From Clostridiaceae bacterium (GTDB taxonomy: Bacteria; Bacillota; Clostridia; DSM-8532), in contig JAAYTU010000125.1 of NCBI GenBank assembly GCA_012523705.1, positions 1-37,836 on the forward strand: a stretch of DNA of 37,836 nucleotides, in the 5' to 3' direction. Of the stretch, positions 1 to 37,836 are shown in pieces. Each line of letters begins with the position of its first letter. The stretch's first letter is position 1. The notes below the pieces were generated by a model. The model saw nothing but the letters and a program-made list of their open reading frames with translations. It was not told where the DNA came from and searched no databases. A program made the position numbers and the translations under genes.

Positions 1-82
1 AGCACTTACCTAATAAACCCAAATTTCATTCTAAAACATTATATACTATATCTATTTGGGATTCCATACCTTTTTTGTTTTT

Positions 83-412
83 TTACCATTTTCCTCTGCT
101 TACATGGCCTACGATTTCAGCCTTACACCTTTGTTTGATAATCCTTGTTTCCTGAACCGCTTGCTTGAAAAGCTTCACACATGGTGGGTCAAGGTCTATT
201 TCTATACCTTCTAGTGCTAATTTTTGAATCCTGTCTGCTAAGTTAATGATTTCCATATGAATATCATTTGTTCTTTCTGAAACAATAATTTTCTTTGCCT
301 CTTCCTCTGTCAATGCAACAAATTTTTCCTTTGGTGCATCACATTTTGGACACTTTTCCGGAGCTTCTTCACCTTCATGGATAAAACCACAAACGCCACA
401 TTTCCACAACAT
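83..412 (-). CDS. small protein with rubredoxin-type CxxC...CxxC domain (rubrerythrin C-terminal-like) plus helical C-terminal extension
   Basis: WKCGVCGFIHEGEEAPEKCPKCDAPKEKF metal-binding pattern; start taken at MLWKCGVC (ORF extends to 430). Confidence 0.8.
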   Translation of the reverse strand: MLWKCGVCGFIHEGEEAPEKCPKCDAPKEKFVALTEEEAKKIIVSERTNDIHMEIINLADRIQKLALEGIEIDLDPPCVKLFKQAVQETRIIKQRCKAEIVGHVSRGKW

Positions 413-517
413 AATTTCGACCTCCTTCAATAATCTAAATTATTCGTACAATAATATATTTACACCAGATTCAATGCTCTTAAACAGTTTATTTTAAACA
501 CTTTTCCTTGTATTATT

Positions 518-595
518 TTACAATTAGCAGGCAGTTGAGCCGGCTTGCCTTTATCAATCCGGACCTCCTGCAGAGCATGACCGCAATTACAATTA
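518..595. repeat. 9-bp direct repeats TTACAATTA (518-526 and 587-595) flanking a 60-bp GC-rich block
   Basis: Exact 9-mer copies read directly; intervening 527-586 is about 58% GC by hand count; second copy includes the murG stop codon. Confidence 0.6.
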
Positions 596-1699
596 TCTGG
601 CTTTGGACTGCATCGCTTTTTTTAGTAGTGAATATATCGAAGAAGACGCTTCGAGTCTGGCATTTTTTTTGGCAGCAGAAGACATCCTGATTCTAAGATC
701 CTTGTCCTGTATGAGTTTTTGTATCTGCCCATATAAAATATTTGAGTTTAACTGCTCCTGCAAAATGACTACCGCTGCACCCCTCGACTCTAAGGCACGG
801 GCATTGTATTCCTGATGGTTCTCGGCAACATATGGAGATGGAACCAGAATAGAAGGTATGCCTAAGGCAGAAAGTTCACTGACCGTAATGGCTCCTCCCC
901 TTGTAACGGCCAAATCAGAGGCCGCCAGCACTTCTCCCATATTGTATATATATGGCACCACCTCAATATTTTCAGGAAGAGGGCTTTTTATCTCCTGCAT
1001 AAAGCTTTCATAGTGCTTCATACCAGTGGCTAATATAAGATGGTAGGAAATATCCTTTCCATGATTATTTATCATTTCCTTGGCACATTCATTTATATGC
1101 TCGGCGCCAAGGCTTCCTCCGAAAATAACTACTAAGGCTGTATCCTTTGAAAGTCGCAGTTTTTCTCTTGCACTTTCCCGATTAAGTGAAAAAAGTTCCT
1201 CTCGGATGGGGTTACCGGTAAGTGTAATAGTGGCTTTACCTTTAAACCTTGAACGGGCCTCCTCAAAGCTTATTGCAACCTGGTCAACATATTTTGAAAG
1301 AATCTTATTTGTGACTCCGGGAAAGGCATTCTGTTCATGTATTACAGTAGGTATTTTTTTCAGAGCAGCTGAAAATAATACCGGGCCACAGACATACCCA
1401 CCCGTGCCTATTACCGCATCGGGCTTAAAATCCTTAAATATTTTATTTATTGAACCAAAGCTCTTTAATAGTTTAGTTATAGTTTTGACCGTGTCAAAGG
1501 AAAGCTTTCTTTGGAATCCCTTAACATCAATAAACTGTATCTTAAATCCCTCTCTAGGTATAAGTTTTCCCTCGAGACCGTTCTTTGTTCCTACAAATAA
1601 TATTTGTGCATCTGGCTCATTTCTAACTATTTCCTTTGCGATGGCGAGGCCGGGATTAATATGTCCCCCTGTTCCTCCACCTGAAATTATATAATTCAT
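593..1699 (-). CDS. murG: UDP-N-acetylglucosamine--N-acetylmuramyl-(pentapeptide) pyrophosphoryl-undecaprenol GlcNAc transferase
   Basis: GGGTGGHINPGLAIA N-terminus, HEQNAFPGVTNK, TRGGAITVSE; dcw context. Confidence 0.97.
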   Translation of the reverse strand: MNYIISGGGTGGHINPGLAIAKEIVRNEPDAQILFVGTKNGLEGKLIPREGFKIQFIDVKGFQRKLSFDTVKTITKLLKSFGSINKIFKDFKPDAVIGTGGYVCGPVLFSAALKKIPTVIHEQNAFPGVTNKILSKYVDQVAISFEEARSRFKGKATITLTGNPIREELFSLNRESAREKLRLSKDTALVVIFGGSLGAEHINECAKEMINNHGKDISYHLILATGMKHYESFMQEIKSPLPENIEVVPYIYNMGEVLAASDLAVTRGGAITVSELSALGIPSILVPSPYVAENHQEYNARALESRGAAVVILQEQLNSNILYGQIQKLIQDKDLRIRMSSAAKKNARLEASSSIYSLLKKAMQSKAR

Positions 1700-1717
1700 A
1701 TCTTCACCGGCTTCCTA

Positions 1718-2866
1718 TTAACGAATTAAACTGGGCTTTTTTTGACCATTTGTTACTAACCTTAGCTCTGGGGCAGACGAGCCCTTTGAAACGTTCAGCA
1801 GAATACCCATGGATGTCAGCAAAAAGATTGTTGATGTGCCGCCATAGCTAAAGAAGGGTAATGGCATTCCCGTTGTCGGAATGGTTGATGTTACAACCGC
1901 AATATTAATGATTGCCTCCAGCGCCACCAGAGATGTTATCCCTGCAGCAATAAGGCTACCAAGCATATCACTGGCGTTCATAGCCGCCTTAATTCCCCTC
2001 CAGATCAAGAGCATAAACAGGAGGATAACAGTCATTGCCCCAATAAACCCCAACTCCTCGCATAAAATAGCGAATATAAAGTCATTGTGGGGTTCAGGAA
2101 GGTATAGGTTTTTTTGAAGGCTTCTGCCTAAACCCCGTCCAAATAAATTGCCTGATGCTATGGCATACAGGGAGTTTACCACCTGAAAGCCTTCATCCTG
2201 AGCATATTTAAAGGGATCTGAAAAGGCCAGAATTCTATCCACACGATATTCCATCTTTAATATTAACAGCCAGCCCCCAATAATGCCCGGGATGCCAATA
2301 GCTAAAAAATGACCGATTTTTGCTCCTGCACAAAATAATATGATTACTGAAACCAGGGTAATTAAAATAACAGCACTCATATGTGGCTCAAAGTATAATA
2401 ATGCATCGGTTAAACCAATTATGAGCAGATAGGGTAAAAGCCCCTTAGTGAAGGACTTTAGCCTCTCGCTGTTTTTTGAAAGACTAAAGGACAAAAACAG
2501 TATCATCGCAATTTTAGTAAATTCCGAAGGTTGAAAGGTGGTGAATCCAAGATTAAACCATCTCCTTGCATCGTTGGATACATAGCCTATCCCCGGAATA
2601 ATTACTAAAGTCAACATTACAGTACTGATAATTATAAGTATGGGTGAGGCGGCAGCAATCCTGTGGTAGTCAAGCTTAGAGAAAATAAACATACTTATAA
2701 CTCCAAGAGCACTCCATAGCAGCTGCCTGAAAAGATAGTGATATTTATTGTTTTGATAAAACTGAGCACTATAAGAGCTGGCACTAAAAACCATAATGGT
2801 TCCCATGGCCAGCAAAACAAGGACGGTAAATAGTATCCAGTAATCGTACTCGTTTTTTCTCCTCAA
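1718..2866 (-). CDS. ftsW: SEDS-family lipid II polymerase FtsW/SpoVE
   Basis: Polytopic SEDS protein with FQPSEFTK, PEPHNDFIFAILCEELGFIGA, PLPFFSYGGTS; between mraY and murG. Confidence 0.93.
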   Translation of the reverse strand: MRRKNEYDYWILFTVLVLLAMGTIMVFSASSYSAQFYQNNKYHYLFRQLLWSALGVISMFIFSKLDYHRIAAASPILIIISTVMLTLVIIPGIGYVSNDARRWFNLGFTTFQPSEFTKIAMILFLSFSLSKNSERLKSFTKGLLPYLLIIGLTDALLYFEPHMSAVILITLVSVIILFCAGAKIGHFLAIGIPGIIGGWLLILKMEYRVDRILAFSDPFKYAQDEGFQVVNSLYAIASGNLFGRGLGRSLQKNLYLPEPHNDFIFAILCEELGFIGAMTVILLFMLLIWRGIKAAMNASDMLGSLIAAGITSLVALEAIINIAVVTSTIPTTGMPLPFFSYGGTSTIFLLTSMGILLNVSKGSSAPELRLVTNGQKKPSLIR

Positions 2867-2872
2867 TCTCTA

Positions 2873-3859
2873 TCACCTCAATAGAATAAATGCTAAAATG
2901 CCGCTAATAATTGTTACTATAGTAAATATTATTACTATCTTAATCTCATTCCATCCCTTTTGCTCATAATGATGGTGTAAGGGTGCCATCAGGAAAAATC
3001 TTTTACCTGTTTTCTTAAAATAAATAACCTGTATCATTACAGATAATGTTTCAACTACATAGATTATTCCTGAAATTGCTAGAAAGATTGGCGTACCAGT
3101 CAATATTGCAACTGCCGCTAAGGCACCGCCCAAGGCAAGGGAACCGGTATCTCCCATAAACACTCTGGCCGGATATAGATTATATACCAAAAATCCCAAT
3201 AACCCGCCTGCCAGCATTGAGCAGAAAATTCTGATATAGTCCCACTGGCTGTTAAGGGTAGTAACCAGTGTGAAAAACAATAATACTATAGTTGTAACTG
3301 ACCCGGCAAGGCCATCAAGCCCATCGGTCAGATTAACTGCATTTGTAAACCCCACAAGAAAAAACATACACAGCGGAATGGCTATTATCACTGGTAAAAC
3401 CCATGGATTGTTATGCCCTATAAAAGGAATAATCAGTGTCCTCGCCTCTTCAACATATGACACTGCATACCATGTAAAAATTGAAGAAACAATAAGAAGT
3501 CCAAACATTTTCTGCCGGGGGGAAAGACCATTATTACTCCTCCGTTTTATCTTAAGAAAATCATCCATAAAGCCAACTAAAGAAAATCCAAGGGTAACCA
3601 GTACCAGAGGCAGAATCCTGATATCAAAGAAGCTGTATATGGCACCAAAAACAAAAACAGGTAATAAAAAAATTAATCCTCCGATTGTAGGGGTGCCCTC
3701 TTTGGATTTATGACTCTGAGGCCCATCCTCCCTTTGAATTTGACCAAATTTAAACCGTTTTAACAGCGGAATCATTATTATCCCAAGCAGCAACGAAACA
3801 ACAAAACAAATAAAGTATGCTATTACCTGGGATGGTACGTTTTTTAGTACTGCCAGCAT
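2873..3859 (-). CDS. mraY: phospho-N-acetylmuramoyl-pentapeptide transferase
   Basis: NAVNLTDGLDGLAG, FMGDTGSLALGG, MAPLHHHYEQKGW motifs. Confidence 0.97.
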   Translation of the reverse strand: MLAVLKNVPSQVIAYFICFVVSLLLGIIMIPLLKRFKFGQIQREDGPQSHKSKEGTPTIGGLIFLLPVFVFGAIYSFFDIRILPLVLVTLGFSLVGFMDDFLKIKRRSNNGLSPRQKMFGLLIVSSIFTWYAVSYVEEARTLIIPFIGHNNPWVLPVIIAIPLCMFFLVGFTNAVNLTDGLDGLAGSVTTIVLLFFTLVTTLNSQWDYIRIFCSMLAGGLLGFLVYNLYPARVFMGDTGSLALGGALAAVAILTGTPIFLAISGIIYVVETLSVMIQVIYFKKTGKRFFLMAPLHHHYEQKGWNEIKIVIIFTIVTIISGILAFILLR

Positions 3860-3865
3860 ATTATC

Positions 3866-5242
3866 CTATCCTTCATTTAAAAGCTCATCCACTAGAACAT
3901 CAAGCTTCATTACACGTGAGCCCTTGAAAAGAAGGACATCTCCTTTCTGCATAAGAGCTTGAATATAGGGTTTTGCGTCACTGATTGTGTCAAACAATTT
4001 AGCGACAGTCTGCGAGTGGCAATCCTCTTGTATCCCCTCAATATACCACTTGGCCAAGCTTCCTATACCCACCATATATTCTATTCCAAGCTGCGAAATG
4101 AGTCTTCCTATTTTTTTGTGGGCCTCAGCCGCCCACTCTCCCAGCTCGAGCATATCCCCCAATACAGCCCATTTTCTCCTTTTCCCGGCTATCTCACACA
4201 AAACATCAAGCGCAGCCATAACAGAGTCCGGAGCGGCATTATAGGAGTCATTTATATATTTTATACCATTTCTATCTTTAATGCTAAGGCGCATCTCTGT
4301 ACCCGTGAGCCCTTCAAGCCCTTTTTTAATCTCGTTTTCGCCCATGTTCAGGATTTGAGCTACTGCTATACCGGCAAGAGCATTGTGGACATTGTGAATC
4401 CCGGGCGCTGCTATAGAAAGAGCCATATCCTTTTCTGGAGTCTTTACATGAAAATCAACGCCCGATTCACCCTTTGATATTAAATCATAGGCCCACAGGT
4501 CAAGATTCTCGTTTATTCCATATAACAGAGTTTTAAATTTTAACAGTCCCTTAAGACCTGATAACAGCTCATCATCTCCATTTAGAATGACTACTCCATC
4601 TTCTTGCAATCCTTCTAATACTTCTAATTTTGCCTTTAGTATATTCTGTCTGGAGCCTAATTTTTCAATATGGGAAATCCCTATATTAGTTATTATAGCT
4701 ATCTGAGGCCTTACTATCTTAGACAGAAGATTAATCTGGTCAAAGCCTCTCATTCCCATCTCAAATACTGCAACCTCATGGGTATCATCCAATTCCAGCA
4801 CTGAAAGGGGAAGCCCGATTTCATTGTTGAAATTTCCCTGGCTCTTATGAACATTATATCTTGCAGACAGTATTGTTGCTATCATTTCCTTGGTGCTTGT
4901 TTTACCTACGCTGCCTGTTACAGCCACCATGGGAATGTCAAATAGCTTCCTGTATGCCGCTGCAAGCCTTACCAAAGCCTCCAGGGTATCGTTTACAAGA
5001 ATTGCAGGGATATCCCTTGAAATCTTTGTATCATCCTGTACCATAACAAGGGCTGCACCATTTACAACAGCCTGTTCAAGGTAATCATGCCCATCAAACC
5101 TGTCACCCTTTATGGCAATAAACAATGCTCCCTTCCTCAAGGTCCGTGTATCAGTAGATACTTGATTAATGGTGATTTCGGGATTAGCTAACAGCTTTCC
5201 TTCTACCATGGTTGAAATATCTTTGGCACTTAATATTTTCAA
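3866..5242 (-). CDS. murF: UDP-N-acetylmuramoyl-tripeptide--D-alanyl-D-alanine ligase
   Basis: VTGSVGKTSTKEM P-loop, NDSYNAAPDSV, KGSRVMKLD C-terminus. Confidence 0.96.
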   Translation of the reverse strand: MKILSAKDISTMVEGKLLANPEITINQVSTDTRTLRKGALFIAIKGDRFDGHDYLEQAVVNGAALVMVQDDTKISRDIPAILVNDTLEALVRLAAAYRKLFDIPMVAVTGSVGKTSTKEMIATILSARYNVHKSQGNFNNEIGLPLSVLELDDTHEVAVFEMGMRGFDQINLLSKIVRPQIAIITNIGISHIEKLGSRQNILKAKLEVLEGLQEDGVVILNGDDELLSGLKGLLKFKTLLYGINENLDLWAYDLISKGESGVDFHVKTPEKDMALSIAAPGIHNVHNALAGIAVAQILNMGENEIKKGLEGLTGTEMRLSIKDRNGIKYINDSYNAAPDSVMAALDVLCEIAGKRRKWAVLGDMLELGEWAAEAHKKIGRLISQLGIEYMVGIGSLAKWYIEGIQEDCHSQTVAKLFDTISDAKPYIQALMQKGDVLLFKGSRVMKLDVLVDELLNEG

Positions 5243-5244
5243 GC

Positions 5245-6708
5245 CTAATCCCCCACTTCTCTCAAAATATTTTCTACAATTTCCCTTTCGTCATAATGAA
5301 TTGTCTTATCTCTGAATATCTGATAGGTCTCATGACCTTTTCCTGACAAAATAATGATATCATCCTTCTCAGCCATATTCATAGCATATCGTATAGCCTC
5401 AGTTCTATCCTCTATCATTATATACTTTCCACCAGTAGGTAAAATACCTTCTTCGATATGGGACATTATGCTAAAAGGTTCCTCGGTCCTAGGGTTGTCA
5501 GATGTAATGATAGTAAAATCAGCTATTTTTCCTGATATTTCCCCCATGGCAGGGCGCTTTGATTTATCCCTGTCTCCCCCGCAACCGAATACGCTTATAA
5601 GACGCCCTCTAACAAAGCTTTTCACAGTAGAAAGAATATTCTCCAGACTATCAGGACTATGGGCATAATCAATCATAACGGTGTATGGTTTTCCAGGTGT
5701 GGGAACAACTTCCGCCCTTCCCGGTATTTGAACATGCTTAAGACCTTCTGCTATCGAATCAGAATCTATCCCCTGATATCCGCAAACCGAGATGGCCGCT
5801 AAAGCATTATATACGCTGAACAGTCCGGGAGCCGATACTTTAAATCGGCGGGTAAACCAGGGTGATACGCAGTCAAACTCAACCGAGTCTGAATAGGTAA
5901 CAATATTCTGAGCTTTAACATGGGCATCATTATCAATTCCAAAGGTTAAGATCTCGCAGGCAGAGTCCTCAATAATACTTTGGGCATAAGGCGAATCATT
6001 ATTTACTATGCCCGTTTTACACATGCTGAACAATATTTTCTTGGAATTAAGATAGTCCTCCATATCAGGATGCTCGAATCCACCTATATGATCCTTTGAA
6101 AAGTTGGTAAAAACACCTACGTCAAAATGGCAGGACCATACTCTGTGCAATTTCAGGCCCTGGGATGAAACCTCCATAACAATTGTTTGAGCTCCTTTGT
6201 CCCTCATTTTTTCGAATATTTCCTGAAGATCATAGGACTCGGGGGTTGTTCTCCTTGCAGGTATTTTCTCGTTTCCAATACAATTGGCTACTGTTCCAAT
6301 CAGACCTACTGTTTGCCCCGTCTTCTCAAGGATAGCCCGGATCATATAGGTTATGGTAGTTTTACCTTTAGTTCCGGTAATACCTATCAGGTTTAATTCG
6401 GCAGATGGATTAGAAAACCATACTGCAGAGAGAGCCGCTAAAGCCTTTCTGCTATTAGAAACCTTTATTATTGTAACCTGGCCTATTATTGATATATCCT
6501 TTTCCACTACAAGAGCAACGGCTCCATTGTCAACGGCTTGCTGTGCATACTTATGACCATCTGTGGAAAAGCCTTCAATACATACGAAAAGATATCCCGG
6601 CAAAGACTTTCTTGAATCGTAGGTTACTCCTGTGATATCAATATCATCCCTGCCCTTTACTTCCAATATATCATCCTCTATAGACCTTAAAAATTCCTTT
6701 AGTAACAT
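5245..6708 (-). CDS. murE: UDP-N-acetylmuramoyl-L-alanyl-D-glutamate--2,6-diaminopimelate ligase
   Basis: ITGTKGKTTITYMI, DYAHSPDSLENIL, SDNPRTEEP (meso-DAP-type DNPR motif), GKGHETYQ. Confidence 0.96.
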   Translation of the reverse strand: MLLKEFLRSIEDDILEVKGRDDIDITGVTYDSRKSLPGYLFVCIEGFSTDGHKYAQQAVDNGAVALVVEKDISIIGQVTIIKVSNSRKALAALSAVWFSNPSAELNLIGITGTKGKTTITYMIRAILEKTGQTVGLIGTVANCIGNEKIPARRTTPESYDLQEIFEKMRDKGAQTIVMEVSSQGLKLHRVWSCHFDVGVFTNFSKDHIGGFEHPDMEDYLNSKKILFSMCKTGIVNNDSPYAQSIIEDSACEILTFGIDNDAHVKAQNIVTYSDSVEFDCVSPWFTRRFKVSAPGLFSVYNALAAISVCGYQGIDSDSIAEGLKHVQIPGRAEVVPTPGKPYTVMIDYAHSPDSLENILSTVKSFVRGRLISVFGCGGDRDKSKRPAMGEISGKIADFTIITSDNPRTEEPFSIMSHIEEGILPTGGKYIMIEDRTEAIRYAMNMAEKDDIIILSGKGHETYQIFRDKTIHYDEREIVENILREVGD

Positions 6709-6728
6709 ACAAATTCCACCCTCTAATA

Positions 6729-9035
6729 TTAATCTCCAATCATTTCTACAAAGCTGACCTCAACTATCTGCCCCCTCTTCAACTGAGTTCCGGGAGGATA
6801 TTCCTGCTTTTGTACAACTCCGCTTCCTCTGATTCTAAGGTTAAGCCCTAATCTATTCATAACATCTATTACCTCTGCGACTGAATTATTCTGCAAGTCA
6901 GGCATTGTAACTGTAATTTCAGATTGATCCTGGTCAGTATACAGAATCACAGTCGAGTTTTGAGGTATGGAGAAATCTGATTTCGGTGTTTGATTATACA
7001 CAACAGCATCAGGATCAGTCTGACTTCCCTGGATTTCAAATTTTAACCCAAATGCCTTTAACTTAGTCTCGGCCTCGGTAATAGTCATTCCAGTTACATT
7101 CGGAACGTATACCTCCTGAGTCATTTCGATTTTATCCTTCTCGGTGTATTCTCTCTCGACCTGCATATATTCCAGTATTTCCTCAGTCAGCTTTCCCGCT
7201 ACCGGCGCAGCCAATATTCCTCCTGATCTTAAATGCATTTCGTTTTGAGGATGGTCAAGCACAACTAAAACACAAACCTTTGGATTGTTCGCAGGAGCAA
7301 TTGCACAGAAGGATACAACATATCTTCCCTCGGTATCGGTCTCCAATGTTTGCGATGTACCTGTTTTACCTGCTATCCGGTATCCGGGTATATAAGCATT
7401 TTTTCCGGTTCCCTCAGCAACAACACCCTCAAGAATCTGACACACCTTTGAAGCAGTCTCTTCAGAAATAACCTTTCTTACCACAGTGGGTTCAAACTTT
7501 TTAACTATATTTCCATCACTGTCGCTAATCTGTTTTATAATTGTAGGTTTTAACAAAGTGCCACCGTTGGCTATTGCACCATAAGCCGTAATCATCTGAA
7601 GCGGAGATATTTGAAAGCGTTGTCCGAAGGAAGTAACCGCCAGGTCAATTTCCTTTGGATCATTATGCTGAAGCTTTGCAAACTCCTCATTGGCCGGCTC
7701 TCCCTGAAGCTCAATTCCGGTTTTTTCTTTAAAGCCAAATAGTTTAAAGTAATTATAGAACTTCTCGATCCCTAAATCCATTGCAACATCTACAAAAACT
7801 GGGTTACATGAATTATATACTGCATGCAGGAAGTCCTCGGCACCATGGCCGCCTTTACGCCAGCAATTAATAGTGTGACCGGCTATCGATACAGGCCTAC
7901 AAAACTTAGGTGTTGAAGTTTCAACTACATTTTCCTCAATTGCCGCTGCAGCTGTAATAGCCTTGAAAACTGAGCCTGGCTCGTATGTATCCATTACAGC
8001 CCTGTTTCTAAATACAGTCTGCCATAGTATCTGGCTGTCTTCTGAATCATTAAAGCCTTTCCAATCCTCATCTATAATCCCTACGGGCAATGCGTCCGGG
8101 TCATTGGGATTAAAATCAGGCTTTGAAACCATTGCCAAAATCTCACCTGTGTGGGGATCCATAACAACACATGTGGCTCCACGCTTGAGGTTATAGTCTA
8201 ACATTGCCTGATCCATTGCCTTTTCAGCCAGGTATTGAACGGTCTCATCAATTGTAAGATATACATCATATCCGTCTATTGCATCTATATACTTTTCCTT
8301 GGAAAAGCTGATTTGGCGCCCTAATACATCCACCTCATTCATGATTTTACCGTCAACACCTTTAAGAGTGCTTTCCAACACAAATTCTATGCCATTTAAG
8401 CCCTGATGGTCATCTCCCACAAAGCCCAGAAGATGTGATGCCAGCTTTCCTTTGGGGTAGTATCTTTTTGAATCTTCGTCTATGTAAATACTTCTGATAC
8501 CTTTTTCAGCCACATATGCTTTTGCCTCTGTTCCAACTTCTCTGTCTATTCTTTTTTTGATAAACTCAAACCTGGAATTAGCTTTGAATCTCTTCATTAC
8601 ATCTTCGGAATCCATACCTAATATTGAAGCCAGATTATTGGCAATGTCCAGAAGTTTTGACTCATCACCTTTTACTTCATCCCTAAGCTCCTTTGGATTA
8701 ACCGAAACCGTGTCGACAGATGCACTTATGGCAAGGCCTTTTCCATTACGATCATAAATGGTTCCCCTTTTAGGATTTATAGGTCTTTTTTGAGTTTGAT
8801 TCAGATATGCGAGTTTCTGGTACTCCTCGCCCTTCACGAATTGTATATATCCCACACGGTATATTAAGAATAAAAACATGGCTGAAAAAAGCAATAGCAT
8901 AACGAATTCTCTTCTCTTTTGCTTTATACCAGCCTGCTTTTCTTGTAGCTTTTTATTATCGGTCTTGCTTATTGATTTGTTCTGTTTTTTTAATCTCGTG
9001 CTGCTTTTCCTATAGTTGGTTCCTCTGGTCTTCAT
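6729..9035 (-). CDS. class B penicillin-binding protein (FtsI/SpoVD-like) with two C-terminal PASTA-like repeats
   Basis: Transpeptidase motifs SVFK, SCN, KTGT; N-terminal TM; repeats VYVPNVTGMTITEAETKLKAFGL... and VTMPDLQNNSVAEVIDVMNRLGL... Confidence 0.93.
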   Translation of the reverse strand: MKTRGTNYRKSSTRLKKQNKSISKTDNKKLQEKQAGIKQKRREFVMLLLFSAMFLFLIYRVGYIQFVKGEEYQKLAYLNQTQKRPINPKRGTIYDRNGKGLAISASVDTVSVNPKELRDEVKGDESKLLDIANNLASILGMDSEDVMKRFKANSRFEFIKKRIDREVGTEAKAYVAEKGIRSIYIDEDSKRYYPKGKLASHLLGFVGDDHQGLNGIEFVLESTLKGVDGKIMNEVDVLGRQISFSKEKYIDAIDGYDVYLTIDETVQYLAEKAMDQAMLDYNLKRGATCVVMDPHTGEILAMVSKPDFNPNDPDALPVGIIDEDWKGFNDSEDSQILWQTVFRNRAVMDTYEPGSVFKAITAAAAIEENVVETSTPKFCRPVSIAGHTINCWRKGGHGAEDFLHAVYNSCNPVFVDVAMDLGIEKFYNYFKLFGFKEKTGIELQGEPANEEFAKLQHNDPKEIDLAVTSFGQRFQISPLQMITAYGAIANGGTLLKPTIIKQISDSDGNIVKKFEPTVVRKVISEETASKVCQILEGVVAEGTGKNAYIPGYRIAGKTGTSQTLETDTEGRYVVSFCAIAPANNPKVCVLVVLDHPQNEMHLRSGGILAAPVAGKLTEEILEYMQVEREYTEKDKIEMTQEVYVPNVTGMTITEAETKLKAFGLKFEIQGSQTDPDAVVYNQTPKSDFSIPQNSTVILYTDQDQSEITVTMPDLQNNSVAEVIDVMNRLGLNLRIRGSGVVQKQEYPPGTQLKRGQIVEVSFVEMIGD

Positions 9036-9037
9036 TA

Positions 9038-9072
9038 ATCAGTCTCCTACAAAAAAAGGACAACAGACTGAT
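9038..9072 (-). promoter_or_regulatory. inverted repeat (8-bp arms ATCAGTCT/AGACTGAT) overlapping the ftsI/spoVD ribosome-binding region
   Basis: Arms at 9038-9045 and 9065-9072; mRNA reads ATCAGTCTGTTGTCCTTTTTTTGTAGGAGACTGATTAATG, with the AGGAG SD at the edge of the 3' arm. Confidence 0.45.
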
Positions 9073-9191
9073 CTATTGTAAATCTTAATATCAATCTATA
9101 GTCCCCTCTTATATCTACTAAAATATATTAGCATACACGATATTTCTTGTCTATTTTCTGCATGAAATATGTTTTATTTAACGGCTATGAT

Positions 9192-9689
9192 TTATTGTAA
9201 TATCTCTCTTGCCGCACTTATCAATTTTTCTAAAGGAGAAGTTTTTCTTGCATTGCCGTCAATATAATCATAATCCATTACAACACTATAATCGCTCTTA
9301 GGGACATTTACCAATACAAGTTGATTCTGATCCGGAGCATGCATATTGAGCTGAACCTCGGCAATTTCCTTAACCCTGTCCAAATCTATGCCGGTCTCAA
9401 TTTCAACATTTAGCTTCCTGTTCTCATCCCTAAGCTCATCATATTCAGCTTTTAAAGCACCCATTTGTGTATTCATTTCAGAAATGCAACAAAAACGATA
9501 AAGAACAACAAAGCAAACACTTACAATAAACATAAGACAGAATAATAGTTTTGATTTGGATCTTGGAGCCTTTTTAGGAACTGCTCCGGGCACTTGTCTG
9601 ACAACTCGTCGTTCCTTAACTGGATTTTCCGGTTGTTTCGGTAGCTGTGGAGCTGCGCTGCCATATATATAGCTATTATTCCTTGCCAT
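9192..9689 (-). CDS. ftsL: FtsL/DivIC-like septum protein (single TM plus coiled coil)
   Basis: Basic N-terminus, one TM segment, coiled coil MGALKAEYDELRDENRKLNVEIE; position between rsmH and the class B PBP; SD AAAGGAGGCG before ATG. Confidence 0.75.
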   Translation of the reverse strand: MARNNSYIYGSAAPQLPKQPENPVKERRVVRQVPGAVPKKAPRSKSKLLFCLMFIVSVCFVVLYRFCCISEMNTQMGALKAEYDELRDENRKLNVEIETGIDLDRVKEIAEVQLNMHAPDQNQLVLVNVPKSDYSVVMDYDYIDGNARKTSPLEKLISAAREILQ

Positions 9690-9773
9690 GTTTTCGCCTC
9701 CTTTATCTTATCTTTTGTAGTTTATGGATGTTTCATCTCATTGAATAAGAAACAAAAACCCCGAACAGGCTGT

Positions 9774-9795
9774 GGGAGCCTTAAGCAAGGCTCCC
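9774..9795. repeat. perfect 9-bp inverted repeat GGGAGCCTT-AAGC-AAGGCTCCC in the rsmH-ftsL spacer (possible terminator/attenuator on the minus strand)
   Basis: Read directly; on the minus strand it is followed about 15-20 nt later by GGGGTTTTTGTTT. Confidence 0.7.
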
Positions 9796-9816
9796 GCCCT
9801 ATCAGGTTGGTCCTTA

Positions 9817-10056
9817 TCTTTCGTACTTGGCCTTAAAGGCTTTTTCTTTCGTAAATAATAATCTTTCGTACATCTTCGCTTGCATCTGCAAACATTTATC
9901 ATTAGTAAACCTTTATGAAATGTTTCAAATAGTAGCTTAGTCAGTGGTTATCATTGGGAATTCAAAATGGATTATCTTTTGTGTCTTTCTGAGTGAAGTT
10001 TTATCTTTAGTACTTGGTAGTCTTTTCTTTAGTATTTAGTAATCTTTTCTTTAGTA
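9817..10056. repeat. six copies of TCTTT(C/A)GTA, in two groups of three, in the rsmH-ftsL spacer
   Basis: Copies at 9817-9825, 9845-9853, 9862-9870 (TCTTTCGTA) and 10004-10012, 10026-10034, 10048-10056 (TCTTTAGTA; 22-bp period). Confidence 0.7.
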
Positions 10057-10081
10057 TGGTTATGTGAGTTTTTTAGTGTTA

Positions 10082-11023
10082 TCAAATCCTTTGTGCAACC
10101 CTAAGCTTTGCACTTCTGGCCCTGGGGTTTATCTCCAATTCGGGGTCACTTGGTGTGACAGGCTTGCGGGTAATTATTTTCAGCTTTGGCTTGATTCCGC
10201 AAACACATTGGGGGAAATCCCTGGGACAAATACATCCCTTTGCCTGTTCCCGAAATGACTGTTTGACAATCCTGTCTTCAAGTGAGTGAAATGTTATAAT
10301 GGCTACTCTGCCTTCAGGATTAAGTATCTCTGATATAGAGTTTAGAAAACTTTTCAAAACCTCTAACTCACGATTCACTGCAATCCTTATTGCCTGAAAT
10401 GTACGCTTGGCCGGGTGTGGCCCTTCTCTTCTGGCAGCAGCAGGTATCGCGGCTTTAATGATATCAGTCAACTCTCCTGTAGTTTCTATCTTTTGTTCTT
10501 CACGACTCTTAACAATGAATTCTGCAATTCTCGAAGCCCATTTTTCTTCGCCATAGTCCCTTATTACCTGTGCTATTTCATTCCTGCTCCAGGTGTTCAC
10601 CAGTTCATAGGCGTTAAACTCCGATTTTTGATTCATTCTCATATCAAGTGGTGCATCATGCTGGTAGGAGAATCCTCTCTCCCCTTCATCCAATTGATGG
10701 GATGAAACACCTAAATCCAGCAGCACACCATCAACCGAGCCTATCTTATGTGCCTCTAAAACTTCTCTTATGTTTTCAAAGTTCGTATGCTCTATAATTA
10801 CTTTTGCCCTGATGTCAAGGCTTGAAAACTTCCTTTTAGCCGCTTCAATCGCATTTTTATCCTGGTCAATTCCAATAAAAACACCATCTGAACCAAGATT
10901 TCTGATTATTTCCGACGAATGCCCTCCTCCACCTAGGGTTCCATCGACATATATTCCGTCTGGCCGGATATTAAGGAATTCTATGCACTCCTCCAGCAGA
11001 ACGGGTTTGTGTTCGAACTCCAT
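10082..11023 (-). CDS. rsmH: 16S rRNA (cytosine(1402)-N(4))-methyltransferase
   Basis: [48 protein letters not shown]. Confidence 0.97.
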
Positions 11024-11046
11024 AATGCTCTCCTCTTTCTTTTGGT

Positions 11047-11469
11047 CTAAAAGTCAATGTCCAACGATTCAAGCAGTTCTTCAATATCCTCCACTTCGGT
11101 TTCGGATACATTCTCAGCAGCCCAAACCTCTATTCGGTTTACTGTCCCAATAAAGGTTATGTCTCTTTCAAGCGCGGCCTTTTCTCTTAATTCTTGTGGG
11201 ATTAGAAAGCGTCCTTGACTGTCCATAGTGCAATTGGTTGCATTCGCACAAAAATGTCGAATTACAATTCGGTTCTTTTTCTTTGATCCAGGGAGTTTCT
11301 GAAGCTTTTCAACGAATTCCTTCCATTCATCTTCAGGATAAATGTAAAGACTTTTCTCCTCAGAGCCTCGTGTTAGGACGAAACGTTCACCAAGGTCGGA
11401 ACGGAATGCTGCAGGTACAAATACACGACCTTTTTGGTCCAAGGTGTTTGTGTACTTACCTATAAACAT
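11047..11469 (-). CDS. mraZ: transcriptional regulator MraZ
   Basis: [23 protein letters not shown] and [14 protein letters not shown] double SpoVT-AbrB/MraZ repeats; internal ATG at 11469 preferred to the ORF start at 11502. Confidence 0.95.
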
Positions 11470-11483
11470 TCTTTTCACCCCCA

Positions 11484-11507
11484 CCACTTTGCTCCACTTC
11501 ACTCCAC
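11484..11507 (-). promoter_or_regulatory. MraZ-operator-like tandem repeat: three GTGG boxes with exact 10-bp period upstream of mraZ
   Basis: Minus strand AAAGTGGAGTGAAGTGGAGCAAAGTGGTGGGGGTGAAAAGAATG; CCAC on plus strand at 11484-11487, 11494-11497, 11504-11507. Confidence 0.75.
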
Positions 11508-11643
11508 TTTACTTGTATTTTACTCCAAGCTTCTTCACTCGTCAACCCCACCTAAAGTCCTAAAAGCACAAAAAAAGAAGGGTCCTCCTTCGCCCTCCTC
11601 AATGCTTTTTTATACGCAAACACAATATGTTGTGGCAACAATA

Positions 11644-11691
11644 AATAATAACTACAAAATATGCTTAAGTCATATTCTTGTAGTTATTATT
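11644..11691. repeat. long AT-rich inverted repeat (14 bp + 5 bp arms, small internal loop) between rodA and mraZ
   Basis: AATAATAACTACAA-A-ATATG-CTTAAGT-CATAT-TC-TTGTAGTTATTATT; arms perfectly complementary. Confidence 0.8.
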
Positions 11692-11737
11692 ACTCTTTGC
11701 TAGATATTTATTTTGTAATGGAATTGTAATATTTCTT

Positions 11738-12868
11738 TTATGACTCAAACATCCGCTTTTCACGTCGCATTGAGACACATACTATCAGACCTATTGCAAT
11801 ATAGTTTGCAATTATTGCCGTTCCTCCATAGCTGATAAATGGCAGAGGAATTCCCGTTACCGGGAACATGCGAAGATTCATGCCTATATTTTCTACAAAG
11901 TGAAAAAAGAACATAGCCATGAGGCCGATTACCATATAAGATCCAAACTTATCCTTTGCAAATCTCGATACATACAGGCTTCTTAACAAGATTACCACAA
12001 AAAGAATTACTATTAATACAGTACCTACGAAACCCCACTTTTCACCTATTATAGCAATAATGGAGTCAGTAGATGGCGTTGGAACATGCAGAGCCGCCTT
12101 TTCAGCACCATGCCCCACCCCCGTCAGCATTCCAGAGCCTATGTAGCGAATAGCCATGCGTACCTGGTAGTCGGTTGAAATAGCATAAGCATCCGGGTTT
12201 AAGAAGGACAGGATCCTGTTGATCTGATATTCTTCAAAAACCTTTTCAAGGACGCTGAACCACAAAATAGGCAGTGACACAACAGCAATTCCCAGAGTTA
12301 TTAGAATAACACGATACTTTATTCCAAAGACAAATATCATGCATACCAGCATAAAAACATATACTACAGCCGTTCCCAAATCAGGCTGCAACAGAACCAG
12401 TCCTATCAGAAAACCTGCACAACCAAACAACCACACATAGTTTATTCCGCCATCGCCCTGTTTTATTTTTTGAAAAAAATAAGCCGTAACAATACATAAT
12501 GTGATTTTACCCAATTCCGAAGGTTGGAAAGATATAAAGCCAAGATCAATCCACCCCTGCGTACCAGTCTCCTCTAGGCCTACCCCTGCAATAAGTACAT
12601 ATATAAGCAAGGCAACTGTCCCTATAAATATGGGGATGCTCAGAAATCTGAAGTCCTTATAATCAAGCATCATGATAATCACCATGGCCGCTATTCCGAT
12701 AAATGAGGCTATTGCCTGCTTATAGAATAAAGAGGGTGCCTGTAGCTGGTCAGATACACTTTTTATAGCAAGAAGGCCTACCACATTGAGAAGAACTACG
12801 GCTACAATTAATATCCAGTCAATATTCTTAAAAAATGTCGGCCTTCTATTCTTTTCTATAGCTACCAT
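11738..12868 (-). CDS. rodA: SEDS-family peptidoglycan polymerase RodA
   Basis: SFQPSELGKI, LLQPDLGTAVVY, IAIIGEKWGFVG, TGIPLPFISYGGTA. Confidence 0.92.
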   Translation of the reverse strand: MVAIEKNRRPTFFKNIDWILIVAVVLLNVVGLLAIKSVSDQLQAPSLFYKQAIASFIGIAAMVIIMMLDYKDFRFLSIPIFIGTVALLIYVLIAGVGLEETGTQGWIDLGFISFQPSELGKITLCIVTAYFFQKIKQGDGGINYVWLFGCAGFLIGLVLLQPDLGTAVVYVFMLVCMIFVFGIKYRVILITLGIAVVSLPILWFSVLEKVFEEYQINRILSFLNPDAYAISTDYQVRMAIRYIGSGMLTGVGHGAEKAALHVPTPSTDSIIAIIGEKWGFVGTVLIVILFVVILLRSLYVSRFAKDKFGSYMVIGLMAMFFFHFVENIGMNLRMFPVTGIPLPFISYGGTAIIANYIAIGLIVCVSMRREKRMFES

Positions 12869-13791
12869 TAAATCAATCCTTTATCCTCGACTGTATCTTG
12901 ATTATCTTCCTTTTCTGCAGCTAAATTATCAAACTCTGTATCCAATCCTTCAGGGCTTTCAGACTCTGCAGGCAATCCTTCAGACCTTTTAGAACGAATT
13001 ATCAGGTAAATAAGCCAAATAAAAGAGAGAACAAACACAGCAGCAGCTACCACCTGATTATATCTGATATTGCCTGTACCAAACTCGTCTGTTCTAATGA
13101 ACTCCAGTAAAAAGCGAATTAAGCTGTAAGACATCAAATAAGTGGCAAAAACGCTCCCCTTGACCTTTTTGTTCTTACGAAGCTTCAGGAGTATTAGGAA
13201 AATAATAAGATTAAAAACAAATTCATAGAGGAAAGCAGGGTGAACCGGAATATCTCCTATACGCGAGCCTGTCATTCCCCAGGGTAAATCGGTATAGGTT
13301 CCATATAGCTCCTGATTGGTAAAGTTTCCTAATCTTCCGATTGCCTGAGATAATGGCAGGTAAACACATGCAAAATCAAACAGGTTCAGAACATCCATTT
13401 TTCTTTTTTTGCAGAACAGAAGTACCGCGCCGACCGCTCCAATCAGACCACCGTATATTGCCAGACCACCTTCCCAAATTCTGAAGATACCCAACAAATC
13501 ATTTTTGAAATTATCCCAGGTGAATACAACAAAAAACAATCTTGCAAATATAACGGCAAAAGGAAGAGCTACAAGAAACATATCAATAAGATCTTCCTCT
13601 TCAATATTGTACTTCTTACTCTGCTTCATTCCGATAATCAGAGAAAGAAACATTGCGAATGCAATAAACAAGCCATACCAACGAATATCCAGTTGTGTCC
13701 CGAATACGTTTTCAACTATAATAGGGCTTATTTCAATGTGTATACCCAGCTTAGGAAATTCAACATAATCCAGAGTAATACCCCCTATCAA
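12868..13791 (-). CDS. lgt: prolipoprotein diacylglyceryl transferase
   Basis: IRWYGLFIAFAM, IWEGGLAIYGGLIGA, AIGRLGNFTNQELYG, HPAFLYE; exact start codon uncertain. Confidence 0.95.
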   Translation of the reverse strand: MIGGITLDYVEFPKLGIHIEISPIIVENVFGTQLDIRWYGLFIAFAMFLSLIIGMKQSKKYNIEEEDLIDMFLVALPFAVIFARLFFVVFTWDNFKNDLLGIFRIWEGGLAIYGGLIGAVGAVLLFCKKRKMDVLNLFDFACVYLPLSQAIGRLGNFTNQELYGTYTDLPWGMTGSRIGDIPVHPAFLYEFVFNLIIFLILLKLRKNKKVKGSVFATYLMSYSLIRFLLEFIRTDEFGTGNIRYNQVVAAAVFVLSFIWLIYLIIRSKRSEGLPAESESPEGLDTEFDNLAAEKEDNQDTVEDKGLI

Positions 13792-13847
13792 CTTAACACA
13801 ATTTTTAATAGATATATTGTATCATGTATTTATTTTTTTTACATTTA

Positions 13848-15122
13848 TTATTGAGGATTTATCACCGATAACGCCCAGGGGTTATTGAACACCTCCTTAA
13901 CAACCTGGTTCGTATAATCTAAATCCAATTCCTCATAGGCCCTTGCTATATCAAAGAAGCTTGCATTATTAAAATATGAATCCATTATCAACCGTGCAAT
14001 ACTGTCCATAGAATTCAGGCTTCTTATAAAGGAACCCTTCTGTGATTTCCTTATTCTTTCGAAGGCATCCTTTTGCATCCCCTCTTGAGTCATGTTTTTC
14101 AAATACTTTGAAATAATCCCACAGGTTTTCTTAGGATCTACAGACTGTCCACCCCATGCCAAATAGCTATAATTAGCGTTTACCGATGCTTCAGAATTGA
14201 AGGATTCATTGATAAGCCCCTGCGAATATAAGTCATTAAAAAGCTGAGAGCTTCTCCCCGAAACGAATTGTACAGCTATATTTAATGCAGTGCGCCTTTT
14301 AATCAGATCATAGCCTGTGACAAGCACATTATCCTTAATACCCATATTAAACAATGGCATAGATACGGCAAGCATCTGCTCCATATATTCTTTATTAATC
14401 TCCTTTGGCTCATCAGGATACTTTTTCTCAACCATGCCATTGTCTTTAAACTTTATCATCTCGTCTACGATCGAGAACACTGTTTCAGGTTCGCAATCAC
14501 CGGCTACTGTCACTACCATGTTTGAAGGAGTATAAAATGTGTTATAGCAATGGTATAACAGCTCTTTGTTAATTTTAGATATGCTCTCTATTGTCCCAGC
14601 AATTTCAAGCTTAACAGGACTATTTATATATAAACAGTCAAGTAGGTTAAAGAATACACACCACCCGGCATTGTCCTGATACATACGAATTTCCTGGCTA
14701 ATAATGCCCTTTTCCTTTTCAACATTTTCATCTGTAAGCCATGGATTTTGTACATAGTCCAGTAGCATTCTGAAGTTTTCCTCAAAGAGGTCAGTGCACG
14801 AAAAATAATAGACCGTTTGGTTGAAGGATGTGTAGGCATTCGGAGATGAGCCTAATTTCGAGAACTTCTCAAGCATATTTCCATCCTTCTGCTCAAAGAG
14901 CTTATGCTCAAGAAAATGGGCTATCCCGTCAGGAACCCGGATTTCTTCGCCGCTTCCCGGAACCTTAAAGACATTGTCCATAGAGCCGTAATTTGTTCCG
15001 AACATGGCTGTTTTTTTATTGTATCCTGCTTTCCTTACAAAAAAGACCTTAAGGCCTGATTTATGGTTGTATTCATAAATGGTTTCCCCTAATTTCGCAT
15101 TACTAATTGTATTATAGTTCAT
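13848..15122 (-). CDS. M16-family zinc peptidase (YmfH-like, catalytic-type subunit)
   Basis: GIAHFLEHKLFEQ gives HxxEH inverted zinc motif; downstream EKGIISQEIRMYQD. Confidence 0.88.
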   Translation of the reverse strand: MNYNTISNAKLGETIYEYNHKSGLKVFFVRKAGYNKKTAMFGTNYGSMDNVFKVPGSGEEIRVPDGIAHFLEHKLFEQKDGNMLEKFSKLGSSPNAYTSFNQTVYYFSCTDLFEENFRMLLDYVQNPWLTDENVEKEKGIISQEIRMYQDNAGWCVFFNLLDCLYINSPVKLEIAGTIESISKINKELLYHCYNTFYTPSNMVVTVAGDCEPETVFSIVDEMIKFKDNGMVEKKYPDEPKEINKEYMEQMLAVSMPLFNMGIKDNVLVTGYDLIKRRTALNIAVQFVSGRSSQLFNDLYSQGLINESFNSEASVNANYSYLAWGGQSVDPKKTCGIISKYLKNMTQEGMQKDAFERIRKSQKGSFIRSLNSMDSIARLIMDSYFNNASFFDIARAYEELDLDYTNQVVKEVFNNPWALSVINPQ

Positions 15123-16438
15123 ATCTGTCCCTCCTTATTACCGTCGGGTTCTAAAAAGTAAATGGTGTCTAGTTCTACATTCTGCGCTACTTTCACTACG
15201 TCATCAATTTTTACACTCTTGAATTTTTGGATCAATGAGTCGAAATCGTCATCGTTCTGTGTAAGATTTTGGCTGAAAAAGAAATCCACTATGGCGCCCT
15301 GACTATCTTGTATGGATTTCATACCTGTTTCAAGGGACTTTAATGATGCCTCCATATCATCCTTTGAGATATTGCCCTTTTTCATTTCTTCAACCTGGGC
15401 AAGCATTATATCCTCAGCCTTTATACAATCTGTAGCCTCGATTCCGCTCATAATAATCATTAGTCCCTTATACTTTTCTAGAACTGATTGAGCGTAGTAG
15501 GCTAAACTTTCCTTTTCCCTGACATTTCTAAAGAGTTTGGAATGAGTACTTCCACCTAGTATAGCATTATATACAACAAGGGAATAATAGTCCTGTGAGG
15601 ATGGCTCAATGTTTGTTCTGAATCCCATACAGAGTTTCCCTTGATTAACGTCCATCTTCTCGTTGATTTTCTTTACGCTTGTAATACTCTTTTTTATATT
15701 TGTCGAATCTATTCTTTTAATACTGCTTCTTCTGCCCGATAGAAAATTGTCAATAAATCTTTTTATGCTTTTATCATCAATGTCCCCTGAAAAATATACA
15801 TATGCCGGATAGGTTGATATCATTTCCTTGTATATATCCATAGAGATTTTCGGATCCAGCAAAAGAGCACCTTCCTCAGTCCCGTCATCGGGTATGGCAT
15901 AGGGCTCGCCTTCACACATTTCTTCAATGCAGCGGGTAAGAGAAAAGTTTATTTTATCATTAATTCTACTTCTGATAAAAGCAATTAAATTATCCCGCTC
16001 CTGCCTGAAAAGAGATTTTTTAAAACCTGAATCATCAATCAAGGGTTTCTCCAGCATACACATCAAAAGATCGCTACAGGAATCAAAAAGCCTCTCATTA
16101 TTTGCATACCGGTCAGATATATGGGACATATGAAATCCGATTATTTGATTCTCGCCTTTTTTTACTGCTCCAGCATTGATATCCGCTCCATAGAGCTCCT
16201 CTAATCTGGTCTCAAGCTCTATGAAGTCAGGATAGCTTTCGCAACCTCTTTTCATCATTAAAGGTACAAGTGCATTTCCGCTGGCCCTTTCCTGTGAAAG
16301 ATTATCTACGAAATAAACATCTGCCCTTGATGTTTTAAATTTATCAGAACTTACACGGTAGAAATTAACACCGTCTCTCTCGGCTATTTTTACAGCCGAT
16401 GTTTTTATATCACTGCTTTCCATCTTAAGTCCTCCCAT
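15119..16438 (-). CDS. M16-family peptidase-like protein lacking HxxEH (YmfF-like partner)
   Basis: M16 fold-like architecture, no HxxEH, overlaps the start of the following M16 gene by 4 bp; start may be the internal MESSDIK. Confidence 0.82.
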   Translation of the reverse strand: MGGLKMESSDIKTSAVKIAERDGVNFYRVSSDKFKTSRADVYFVDNLSQERASGNALVPLMMKRGCESYPDFIELETRLEELYGADINAGAVKKGENQIIGFHMSHISDRYANNERLFDSCSDLLMCMLEKPLIDDSGFKKSLFRQERDNLIAFIRSRINDKINFSLTRCIEEMCEGEPYAIPDDGTEEGALLLDPKISMDIYKEMISTYPAYVYFSGDIDDKSIKRFIDNFLSGRRSSIKRIDSTNIKKSITSVKKINEKMDVNQGKLCMGFRTNIEPSSQDYYSLVVYNAILGGSTHSKLFRNVREKESLAYYAQSVLEKYKGLMIIMSGIEATDCIKAEDIMLAQVEEMKKGNISKDDMEASLKSLETGMKSIQDSQGAIVDFFFSQNLTQNDDDFDSLIQKFKSVKIDDVVKVAQNVELDTIYFLEPDGNKEGQI

Positions 16439-16622
16439 TCTTGTTTATGATATTTTCTGATATTAAGCAAAATACTATACAATATTTGATAGGCACACAA
16501 ACTCTTTTCTAAAATATACTATTATTCTTAATAATATCTTAGGTATTCTTATCTTCTCTTTCAAGCCTAATTATGGTAAAATAATTAATCATGCGAGCTT
16601 GAGGCTTTATGGAGGTACAGTA

Positions 16623-17807
16623 TTGCTATTTCTTAGTGTGGAAAACCAAGTTTTTCTAATTTTAACAATAAGCTTTACCTTCTTGTTTTTTATTGGTGCA
16701 TTGGTAATAAGAATTCAGCCCAAAAAAACAAGAGCCTTTGCTATGGGGTTTATTATACCTTTGGTTCTAAGCATCATGGCATTCATGTCAGCCACATACA
16801 ATAATCATGACGCGTTTGTTTTATTAATTATATCCCATATTATGCTATTATTAAACTGCTCCCTGGTAATGCTGCAGGTACCGAAGTCCTCTGCGTTGGG
16901 ATTTTTCTATTTTTCACCCTTCCTTTTTTTAGGATTAGGCATTTACCTGTCTTTTACAGGCACTTACCAAAAGCTGTCCCTAGTTTTTACTATTTTTGTT
17001 CTATCATTTTTGCTTCTTAATCTTGTACTCTTAATAAATACGTTGTTCCATAAAGATAAGAGCCAGGCCCCCGGATATGCAGGACTGTTCGTAATGGCAT
17101 TCGCTATGGTTCCCTGGACTTATTCTTCCCAAATAGGTGTCGAAGTTCTTTTATTGCTCTTTATAGGCTACATATGCTGCTTCGTATACTTATATAAGAA
17201 TTCTCTGGGGTTCTTTTTTAAAGATTATGAGCGAAAAGCTGATTCTCTAAAAAAAATGAATATATCTATTCAATCTGAGGTTATACGGCGTGTAGAGGAG
17301 ATAGAGCGTTCCAACAGAAGGCTGCTGGAAAAGTCCAAAACAGATAGTATGACTGGTCTCATGACAAAGGCCGCCATTCTTGACAGGCTCTATAATATGA
17401 TAGAACGCTCCCCCAGAGAGTCATTGTCAGTTCTGATGTTTGATATAGATTGTTTCAAGAAGATAAATGATAACCATGGCCATCAGACCGGGGATCTGTG
17501 TATCAAAAGCGTTGCAAACTTTATACGCACCTCTTTTAGACAGGGTGATTTATCTGGTAGATTCGGAGGGGATGAATTCATTATTCTGCTTCCAAGTACA
17601 CCCTCTGTAAAAGCATATACAATTGCTGAACGGTTAAGAGAAACTGTTCAAAGGAAATCCAATCCACCCATAACAATTTCAATCGGAATTGCGACTTATC
17701 CACATGATGCAAGTACTGCCGACCAGATAATCGAAGCCTCTGACAAGGCGCTCTACGCTTCTAAAGAAAAAGGTCGTAATTGTGCAACTCTTTACTCAGA
17801 TATATAA
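16623..17807 (+). CDS. membrane-bound diguanylate cyclase (GGDEF)
   Basis: N-terminal multi-TM region, coiled coil, RQGDLSGRFGGDEF (GGDEF plus RxxD I-site 5 residues upstream); GGAGGT SD 6 nt before TTG at 16623, so ORF start 16599 is probably too early. Confidence 0.92.
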   Translation: MLFLSVENQVFLILTISFTFLFFIGALVIRIQPKKTRAFAMGFIIPLVLSIMAFMSATYNNHDAFVLLIISHIMLLLNCSLVMLQVPKSSALGFFYFSPFLFLGLGIYLSFTGTYQKLSLVFTIFVLSFLLLNLVLLINTLFHKDKSQAPGYAGLFVMAFAMVPWTYSSQIGVEVLLLLFIGYICCFVYLYKNSLGFFFKDYERKADSLKKMNISIQSEVIRRVEEIERSNRRLLEKSKTDSMTGLMTKAAILDRLYNMIERSPRESLSVLMFDIDCFKKINDNHGHQTGDLCIKSVANFIRTSFRQGDLSGRFGGDEFIILLPSTPSVKAYTIAERLRETVQRKSNPPITISIGIATYPHDASTADQIIEASDKALYASKEKGRNCATLYSDI

Positions 17808-17962
17808 ATCTTCCTAGAATTAGAACTGAATTAGAAGTATATTAAACTATACCATAAAGCCTTGTTTGTGACATCGGCTTTTGATATATTCAAAATGTCC
17901 TCCTGCCTTTTGTTATTTTAGAAAGAATTATGGGCAGGCATAATAAGATGGGCGGTGTTAAT

Positions 17963-19288
17963 ATGAATAAATCAGAATATCTAATGATTTTATACGATAC
18001 ATTAAACGATGTTCCTTCAGATGTCAGAACTGGTATTGTCAGCGAATACCGGGACTACTTTAACAAGGAGCTTGAAAAGGGAAGAACCGAAGAAGAAATC
18101 ATAATGTCATTAGGAGACCCTGTTACATTAGCATATGCTGCTAAGCAAATGCGAGGCTACGGGCAAAAGCGCAATGAAGATTTTAATATACCAGTACGCC
18201 GCAAGAGGGGTTCGGGAACCAGAGTGGGAATAATATTTATAATTATCGGAGTTTTTGTTATTATGGGAACAGGCGTTCTCGGTATTGTTTTCAACTTTAC
18301 AGGACTCTCAGATATGGGATTATCAAATAAAATAGATGTTAATGAATACCATGAAGCTAATTTGGACTCCATTAAAAAAATAATTATAAAGAATAGCAGT
18401 TCTGATGCTTTGATAGATACTACAACTACTGACAAGGTCAGCGGGCTATTAAAGGGCGTTGTCAGAAACTCAGATTCTCCCTATCTAAGCATGCAAACTA
18501 CAGGAGATACATTGCTGATAGAAGTTAAGTGGCCAAAAAAAAGTGTACTGTTCTTTTCTAGTAATCTGGATCTTCATATATCTGTCCCCAAAAGTTTTAA
18601 GGGAGATATTGAGTATACCAGTTCCTCGGGCAATCTTGAAATGTCTGAGATGTCTATAGACAATCTTATTCTGAGGTCGAGCTCCGGAGATATTGAAATC
18701 CAGGATGTGGAAATAAATAATAGATTTAAGCTGTCCTCTGTATCAGGAAATTGTAAAATCATTAGTCTATCGGCAAACAACATGGTTTACCAGTCTACCT
18801 CAGGCGACATGTTTTTTACTAACATAATTGTTAATGAAGATATTCTTATTAACAGCACCTCCGGCAATTCAAAATTGTCAGAAATTGAATGTAATAAGCT
18901 CAGCATTGACAGTACCTCCGGCGATATCAATATAGAAGAAGCCCAACTGAATCTTCTTTCAATAGAATCAAAGTCGGGCAACGTAACTGTAGATAACCTT
19001 GATGGCGCAGTCCAGACTGAAACCACCTCAGGCGATACTAGTCTTTTATTATCCAATGTAAAAGATAATGTCTATATAAAGTCTATAAGCGGAAATATAA
19101 ACCTTTACCTGCCCGATAATATAGGTTTTACCCTTAACAGCAAATCAGCCTCAGGAAATATAAACTGCGAGTTTAGCCTGCAAGACATTAGTAAAGGCAA
19201 GAATTATCTTACCGGTGTCTACGGCAATGGCGAGGTAGATATAAGCATAAGTGCAACGGCAGGAAATATTAATATCAAAGAGAACTAG
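17963..19288 (+). CDS. DUF1700-like N-terminal domain + TM + DUF4097-like beta-repeat domain
   Basis: MNKSEYLMILYDTLNDVPSDVRTGIVSEYRDYF...EEEIIMSLGDP, one TM segment, then repeated SG(N/D) turns every ~20 aa. Confidence 0.82.
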   Translation: MNKSEYLMILYDTLNDVPSDVRTGIVSEYRDYFNKELEKGRTEEEIIMSLGDPVTLAYAAKQMRGYGQKRNEDFNIPVRRKRGSGTRVGIIFIIIGVFVIMGTGVLGIVFNFTGLSDMGLSNKIDVNEYHEANLDSIKKIIIKNSSSDALIDTTTTDKVSGLLKGVVRNSDSPYLSMQTTGDTLLIEVKWPKKSVLFFSSNLDLHISVPKSFKGDIEYTSSSGNLEMSEMSIDNLILRSSSGDIEIQDVEINNRFKLSSVSGNCKIISLSANNMVYQSTSGDMFFTNIIVNEDILINSTSGNSKLSEIECNKLSIDSTSGDINIEEAQLNLLSIESKSGNVTVDNLDGAVQTETTSGDTSLLLSNVKDNVYIKSISGNINLYLPDNIGFTLNSKSASGNINCEFSLQDISKGKNYLTGVYGNGEVDISISATAGNINIKEN

Positions 19289-20529
19289 AATGACCAGCTC
19301 TCTAAGTATTTCGCCTGCTCTTCTGTAAGAGTATCTATAGTAATGCCAAGGCTTTCTAGCTTCATCTTTGCAATTTTTTCATCTATTTCTTCAGGGATAT
19401 CAAAAACCTTAGGTTCAAGCTTGCCCTTGTTTTCAAGAATATACAGGGCACTTAGAGCCTGAACGGCAAAGCTCATGTCCATAATTTCTGCAGGGTGGCC
19501 ATCGCCACAGGCTAAATTCACAAGCCTTCCCTCTCCTAGAAGATATAGAATTCGACCATCATCCAAAGTATAACCCATAATGTTTTTCCTGTATTCTTTA
19601 ATGTCCTTTGAAAGGCTTTCTAAATCAGGTAATGATATCTCAACATTGAAATGACCTGCATTACAAAGAATCGCTCCATTCTTCATAACCTTGAAGTGCT
19701 GTCTGGCAATGACATTTTCACAGCCTGTGACAGTGATAAATATATCACCTATTGGTGCAGCTTCATCCATAGTCATAACATGGAATCCATCCATAACCGC
19801 TTCAATTGCCTTGACATGATCAATTTCGGTTACTATAACATTGGCTCCAAGGCCCTTCGCCCTCATTGCCACGCCCTTTCCACACCAGCCATAGCCGGCA
19901 ACAACTACAGTCTTTCCTGCGATAATAAGGTTGGTGGTTCTGTTAATCCCATCCCATACAGACTGCCCCGTACCGTAACGGTTATCAAACAAATGCTTGC
20001 ACATGGCATCATTTACCGCCATCATTGGCACCTTCAAAACATTATCCTTTTCCATGGCCTTAAGCCTTAAAATTCCGGTGGTTGTTTCCTCACATCCCCC
20101 CCAAACCTCTGGTATGAGATGACCAAGTTTGGTATGCAGGGCTGTAATCAGATCTCCGCCGTCATCAATAATAATGTTAGGGCCATGGGCCAAGGTCATT
20201 TCGATATGCTTCTCATATTCCTCAGGAGTTGAATTATACCATGCAAAAACATCAATCCCGTCAGCTGTCAGCCCTGCCGCAACGTCATCCTGTGTAGACA
20301 GTGGATTACTGCCTGTAACAGACATTTTCGCTCCTCCTGAAGCAAATACCTTTGATAAGTACGCAGTCTTAGCCTCAAGATGGACTGAAAGCGAAATTTT
20401 CACTCCTTCAAAGGGCTTGGTTTCAATAAACTGTTCCTCCAGGCTAGATAATATGGGCATGTACTTCTTAACCCATTCTATTTTCTGTCTTCCTTGCTCG
20501 GCAAGGGTTATATCACGTATTGAACTCAT
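19285..20529 (-). CDS. S-adenosylhomocysteine hydrolase-like NAD-dependent enzyme (short, ~414 aa)
   Basis: VHLEAKTAYL, DDGGDLI, EETTTGILRL, CKHLFDNRYGTGQS, GYGWCGKGVA, GHFNVEI, GRLVNLACGDGHPAEIMD. Confidence 0.93.
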   Translation of the reverse strand: MSSIRDITLAEQGRQKIEWVKKYMPILSSLEEQFIETKPFEGVKISLSVHLEAKTAYLSKVFASGGAKMSVTGSNPLSTQDDVAAGLTADGIDVFAWYNSTPEEYEKHIEMTLAHGPNIIIDDGGDLITALHTKLGHLIPEVWGGCEETTTGILRLKAMEKDNVLKVPMMAVNDAMCKHLFDNRYGTGQSVWDGINRTTNLIIAGKTVVVAGYGWCGKGVAMRAKGLGANVIVTEIDHVKAIEAVMDGFHVMTMDEAAPIGDIFITVTGCENVIARQHFKVMKNGAILCNAGHFNVEISLPDLESLSKDIKEYRKNIMGYTLDDGRILYLLGEGRLVNLACGDGHPAEIMDMSFAVQALSALYILENKGKLEPKVFDIPEEIDEKIAKMKLESLGITIDTLTEEQAKYLESWSF

Positions 20530-20564
20530 TTATTATTTTCCTCCTTATACAGGTGGCGAGACAG

Positions 20565-20582
20565 GGGACAGCTCTATGTCCT
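20565..20582. repeat. short REP-like palindrome GGGACA-GCTCTA-TGTCCT between punA and the SAH hydrolase gene
   Basis: Read directly in GAGACAGGGGACAGCTCTATGTCCTACCCCCTCC; resemblance to GGGACAG...CTGTCCC REP sequences of Firmicutes is from memory. Confidence 0.4.
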
Positions 20583-20590
20583 ACCCCCTC

Positions 20591-21406
20591 CTACTCCCAG
20601 TTTTTAGTTATATCACTTACAAGAGTTGAAAACTTTTGGCTAACCTGTTTTCCTGTTTCAATTACCTCTTCGTGGTTCAAGGGCTGCTCTAAAATTCCTG
20701 CAGCCATATTTGTTATACAGGAGATTCCTAATACCCTCATGCCCATATGCCTTGCGGTAATTGTTTCGGGAACGGTGGACATACCAACCGCATCGGCACC
20801 TAAAGCTCTTAAAGCTCTTATTTCAGCAGGGGCTTCAAAGGAAGGACCTTTACAGTAACAATAAATACCTGATTTTAAATCTATACCAAGATTACGGGCA
20901 GATGCAATCGCAATATCCCTTAGCTTTTTATCGTATGCCACCGACATATCTGGAAATCTGGGCCCTAATTGATCCAAATTTTCTCCTCTTAATGGGTTTT
21001 CACAGAAAAAACTTAAGTGATCAGTGATAAGCATTAAATCCCCGGGAACAAAATCTGTATTAACGCCGCCTGCGGCATTTGTAACAATAAGATTTTGTAT
21101 GCCTAGGAGCTTAAATACGCGAATAGGATATATAACCTCACTCATATCATTTCCTTCATAGTAATGGAAGCGGCCTTTCATAGCCACTATCTTGCGGTTA
21201 TTTAATTCTCCAAAGATGAGCTTTCCATCATGGCCCACAACCGTTGTCTCAGGAAAATTCGGAATCAATTCATATGATATTTCAGTTTTGTTCTCAATAT
21301 AGTCTGCTAGGTTTCCCAGCCCTGATCCAAGAATAATTGCTATTTCAGGAATGAAATCAATCTTGTCCTTAATGTAATTAACAGTCTTTTCAAGTTTCTT
21401 CATCAT
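20591..21406 (-). CDS. punA: purine nucleoside phosphorylase (trimeric PNP/MTAP family, 6-oxopurine-type residues)
   Basis: ILGSGLGNLAD, GRFHYYEG, VTNAAGGVN, GPSFEAPAEIRAL, GMSTVPE, CITNMAAGI. Confidence 0.9.
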   Translation of the reverse strand: MMKKLEKTVNYIKDKIDFIPEIAIILGSGLGNLADYIENKTEISYELIPNFPETTVVGHDGKLIFGELNNRKIVAMKGRFHYYEGNDMSEVIYPIRVFKLLGIQNLIVTNAAGGVNTDFVPGDLMLITDHLSFFCENPLRGENLDQLGPRFPDMSVAYDKKLRDIAIASARNLGIDLKSGIYCYCKGPSFEAPAEIRALRALGADAVGMSTVPETITARHMGMRVLGISCITNMAAGILEQPLNHEEVIETGKQVSQKFSTLVSDITKNWE

Positions 21407-21530
21407 TTCTTTGCACCTCTCTTTTAAATAGTGGTTATATATCTTGTTTACCATTAATCATAGGGTCAAAAACCATATTTCCATACAATAGCTTCTTCAT
21501 ACTTGTATTAATAATACAACTGTTTTTGCC

Positions 21531-24500
21531 CTACATTGAGAAAAGTGATAATTGGCTACTTTGATCAAGTCCCTTAAGGCAACCGTGGCTCTCAAGAATT
21601 TCAATTACTGACTTTGACACACCTGATTTTATCTTTAATTCCTCAATGGAAACAAATTCCCCGGCTTTTTCTCTAGCCTCTACAATGCTGTTGGCAGCGG
21701 CCGTCCCCAGACCAGGCAATGAATTAAAGGGTGGCAGAAGCCCCCGGTCAGTAATTAAAACCCGGGTCGCATGAGATTTATACAAATCAACAGGCAAGCA
21801 CTTTATTCCCCTCAGATACATCTCTCTTGCCACCTCTAAATTGGTAATCTCATCCTTTTCGGTTTGAGTAGCATCTTTCCCCTTGGATTCAATATCAGCT
21901 ATCCTCTGGTTAACAGCATCAAGACCTTTAGATACAATATTTGCGTCAAAGGTATCTGCCCTTACAGATAAATAAGCTGCATAGAAGGCTTCGGGATGAT
22001 ATACTTTAAACCATGCAATACGGAACGCCATCATTACATATGCAGCAGCGTGGGCTTTAGGGAACATGTACTTTATTTTCTTACAGGAATCTATATACCA
22101 TTGGGGAACTTTGTTTTCGATCATTAAGCTTTCCTGCTCGGGCGTAAGGCCTCTGCCCTTTCTGACACTCTCCATAATCTTAAATGATTCCAAGGGGGGC
22201 AGGCCGTTCTGCATCAGATATATCATGATATCATCACGGGTACAAATAACCTGAGATAATGTAGTAACATTGTTTCTCACTAAATCCTGCGCATTATTCA
22301 ACCAAACATCGGTACCGTGAGACAATCCGGAAATTCGGATCAACTCCGCAAATGTAGTTGGCCTGGTATCCACAAGCATCTGACGGACAAATCTTGTGCC
22401 GAACTCAGGGACACCAAAAGTTCCTACCTCACTTTCCAAGTCCTCGGGAGAGACCTCCAAAGGCCCGGTACCGGAGAATAATTCCATTGTCTTTTTTTCT
22501 CCTATAGGTATGGTGGTTGCATCAACACCTGTCAAGTCTTCCAGCATCTTGATAACGGTAGGGTCATCATGGCCGAGAATATCAAGCTTCAATATTCTGC
22601 CGCTTATTGAATGATAGTCAAAGTGGGTTGTAATGATATTTGAACTAGTCTGGTCGGCCGGCCTTTGAATAGGAGTAAAATCATATATATCCTTGTAATG
22701 GGGCACAATCATTACTCCGCCCGGATGCTGACCGGTAGTCCTTTTTACACCGGTGCAGCCACCTGCCAGACGTTCAGTCTCAGCCCTTGTGCTTACTACT
22801 TCCCTCTCGTCCATATACTTTTTAACAAAACCATAGGCCGTTTTATCTGCAATTGTGGAGATGGTACCCGCTCTGAAGGTATAGCCTTTTCCGAAAAGCT
22901 CTTCGGTGTACTCATGGGCTCTTGTCTGATACTCGCCAGAGAAGTTCAAGTCAATATCAGGCTCTTTATCTCCATCGAAGCCTAGGAATGTTTCGAAGGG
23001 AATATCATAACCATCCTTTATTAGGGCCTGCCCACATACAGGACAGTCTTTTTCAGGCAAGTCAAAACCACAGGCTATGCTGGCGTCTTTTTCAAAGAAC
23101 TCAGAGTATTTACAGTTACCACATCGATAATGAGATGGTAAAGAGTTTACCTCTGTGATACCAATCAGATAAGCCACAAAGCTGGAGCCTACAGAGCCTC
23201 TTGAGCCAACTAGATAGCCGTCCTCAAGTGACTTTTTTACAAGCTTCTGAGCAATCATATACATTACTGAGAAGCCATTTTTAATTATAGAATTTAACTC
23301 CTTTTTCACCCTGGCTGAAACAAGCTCAGGCAACGGATCTCCATAGAGCTCGCGAGCCCTGTTCTCGCAGAGCCTTTTGATTTCATCCTCTGCCCCGTCC
23401 ATATGAGGGGGGAATGTGCCGTCCGGTATAGGCTCAACTACTTCTATAGATTCGGCTATGAGATTTGTATTGGTAACAACCACTTCATAGGCCTTGTCCT
23501 CACCTAAGTATTTGAACTCACTCAACATCTCTTCTGTGGTTCTGAAATACAAGGGTGCCTGTTGAACATCACTATATCCTTGCCCGGCTTGAAGAATTTC
23601 ACGGTATATATAATCATCAGGGTCTAAAAAATGAACATCACAAGTGGCTATTACTGGTTTATTGAGCTTGTCCCCCAGTTCAACAATTTTTCTGTTATAG
23701 TCCATAAGGGCTTCATCATCAGGCACATCACCACGTCTTACCATAAATTGATTATTACCTATTGGCTGTATCTCAAGATAGTCATAGTAAGTGGCAATCT
23801 TAATAATCTCTTCTTCAGGAAGCTGTTTATAAATTGCCCGGAAGAGCTCTCCTGCCTCACAGGCACTGCCTATGATCAGACCTTCCCTGTGCTTTTCAAA
23901 TAGACTCTTTGGGATACGCGGCCGTTTATAAAAATAATTTAGATGACTTTCTGATACTATCTTATATAGGTTTTTCAAGCCCTGCTGGTTCTTAACTAGG
24001 ATTACAGCGTGGTAGGTATCACAGTTTTTATAATCTATTTCACCCTTGCTGTTATATTGTTCATTGGCGATGAAATAAGCCTCTACGCCATATATAACTT
24101 TAATATCCTTGTCCTTCTTTTTAAGCTTATGTACTGTATTCTGGGCATCAGGAAAGGCCTGAGCCACGCCATGGTCAGTAATGGCAACAGCCTTATGTCC
24201 CCAAGAAGCAGCCCTGTTAATAATATCAGCCGTCGGGCATACTGCATCTAATTGGCTCATCTGAGTATGCAAATGCAGCTCAACCCTTTTAACTGGGGCA
24301 TTATCCATCCTGCTTTCAGTTTTAACATCAATTGGAAGAACATCCCTTGCTAAAACAACAAGCTCCTTGGAGTACATATCATATTGGGCTTCCCCGCTAA
24401 GTCTTACATACTGTCCCTTTACCAGTTTTTCCGATAAAAGCTTAAGCTCCTCTTCATCGGTAAAGAGCTTACATGTCAAGGATGAGGAGAAGTCGGTAAC

Positions 24501-25331
24501 ATCAAAGGTATATAAAAATCTTCCTGATTTAAGGCTCCTGGACTCTGCCTTAAGAATTTTGCCTTCAATAGTTATGGAACCTGAATTGGTAGTAACCATA
24601 TTCATTTTCATAACTTCGCCCCTTATACTTCTGCCGTATAAAATATTAGGATCCTTTTTAACAGACCTGCCCCTTCTTTTATACGGTGTCTTCCCTTCTG
24701 GGGAGGACTGAGTAGTCTTTGGCTTGCTATAGCCATCGGAATTGCTTTCACTAATAGCAGCCATCATCTCTGCAACTGCTTTAGCGTCCCTTTCTTCCTT
24801 CCTGGCAATATAGTCAACATTACTCTCATCATCAATCGAATCATAAAATTTAACCGCAATATCCTTTTGAAAAAGGTTATTAACGGCTTCTTCAATACAG
24901 CTATCCATACCGGCAGCTATCAAGATTGAAGAAGACTGATTGTTCAGCTTCACATTCAAAAACTTACCTGAAAGACTAAAATCAGCACATTCCAAAAAAG
25001 GATAGAATTGTTCCTTTTCAGCCTTTACCTTGCTTAGAACAAAATCTACCTGCCAGGGTTCAAATTGTGCAGCAATTTCAGGGGCAAAGCATGGCTTTAC
25101 TTTGACCTTAAGGTTAAGATCACAGGACAGCTCCTTCTCAAGGCCCTTTATCTGCTCAGGTTTTACACAATCATGACATTCTATATTTAGCTCTATTTTC
25201 TTATCGGTTTTGTAATAACAAAGATTCGTAATATAGGCTCTGGAAAAGACTTTCCTTAGCTTCTCATTTTCGCTGATATTTGTAAACGCCTCTAAAAGCG
25301 GGGCTTTTTTGAGAACGTCCTTATCCATCAT
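21531..25331 (-). CDS. polC: DNA polymerase III alpha subunit, PolC type, lacking the internal DnaQ-like exonuclease domain
   Basis: PolC C-terminal palm/fingers (FLGFDGDKEPDIDLNFSGEYQ, KLDILGHDDPTVIKML, zinc CxxC...CxxC, FPKAHAAAYVMMAFR), OB domain and PHP domain; 1266 aa with no VxDxETTG motif. Confidence 0.97.
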   Translation of the reverse strand: MMDKDVLKKAPLLEAFTNISENEKLRKVFSRAYITNLCYYKTDKKIELNIECHDCVKPEQIKGLEKELSCDLNLKVKVKPCFAPEIAAQFEPWQVDFVLSKVKAEKEQFYPFLECADFSLSGKFLNVKLNNQSSSILIAAGMDSCIEEAVNNLFQKDIAVKFYDSIDDESNVDYIARKEERDAKAVAEMMAAISESNSDGYSKPKTTQSSPEGKTPYKRRGRSVKKDPNILYGRSIRGEVMKMNMVTTNSGSITIEGKILKAESRSLKSGRFLYTFDVTDFSSSLTCKLFTDEEELKLLSEKLVKGQYVRLSGEAQYDMYSKELVVLARDVLPIDVKTESRMDNAPVKRVELHLHTQMSQLDAVCPTADIINRAASWGHKAVAITDHGVAQAFPDAQNTVHKLKKKDKDIKVIYGVEAYFIANEQYNSKGEIDYKNCDTYHAVILVKNQQGLKNLYKIVSESHLNYFYKRPRIPKSLFEKHREGLIIGSACEAGELFRAIYKQLPEEEIIKIATYYDYLEIQPIGNNQFMVRRGDVPDDEALMDYNRKIVELGDKLNKPVIATCDVHFLDPDDYIYREILQAGQGYSDVQQAPLYFRTTEEMLSEFKYLGEDKAYEVVVTNTNLIAESIEVVEPIPDGTFPPHMDGAEDEIKRLCENRARELYGDPLPELVSARVKKELNSIIKNGFSVMYMIAQKLVKKSLEDGYLVGSRGSVGSSFVAYLIGITEVNSLPSHYRCGNCKYSEFFEKDASIACGFDLPEKDCPVCGQALIKDGYDIPFETFLGFDGDKEPDIDLNFSGEYQTRAHEYTEELFGKGYTFRAGTISTIADKTAYGFVKKYMDEREVVSTRAETERLAGGCTGVKRTTGQHPGGVMIVPHYKDIYDFTPIQRPADQTSSNIITTHFDYHSISGRILKLDILGHDDPTVIKMLEDLTGVDATTIPIGEKKTMELFSGTGPLEVSPEDLESEVGTFGVPEFGTRFVRQMLVDTRPTTFAELIRISGLSHGTDVWLNNAQDLVRNNVTTLSQVICTRDDIMIYLMQNGLPPLESFKIMESVRKGRGLTPEQESLMIENKVPQWYIDSCKKIKYMFPKAHAAAYVMMAFRIAWFKVYHPEAFYAAYLSVRADTFDANIVSKGLDAVNQRIADIESKGKDATQTEKDEITNLEVAREMYLRGIKCLPVDLYKSHATRVLITDRGLLPPFNSLPGLGTAAANSIVEAREKAGEFVSIEELKIKSGVSKSVIEILESHGCLKGLDQSSQLSLFSM

Positions 25332-25358
25332 GCAATCTCCTTTAAATAGAGGCTTTCA

Positions 25359-25400
25359 CTTCTAACTACTAATTACTAGATACTGATTACTAAGCTCTAA
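25359..25400. repeat. six degenerate tandem heptamers between lepB and polC
   Basis: Plus strand CTTCTAA CTACTAA TTACTAG ATACTGA TTACTAA GCTCTAA. Confidence 0.65.
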
Positions 25401-25403
25401 TTC

Positions 25404-25949
25404 CTATTTTACTATACCTGCGTCAGTAAAGGGATAGATTCTTACCCAAGCCCTTCCCACTATCCGGTCTTCATTAACGGGACCAAAATACCTGCTGTCG
25501 CTGCTTTTTCCCGGTATTCTGTTATCGCCAAGTACAAAAATGCAGCCCTCAGGAACCACGATATCAGCATAAAGAGAATTCTCAGATAAGGTCTCATCGG
25601 TACTTATGTAGTCCTCCTGCAAAGGTATTCCATCAACATAAACCTTACCGTCACTGATTATAACATGTTGGTTCTCTTTTGCAATTACGCGCTTAATAGC
25701 ATATTTCCCTCTGCCGGACAATAATTCAGGAATCTTTAATACAACAATATCCCCCTGCTCTATAGTCCCGAACCTCTGAGTAATACTCTCTATAATAAGG
25801 ATATTGTTGTTCTGCAATGTCGGAGACATGGAATTTCCCTCAACAATTGTCAGACGACCAACAAATATAATGATTAAGAAACCCAGGATTATGGCCGCCA
25901 CAAGATGAACGGCCCAATCCAGAATCTCCATCTTTAATTTTTTACTCAC
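25404..25949 (-). CDS. lepB: signal peptidase I
   Basis: VEGNSMSPTLQNNN (Ser), KYAIKRVIA (Lys), FVLGDNRIPGKSSDSRYFGPV; GTG start overlaps the aspS stop. Confidence 0.94.
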   Translation of the reverse strand: MSKKLKMEILDWAVHLVAAIILGFLIIIFVGRLTIVEGNSMSPTLQNNNILIIESITQRFGTIEQGDIVVLKIPELLSGRGKYAIKRVIAKENQHVIISDGKVYVDGIPLQEDYISTDETLSENSLYADIVVPEGCIFVLGDNRIPGKSSDSRYFGPVNEDRIVGRAWVRIYPFTDAGIVK

Positions 25950-27729
25950 TTTTTGTCACCGTCTCAATACTTAGCTCTTCTAGTTGCTTTGCATCAACGA
26001 CATCGGGAGCATTTGTCATTAAATCAGCTGCCGTTTGTACCTTCGGAAAAGCAATGACATCTCTGATATTGTCAGTCTTGGTCAAAAGCATTACCAACCT
26101 GTCAAGACCAAAGGCAAGGCCACCATGGGGAGGTGTTCCATATTTAAATGCTTCTAATAAGAAACCAAAGCGTTCTTTAGCCTCTTCATCCGAAAAGCCT
26201 ATCAGATTAAACATTTTGTTCTGAAGCTCCTGGTCGTGGATTCTGATGCTTCCTCCACCCAGCTCATAGCCGTTTAACACAATATCATAAGCCTTTGCTC
26301 TGACTCTGCCGGGATTAGAGTCAAGATACTCAATATCTTCATCCATTGGAGAGGTAAAGGGGTGATGTTTTGCAACCCAGCGGTTTTCCTCCTCATCTCT
26401 CTCAAAAAGCGGAAATTCTGTTACCCATAAAATTTCATAGGTGTTCTTATCAATTAATCCGAGCTTTTCTCCTAAGACAAGACGAAGATGACCTAAGGAG
26501 TCAAACACAATTTCGTCCTTGTCTGCTACAAAAAGCAACAGGTCCCCTGCCTCGCCATTGAGTCTGTTTATTATTGCTGAAGTTTCTTCCTCAGATAGGA
26601 ATTTAGCTATGGGAGATCTTACCCCACCTTCTTCGATAACCATCCAGGCAAGGCCCTTTGCCTTATATGTCTTTACAACATCAGCCAAAGCATCAATCTC
26701 TTTTCTTGAAAAGGACCCGCCAGCGGTCTTAGCATTTATAGTCCTGACACTGCCACCATTTGCTATGGCATCTGCAAACACCTTAAAGCCAGAGGTTTTG
26801 ACTATATCGGATACATCTGTAAGCTCTAAACCAAAACGGGTATCAGGTTTGTCAGAACCAAATCTTGTCATGGCCTCATTATAGGTTAGCCTTTTGAAAG
26901 GAGTAGGAAGATCTATACCCAGAGTTTCCTTAAAGACTCTGCGAACAAAGCCTTCGTTAACACTTATAACGTCCTCCACATCAACAAAGCTCATCTCAAG
27001 GTCAATCTGAGTAAACTCAGGCTGACGGTCGGCTCTTAAATCCTCGTCTCTGAAGCATTTTGTAATTTGCATATAACGGTCAAAGCCTGAAACCATTAAT
27101 AGCTGCTTAAACAACTGAGGAGATTGAGGCAGAGCATAGAATTTTCCAGGGTGCACGCGGCTTGGAACCAGATAATCCCTGGCTCCCTCAGGTGTGCTTC
27201 TTCCTAAAACAGGAGTTTCTATTTCAATAAAGCCATTCTCGTCATAATAGTCTCTGGCCACCTTCGCTACTCTGTGGCGAAGTATAAGATTCCTCTGAAG
27301 ATCTGGTCTTCTCAAATCCAAGTATCTGTGCTTTAGTCTTAAAACCTCGTTTGCATCAGAGTTTTCTTCGATATGAAAGGGAGGAGTTTCGCTTTTGCCT
27401 AGTATTCTAAGCTCACTGGCAATTACCTCTACCTCACCTGTCGGCATATTCTTATTGACGGCATCGGGACTTCTGCGCTTGAGCGTACCCTTAACTGCCA
27501 GCACATACTCACTTCTTACCCCAAGGGCCTTGTCATGGAGCTCAGGATCAGTATCGCTATTAAACACTATCTGAATTATTCCTGTTCTATCTCTTAAGGT
27601 TACAAAAATTAAAGCACCCAAATCACGCCTTCTTTGAACCCATCCCATTAATACAACATCTTTGCCGTCATCAGCAGCAGTAAGCTCGCCACACATATCA
27701 GTGCGCTTAAAGTCCTTTATGTTTTCCAT
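25942..27729 (-). CDS. aspS: aspartyl-tRNA synthetase
   Basis: GWVQRRRDLGALIFVTLRDRTG, RYLDLRR, FALPQSPQLFKQLLMVSG, GLAFGLDRLVMLL. Confidence 0.97.
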   Translation of the reverse strand: MENIKDFKRTDMCGELTAADDGKDVVLMGWVQRRRDLGALIFVTLRDRTGIIQIVFNSDTDPELHDKALGVRSEYVLAVKGTLKRRSPDAVNKNMPTGEVEVIASELRILGKSETPPFHIEENSDANEVLRLKHRYLDLRRPDLQRNLILRHRVAKVARDYYDENGFIEIETPVLGRSTPEGARDYLVPSRVHPGKFYALPQSPQLFKQLLMVSGFDRYMQITKCFRDEDLRADRQPEFTQIDLEMSFVDVEDVISVNEGFVRRVFKETLGIDLPTPFKRLTYNEAMTRFGSDKPDTRFGLELTDVSDIVKTSGFKVFADAIANGGSVRTINAKTAGGSFSRKEIDALADVVKTYKAKGLAWMVIEEGGVRSPIAKFLSEEETSAIINRLNGEAGDLLLFVADKDEIVFDSLGHLRLVLGEKLGLIDKNTYEILWVTEFPLFERDEEENRWVAKHHPFTSPMDEDIEYLDSNPGRVRAKAYDIVLNGYELGGGSIRIHDQELQNKMFNLIGFSDEEAKERFGFLLEAFKYGTPPHGGLAFGLDRLVMLLTKTDNIRDVIAFPKVQTAADLMTNAPDVVDAKQLEELSIETVTKSE

Positions 27730-27759
27730 ATAATTTCCTCCAAAATAGGTAATGTAGGA

Positions 27760-29022
27760 TTAAGCTTTATTCTTGACCAGCCTGTCTATCAGGGTGTCCA
27801 GGCTGATATCCTTTGTCTCTCCCGTTTTCATATCCTTAAGACGGGCCTTATTGCTATCAATCTCATTGTCTCCGAGTATAAGAGTATAACGCACATTCAG
27901 CTTATCTGCATATTTCATTTGGGCCTTCACACTTCTGCCCATAATATCCTTTATGCAGTATATATTCTTTGAGCGAAGTTGCCAGGTTAACTTTTCTGCA
28001 ACCTGCCCCGCTCTTTCTCCGATAGCTCCAATATAAATATCAGGAGCATCAGCCTCAGGAAATTCTATTCCCTGGCTCTCCATCTCCAACAAAAGGCGTT
28101 CTACACCAAGAGCAAATCCTACTCCCGGTGTGGGCTGTCCGCCTATTTCCTCCACAAGACCGTCATAGCGACCGCCACCACATACTGTACCCTTTGTTCC
28201 AATATTTTCAGACACAAACTCAAATACGGTTTTTGTGTAATAGTCTAGGCCTCTGACAATATTTCTATCAATATTATAAGGAATACCTATAGTCTCAAGC
28301 TTATGGGTAACCTGCTCAAAATGAGCTCGGCAGTCATCACAGATATGGTCCAATAACGCAGGCGCATTTATAAGATGAGCCCTGCATGAATCCACCTTAC
28401 AATCTAGAATCCGCATTGGATTCCGATCATAACGGGTCTTACAGGTGTCGCACATATCAGAAATTTTATCAGATAAATATTCCTTTAATAGTTCATTATA
28501 TGCTTTTCTGCATTCAGGGCAGCCAATACTGTTAAGGTTAAGAATAAGGTTCTTAACTCCTATTTTTTCAAAAAACAAAGCCAATATTGATATTATTTCT
28601 ACATCGGCTGCGGCATCCTGAGCTCCCAACAACTCTGCTCCGAATTGATGAAACTCTCTGTATCTTCCCTGCTGCACCTGCTCGTACCTGTATGCAGTAA
28701 TCTGATAAAACAACTTTACCGGCTGGGGCAACGAGGACATTCCATTTTGAATATAACTTCTGACAACACCGGCGGTCCCCTCCGGTCTTAGTGTAATACT
28801 TCTGCCACCCTTGTCGTTAAAGGTATACATTTCTTTCTGAACAATATCTGTATCATCACCAACACCCCGTTGGAACAGCTCTGTATATTCGAATACAGGA
28901 ATTCTAATTTCCTGATACCCAAATCTTTTACATATTATCGCAAACTCTTTCTCAACATAATTCCATTTATGAATCTCGTTGGGCAGAATATCTCTTGTAC
29001 CTTTAGGTGTTTGTATAGCCAT
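27760..29022 (-). CDS. hisS: histidyl-tRNA synthetase
   Basis: PKGTRDILPNE, LRPEGTAGVVRSY, GRYREFHQFGAELLG, GLDYYTKTVFEF, GVGFALGVERLL. Confidence 0.97.
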   Translation of the reverse strand: MAIQTPKGTRDILPNEIHKWNYVEKEFAIICKRFGYQEIRIPVFEYTELFQRGVGDDTDIVQKEMYTFNDKGGRSITLRPEGTAGVVRSYIQNGMSSLPQPVKLFYQITAYRYEQVQQGRYREFHQFGAELLGAQDAAADVEIISILALFFEKIGVKNLILNLNSIGCPECRKAYNELLKEYLSDKISDMCDTCKTRYDRNPMRILDCKVDSCRAHLINAPALLDHICDDCRAHFEQVTHKLETIGIPYNIDRNIVRGLDYYTKTVFEFVSENIGTKGTVCGGGRYDGLVEEIGGQPTPGVGFALGVERLLLEMESQGIEFPEADAPDIYIGAIGERAGQVAEKLTWQLRSKNIYCIKDIMGRSVKAQMKYADKLNVRYTLILGDNEIDSNKARLKDMKTGETKDISLDTLIDRLVKNKA

Positions 29023-29132
29023 ATTTTGTCACTCCTATCTGAATTACAAATATCAGAAAAGCATTATTCCAGATATCCATAGATGTAATTGTATCTATCG
29101 CATAAACTATTGTCAATAAACGCTAATCTGGT

Positions 29133-29618
29133 TCAATTGCATTCACCTTTAGACTTTGCCCTTTTTTGCAGACGCTGTTCACGACGCAGTAATGCCTGTT
29201 GATATTCCTTCTTCTCTTCCTCTGTTTCCAATATCAGACCAGGAACAGGCTGAGGCTTGCCATTAATATCAATGGATACAAAGGTAAGATATGCCCTGTT
29301 GGTAAAATGAGTCTCCCCTGTGAGATAATTTTCCGAACATGCTTCTACCAAGACCTCCATTGATGTTCTGCCCACCCATGTAAGCTTAGCCTTTAGAACT
29401 ATCATTTCGCCGACACTAACCGGCCGGCTAAATTCCACACTATCAATAGCCGCTGTAACAACAACTGTATTTGCATGCCGGGATGCCGCCATGGCTCCGG
29501 CTACGTCTACCCAATGCAGTAGTCTTCCACCCAATAAATTCCCCATTATATTGGCATCATTGGGAAGAACCAGTTCCCGCATTTCCACCATTGTTTCTGA
29601 TACAGTTTTTTTATCCAT
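29133..29618 (-). CDS. acyl-CoA thioesterase, hotdog fold
   Basis: PNDANIMGNLLGGRLLHWVDVAGAMAASRHAN, VDSVEFSRPV; start taken at MDKKTVSET (29618) rather than ORF start 29702. Confidence 0.9.
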   Translation of the reverse strand: MDKKTVSETMVEMRELVLPNDANIMGNLLGGRLLHWVDVAGAMAASRHANTVVVTAAIDSVEFSRPVSVGEMIVLKAKLTWVGRTSMEVLVEACSENYLTGETHFTNRAYLTFVSIDINGKPQPVPGLILETEEEKKEYQQALLRREQRLQKRAKSKGECN

Positions 29619-29824
29619 AAGTATATCCCTTTTCACCTGTTTTTTCTTAAATATATATCCATTATATAGGCGTCTTGCTTTAATATCAAACAAGTATTCC
29701 ATGATTATTTTCTGCTTTACCCAAGAGGACTAATATAAATGTTTGATACAAATTATTTAGATTATGATATAATTTTATAAATTCTATACTTGCACAAAAA
29801 ACAACGCATCATGGGGGAGTCATC

Positions 29825-30517
29825 ATGCAACATAAGTTAAAAACACTAAAGTGTGCGTTTCCTTATACACTACCAGTATTAACCGGTTACCTGTTTCTGG
29901 GAATAGCCTTCGGTATTTTACTCAGCAGCAAAGGTTATCATTTCGGCTGGGCTCTTTTGATGAGCACCTTTATATATGCCGGATCAATGCAATTTGTAGC
30001 TGTTAATCTTCTGATAAGCGCATTTAACCCTCTAAATGCCTTTTTAATAGCTTTGGTGGTAAATGCCAGGCATATATTCTATGGCATTTCATTGTTAAAA
30101 ACCTATAAGGGGCTTGGGGCACTTAAGCCTTATCTCATTTTTGGCCTTACAGACGAAACCTATTCACTGATTTGTTCAGCGAGGCCACCAGAAGATGTCG
30201 ATAAGCGTTATTTCATGTTTTTTATAACCCTTCTTAACCATTCATATTGGGTGATTGCCTCTGCCATTGGTGCAATTTTAGGGGCACTGTTTACATTCAA
30301 TACTGAGGGAATTGATTTTGTAATGACAGCCCTTTTTGTTGTTATTTTTATAGACCAATGGAAATCGCAAAAGAACCATATACCGGCCTTAATTGGTGTA
30401 GGTACATCGGTGGTATGTCTTCTGATCTTCGGACCAGATAAATTTATCATACCCTCTATGCTGTGTATATTAATATCGTTTGCAGCATTAAAAGATAGAA
30501 TTGAAAGGAAAGCATAG
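29825..30517 (+). CDS. azlC: AzlC-family branched-chain amino acid permease subunit
   Basis: GYLFLGIAFGILL, YAGSMQFVAV, VVNARHIFYGISLL. Confidence 0.93.
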   Translation: MQHKLKTLKCAFPYTLPVLTGYLFLGIAFGILLSSKGYHFGWALLMSTFIYAGSMQFVAVNLLISAFNPLNAFLIALVVNARHIFYGISLLKTYKGLGALKPYLIFGLTDETYSLICSARPPEDVDKRYFMFFITLLNHSYWVIASAIGAILGALFTFNTEGIDFVMTALFVVIFIDQWKSQKNHIPALIGVGTSVVCLLIFGPDKFIIPSMLCILISFAALKDRIERKA

Positions 30518-30518
30518 A

Positions 30519-30851
30519 ATGACACTTACAAATACACAATCTTTGATACTAATTGCAACTATTGTAGCAGGTACTCTCATAACAAGATTCCTGCCCTTTA
30601 TATTCTTTCCCGAAAACAAAAAAACCCCTAGGTTTATTATATATCTTGGCAAAGTATTGCCCTACGCTTCTATAGGTCTTTTGGTTGTATACTGCTTAAA
30701 AAATATATCCTTTATGCAAAGTCCCTTTGGTATCCCTGAAATCATTGCAGTACTGTGTGTTATTGCAGTCCATCTTTGGAAAAGCAACACTCTGCTTAGC
30801 ATAGGTTCAGGAACGATTGTCTATATTATTCTGATACAGGTGGTCTTTTAG
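30519..30851 (+). CDS. azlD: AzlD-family transporter small subunit
   Basis: ~110-aa multi-TM protein with TLITRFLPFIFFPE, start adjacent to the azlC stop. Confidence 0.9.
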   Translation: MTLTNTQSLILIATIVAGTLITRFLPFIFFPENKKTPRFIIYLGKVLPYASIGLLVVYCLKNISFMQSPFGIPEIIAVLCVIAVHLWKSNTLLSIGSGTIVYIILIQVVF

Positions 30852-30905
30852 GTCGGAAAATATCGGCATACCGGATTAATGCCCGGCGCCGCGCTGAATT
30901 AATTA

Positions 30906-31928
30906 TCACAATAGCTTAAATAATTGCTGTGCAATCTCACTTAAGGGTGACTGTATCTCAACGGCGCCTATATCATAAGCCGCCTTCGGCATACCATACA
31001 CAACCGATGATTTTTGGTCCTGACCTATAGTGCGGGCTCCCTTTTTCCTCATGGAAAGCAACCCCCTTGCCCCGTCAGCACCCATACCGGTAAGAATGAT
31101 TCCTATGGCATTCTTGCCCACTTCCTTTGCAACGGACTCAAAAAGAATATCCACAGAAGGGCAATGCCCGCTCACCTTTTCTCCAGCGTAACAATTTACC
31201 TTGTACTTGCCTCCTGCCTTAATAATTTTCATATGCTTATCTCCAGGGGCTATCAGAACCTGTCCTTCTTTTACAACATCACCAGTTTCAGCTTCTTTGA
31301 CACATAAACCAACTGTCTCATTAAGCCTTTCAGCAAACATCCGTGAAAATGAAGGAGGTATATGTTGTACAATAACAATGCCGGGCGTGTGAAGGGGCAA
31401 TGCTTTTAGAATAGCGCCTATAGCTTCAGTACCACCGGTTGAAGCACCTATTGCAATCATTCTGTTATTAAATTGGCTAGAGCCATATATTTTATTGTCA
31501 GTACGCTCTTTACTGATATATCTGATTTTTGCCACGTAAGCAATTTTAATTTTTTCGATCATTTCATGTATGAACTCAGCAATACCCCGAGAAGAACTCA
31601 TATCGGGTTTTGCAATAAAGTCAATGGCACCGGCATTTATGGCATCAAACACAGCTCCATTTACTGAGCTTACCACAACTACTGGTATGGGATACTGGGG
31701 TAATAGCCTGCGTATAAATTCTATTCCATCCATTTTAGGCATGTTTACATCGCAGGTCATCACATCTGGTTTATATTCTATTATTTTATCTCTTGCATCA
31801 AATGGGTCATTTGCAGTAGCCACAACTTCAATTCTGGGATCCGAAGAAATCCCTCTCGATATTACTTCTCTAAAAAGCAAACTGTCGTCGACCACTAATA
31901 CCCTTATTTTGTTTCTGGATAATTCCAT
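30906..31928 (-). CDS. cheB: chemotaxis response regulator protein-glutamate methylesterase
   Basis: Receiver VVDDSLLFREV...CDVNMPKMDGIEF; methylesterase IGASTGGTEAI, VQHIPPSFSRMFAERLN, LTGMGADGA. Confidence 0.96.
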   Translation of the reverse strand: MELSRNKIRVLVVDDSLLFREVISRGISSDPRIEVVATANDPFDARDKIIEYKPDVMTCDVNMPKMDGIEFIRRLLPQYPIPVVVVSSVNGAVFDAINAGAIDFIAKPDMSSSRGIAEFIHEMIEKIKIAYVAKIRYISKERTDNKIYGSSQFNNRMIAIGASTGGTEAIGAILKALPLHTPGIVIVQHIPPSFSRMFAERLNETVGLCVKEAETGDVVKEGQVLIAPGDKHMKIIKAGGKYKVNCYAGEKVSGHCPSVDILFESVAKEVGKNAIGIILTGMGADGARGLLSMRKKGARTIGQDQKSSVVYGMPKAAYDIGAVEIQSPLSEIAQQLFKLL

Positions 31929-31937
31929 ACAATCCCT

Positions 31938-32858
31938 CTATTCTTTTCTGTAAGCAGAAGGTATAACATTTCTAAACCTTGACTTATCTCTATGTATAGC
32001 TTCTGAATGGCCTAGAAACAAGTAGCCCCCAGGCACTAACAGATCATAGAACTTGTTGATTAGTCTGTCCTTTGTTTCGGTGTCAAAATAAATCATGACG
32101 TTCCTGCAAAAAATAACATGAAATTTTCTCTTGAAAGGGAAAATCGAATCCATCAAATTAAACTTTCTAAAAATCACTTCGTTCTTTATCTTTTCTGATA
32201 TGACTGAAGTCTCTTCGTCGAAACTGTTAAAATAATCATCAATCCACTTTGCAGGCAAAGCAGTCAATTTCCCATTATCATACTTACCATTCTTTGCAAT
32301 GTCCAGAATTTTGCTTGAAATATCGGTTGCCAGGATTTTAGTATTCCAGGCATCCTTTTCTTTGCCGAAGAATTCATCAATTATCATAGCCAGAGTATAT
32401 GGCTCTTCACCTGATGAACAACCTGCACTCCAGATTCGAAGGTCCTTCTCTCTTACAGTTTCCTTTAAGTAAGGAAGAACTTTATCCTTAAAATAGGTGA
32501 AATGCTCCTTCTCCCTCATAAAATAAGTATGATTTGTTGTAATTGCATTTACCAATGCAAGTTTTTCTTTTCCGGTCTTATCCGATATAACATAATCATA
32601 GTACTCTGAGAAGTTTTTAAAGCCTTTTTTAACAAGAATCTTGCCGAGTCTGCTGACTACCAGAGCTTTTTTCTCTTCTTTTAAATTTATGCCATAATTA
32701 ACTTTTATGTATTTGGACAGATGCCCAAATTCTTTATCTGTTATCTTAATATTATTCATAGTCCAATAGGAGGGCGAGCCTTGCGGCTCTCCCTCTGATA
32801 TATTAAATGTTGAAATAAAGCTTTTACCTAAAACATCGATGTCTTGTATTTTGCCCAT
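31938..32858 (-). CDS. cheR: chemotaxis protein methyltransferase
   Basis: NHTYFMREKEHF, WSAGCSSGEEPYTLAM, ILATDIS, IFCRNVMIYFD; alternative starts TTG 32864 and ATG 32759. Confidence 0.93.
   Translation of the reverse strand: MGKIQDIDVLGKSFISTFNISEGEPQGSPSYWTMNNIKITDKEFGHLSKYIKVNYGINLKEEKKALVVSRLGKILVKKGFKNFSEYYDYVISDKTGKEKLALVNAITTNHTYFMREKEHFTYFKDKVLPYLKETVREKDLRIWSAGCSSGEEPYTLAMIIDEFFGKEKDAWNTKILATDISSKILDIAKNGKYDNGKLTALPAKWIDDYFNSFDEETSVISEKIKNEVIFRKFNLMDSIFPFKRKFHVIFCRNVMIYFDTETKDRLINKFYDLLVPGGYLFLGHSEAIHRDKSRFRNVIPSAYRKE
32771..32794 (-). repeat. hairpin-forming inverted repeat within the 5' part of the cheR ORF
   Basis: mRNA sense AGGGAGAGCC-GCAA-GGCTCGCCCT: 10-bp stem with one A.G mismatch and a GNRA-type GCAA loop. 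Confidence 0.7.
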
Positions 32859-32860
32859 GC

Positions 32861-34741
32861 TCAATACTTTCCAAACTCCTTATCGCTTAGGGAAATATTA
32901 ATTTCTTCCTCGTCAGAATCGGCCTCTAATTGAGGCTCCTTCTCCTCCTCCACCTTATCTTGATTTGCTAATCGCTCGTCTGTCAGCTCCTCCAGCATTT
33001 TTAGTATCTCGGGACTTAGATTTGCAAGAGCATCGTCCTTCTTAGTAATCTTTTTAAGCTTAAACTTGGATACCATCTCATTCAGCATCTCAGCCTGACT
33101 AGAAAGTTCTTCACTGGCAGCCGCTGTTTCCTCTGAAGTAGCTGAATTGTTCTGAACAACATCTGAGACCTGCATGATTCCCTGATTAATATGGGAGATG
33201 CCGACATCCTGTTCATTTGAAGCCACAGCTATTTCATTTACAAGGTTGGAAACTCTTTCAATTTCTACAACAATACTATTTAGAGCCTCTGCTGTTTCAG
33301 TGGCAATTTTTGAACCACCCTCAGATTTGCTGATTGAGTTTTCAATCATTTCAGTTGTTTCCTTAGCAGCATCGGCAGAACGGGCAGCAAGGCTTTTTAC
33401 TTCCTCAGCCACCACAGCAAATCCCTTTCCGTGCTGTCCGGCTCTTGCTGCTTCTACGGCGGCATTTAAAGCCAGCATATTTGTCTGGAATGCAATATCG
33501 TCAATCACCTTAATAATCTTGTAGATATTGTTTGAGGATTCATTTATTTCATCCATAGCTTTGAGCATCTCTTGCATCTGCTGGTTGCCACGAGTTGCAT
33601 TTTCTTTGGTCTTTTCAGCTAATTCATTGGCCTGCTGAGCATTTTGTGTATTCAGTTTTGTCTGAGAAGCGATTTCTTCAATTGATGCTGTAAGCTCTTC
33701 AATAGAGCTGGCTTGCTCGGTAGATCCCTGTGATAAAAGCATACTTGAATCTGAAACCTGTCTTGATCCTGTCGATACCTGCTCTGATGCAATTGCAATT
33801 TCTTGGATCATTTCATTCAGACCATCAACTAACTTACGCAAATCATGTCCAACACGGTCTTTTTCTGATCTTGGGTTAACTTCAACGGTGAGATCACCTT
33901 CTGCAATACTTCTTATTATTTTGGCCTCTTTACGACTGCTCTCTACCATCTTATTCATTGACCTCATCAGATCACCAATCTCATCCTTTGTCGGGTCTTC
34001 AACATCAACATCAAGGTTACCCAATGTCAGTTCTTCAGCTGTTTCTACAAGCTGTTTCACAGGTCTTGTAATGCTACGGTAAATAATAAATCCAAGTATA
34101 ATTGCTATGATTACTCCTGCAAGCAGAAAAATTTGCATCATAAATATTGAGACTCCTGCTTGTCTTTCAAGTTCACCAATTTGATTCTGGCTATACTCGT
34201 TATTATAATTAATTAATTCAGTAATTGCATTATCCACCTCAATTACAAGATTATATAATTCAGATCCATTTTTCACCAGGTTATGACCATCTCTTCTGTT
34301 GACAGTAAAAGCATCCAGTATCCCGTTCATTTTTTTTGTGAACTGATTAAAACTGCTTTCTACTGCATCTATTAATTCAAGTTCTCTTTCTATCTCTGAA
34401 GCATCATAATTTGCGTTTAGCATATCCCTATAGCCCGACAGATTCTCCTCTATAGTGTTTGTATACTCGATAATACTCTTTGCATAATAATCCTTATCAC
34501 TTTTCGAGTTTTCCATCAAAAAACCGTTTATGTAAGATCGAATTCTTTGAAACAAGCTGCTTATTCTTTCTATACGTCCGAGGTCATTCACGCTGCCCTG
34601 ATACTCTGTTGAGTAGGTGTTATTAACATAATTTAAATTAAGAATCCCGATACTGCCTATAATAATGGTGATGAGTATGACAATTAAAAATCCAGCAGCA
34701 ATTCTGGTGCCAATTTTTAGATTTGAAATGAATTTTCTCAT
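32861..34741 (-). CDS. methyl-accepting chemotaxis protein
   Basis: N-terminal TM, four-helix-type ligand region, second TM, HAMP, MCP hairpin tip [40 protein letters not shown]. Confidence 0.95.
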
Positions 34742-34797
34742 TTTAATTTCCCCCTAAATATACATTATTCATTAAAAATACTTTTAAATTTATGGTT

Positions 34798-35292
34798 CTA
34801 TAGAACCTGGGTAATATCTTCCAACTCACTTTCAGTAAGCAGTCTTGTACAGTCTAGAAGCAATTTAACCTCTTTCCCGACCTTCCCTATGTTCTTAATA
34901 TATCTGTTCATATAGTCCTTATTGATGTTTGGCGGAGGTACAATATCCGACTCGGGTATTGTAATAACCTCTGAAACCCCATCAACCACCAGACCTAAAG
35001 GGATACTGCCTATATCAACAACAATGATGCAGGTCCTGTCAGTATACTCTTTAGGCTCTTTTTTAAAACGAAGTCTTACGTCCATTACAGGAATAATTTT
35101 GCCTCGGAGATTTATTATTCCCTTAACATATTCCGGAAGCTCAGGTATGTCAGTTATTGCCTGCATACCAATAATTTCGGTTACATGCCTGACTTCAATC
35201 CCATAGTTCTCATTGGCAAGAAAGAATATCAGGTACCTGTCCTTCAATATATCCTCCTCAGTCTCCAATGTGTTTTTTAAAATCTCGGCCAT
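34798..35292 (-). CDS. cheW: chemotaxis coupling protein
   Basis: YLIFFLANENYGIEVRHVTEIIGM, GIINLRGKIIPVMDVRLRF, LGLVVDGVSEV. Confidence 0.95.
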   Translation of the reverse strand: MAEILKNTLETEEDILKDRYLIFFLANENYGIEVRHVTEIIGMQAITDIPELPEYVKGIINLRGKIIPVMDVRLRFKKEPKEYTDRTCIIVVDIGSIPLGLVVDGVSEVITIPESDIVPPPNINKDYMNRYIKNIGKVGKEVKLLLDCTRLLTESELEDITQVL

Positions 35293-35348
35293 TTTCTCAT
35301 TCCTTTCCTATATGCATATTGTAATAATGTCTATTAATATAAAGGTCC

Positions 35349-37487
35349 TTAAAGCTGCGTCAGATATGCTATGTCAAGAATTAGACTTATTGTTCCATCT
35401 CCCAACAGAGTACACCCTGCAAGGCCTTTTAGTTTCTTAAACCTTCGTATGTATTTAGGCAATGTTTTTACTACTACAGGCTGCTGGCCAATTAGCTCAT
35501 CAGCAAAAACACATACCGTCCTGTTATCTTGTTTAATCATAATGAGGACACCGTCAGAAAAATCAGTAATCTCGGTTTTGTTGTTAAATACTCTATGTAA
35601 ACGGAAAACAGGATAGCATTGACCTCTAACCATAATCATTTCATTACCGTCAGGATCAGAAAAAACATCATCATTCTGTACTCTGAAAGATTCAATTATC
35701 GACATTGTCGGAATAGTGTAACTGGCTGAGCCTACTTTGATAATCATTCCATCAATTATGGCGAGAGTGAGAGGAATTTTCAGAGTTATTGTTGTACCAA
35801 CCTCCTGCTCGCTTTCTATTTCTATAGAGCCACCAATTGATGCAATATTCTTTGAAACAACATCCATGCCAACACCACGGCCTGATAATTCAGTTACATT
35901 ATCCTTAGTTGAAAAACCAGGCAACAATATCAAATTGAAAATCTCACTATCTGTCATTTCTGCCTCTGGCTTATGAATAAGGTTCAGATTCTTGGCTTTG
36001 GATAAGATCTTTTCTTTATTTAAACCCCTACCATCGTCCTTTACTATAATAAGAACATCACTGCCTGAGTTTTTAGCCTCCAACAATAAAGTACCTGATT
36101 CTGATTTCCCTAAAGCAATCCTCTCTTCTGGCGATTCTATTCCATGGTCTATGGCATTTCGCACCAGATGCATTAAGGGATCAGATATATGCTCTATCAG
36201 ATTTTTATCCACCTCAGTTTCTTCACCTGCTATTCTGAGCTCGACTTCCTTATTATGCTTCCTGCATATATCCCTTACCATTCGGTGCATTTTTAGAAAG
36301 GTTGCTGAAATAGGCACCATGCGCATGGACATGACAGTGTCCTGCAGATCACTTGTTATCTTCTCAAGCTGTCTGGCGGCCTTATAAAAGTTTTCAAGCT
36401 CTAATCCCTTTAAATCTGGATTCTGAACAACCATAGCCTCAGATATTACCATCTCGCCTACCAGGTCCATCAGCTTATCAAGCTTTTCAACACTTACACT
36501 TATCATGCTTTGCTGAATAGATACAATTTGATTTGATTTGCCAGATTTTTTTTGTACTGTCTTTTCTTTTTCAGAAACTGAATTGGACTTGCCATCTTCA
36601 GTTGTGGAATCAACCTTATCATCATTTCCACCAGTAATAGCTTTTAAGTGGTTTTCCTTTATTTCATAGAATTGTTCATACTCCTGGTCACTCTTTATCT
36701 GTTTTAATTCCAGGCTTTTAATAAATGCTGTTTCGTTCAACAAATCATTCAATTCATTGTATGTACGCTTCGAATTAAAATAGCATGTAAAACCATCCTG
36801 CCTGATAATTGTCACAGAGTCTTCATCATCAACAAGATCCTGGGGTATATGAAATATATTATAGGCATGTTTATCTAGATTATTGACAATAGTATATGCA
36901 CGGATGTTTTCCATTTCACAGCCATCCTCAAAAAAAACTGCTGCCTTGTAGAAATTATCCTCTTTAATATTTGCATCCGGTTCTTTTAGCTCTTTTTTCA
37001 CAGATGGTTGAGAAGATTTTCGGTTGCTTTTATTAGTTTTCTTGGGAGCAGTGTTGCTTTTACTAGGTTTTTTTGGAGCGGCACCCTCCTTTAAGGCTGA
37101 TAAATAGTTTTTTAACTTACCTGCCAAATCATCCGGATTTCCATCCGAGCTTTCACCTTTTCTTATCTTCTCCATCTCTTTACTAATAAAATCCACGCCC
37201 TCGAGTATAAGATCTGTAAGGGACGAGTAATCAGCTATTTCAGGCCTTTCTTCTCGCAGGAAAAAAAACAGGTCTTCAATGGAATGTGCAATAGTTGATA
37301 TGGTGTTAAATCCCATCATTGAAGCGGATCCTTTAATAGTATGCATTATCCGGAATATTTCATTAATTGCATCTTCGGAATAAGTACTGCTCTTTTCATT
37401 GTCCAGTATGGATTGTTCAAGTTGTTCAAGAAGTTGCATATTTTCAAAGATAAACATATCCAGTACAGGGTCATTTATATTATCCAT
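35349..37487 (-). CDS. cheA: chemotaxis histidine kinase
   Basis: HPt IFRIMHTIKGSASMMGF; HVVRNAIDHGIE-type N box (LMHLVRNAIDHGIE); DDGRGLN; GRGVGMDVV; C-terminal CheW-like domain. Confidence 0.96.
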   Translation of the reverse strand: MDNINDPVLDMFIFENMQLLEQLEQSILDNEKSSTYSEDAINEIFRIMHTIKGSASMMGFNTISTIAHSIEDLFFFLREERPEIADYSSLTDLILEGVDFISKEMEKIRKGESSDGNPDDLAGKLKNYLSALKEGAAPKKPSKSNTAPKKTNKSNRKSSQPSVKKELKEPDANIKEDNFYKAAVFFEDGCEMENIRAYTIVNNLDKHAYNIFHIPQDLVDDEDSVTIIRQDGFTCYFNSKRTYNELNDLLNETAFIKSLELKQIKSDQEYEQFYEIKENHLKAITGGNDDKVDSTTEDGKSNSVSEKEKTVQKKSGKSNQIVSIQQSMISVSVEKLDKLMDLVGEMVISEAMVVQNPDLKGLELENFYKAARQLEKITSDLQDTVMSMRMVPISATFLKMHRMVRDICRKHNKEVELRIAGEETEVDKNLIEHISDPLMHLVRNAIDHGIESPEERIALGKSESGTLLLEAKNSGSDVLIIVKDDGRGLNKEKILSKAKNLNLIHKPEAEMTDSEIFNLILLPGFSTKDNVTELSGRGVGMDVVSKNIASIGGSIEIESEQEVGTTITLKIPLTLAIIDGMIIKVGSASYTIPTMSIIESFRVQNDDVFSDPDGNEMIMVRGQCYPVFRLHRVFNNKTEITDFSDGVLIMIKQDNRTVCVFADELIGQQPVVVKTLPKYIRRFKKLKGLAGCTLLGDGTISLILDIAYLTQL

Positions 37488-37515
37488 TTTTACACCTCTT
37501 AAAATTAACCTTATT

Positions 37516-37836
37516 TTATAAACCTAATATTTTCTTAATAGCATCCACTATCTGCTCATCTTTAAATGGTTTTACAATAAAGGATTTTGCTCCACTTGCA
37601 ACAGCTTCCAGCACTAATCGTTCCTGCCCCATTGCTGAAATCATCAGTACCTTTGCCTGGTTATCAAATTCCCTTATTGCCTTTAAGGCCTCTATCCCTG
37701 ACATCTCAGGCATGGTGATATCCATGGTAACCATATCAGGCCTTAGTTCGATATACTTCTTAACTCCCTCTTTTCCATCTGCAGCCTCACCGGCAATTTC
37801 AAAGCCATGATCCTTTAGTACTTTACTAATTTTAAG
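37516..37836 (-). CDS. cheY: CheY-type response regulator receiver, truncated at window edge
   Basis: Reading frame stays open to 37836 (LKISKVLKDHGFEIAGEAADGKEGVKKYIELRPDMVTMDITMPEMSGIEAL...KPF); ORF-track start at 37734 is an internal Met. Confidence 0.88.
   Translation of the reverse strand, partial: LKISKVLKDHGFEIAGEAADGKEGVKKYIELRPDMVTMDITMPEMSGIEALKAIREFDNQAKVLMISAMGQERLVLEAVASGAKSFIVKPFKDEQIVDAIKKILGL

Follow-up and report, generated by a model that had tools for sequence, protein, structure and literature searches.

The window, the whole stretch of 37,836 nucleotides that was analysed, contains an open reading frame at positions 21531–25331 of the minus strand, on which all features described below are located. 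The frame encodes a DNA polymerase III alpha subunit of the PolC type with 1266 amino acids, as judged from matches to NF001688 (1589 bits) and TIGR01405 (1447 bits), both well above the cut-off, and from its Pfam domains. At a threshold of E<=10, the order of the Pfam domains is NI, NII, OB, PHP, polymerase, fingers and HhH, as expected for the PolC family. The N-terminal domains NI and NII (residues 13–205; 24717–25295) were identified with PF14480 and PF11490 (weak), and the OB domain (residues 253–330; 24342–24575) with PF01336. The catalytic features of a PolC are also present: the polymerase aspartates D792 and D794 in the motif PDIDLNFSG (22950–22958) and the third aspartate D917 in LKLDILG (22581–22583) are invariant in 35 PolCs that lack an embedded exonuclease (hereafter exo-less), the zinc-finger cysteines are retained, and a beta-clamp-binding-type motif, QLSLF, is found in the C-terminal sequence (residues 1260–1264; 21540–21554). 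The neighbours of polC are ordinary housekeeping genes, namely hisS, aspS, ahcY and genes for a signal peptidase and a purine-nucleoside phosphorylase, with the mra/mur/fts cell-wall and division cluster at a greater distance.

The protein is orthologous to canonical Bacillus-type PolC over the PHP domain, the polymerase domain and the C-terminus, the structural alignment with Geobacillus PolC (PDB 3F2B) showing 56% identity. An AlphaFold2 model of residues 347–1266, for which 35 natural exo-less sequences served as input, has a pLDDT of 87 and a TM score of 0.90 to 3F2B. That the gene encodes a functional replicative-type PolC forms part of the explanation developed below, which as a whole we hold to be rather probable.

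The typical PolC feature that is absent from the protein is the DnaQ-like exonuclease inside the PHP domain: no RNase_T or other DnaQ-like (DEDDh) domain was detected by Pfam at E<=10 anywhere in the 1266 residues. The PHP domain (approximately residues 350–604; 23520–24284, from the alignment to 3F2B) is uninterrupted, PF02811 covering residues 351–516 in a single stretch, in agreement with the first-pass annotation. The loop at the junction, where the DnaQ-like domain is located in other PolCs according to an alignment of 168 sequences, consists of residues 418–440 (24012–24080). The alignment confirmed an intact set of nine PHP metal ligands: H353, H355 and D362 (24246–24275), H387 (24171–24173), E417 (24081–24083), H441 (24009–24011), C491 (23859–23861), and D565 and H567 (23631–23639). 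This agrees with the earlier reading of the metal-site motifs as intact and removes the objection that the ligands might be degenerate. As for the placement of these motifs, ATCDVHF at 23628–23648 was exact, whereas ELHLHTQMS and ITDHG are located at 24255–24281 and 24168–24182, a few bases from their annotated positions.

Whether this PolC subtype had been described before was left open by the first-pass annotation, and it is in fact a published variant. According to the survey by Timinskas et al. (2013, PMC3919608), the DnaQ-like insertion in the PHP domain is the typical architecture of PolC (86%) and is not universal, 6% of the PolC sequences being without the Exo insertion, or 16% in systems that combine PolC with DnaE1. 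The same survey places exo-less PolCs exclusively in Clostridia and Negativicutes, except for one extra copy in Thermotogae, and the variant shown there has the same N-terminal domain, OB domain, continuous PHP domain, polymerase and HhH, occurs in the same taxa and is paired with DnaE1. With its continuous PHP domain, the 1266-aa PolC is a further member of this group. The accessible text of the survey counted the variant; an independent-loss count, a whole-genome DnaQ inventory and a comparison of the junctions were not found in it.

Our collection of PolCs consisted of 80 named loci, 30 loci that were the best-scoring among the matches listed from 391 genomes of the class, and 60 further regions. 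Since the list was ranked by score and the sampling was weighted toward exo-less sequences, the counts given here are not prevalences. Across 168 distinct aligned PolCs, the insertion site was bimodal, with a spacing from E417 to H441 of 13–38 residues in 56 exo-less PolCs as compared to 204–222 residues in 108 exo-bearing PolCs. Exonuclease motif I (DxETTG) was seen in 98 of 99 exo-bearing sequences and no vestige of the motif in three members of the host's family that were checked, which suggests that the domain is either present or absent as a whole. With no such vestige and with the negative Pfam search at E<=10, an exonuclease concealed elsewhere in the reading frame was rejected. Named carriers of exo-less PolCs include Heliobacterium mobile, a Thermosyntropha MAG, a Cuneatibacter and an Epulopiscium MAG. 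As a separate observation among the matches listed, one genome (G162, contigs C21 and C30) seems to have two PolC genes, both full-length, with frames of more than 1400 aa. Several other genomes of the class give four PolC matches, and PolC duplication may be commoner than reported.

Within the family of the host (f1), 31 of the 32 genomes, each assembled independently, gave a continuous match across the junction, and the sole exception is an 82%-complete assembly (G008) without a PolC-level match. Together with the bimodal insertion site, this speaks against chance and rejects a deletion introduced during assembly, which had been raised as an objection. The exo-less PolC is fixed throughout the family.

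The origin of the architecture was analysed in a maximum-likelihood tree of 143 PolCs from which the insert had been left out (a quick tree under LG+G4, in which L088 with L142 raised a long-branch warning). The exo-less PolCs are nested inside exo-bearing clades, and presence or absence of the exonuclease required 13 changes on the tree, at least ten of which were forced by well-supported branches. Placing all exo-less PolCs in a single clade was 1157 log units worse on a subset of 60 sequences (p-AU 9e-8), and a single origin was thereby rejected. In the same subset, distances in the exonuclease domain followed those in the core (Mantel r 0.81, a value reached in none of 999 permutations), which indicates that the domain has been inherited vertically. 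The first-pass annotation had left undecided whether the architecture is ancestral or a clean loss. An ancestral state that predates the insertion would be in line with the DnaE-type PHP domains, which likewise have no insertion, but we regard it as extremely improbable given the scatter of exo-less PolCs among exo-bearing ones, the rejection of one origin and the history shared by the exonuclease and the PolC core. Thus, the DEDDh domain has been lost from PolC repeatedly, at least ten times, and is not missing as a relic of a pre-insertion state. The host's family is placed in one clade with the exo-bearing families f54 and f80 and the loci L024 and L028, and its flank after the junction, DYKNCDTYHAVI, matches the flank after the exonuclease in f54, DYKKAKTYHAII. 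The deletion scars vary among lineages in both sequence and length.

We also searched the genome of the host, which is 99.7% complete, for other proofreaders. It gave no match to RNase_T (PF00929) or to the DnaQ family (TIGR00573), searches that were positive in 10 of 14 control genomes, and RNase_T was wholly absent from 18 of the 19 genomes of the family in the class sample. DNA polymerase I (L245, contig C43 of the same genome, 904 aa) showed a weak match to the exonuclease family without the DxE of motif I, in line with the inactivation of this exonuclease that is reported to be common in Firmicutes (PMC12926913). The second replicative polymerase is DnaE1 and not DnaE3, as assigned from its PHP signature; all nine PHP ligands are present in this gene (L182), which is cut by a contig end. 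MutS is encoded in the genome.

The two options named in the first-pass annotation, a separate DnaQ-like protein that proofreads in trans or proofreading by PHP, can be weighed against this inventory. The first is refuted for any recognisable DEDDh protein in the genome, and it could possibly hold for a protein of a highly divergent family or for a gene in an assembly gap. Some exo-less genomes (G012, G035, G072, G097, G114, G339 and G194) do encode stand-alone RNase_T proteins. By a hand tally, however, 14 of the 44 exo-less genomes have at least one RNase_T, and of the 46 exo-bearing genomes at most 22 have a second copy, so that stand-alone RNase_T is not enriched in exo-less genomes. With the negative searches in the host and in 18 of the 19 family genomes sampled, we judge a separate DnaQ-like protein to be highly improbable. 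The PHP option is compatible with all findings, and no candidates for replicative proofreading other than the PHP sites of PolC and DnaE1 were found among the recognisable proteins. In one member of the host's genus (G012, contig C20), a 279-aa ORF on the minus strand (L183) encodes a stand-alone DEDDh exonuclease that is absent from its congeners and was probably acquired; as read from the translation, it seems to adjoin a GTP-pyrophosphokinase-like ORF.

The explanation that we favour, and consider rather probable, is that PolC has lost its DEDDh domain and that mispaired 3' ends are now removed at the PHP site of PolC, of DnaE1 or of both. In the ancestor of the 1266-aa PolC, the PHP loop from E417 to H441 would have contained the DnaQ-like domain, which would then have been removed by a clean in-frame deletion, the loss itself being evident from the phylogeny. 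Clostridia would have started with three candidate proofreaders, namely the PHP sites of PolC and of DnaE1 and the DnaQ-like domain of PolC, and the last of these would have been dispensable and repeatedly lost because the PHP sites were proofreading beforehand. Mispaired 3' ends would be excised at the multi-metal PHP sites that are left, with MutS-dependent repair presumably acting downstream.

Known PHP domains provide a measure for this explanation. DnaE1 of Mycobacterium tuberculosis, in which PHP is the replicative proofreader, has the nine-ligand site in common with the 1266-aa PolC, where the pattern HHDHEH[C/H]DH is complete (PMC5636811). In that enzyme three zincs are coordinated by the nine ligands, and the exonuclease depends entirely on the Asp at ligand 8 (D226). 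A 29-residue loop adjoining the PHP site lines the primer groove, and the DEDD insertion of PolC is located in this same loop (PMC5636811). The mycobacterial protein differs in belonging to the DnaE family and in having a proven exonuclease, whereas the protein studied here is a PolC. Canonical PolC shows the reverse arrangement, in that it keeps DnaQ in the PHP loop, and in Geobacillus PolC, for which no nuclease was detected, ligand 8 is Asn (PMC3666897); the 1266-aa PolC has no DnaQ, a complete PHP site and Asp (D565) at this position, which supports the PHP reading. Further support comes from the loop between E417 and H441, which at 23 residues is close to the 22 residues between E72 and H95 in Taq, whose PHP is grouped with the nuclease-active ones, and above the 13 residues in nuclease-inactive E. 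coli (PMC3666897). Other exo-less lineages have loops down to 13 residues, so loop length is no general argument. Clostridial PHP sites of both PolC and DnaE1 have been termed 'active' by motif (PMC12926913). In the literature found, no PHP nuclease activity is reported for any PolC, and the one that was tested, from Geobacillus with its one substituted ligand, was inactive (PMC3666897). Based on the sequence and the model, PHP proofreading in the 1266-aa PolC is plausible.

The nine ligands are intact in all 55 complete exo-less PolCs, from 13 lineages, and likewise in 107 of 108 exo-bearing clostridial PolCs; conservation alone is therefore no proof that PHP has taken over. The idea that the ligands are specially protected in exo-less PolCs was rejected, as the numbers of deviating cells (0 of 315 for the ligands and 5 of 778 for other near-invariant PHP columns) do not discriminate. 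Invariant ligands could equally reflect a structural or other role, which would give the same pattern. A separate observation in the PHP region concerns a family member from an 86%-complete MAG (L248; G017, contig C286), in which the conserved YKRPRxP motif has in-frame TGA at exactly the two positions where relatives have Arg codons, two codons from each other (AAA TGA CCC TGA). The remainder of the 1256-aa frame is open, and this may represent a pseudogene, an assembly error or something odder.

The rates of protein evolution were compared in nine contrasts between exo-less and exo-bearing sister lineages. The PolC branch was never shorter in the exo-less lineage (9 of 9 contrasts, ratios 1.01–1.59), but no consistent lengthening was seen for DnaE1 or RpoB (RpoB ratios 0.78–1.74). 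A mutator signature in RpoB and DnaE1 was thus rejected. The pattern suggests that PolC specifically has been slightly relaxed or adjusted, and not that the whole genome is in a mutator state, protein divergence being a loose proxy for mutation rate. The faster PolC could mean relaxed constraint, which would count against the PHP reading. When conserved columns were scanned for residues that had changed convergently in exo-less lineages, the differences seen were scattered and in part phylogenetic (e.g. at 472 and 929), none of them interpretable.

The acceleration of PolC, with mostly none in DnaE1, also bears on the alternative that PolC has been demoted, such that DnaE1 with its intact PHP performs most of the high-fidelity synthesis and PolC has a limited role that requires no proofreading of its own. 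The host encodes a DnaE1 with all nine ligands, some Clostridia have DnaE1 only according to PMC3919608, and that survey itself raises a division of labour of this kind. On the other hand, the acceleration is small, the catalytic aspartates, zinc-finger cysteines and clamp motif are retained in a highly conserved core, and even in PolC the PHP ligands do not vary, contrary to expectation if the fidelity of PolC has become irrelevant. We consider demotion unlikely, though still a serious alternative. That the polymerases do not proofread at all, nucleotide selection and mismatch repair being sufficient, is improbable in our view: MutS is encoded and the Pol I exonuclease is degenerate as well, but two complete PHP sites have been kept and RpoB is not consistently accelerated, poor as protein divergence is as a proxy for mutation rate. 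Returning to PHP proofreading, we give an even chance to the broader proposal of a PolC and DnaE1 replisome with wholly PHP-based proofreading, reached independently in at least ten lineages of Clostridia by deletion of DEDDh. Such a replisome would be the converse of that in Bacilli and E. coli, which retained DnaQ and had their PHP inactivated.

Deletions of the same domain from the PHP loop have been engineered in PolC of Geobacillus (3F2B) and of Staphylococcus aureus (PolC delta-N delta-Exo, PMC3656037), and the latter enzyme polymerises fast, with a kpol of 330 per second (PMC3656037). The 1266-aa PolC differs from these constructs in being natural, in retaining the N-terminal domain and in having a complete PHP site. 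No experimental work on the exo-less variant was found in the literature searched. To our knowledge, the repeated independent loss, the fixation throughout a family and the genome without a recognisable DEDDh proofreader are new relative to the literature found. The losses also have a bearing on the division of tasks in the PolC and DnaE1 replisome, which is experimentally uncharacterised. Most PolCs confuse a test of whether their PHP domain can proofread because the DnaQ domain is also present, whereas repeated natural losses in genomes without recognisable DnaQ provide clean test proteins and sister-lineage controls, and a genome without a recognisable DEDDh proofreader makes the question directly testable. 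Apparently the most recent of the losses seen occurred within a single genus (g151), in which L132 (G358, 74% complete) is exo-less and L146, L147 and L148 (G236, G291 and G375) are exo-bearing, a good pair for comparison of mutation spectra.
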